This document shows positions 1 through 11,174 of a stretch of 11,174 nt of DNA, piece after piece. The stretch's first letter is position 1. The number at the start of each line of letters is the position of its first letter. The stretch comes from an uncultured Flavobacteriales bacterium (lineage in GTDB: Bacteria; Bacteroidota; Bacteroidia; Flavobacteriales; Vicingaceae). The position numbers and the translations under genes were made by a program. Below the pieces are notes generated by a model, which saw nothing but the letters and a program-made list of their open reading frames with translations, did not search any database and was not told the DNA's origin. The stretch lies in the NCBI GenBank assembly GCA_913052515.1, contig CAJXFJ010000022.1, forward strand, positions 1 through 11,174, given 5' to 3'.

Positions 1-320
1 TCTTCCAAAATTGCCTTGTGAATATTGATATGCTGATTTCTTTTCCACTTCAAATGATACAAACGAAATAGAAGTAAAGTATACAAAGGAAGCATGACAA
101 AACTGTGCATTAGAAAAGGAATGTCATAACTTGGATGGTATAAGGCAGCAATCAAAAAAAGCGAATGCAGGAATACCTGAGCCAGAAAGAATTTGAAATA
201 AGTTGCTTGTCGAATACTTGTAACATTGATTTCTTTTAAGATTAAAAAAGCGGTAAAGATTGCAGGTAAAATCAGCAAAGTGCTAACCAAAACAGCTAAT
301 GGAGCTAGAGAATCAAGCAT
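1..320 (-). CDS. Membrane protein, N-terminal part (gene runs off the window)
   Basis: This is an open frame of 106 codons that starts at an ATG at 320 and reads leftward off the window edge, so the C-terminus is not visible. The N-terminus begins MLDSLAPLAVLVSTLLILPA and is strongly hydrophobic. Two further hydrophobic stretches follow (around FFLAQVFLHSLFLIAALY and FLMHSFVMLPLYTLLLF), so about three membrane helices fit into the first 90 residues, followed by a basic segment (HLKWKRNQH). No signal peptide is needed. This could be the sensory membrane part of a regulator or a small integral membrane protein; nothing in the visible part decides it. The start is supported by a good Bacteroidota -7 box about 26 bases upstream. 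It is divergent from the TPR regulator at 444. Confidence 0.7.
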   Translation of the reverse strand, partial: MLDSLAPLAVLVSTLLILPAIFTAFLILKEINVTSIRQATYFKFFLAQVFLHSLFLIAALYHPSYDIPFLMHSFVMLPLYTLLLFRLYHLKWKRNQHINIHKAILE

Positions 321-345
321 GAATCAAAAATCAATTTCTTACCCT

Positions 346-353
346 CAAATATA
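346..353 (-). promoter_or_regulatory. Bacteroidota-type -7 box for the leftward membrane-protein gene
   Basis: Read on the minus strand this is TATATTTG, an exact match to the TAnnTTTG -7 element of Bacteroidota promoters. It lies about 26 bases upstream of the ATG at 320, which gives a short leader. No convincing TTG -33 element is visible at the usual distance; the upstream DNA is an A/T-rich stretch. Confidence 0.45.
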
Positions 354-443
354 GCTTATTAATTAATTTTTTAAATCAGCTTAATTAACATGGCTAAGCA
401 AATTTCTAATTCAATATTTTAGCCAATTGATTTTACTAGTCAT

Positions 444-2222
444 ATGAATAAGATTTGCTTTTGTATAGTTCAATTGCTTTGTATTTTCTTTACCCTAGAC
501 ATAAGCGCATCTAAAGTAGACAGTTACTTGGATTCAGCCCATCAGCTATCCGGAATTGAGCGTTATCAATACTTCTGTCATCATTTGAGCGATATTAATG
601 ACTTTTATGTGGACACCATACTTTATTTCGCAGAACAAGCTGAAGAGGATCCAATTTATCAGAAATCCATACAACTACAAGGGTTAGTGGCACTTTTAAA
701 AGCTAATCATGCAGTGGTTCAATCTAACTATTCAATTGGGATACCTTATGCAGAAGAAGCTATTGCTAAGCTGAGTAGATCAAATGATACCACCAATTTA
801 GCGAGGGCTTACAATGAAATGGGAGCAATTTACAGTTACTTAGCTCAATTCGATAAAGCAGCAGAATCTTTTAATCAATCAGTTGAGCTAATTGATAAAG
901 TTCAAGAACCAAAACTTTATTATAGTTATCGGATAAACTCTTTAAGTATTCTAAAGGTTTTTAACGAAGAGGAAGCACTAAAACAGTACAAATTGTTACT
1001 TCAAGAATGTAAGCTCAACTATCCTGCTTTTTTACCTAAAGTATATTATGCTTTGGTGTTGATATATAGTGATATGGTTCAAAAGGATTCACTTAACAAA
1101 TACAGTGATTTAGCTATTAAATACAGTAAGTCATTGGGGGATAGTATCGGCTTATCAAGTACTTATAGCTCTTTAGCTTATTATTACAATCGTTTAGAAG
1201 AAGGGAAGATTGCATTACACTATGCTCAAAAAGCATTGCGATTAAGCCAAAAGACTGCCTTTCGAAATCAGGAAGTGAATGCTCTTTTTACCTTGTCTGC
1301 CGCTTACACCAACTTAAAGCAAACCGAAAAGGCTCTAAATGCAATTAATCGAGCAGATTCAATCATTCAACAACATCATTTAAACAGTCATGAAGAGCTG
1401 GTGGCTTTTGAACGCTCTAAACTTTATGCTAAACAAGCGGATTTTCAACAAGCTTATTTTTATTTAGATCAGTTTTTAAGTTTATATGATGAAAAGCGAA
1501 AAGCAGAACATGCCCAACAAATCAATAGCTTGCAAGAACAATTTAAAGCAAAAGAGAGAAGTCTAGAAATTGAAAAGCTAAAAGGGGAGAAAAAGGCAGA
1601 AAAACTTCGCAGTAGTAGACTCTATATTGGCCTTTTAGCTCTTTTTATTTTAAGTTTTAGTAGTACATATTATTTGGTTCAAAAGAGAAAAAAAGATAAA
1701 GTAATTGCTAGGCAAAAAAATGACATTTTGAAATTAGAACTTAAGGAACGACAAAGAGAAAAAGTGCAAATGAAAAAAGACTTGCAAAACAAAGGCAAGT
1801 TATTGGTTGAAAAGTCTATGCAACTTTCTGAGAAGAGTCAGTTTATAGATGAACTACAGGCAGAACTAAAGCCACTAGAGAAAAAGGTAGGAAGCGATGA
1901 AAACATTCGCAACATTAGACAAAAGTTGAAGCTAAACCAGAAGAGCGAGAAAGAATGGAAGGAGTTTCAAGGCTACTTTGACCAATTGCATCCCAATTTC
2001 TTTGAAGAGCTACAAACAGAAAGCAATCAGAAGTTAAGCAAGGCAGAGAAGAGGCTAGCGGCATTAATTGCCTTAGACATGGACAACAAAGCTTGTGCGG
2101 CACTTTTACATATTGCGTCTTCATCAGTTAAGATGGCTAAATACCGCCTAAAAAAGAAGCTGAACTTGGAAAGCTCAGCTTCTTTAGATCATTATATTAA
2201 AGCAAAGGTCTCTAAAGCTTAA
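444..2222 (+). CDS. TPR-repeat membrane regulator with C-terminal LuxR-like helix-turn-helix
   Basis: The 592-residue protein has a hydrophobic N-terminus (residues 1-22, probable signal peptide), then a helical region of TPR-like repeats (about 60-350; for example AYNEMGAIYSYLAQFDKAAESF and YSSLAYYYNRLEEGKIALHYA-type helices). A single membrane helix (about 393-412) follows, then a long charged coiled coil (about 413-500). The C-terminal domain (about 530-590) contains LSKAEKRLAALIALDMDN and SSVKMAKYRLKKKLNL, which resemble the recognition region of the Bacteroidota 'TPR plus LuxR-type HTH' family. In that family the periplasmic TPR part is thought to sense a signal or partner and the cytoplasmic HTH to act on transcription; the targets are unknown. 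The ATG at 444 gives the signal peptide directly. The gene's stop overlaps the stop of the convergent LamG gene. Family assignment is good; its role is inferred. Confidence 0.85.
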   Translation: MNKICFCIVQLLCIFFTLDISASKVDSYLDSAHQLSGIERYQYFCHHLSDINDFYVDTILYFAEQAEEDPIYQKSIQLQGLVALLKANHAVVQSNYSIGIPYAEEAIAKLSRSNDTTNLARAYNEMGAIYSYLAQFDKAAESFNQSVELIDKVQEPKLYYSYRINSLSILKVFNEEEALKQYKLLLQECKLNYPAFLPKVYYALVLIYSDMVQKDSLNKYSDLAIKYSKSLGDSIGLSSTYSSLAYYYNRLEEGKIALHYAQKALRLSQKTAFRNQEVNALFTLSAAYTNLKQTEKALNAINRADSIIQQHHLNSHEELVAFERSKLYAKQADFQQAYFYLDQFLSLYDEKRKAEHAQQINSLQEQFKAKERSLEIEKLKGEKKAEKLRSSRLYIGLLALFILSFSSTYYLVQKRKKDKVIARQKNDILKLELKERQREKVQMKKDLQNKGKLLVEKSMQLSEKSQFIDELQAELKPLEKKVGSDENIRNIRQKLKLNQKSEKEWKEFQGYFDQLHPNFFEELQTESNQKLSKAEKRLAALIALDMDNKACAALLHIASSSVKMAKYRLKKKLNLESSASLDHYIKAKVSKA

Positions 2223-3175
2223 TGTTGCACCAAAACTTTATGGCTTTTATCTACCAAGCGGAGGTAGTAAATTCCATTCTCTATCGTCGACAAGTCAAGT
2301 TGAAACAGTTTTGAAGAGATTTTATGAAAATGAACCTTTACTTTTTGTCCCATTTGGTTTACAAACTGAATGTCATGGCTATTAACTGCTTCATCTGATT
2401 GCAGAAATAGACTTTCAGCTGCCGGATTTGGAAAAACTTGAAAGTTAGTATTTCTATTTTTTTGTTCTTGGATTGAGGTAGTGCTAATGTTGCTCAACAG
2501 CTGAATCTCAGCATTAGTCAGGGCACGGTTGTAAATTCGAAATTCATCCAATGCCCCGCGAAACTTATTGATGTAACCACTAGAACCTTGTGATAAAAAG
2601 CCCATTCGAATGGCTGCATTAGCCGTGTTGTAGTTGATGTTATTAGAAACGACGAAGTTTCCATTTAAATAGAGACTAGCAGTTGTACCATCATAGGTCA
2701 CGGCTAGGTGATTCCATTGCTGCAAGGGAAATGAAAATTGCGAATGAATATCGTTTAAATAACCGATAATGATCATATCATGGTTCCCCAATGCTAAACC
2801 AAAACCTTGGTTGGGTTGACTGCGACCATGAAAAAATAAGAATTGATAATTATTGGAACCTGAAGCAGGCATTTGATTGAGTTTAAACCACAAACTATAA
2901 GATCGACTTGATGAACCATTTGGAATTTGAGAGGCGCCAGGAAAACTGATTGTAGGTAATGAATTTGCTGCTTGTAAATTTAAAGCTCCTTGTGATTGAC
3001 TAAAGATATCTGTGGTTGTAGGAACAGCAGAAGAAGAAACCCAATCTAAGGAATTGTGTTGATCTGCTAAGCTGCCTTGTGTGAAGGTATAATATCCGAC
3101 TAAACCATGTTGTAAATTTTGCCCGTGTAATAAGGTGCTGATTAGTAAACATGTTATGAATGTAATTTTTTTCAT
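2219..3175 (-). CDS. Secreted LamG/concanavalin A-like domain protein with T9SS sorting domain
   Basis: The 318-residue protein begins with a signal peptide (MKKITFITCLLISTLLHGQ). Residues about 24-230 form a LamG-type beta-sandwich: LVGYYTFT at the start, QQWNHLAVTYDG followed by SLYLNGNFV in the middle, and GALDEFRIYNRALTNAEI at the end, which is the usual signature of this family. A low-complexity linker leads to a type A T9SS C-terminal domain of about 75 residues (FQVFPNPAAESLFL ... GIYYLRLVDKSHKVLVQH). It is therefore expected to be exported and released or anchored at the cell surface through the type IX system. LamG domains often bind carbohydrate or protein, but no enzymatic domain is present here, so the ligand is unknown. 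The upstream leader carries three CTACA/CTACAG motifs (3199, 3255, 3274) that could be regulatory. Confidence 0.88.
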   Translation of the reverse strand: MKKITFITCLLISTLLHGQNLQHGLVGYYTFTQGSLADQHNSLDWVSSSAVPTTTDIFSQSQGALNLQAANSLPTISFPGASQIPNGSSSRSYSLWFKLNQMPASGSNNYQFLFFHGRSQPNQGFGLALGNHDMIIIGYLNDIHSQFSFPLQQWNHLAVTYDGTTASLYLNGNFVVSNNINYNTANAAIRMGFLSQGSSGYINKFRGALDEFRIYNRALTNAEIQLLSNISTTSIQEQKNRNTNFQVFPNPAAESLFLQSDEAVNSHDIQFVNQMGQKVKVHFHKISSKLFQLDLSTIENGIYYLRLVDKSHKVLVQH

Positions 3176-3290
3176 CTGATTTGTTTTTTAATTTAGGACT
3201 ACAAATCTCAGATGACATAGACTTAGTTGATATTTTAATCGGTTTACAAATGGTCTACAGTTTTCATTTAAGGCTACAGGTGAGGTAATG

Positions 3291-3500
3291 TTTTAGTTAA
3301 CTAAAATACTTATTTAACATAATATTAATTATAGGGCATTCTTCAAACTTGTGCTGAGCTTGACGAAGTAAACTCAGAATGACAATGTATGATAGTATTT
3401 TCTGTAATTCAGTGATTAGCTGAATTTATACATAATATCAGATATTGCGACAAACGACAGTTTGTTCAATATCGATAGATATTATGTTAAAGAAAATACT
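3291..3500. repeat. Block of nested inverted repeats in the 3176-3691 gene-poor stretch
   Basis: The 516 bases between the LamG gene and the phosphatase gene contain no convincing ORF but do contain dense dyad symmetry. From left to right: a perfect 16-base palindrome TTTTAGTTAACTAAAA (3291-3306); an imperfect inverted pair at 3303-3320 and about 3384-3401 around the REP-like element; a 10-base exact pair AGTATTTTCT (3394-3403) with AGAAAATACT (3491-3500); inside it a 7-base hairpin AATTCAG/CTGAATT (3406-3412, 3420-3426) and a long near-perfect hairpin with arms 3431-3455 and 3460-3486 around a GACA loop. The last three could form a three-way junction. It may be a structured RNA, a bidirectional terminator region or a decayed MITE-like element. 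In 3176-3290 and 3501-3691 I see only leader sequence and weak small hairpins. Confidence 0.6.
3337..3384. repeat. REP-like intergenic element
   Basis: The sequence contains GTGCTGAGCTTGACGAAG followed by CTCAGAATGAC, flanked by the inverted pair CATTCT (3337-3342) and AGAATG (3376-3381), with CTGAG/CTCAG and CTT/AAG pairs inside. From general knowledge, short elements with a core such as TGAGCTTGTCGAAG ending in an AATGAC-like tail are scattered in many Bacteroidota genomes. I recognise the pattern from memory; its copy number in this genome cannot be seen from one window. Confidence 0.5.
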
Positions 3501-3691
3501 GCAAGCATTAAGGGTTATGTTAAAGGATTTACGGTTCGTCCAAAGAATCTCTTTTATTACTCAGTCCTTATGGTTAAATAAGTTCTGGTATTAAAGTTTT
3601 TTAGAATCCATATCATCTATTCTGATATTAAAAATTACAAGCTATACGATAACTAATAAAGCATTCTTACAAATACGCTCAGGAAATGCCA

Positions 3692-4024
3692 TTATAAATA
3701 AACAGCTAATTTCTCTTTGAGGATTTCTTTCAATTCAGCGTTACCGTATTCATAATGGTCTTTGATGTTCAGCACTTTAATTTTACTACCATGATTTGTA
3801 CCAAAGGTTTTTAAAATGGACTTCTTGTGTTTGTTTTCCATCACCAAGATTAGATCCGAATCATTGATTAACTCTTGATTGATATACTGTGTACCATACT
3901 GAAAACATAACTTTTGATTGGTTCCTGCCGAACCGTATGTATGTGTTGGCCATAAATCCATTGCCATTTCCTCTGCTGTAGCAGAACGATCTTTATTGGC
4001 CGAACAAACAAAAAGGACATGCAT
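3692..4024 (-). CDS. Small low-molecular-weight protein tyrosine phosphatase-like protein
   Basis: The 110-residue protein opens MHVLFVCSANKDRSATAEE. This is the phosphate-binding loop of the LMW-PTP/arsenate reductase fold, CX5R(S/T), with nucleophile Cys7 and Arg13. The rest fits a shortened member of the family: SAG around residue 33, the ELINDSDLILVME strand, and a C-terminal NIKDHYEYGNAEL segment where Asp89 is a candidate for the general acid. Classical LMW-PTPs are about 150 residues with a DP loop; this belongs to the shorter (about 105-115 residue) stand-alone set, whose substrates are not known. It would hydrolyse phosphotyrosine or another small phosphoester in the cytoplasm. No kinase or arsenic gene is adjacent, so arsenate reduction is not supported. 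It reads in the same direction as the cytochrome lipoprotein, separated by several hundred bases. Confidence 0.8.
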   Translation of the reverse strand: MHVLFVCSANKDRSATAEEMAMDLWPTHTYGSAGTNQKLCFQYGTQYINQELINDSDLILVMENKHKKSILKTFGTNHGSKIKVLNIKDHYEYGNAELKEILKEKLAVYL

Positions 4025-4291
4025 AAATATTATGTTAAATAGTAATGCTAATTTACTTTTTGGGAATGAATAACTCTTTTATGATGCCGACTAATGTTTT
4101 CTAAGTTTGAAATAATGGCTTTTTTATAAATACTATACCGTTGTTACTACTTATAACATCCTTTCTTATAGATTAGTTCTTTTTTTATGCTTGACAATGT
4201 TTTTATTTTCTAGCGTTACCCATCTATTAAAGAAAGGTTTTTTATTTGATGCATATTTTAAATTGCTACCCCTCCCCTTTTTACTTCTTTT

Positions 4292-4465
4292 CTATTGAAC
4301 CCACCAATAATTGGTGCAAGCGTTCTTTAACGCTCCGTGATTGCCATTGTTAATGAGGATATACTTTTCATTTAAAACTGACTGATCAAGGTAATGTAAA
4401 TACTCCTTGTTAAAGAAGGGTTTGTGGTTGGCAATCAATATTGATTCTAAACCCTCTAGCTTCAC
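4292..4465 (-). CDS. Possible 57-residue ORF coupled to the upstream lipoprotein gene
   Basis: A frame with GTG start at 4465-4463 overlaps the TGA stop of the cytochrome lipoprotein gene in a GTGA arrangement typical of translational coupling, and runs to TAG at 4292. The product contains LEGLESILIANHKPFFNKEY and ends LKNACTNYWWVQ. I recognise no family. In its favour are the overlap and a natural-looking amino-acid composition. Against it are the lack of any ATG and two hairpins inside its last third (4302-4334). It may instead be the remnant of a longer gene, or a chance frame. Bases 4025-4291, between it and the phosphatase, show no coding signal that I can support. Confidence 0.3.
   Translation of the reverse strand: MKLEGLESILIANHKPFFNKEYLHYLDQSVLNEKYILINNGNHGALKNACTNYWWVQ
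4302..4334 (-). terminator. Tandem hairpins downstream of the lipoprotein gene
   Basis: Two adjacent dyads lie about 130-160 bases past the lipoprotein stop: CACCAAT a ATTGGTG (4302-4316, perfect 7-base arms) and AGCGTT CTTT AACGCT (4319-4334, 6-base arms). No U-run follows in the leftward direction, so a classical intrinsic terminator is not certain. They could instead stabilise the mRNA 3' end or be a protein-binding site. Confidence 0.35.
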
Positions 4466-6486
4466 TCCAACCCTAAACCATCCACATAGTCAAAAATGGC
4501 TTCTATTTCACGGGCTGAAAGTGGCTGAATTGGCATCAACAATTTACTATTCTCATTATATACTTCAATAGCTTTTCTATCTCCTTCCTCAACCATTTTT
4601 TGAGAGTTTTGAGTAAATTGAATTAGCCAATCCATAGAATGTCTGCTTGTGGCACCATGTAAACCTGGAGCAACCAAATAATTGGTATATGGGGAATGAC
4701 AACTTGCACAATGTTTATTGAACAACACTTCACCATTGAAATCTTCCAAGCAACAAGCAAAAGCTTTTTCTCTCAATTTATTGATAAATTGACGCTCTTC
4801 TCTTAAGCGCTTTTGACGCTTACTTTCTTTGTCAAAAAAGGCTTGATAGACCAAGTCAACTTTGATGCGATTTTCTCTTCTGTTCCAAAAATCACCCTTT
4901 AGCTTTTGGCGCAATTCCTTTTCTGAAACCAAGACAGGATTAAAAGTCAAAAGTGCAGGAACATCCTTAGATACCTGAAAGACTTGTTTTTCAAAATAAA
5001 TCTGCTCTCCTTTGTAGGCAATCACAATGGCATCAGCCATTTGCTCATTCCACATCAACAAATATTTATCTTCATTGTAGCCTCGATTAAACAAGATTTG
5101 ATTGTCTGAAATCATGGAAAATAGACTATTGATCTTGTTGTTTACTATATAAGTATGTACCCGGTCAAACTGATCACCTTGGCTAACGGTAATTTCCAAA
5201 ATAAACTTCTCCAAATCTTCTATATAAATGGCTCCTTTGTACCATCCAAATTCGGTCAATTCAAAGCCGAACTTATGCATGCGATAACGCTCTCTTGCTC
5301 TCAGCAATTCCGTGTATTCTTCTCTTTTCTCTGCTGCTATTTTATCTTTCTTTTCTTTGGCTTCCTTAGCCTCTCTTTTCAAATGGGCTAACTCCTTTTT
5401 GATTCGGTCCAGTTTTCTTTTATAATAAGCTGCCAGTTGAACTGTTTGTTTGCTTTGCTTCACCTTGGTTAATCGCTCTTTTGAGAAATTTTGAAAGCTT
5501 TCATACATAGCATGCGACTCCCCTAACTTTTTAGCTGCCATCGCATCAATCTCCCATAAGTTTCTGTCAAAATTTTCAATATAGAGCTGAAGTAAGTCAT
5601 TGTCGCAAGACTTAAAAATGGCTTGCAAACGTTCTTCAAAAGCACGGGTAGCAAACAAGCTGCCGGCAAACTTTTTAGTTCTTAAGGCTTTGATGCTAGC
5701 TGGATCTATGCCGCAAGGTAAAGTGTCAGCTGCCAGGTCATGGGTTTTATCAACTAATTCACCCATCAGATTGTTCTCCAAATCAATAGGCACAGCACTA
5801 ACTTGTTGTATTGCTCCTTGATGAAACAAACTGTAATAAAGACTATCTACTAAATCATCTGTGGCTTCTGTGTAAGAGCGAAAAGGCATACCTTCTCCTA
5901 CCGCTTTTTCAAAGCCTTCTGGCAGGTAATCAATCAAACTCATGTCTACGGGTACTAGAAACTTCTCAGCCGATTGAGATTCTTCCCAAATGAATTGACC
6001 TTCCTCATTTTTCTCACCTTTAAAAATCAATACTTCTCCCCTTTTACCTTGGGGAATAGACTTTTCAATATAGATGGGATTTTGTTGATTAACCAACAAT
6101 GCTTGGCCATTTTGAGAGGCATTAAGGAAAAACACCCCTTTTGACTCCAACAATTGTTTAGTAGATTGAGAAGTAATGCCCGAAAGCAAAAACTCATCTA
6201 AGCCTTCAGGTTCTGCTAATTCGATTTGAATTTTTCCACTAACTACTTGGCCATTTTTGTCTGTAAAAGCCTCTTTTGGAATTTGAATTATCGTTCCCTT
6301 TTTACCTTCAATAATGGTATCACTTTCTGTTGAAATTTCAAAGAATTGGCTTTCCACCATGCTATCTTTAAAAGGATCATCAGCCTTTGATTTAGAAATG
6401 GAACTTTTCCCACTTCTTCGATTTGTAGCTTGTTCACAGGAAGTAAAAAAAATAAACAGGGAGAGAAAGAGATAAAGTGCCTTCAT
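4462..6486 (-). CDS. Large lipoprotein with C-terminal cytochrome c domain
   Basis: The 674-residue protein starts with a lipoprotein signal ending FFTSC (lipidated Cys17), so it is exported and membrane-anchored. An N-terminal beta-rich domain (about 45-165) has the pattern GTIIQIPKEAF.DKNG..V.GKI, then FLLSGI, seen in other Bacteroidota surface proteins. A long middle part includes a highly charged coiled coil (about 335-405, rich in K/E/R). The C-terminus is a class I cytochrome c domain: heme-binding CASCH at 593-597, the APGLHG segment after it, and LLMP with the likely distal ligand Met651 before the last helix (SAREIEAIFDYVDGLG). One covalently bound heme is expected. This suggests electron transfer or redox sensing in the periplasm or at the outer membrane; the partner is unknown. 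The ATG at 6486 places the signal peptide at the start. The arrangement of a coiled-coil lipoprotein with terminal cytochrome is unusual to me. Confidence 0.82.
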   Translation of the reverse strand: MKALYLFLSLFIFFTSCEQATNRRSGKSSISKSKADDPFKDSMVESQFFEISTESDTIIEGKKGTIIQIPKEAFTDKNGQVVSGKIQIELAEPEGLDEFLLSGITSQSTKQLLESKGVFFLNASQNGQALLVNQQNPIYIEKSIPQGKRGEVLIFKGEKNEEGQFIWEESQSAEKFLVPVDMSLIDYLPEGFEKAVGEGMPFRSYTEATDDLVDSLYYSLFHQGAIQQVSAVPIDLENNLMGELVDKTHDLAADTLPCGIDPASIKALRTKKFAGSLFATRAFEERLQAIFKSCDNDLLQLYIENFDRNLWEIDAMAAKKLGESHAMYESFQNFSKERLTKVKQSKQTVQLAAYYKRKLDRIKKELAHLKREAKEAKEKKDKIAAEKREEYTELLRARERYRMHKFGFELTEFGWYKGAIYIEDLEKFILEITVSQGDQFDRVHTYIVNNKINSLFSMISDNQILFNRGYNEDKYLLMWNEQMADAIVIAYKGEQIYFEKQVFQVSKDVPALLTFNPVLVSEKELRQKLKGDFWNRRENRIKVDLVYQAFFDKESKRQKRLREERQFINKLREKAFACCLEDFNGEVLFNKHCASCHSPYTNYLVAPGLHGATSRHSMDWLIQFTQNSQKMVEEGDRKAIEVYNENSKLLMPIQPLSAREIEAIFDYVDGLGLE

Positions 6487-6553
6487 AAAAGTGGGTGTTA
6501 GTAGGTAAAGGTAGGGAAAGAATAAGGCTTTGTGATTACCCTACTCCACTTTT
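6487..6553 (-). promoter_or_regulatory. Inverted repeat in the leader of the lipoprotein gene
   Basis: AAAAGTGG (6487-6494) and AGTAGG (6500-6505) have reverse complements CCACTTTT (6546-6553) and CCTACT (6540-6545) further upstream. In a leftward transcript this forms a two-part stem that ends next to the start codon. It could influence translation of the lipoprotein or be a regulator site. No clear -7/-33 pair was found. Confidence 0.3.
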
Positions 6554-6626
6554 AAAAGCAATTTGAGTTTAGCATTTACAACTAATTAGAAGAGCCATCT
6601 TTCAATTCGAAAATTACTTCAATTAA

Positions 6627-6752
6627 CATTTCACTCAATCAAATTTGAAAGACCTTAAGAAAATTTCAGAAATTCTTGAAGTAGATATTCGAAAACTATT
6701 GGTTTCGACTAAAGATTACTGTATGTTTATTAAAAATACATATTTTGAATAG
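6627..6752 (+). pseudogene. C-terminal fragment of an XRE-family helix-turn-helix regulator
   Basis: A frame without a start codon (preceded by TAA at 6624) encodes TQSNLKDLKKISEILEVD, then IRKLLVSTKDY, and ends at TAG 6750-6752. The TQ.NL..L.KI.EIL.VDIR.LL.STK pattern is that of the last two helices of small Cro/CI-type repressors, common in Bacteroidota, in which this part follows the DNA-recognition helix. The recognition helix and the first 40 or so residues are missing, and the upstream sequence is not recognisable as HTH in any frame. I infer a decayed or truncated repressor gene. Its last 8 bases overlap the start of the YD-repeat gene in another frame. Confidence 0.5.
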
Positions 6753-7605
6753 ATTAGTTCTTTTATCAACTATCATTTTTGTTCATTCGCATTTATATTC
6801 TCAAAACGACTATAGACCAGGAAATTTTATAATTGAACCAGCACCTGAGAGAGCTTGGATTAAAGGTGCAAAAAAAATAACTACTTACAAAGTAATTAAT
6901 TCTGACAGTCTATTGATTAAATCCACTTTTAGCTTTACTAAAGATGGCTTAATGCTAAATTGCTCTATGTATGATTATGAATATGGACATAATAGCATAG
7001 ATTGGGATTTTACTTACAACGATGACAAAATAGTAAAACAGCTGAAAATTGGAGGGGATGGATTTGAACACCATTATGATGAGAAAAGTCGTGTAATCAA
7101 GACAAAACGATGGAATTTCATGGGAGATACAACAATCACCTGTTGTTATCATTATTCGGGTAAAAATGTTAGCTATCTCATTGACCCAAGTGGTGATACT
7201 ATTGAACACTATAGTTATAATGAAAATAATCAGTTATTAAGCGTATATTATAAAAAACAAGAGATACGCAGATATGAATACGACCAATATGGAAATCTTA
7301 TTAAAGAATTTAATTCTTTAGAGAATTATTTAGAAAAGACTCATCAATACGACAGTTTAAATAGGTTGATTGAAACAAAAGCATTTGTGGATAGGAAATA
7401 CTTATTAGGTATTCATAGCTATAAATATGATAAAGAAGGACGAACTATTGAGTATACGGAGTTAGACCATAAGAAAAAGGTATTTAAAATATTGCTTTAT
7501 CAATATTTGGATGAGTCCTCAATTCTTGAGATTTATTATAAGAAACGAAAGAGAAAAAAAAGAAAGCCAGACGAAATTTACGCTATTAAGTATGAGTTTT
7601 GGTAA
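6745..7605 (+). CDS. Secreted YD-repeat-like protein
   Basis: The 286-residue protein has a signal peptide directly at its N-terminus (MNRLVLLSTIIFVHSHLYSQ). The start codon is TTG (6745-6747); no ATG lies in frame just upstream, and the signal peptide supports this start. After residue about 65 there is a succession of beta-hairpin units with the YD/RHS pattern: YDEKSRVIKT, YNENNQLLSVYY, YDQYGNLIKEF, YDSLNRLIET, YDKEGRTIEY. Such repeats build extended beta-sheet wraps in RHS/teneurin-like proteins, but this protein is far too short for a toxin-carrying RHS and no toxin domain follows. The C-terminus is basic (KKRKRKKRK around 265-275). Expected outside the inner membrane; function unknown. 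Confidence 0.65.
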   Translation: MNRLVLLSTIIFVHSHLYSQNDYRPGNFIIEPAPERAWIKGAKKITTYKVINSDSLLIKSTFSFTKDGLMLNCSMYDYEYGHNSIDWDFTYNDDKIVKQLKIGGDGFEHHYDEKSRVIKTKRWNFMGDTTITCCYHYSGKNVSYLIDPSGDTIEHYSYNENNQLLSVYYKKQEIRRYEYDQYGNLIKEFNSLENYLEKTHQYDSLNRLIETKAFVDRKYLLGIHSYKYDKEGRTIEYTELDHKKKVFKILLYQYLDESSILEIYYKKRKRKKRKPDEIYAIKYEFW

Positions 7606-7629
7606 CTTACGACTCCCCCACTATTCTTT

Positions 7630-7644
7630 CAAAAACTGTTTTTG
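7630..7644. terminator. Perfect dyad between convergent transcripts
   Basis: CAAAAAC t GTTTTTG is a perfect 7-base inverted repeat 25 bases after the YD-repeat gene and just beyond the end of the short frame that follows the RT. Its A/T-rich arms could serve as a weak bidirectional terminator. The minimal loop makes this a tentative call. Confidence 0.35.
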
Positions 7645-7648
7645 GAGT

Positions 7649-7806
7649 TTAAATGGTTTTGTCTCGTCTTGGTTGGGATAAGTCGAGAACTCTAACGTCT
7701 ATTTGATATTCCTTTCCTGATTGGGTTATAACAAAGGCTAATACTTCTGTTTCTTTAAAAACATGGATTTTATGAGTAGAAAAGCCCTTTCAAGATTAGT
7801 TATCAT
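7649..7806 (-). pseudogene. Short, apparently frameshifted ORF directly after the RT
   Basis: An ATG (7806-7804) overlaps the RT stop in a TAATG junction and encodes MITNLERAFLLIKSMFLKKQ before a TAG at 7738. A second frame, open from 7789 to TAA at 7649, encodes STHKIHVFKETEVLAFVITQ, then SGKEYQIDVRVLDLSQPRRD. The second frame looks like genuine protein (strand-turn-strand composition) but has no ATG. A single-base shift near 7770-7790 would join the two into one product of about 52 residues. I recognise no family. It may be a broken RT-linked small gene, or the remains of a gene that was there before the RT arrived. Confidence 0.35.
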
Positions 7807-9584
7807 TATTTGTATTTTAAATAGTTGTAATAACTAAAGGCCCCGCCAAAATGCACTATTTCCTTTTTCTCTCTATCATCATCTTTTCTTGGTTTTTTTG
7901 TTTTCATTTCTTCGGGTAGAATTTTTTTTAATCTTGCGACTCTTCTTTTTCTATTCTTATCAAGTCTTCTCATTTGAGAACGAGCTATAAAATTATCTTC
8001 AACTAATTTGAATCCATTTGTCCAGCAAAGACCACTTTCATTTATTGATTTATGGTTATGCATCTGAACTCTACCAACAGACATAGCTATTAATCTCTCT
8101 TCTGCACTTTTTAATATTTTTCTCTTACTCCATCTACCATCAATTGTATAACTTTTAATATCTCTTCCTTTTCTGCCTAAAGACTTATGAATTCTATTAA
8201 TCTCTTTTCCTTGTTTTTTAATTTCTTTTCTTATTGAGTCTTTTCTTATTCTAATAAGACCGTCATACCTAATTTGATAACCTACAAATGCAACCCAAGG
8301 AACATTTTCTTCACCTTCATATTTGTTTCCCCAATAAAAAGGTTCTTTTGATTTTTCCTTCCAAAAAGCAATAGCGTTCTCTCTAACCTTATAATTTTTA
8401 ATTTTTTTTGGCTCGTGATAGATTAATAAATTGTCTTTAATTGCATTTTTATAAATATCTAGGCCTTTATTGCATAAATCAGAATCCGGATGCATAAGTA
8501 CCATATCATCACAATATCTTACATAAAATATATTTGCATCGACTTCTAGTACCTTCTTGTCGACCTCATGCATTATTAAATTAGCAATGAAACATGATAT
8601 GGCATTCCCTTGGGGAACACCTATTCTATTATCATTAACATACTTTTCTCCATACTCTTTAATAAGAATTTCTTTGACCCATTTGAACTTCCCTCTTTTA
8701 ATATCTCGATCTTCGAACCAACAATCTGATTCATTAATTGGAAGAACATCTACATTAAATGCGAAGGATTCGAGGAATGAACAAAATACACTCCTTGCTA
8801 ATGGAACTGTATCAACACCTTTCAGTAGCATTTCCTTTACTAATTTATCGTACTTCTCTAGAATCAACTTATGGCTAACTGTGTCAAAAAACTTGGCTAT
8901 ATCACATTCTGAAACCCAAACTCTTTTATTCTTCTTTTTGTATTTAAAAATTTCAGAAACAGCATCATGGTGGTTTTTTACTTTGCCATCTTTATCTGCA
9001 GCTCTGAAAGCAAATGAGTTATCAACAAAAAAAGAATCGAATGTCGAGATTAAATATTTAGAGGTCAATGAAGTTATTATTCTATCTTCCAAATCATATA
9101 TAGCAATCGGTCTATAAATTATTTGTTCGTCTCTACCTATCTTTTCTACCTTTTTCTTTAAACCATTAATTTGAGGTGGCTTTATTCTATAAGAACCATC
9201 ATTAATAGATTCAAGCTTACTTCTAATATCTTGACAAAACTTTGTTAGTTCTATGAACCAATCTTTTACTTCCTCTCCTGATTCTTCTTTTCTTTTTTCT
9301 TTTAAATAAGTTTTATAAATTCTTACTTCATTTCTTTTCAAACTATCGTGGTAGAAATCTTTTCTCTCTTTTTTGGTCAACTTTACCCAGGCTCTCCTCG
9401 AAGGAAGAATTCCTTGAAGAAAAGTAAACTCAATATCTTTTTCAGGATCTATTTCACACCTGTCAGCTTCCTTATGGGAGCTAATATTTCTCATCATATG
9501 CTTTTTATGGCGTGCAAATGAATGCTTTGCTCTACATTTACATAAAGACTTTACTATTCTTTTATCAGTGAAAAATTTTTCCAT
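7806..9584 (-). CDS. Stand-alone reverse transcriptase, UG/DRT (defence-associated) type likely
   Basis: RNA-directed DNA polymerase of 592 residues from the chosen start. The catalytic core is complete: YRPIAIYDLEDR (157-168), DNSFAFR (188-194), motif A ECDIAKFFDTVSH with Asp228, motif B GVPQGNAIS (from 322), motif C YCDD (357-360) and FVGYQ (433-437). A basic, His/Cys-containing N-terminal extension of about 140 residues precedes it, and a basic helical thumb-like region follows to a Tyr-rich tail (FSYYNYLKYK). There is no HNH or intron maturase domain and no Cas1, nitrilase or PrimPol fusion. A longer ATG at 9623 adds 13 residues (MFSIIKLRLRIFF), but it lies inside the predicted ncRNA 3' arm, so I chose the ATG at 9584, directly after the U8 tract. 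Known UG/DRT enzymes use a cognate ncRNA as template in phage defence. The RT call is certain; the type is not assigned. Confidence 0.9.
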   Translation of the reverse strand: MEKFFTDKRIVKSLCKCRAKHSFARHKKHMMRNISSHKEADRCEIDPEKDIEFTFLQGILPSRRAWVKLTKKERKDFYHDSLKRNEVRIYKTYLKEKRKEESGEEVKDWFIELTKFCQDIRSKLESINDGSYRIKPPQINGLKKKVEKIGRDEQIIYRPIAIYDLEDRIITSLTSKYLISTFDSFFVDNSFAFRAADKDGKVKNHHDAVSEIFKYKKKNKRVWVSECDIAKFFDTVSHKLILEKYDKLVKEMLLKGVDTVPLARSVFCSFLESFAFNVDVLPINESDCWFEDRDIKRGKFKWVKEILIKEYGEKYVNDNRIGVPQGNAISCFIANLIMHEVDKKVLEVDANIFYVRYCDDMVLMHPDSDLCNKGLDIYKNAIKDNLLIYHEPKKIKNYKVRENAIAFWKEKSKEPFYWGNKYEGEENVPWVAFVGYQIRYDGLIRIRKDSIRKEIKKQGKEINRIHKSLGRKGRDIKSYTIDGRWSKRKILKSAEERLIAMSVGRVQMHNHKSINESGLCWTNGFKLVEDNFIARSQMRRLDKNRKRRVARLKKILPEEMKTKKPRKDDDREKKEIVHFGGAFSYYNYLKYK

Positions 9585-9769
9585 AAAAAAAATGCGTAGC
9601 CGTAATTTAATGATTGAGAACATTGAAAAGGTACATACAAATACCCTGTCACTCTGTTTCGGGAGATTAGAGTTATATTACTGTTTCGGTATTTTCGCGA
9701 AAAACCTACTAATACCTATGTCATAAAAGACAATCCCGTTTCACTTTTTTTACTCTAGCTACGCGTTTT
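9585..9769 (-). ncRNA. Candidate structured RNA upstream of the RT
   Basis: On the minus strand the segment begins with AAAACGCGTAGC (9769-9758) and ends with GCTACGCATTTT (9600-9589). These pair over 7 perfect bases, plus A-U pairs beyond one C-A mismatch, and a U8 run (9592-9585) closes the 3' side. Further possible stems are UAGAGU (9757-9752) with ACUCUA (9673-9668), UGUC/GACA around 9719-9732, GGUAUU/AAUACC (9716-9711 with 9693-9688), and UUUUCGCGAAAA (9703-9692). CCGAAACAG occurs twice, 27 bases apart. No ORF of note is present. Closed-end ncRNAs of roughly this size directly 5' of the RT are known for several DRT systems and retrons. The structure was worked out by hand without energies or covariation. 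Confidence 0.6.
9654..9689. repeat. Direct repeat CTGTTTCGG, two copies
   Basis: CTGTTTCGG occurs exactly at 9654-9662 and 9681-9689 (27-base period) inside the candidate ncRNA; a partial third GTTTC stands at about 9738. They could be operator half-sites for the divergent pair or functional elements of the RNA template. Confidence 0.5.
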
Positions 9770-9800
9770 AAAATTACTTTATTTTATCTAACTTTCGAAA
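9769..9800 (-). promoter_or_regulatory. Possible promoter for the ncRNA-RT transcript
   Basis: On the minus strand TTTC (9800-9797), 20 bases of spacer and TAATTTTA (9776-9769) approximate the TTTG / TAnnTTTG Bacteroidota elements, each with one mismatch. A start a few bases downstream would fall on the GCGTAGC arm of the predicted RNA. The motif is weak in A/T-rich DNA, and it sits in the leader of the divergent primase-like gene, so the two promoters would be back to back. Confidence 0.3.
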
Positions 9801-9801
9801 T

Positions 9802-10767
9802 ATGAGCAGTATTGTTACCAAGTTCAAAAGAACCTACTTAAAAGAGTATTATCACATTGATATTCTTAAAGAGATGGAACTGACGAAAAGTGGATTTTAT
9901 GCAAATGAGATTAATACGTGCAGAAGCTATTACAGCGAAGGAAATATAACAAAGTATAAGGAGCATAAATCGGAACTACCCGCAGTTGCATTTTGTGGTA
10001 AGTTCGAAAATGGTCATTCGTTAAAAAACTTAGTTAGTTATAATAGCTTAATGATTTTGGACATTGATGATTTAGACCCTTTAAGCACACTGAAATTAAA
10101 GCAAGAGTTATCACAAGATGATTTTGTAATGGCATTATGGTTATCTCCATCAGGAGTTGGACTAAAAGGGTTAATAAAAGTATTGGGCGATCAAAACACT
10201 CATAAGGCCCTATTTAAGTCAATTAGCGATTACATCCTCACAACTTATAATCTAATTCTAGATAAAAGTGGCTCAGATATATCAAGGTTATGTTATGTTT
10301 CTTATGACCCTGACCTATATCTTAATATTGATTCAAAAGTATATGAAGATGAAGAAGCAATTAAAAGTCCAAAAGATTCTAAATTGAATAAAAAAATACC
10401 AAAAAAAGATAACTCTGAGATTTTAAAATTGAGTGATTCTATAACTTACAAGGAAGGTTTAAATAGACCACTTGATAGAAAAACTATAACAACAATTATT
10501 AAATACTTAAAGAAGAGAGGCAAATCAATTACATCTACTTATGAAGATTGGGTTAAAGTTGCTCTAGCAATTTCAAATTCATTTACTTTCGATATTGGTC
10601 ACAAATTGTTTTTAGAATTGTGTCGACTAGATGGAAGTTTGCATGATGAAGTTAAAAGCTTAAACCTTATTACGAAAATGTATAACACCAATAAACCTAA
10701 TAGTTCAAATTACATTACATTTTCAACACTTGTTTTTTTAGCACAAAAAAGTGGATTTAAAAGATAA
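9802..10767 (+). CDS. BT4734/VirE-N-type primase-like protein with PriCT-2-like C-terminus
   Basis: The 321-residue protein has the N-terminal core of the BT4734-like (VirE N-terminal) family, related to archaeo-eukaryotic primases: LMILDIDDLD with the acidic pair Asp87/Asp89, LSPSGVGLKGLIKV (114-127) as the second motif, and DKSGSDISRLCYVSYDPDLY (154-173) as the third. After a lysine-rich linker (about 185-210), residues about 245-315 (YEDWVKVALAIS ... LFLELCRLDG ... YITFSTLVFLAQ) resemble the primase C-terminal 2 domain. All motif residues look intact, so nucleotide polymerisation or nucleic-acid binding is plausible. Such proteins usually sit in Bacteroidota mobile elements together with a helicase; no helicase is here, but a divergent RT and its ncRNA lie immediately upstream. 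No clear Shine-Dalgarno sequence. The functional link to the RT is inference. Confidence 0.75.
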   Translation: MSSIVTKFKRTYLKEYYHIDILKEMELTKSGFYANEINTCRSYYSEGNITKYKEHKSELPAVAFCGKFENGHSLKNLVSYNSLMILDIDDLDPLSTLKLKQELSQDDFVMALWLSPSGVGLKGLIKVLGDQNTHKALFKSISDYILTTYNLILDKSGSDISRLCYVSYDPDLYLNIDSKVYEDEEAIKSPKDSKLNKKIPKKDNSEILKLSDSITYKEGLNRPLDRKTITTIIKYLKKRGKSITSTYEDWVKVALAISNSFTFDIGHKLFLELCRLDGSLHDEVKSLNLITKMYNTNKPNSSNYITFSTLVFLAQKSGFKR

Positions 10768-10886
10768 ACTGATACTAAACCCACACACATTTAGCTTATC
10801 AACCAAAAGAGTGTTGTCTCACGGCAAGTTAGTATTAGTGTTCGTAAACTCCTTTCAGTCGTTTCCATGCTTTTACCAGAATTTAA

Positions 10887-10909
10887 GAGAGAATAATTTA
10901 CTTTCTCTC
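10887..10909 (+). terminator. Weak hairpin after the primase-like gene
   Basis: GAGAGAA (10887-10893) and TTCTCTC (10903-10909) form a 7-base stem with a 9-base loop, 120 bases beyond the stop. Only a mixed A/T stretch follows, so termination is possible but not strong. The rest of 10768-10951 holds nothing I can call. Confidence 0.3.
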
Positions 10910-10951
10910 CCCTATAAAATTTATATACTTTTAAGCCCTTAAATTACTACT

Positions 10952-11174
10952 ATGATTAAAAAATTACTTACTCTACCTCTTTTTCTAAGTGCTTTATGGC
11001 TTACGGCTCAACGTCTTCCTACCGATGCAGTGGTGATTCCATTCAGTTCTTCCTACAACAATCAAGGAACGTATCATGGTCTTTTTCCATTAAATGGTTC
11101 TGTTTATTCTGCTCGTCATGCAACACTTGTTACCCATGTTGGTGGCTTGGCTGGGGATGCGATTGTAGAAAAAA
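10952..11174 (+). CDS. Secreted protein, N-terminal part (gene runs off the window)
   Basis: The frame opens with ATG at 10952 and stays open for 74 codons to the window edge. The first 20 residues form a typical signal peptide (MIKKLLTLPLF ... LTAQ), with cleavage likely after the Gln, as is usual in this phylum. The mature part begins RLPTDAVVIPFSSSYNNQGT and continues with NGSVYSARHATLVTHVGG. No domain can be recognised in this short stretch; a large cell-surface or T9SS-exported protein is possible but not shown. It reads in the same direction as the primase-like gene, 184 bases downstream of it. Confidence 0.75.
   Translation, partial: MIKKLLTLPLFLSALWLTAQRLPTDAVVIPFSSSYNNQGTYHGLFPLNGSVYSARHATLVTHVGGLAGDAIVEK

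Follow-up and report, generated by a model that had tools for sequence, protein, structure and literature searches.

Comparison of related loci shows that a conserved RNA, some 177 nt long and bounded by a long closing stem, is encoded beside the gene of a UG39 reverse transcriptase (RT). Our preferred explanation, to which as a whole we give a probability of roughly 0.72, is that the UG39 RNA is both scaffold and template, with the segment ahead of its 3' arm being copied from a C-terminal tyrosine of the RT in the service of antiphage defence. According to this model, the RNA would be transcribed from its own promoter and bound by the RT; in what are probably repeated rounds, the enzyme would copy the stretch running from the last hairpin up to the 3' closing arm. 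Synthesis would start on a tyrosine of the RT's own C-terminal tail, in the manner of DRT9, and the primase-like neighbour may act on the DNA product. In the papers on DRT2, 3, 9 and 10, the ncRNA-using UG RTs worked out so far, no two systems make the same DNA from their RNA. With the RNA defined, a candidate named for the template and a residue predicted as primer, the UG39 question can be tested directly.

The window analysed here is a stretch of 11,174 nucleotides from an uncultured Flavobacteriales bacterium (contig CAJXFJ010000022.1); positions on its minus strand are given 5' to 3'. The structured RNA maps to about 9769-9585 of the minus strand, an interval that probably corresponds to the whole transcript, and lies immediately 5' of the RT gene (9584-7806, minus strand). 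The RT has 592 amino acids, a YCDD box and the C-terminus ...SYYNYLKYK. An earlier note on this DNA had proposed that the RNA is closed by the arms GCGUAGC (9764-9758) and GCUACGC (9600-9594) and ends in eight U directly before the RT; the arms are indeed present, complementary and paired, and the U8 run at 9592-9585 leads from the 3' arm to the RT ATG (9584-9582) with no gap. Calling the RT 'stand-alone', as the note did, was not quite right, since a VirE-PriCT2 gene adjoins the RT gene in 72/87 UG39 loci, the window included, with gaps of -17 to 275 nt. The window's copy is encoded divergently on the plus strand (9802-10767) and combines a BT4734-like (VirE_N) domain with PriCT-2 (PADLOC RTasVirE-PriCT2, 322 bits; Pfam PF08800 and PF08707).

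The loci behind these counts come from a protein search, which gave 514 RT relatives at E 0.001 or better, and from a scan of genome contigs, which gave 92 confirmed stretches, of which 80 were kept. Removing 21 duplicates and the cut locus L058 from the 108 loci listed leaves 86, or 87 with the window. Alignment A2, which uses sequence and no structural information, comprises eight RNAs of the nearest Flavobacteriaceae lineage, and a structure of 42 pairs was built for it by hand. Under this structure, 94.8% of the alignment cells are paired, compared with 89.3% after shuffling, and paired cells fall to 39-51% in controls in which the structure is slid along the alignment. Both sides have changed in 15 of the 42 pairs, against 5.1 in shuffles, and none of 500 shuffles reaches 15; a weak measure, the count of further pair types, is 29 against 25.4 and is equalled by 16/500 shuffles.

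A covariance model, R1, was trained on the eight A2 loci with the window excluded, and run on the 87 sources (841 kb). With E no worse than 1, it returned 15 matches, all eight training loci among them, and located the window RNA at 9767-9591 on the minus strand (50 bits, E 1.7e-10). With the filters off, the window's opposite strand reaches 15 bits. R1 also matches L004, L005, L010, L012 and L181, while its match to L042 is short and spurious, so that the real matches amount to 14 loci among the 87 sources, those missed being mostly more distant. In the 15-row alignment, which is fitted to R1, leans towards the model and includes the spurious L042 row, 91.1% of cells pair versus 74.3% shuffled, and 29/37 pairs have changed on both sides versus 13.9, a number reached by 0/500 shuffles. 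The closing stem alone accounts for nine such changes among its 10 pairs. When 16 whole genomes holding such loci were searched with R1, ten contained one copy, at the RT, and six none. Compensatory changes among homologues, looked for without R-scape, are present, and the proposal of a structured RNA survives; covariation, synteny and the position of the promoter lend strong support to its tie to the RT.

On its own, the window segment folds with -40.7 kcal/mol (z -2.44; 4/200 shuffles are equally stable). Its minimum-energy fold includes the closing stem, a helix of CGGGA (9738-9734) with UCCCG (9664-9660), and the hairpins P3 (UGUC/GACA, 9732-9719; helix 3 of the 15-row alignment), P3' (GGUAU/AUACC, 9716-9688; helix 4) and P5 (AGGGUAU/GUACCUU, 9647-9628; helices 6-7). 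The P2 hairpin of the relatives is weak or missing in the window. Hairpin P4 (ACUCU/AGAGU, 9673-9651), homologous to the relatives' GAGCC/GGCUC hairpins and equivalent to helix 6 of A2 and helix 5 of the 15-row alignment, is absent from the minimum-energy fold because it crosses the CGGGA/UCCCG helix; its placement in the window was made by hand and lies about 2 nt off the covariance model's alignment. The earlier note had instead paired UAGAGU with ACUCUA (9757-9752 with 9673-9668). These strands are complementary, but their pairing occurs neither in the minimum-energy fold nor in the structure of the relatives, which favour ACUCU (9673-9669) with AGAGU (9655-9651); the inner pair is thus probably wrong, with P4 taking its place.

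The second strand of the CGGGA/UCCCG helix sits inside the P4 loop (9668-9656), and the helix probably forms a pseudoknot. It corresponds to CAGG/CCUG, which is invariant in the eight relatives, from which the window differs by an A-U to G-C double change, and the strands in L012 are CGGG/CCCG. The arguments for the pseudoknot are this compensatory change, the position shared with the relatives and the presence of the helix in the minimum-energy fold of the window. Tested one sequence at a time, the pseudoknot fell below 0.05 in L004 but in none of the other 17 RNAs with the motif (20 were tried); a longer chance match ranked above CAGG in L001, L007 and L036, and just 3 nt were found in L066, L181 and L030.

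Seven further UG39 subgroups (37 sequences), each folded on its own, have both-side changes in 12/34, 8/53, 7/40, 5/53, 1/20, 7/28 and 1/45 pairs. Six of the seven feature a closing stem before the RT, and the stem sequences differ among subgroups. An automatic search for closing stems, some of whose choices are clearly wrong, gave a mean score of 28.1 for the 87 upstream regions versus 20.1 for 66 shuffles, with 32/87 regions above the best shuffle. RNAalifold, applied to a MAFFT alignment of 14 core RNAs, found little beyond the closing stem because MAFFT misaligned the hairpins. RNA bounds usable for counting motifs and repeats were available for 76/87 loci (7 set by hand, 11 dropped). As a separate observation, 32 of these 76 RNAs contain UCAGUAU 16-49 nt ahead of the 3' arm (shuffled mean 1.1), and the motif is seen in several subgroups, for example in L020, L032 and L018; it is absent from the window and its nearest lineage, which instead contain stretches like GUAUUUG or AUGUAUCUC. 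In four loci without a partner (L019, L025, L031, L074), the 3' part is highly conserved but of another sequence, CCATAAAGATACAACAATTTGGAA, and may represent another type of template.

The earlier note had also placed a weak promoter just ahead of the 5' arm. The -7 consensus of Bacteroidota promoters is TAnnTTTG, and the box TAATTTTA at 9776-9769 (minus strand), which has only the weaker TAnnTTT form, is what we take to be a weak promoter box of this type, at the place occupied by TAnnTTTG in relatives; a generic sigma-70 scan of the window gave no promoter on the minus strand. Across the family, TAnnTTTG occurs near the 5' arm in 15/26 loci with a divergent partner (shuffled mean 1.1, maximum 5), mostly 10-12 nt before it. 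The motif was found in 0/46 loci with a co-directional partner and 0/15 without a partner; these loci must therefore use other promoters or read-through. Structured segments upstream of the RT were found in all three layouts.

On an RT tree of 83 of the 87 rows (26 with a divergent partner, 44 with a co-directional one and 13 with none found in the flank), the three layouts need 2 changes versus 33.1 in shuffles, and the window is one of 15 divergent-type rows that group with full support. UG39 is scattered through the Bacteroidota: at E 1e-80 or better, it occurs in 8/395, 12/300 and 7/291 genomes of three order-level samples. The 74 loci on viral contigs are all weak or short matches, and the phages searched contained no UG39 RT. 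A single plasmid record was seen, a UG39-like RT with 33% identity over 97% coverage in Thiospirochaeta perfilievii (NZ_CP035808.1:21285-23008).

What kind of RT does this RNA accompany? The best PADLOC match of the window RT is RT_UG39 (568 bits, residues 1-590), followed by Drt9 (99.5 bits), a general RT model (91 bits) and Drt2 (87 bits). NCBIfam has no group for this RT, and its best matches there stay below their cut-offs: first comes the model for RTs of group II introns (97.5 bits, cut-off 300), a point against our explanation, with Drt2 at 73.5 bits (cut-off 390). Foldseek comparison of a structure model (pLDDT 86.9) with the PDB gave DRT9 in all of the top six rows, and a second fold comparison tied DRT9 with the RT of a diversity-generating retroelement (DGR), the latter over fewer residues; going by the model, the closest solved structure is DRT9. 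By fold and, after UG39 itself, by PADLOC profile, DRT9 (UG28) is thus the nearest known system, although the gap between 568 and 99.5 bits sets UG39 apart as a profile group of its own. DRT9 itself is described as probably priming from C-terminal tyrosines (PMC12483538). Among 83 UG39 RTs, 94% have S584 and 89% have Y585, and by analogy with DRT9, priming is predicted to start from a tyrosine in the C-terminal tail of the RT.

The segment that we propose to be copied lies at 9627-9602 of the window. In A2, no invariant run is longer than the homologue of this segment (14 columns, permutation P 0.0004), which follows the last hairpin, precedes the 3' closing arm and is unpaired in the structure of the relatives. 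From its position and conservation we infer that it is the RT template. The overall layout of closing stem, stem-loops and a candidate template ahead of the 3' arm agrees with that of the DRT9 locus L183, where a UUUU stretch occupies the place of the candidate segment. The earlier note had read the locus as one encoding an RT template RNA; for that role, the arguments are the position, the DRT9-like fold of the RT and the layout of this one DRT9 locus, and the assignment is weakened because the minimum-energy fold of the window pairs 16 of the segment's 26 bases with upstream parts of the RNA. A poly-U template, universally conserved in DRT9, was rejected as not conserved in the window's clade: UUUU is found in 4/12 segments of the window's clade, the window's own among them, and the U-run is missing in the other 8/12. 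UG39 differs from DRT9 further in its probable pseudoknot and its primase-like partner.

How the template might be used can be imagined in more than one way. The candidate segment contains UCAAU twice, 9 nt apart (9626-9622 and 9617-9613), just downstream of P5, and a similar arrangement of CAAUGUAUCU followed by CAAU (10 nt) is found in L002, L003 and L007. The RNA of DRT10 (UG17), likewise an ncRNA system, is described with its template downstream of a stem-loop, where it has an A-B-A' pattern (PMC12632851). The UG39 RT could accordingly add repeats like telomerase or DRT10, reading CAAUGUUCU then CAAU and resetting on the second CAAU, which would yield tandem (AGAACATTG)n; we nevertheless regard this as unlikely. 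Across the family, tested on the 54 of 76 RNAs kept as non-redundant, the A-B-A' pattern that is present in the window stays at chance: repeats of k=4 occur in 38 RNAs versus 37.5 expected, of k=5 in 19 versus 15.2 (sd 3.2) and of k=6 in 3 versus 4.3. The same holds for the segments themselves, 12 in number, of which ten core segments entered the pooled test (mean length 3.8 versus 3.64, P 0.34; window alone P 0.20). By eye, moreover, the two copies do not change together, the second being kept as CAAU where the first varies (L001, L008, L036). As family-wide evidence for telomerase-like synthesis, the repeat was therefore rejected. The two systems also differ in their proteins: the window RT scores only 60.7 bits with RT_UG17, and the partner of DRT10 is SLATT, whereas that of the window is VirE-PriCT2, with no SLATT among seven window proteins searched with Pfam. 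Rolling-circle synthesis as in DRT2, in which the RNA would template a stop-free gene, appears very improbable. DRT2 resembles UG39 in pairing an RT with a pseudoknotted ncRNA (PMC12039810), the pseudoknot being probable in UG39, and in 49 of the 54 non-redundant RNAs, the open fraction of the sense strand is 0.768 versus 0.693 shuffled, with 0/300 shuffles as high. This excess plausibly comes from the co-directional clade, in which the partner reading frame and the RNA overlap. The 11 core RNAs of the window's own clade give 0.589 versus 0.617 (P 0.71); the coding circle, being at chance there, was discarded for this clade. A first version of the test hardly discriminated (sense 44/49 versus 38.0 shuffled, range 31-43; antisense 39 versus 38.1). 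The RT of DRT2 is also more distant, the fold of the UG39 RT being nearer to DRT9.

But could the RNA be no template at all? It adjoins the start codon of the RT, and RNA and RT are probably co-transcribed because no other promoter was seen; a cis-acting leader of the RT mRNA, whose fold controls translation or transcription of the RT, would show covariation just as a template RNA does. Against this, the 5' end expected from the promoter box falls at the closing stem, the closing stem and invariant segment match the layout of the DRT9 RNA, and DRT9, the nearest RT, needs an ncRNA, so that we consider a mere leader quite unlikely. A retron msr-msd RNA, suggested by the inverted repeats that close the RNA directly ahead of the RT gene, has next to no probability: among the PADLOC matches listed, the retron model reaches 32 bits on an RT that scores 568 with RT_UG39, NCBIfam retron St85 reaches 41 bits (cut-off 235), and Rfam gives no match. 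The reading of the RNA as scaffold and template remains the one we favour.

The partner protein hints at what may happen to the DNA afterwards. An alignment of 69 of the 72 partners has D87, D89, S115-S117, G120, K122, D154, D159, R162 and D169 identical in 69/69 sequences. Definitions of the motifs of archaeo-eukaryotic primases, among whose families BT4734-like proteins are listed, are given in PMC5862659. Motif I of the partner, MILDID with D87 and D89, has the hhhDhD form, and by our own placement the invariant residues fit motifs I and III, D169 being assigned to the acidic motif III, with a lysine at the motif II position, where a histidine is usual. Foldseek ranks LigD polymerase domains first, albeit weakly (best E 0.077), and a sequence search of the PDB returned no match up to E 1. 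We predict from these residues that the partner is likely an active primase-polymerase, and its conservation beside the RNA suggests that a second enzyme is required for the DNA product. A separate observation concerns the co-directional loci L016 (1419-1582), L020, L022, L024, L033 and L177, where the partner reading frame enters the 5' half of the RNA by 87-101 nt, such that the tail of the partner may be encoded inside the RNA.

More tentatively, and with considerable doubt that all of it holds, UG39 could be a three-part machine, in which the pseudoknotted RNA templates a protein-primed, repeated first strand, and the primase-polymerase primes or copies the second strand to give repetitive duplex DNA. 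If true, this would unite the templating of DRT9 and DRT10 with a DRT7-like primase as separate parts. DRT7 is described as a single RT-primase-polymerase fusion, protein-templated according to a preprint (PMC13213688); like UG39, it couples an RT with a primase-polymerase, which in UG39 are separate genes accompanied by an RNA.

How much of this system was known before? The UG39 RT group and its pairing with VirE-PriCT2 are already known to PADLOC. The earlier note did not recognise the RNA as a described one; this holds for Rfam, which gave no match in the window at the gathering score and none in 9400-9820 up to E 1, and for the papers searched, Mestre 2022 lying outside that search, in which no description of a UG39 RNA or its product was found, but the RT and its partner have already been named. 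Mestre 2022, reportedly the source of the UG39 name and presumably reference 5 of the paper on the DRT2 RNA, may already list the existence of the UG39 RNA. Citing its reference 5, the DRT2 paper states that Class 2 RT genes frequently adjoin an ncRNA (PMC12039810). UG RTs with ncRNA templates are described for DRT2, 3, 9 and 10 (PMC12632851, PMC13174585, PMC12483538, PMC13213688). The myRT paper reports a group UG28b, of which 45-46% co-occur with VirE_N and which is probably the same group as UG39; its main text does not contain the words noncoding or ncRNA (PMC8934634).

Finally, the surroundings of UG39 loci fit the view that the system probably protects against phage. The 107 flanking proteins of 28 loci match 182 PADLOC models in total, and the commonest model among the matches listed is the type I methyltransferase, with 5 matches. 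QatC and QatD directly adjoin the partner gene in L007 (1626-3730), and in L027 (88-9645), the UG39 RT and RNA are bordered on one side by type I restriction genes, with matches to a methylase and a specificity subunit, and on the other by a gene for a GmrSD-type protein. The three flanking proteins scanned in L064 include no defence gene, and Pfam gave no sign of defence among seven window proteins, the RT and partner included. A short ORF elsewhere in the window (4024-3692, minus strand) partially matches a low-molecular-weight tyrosine phosphatase (profile positions 69-111 of 144).
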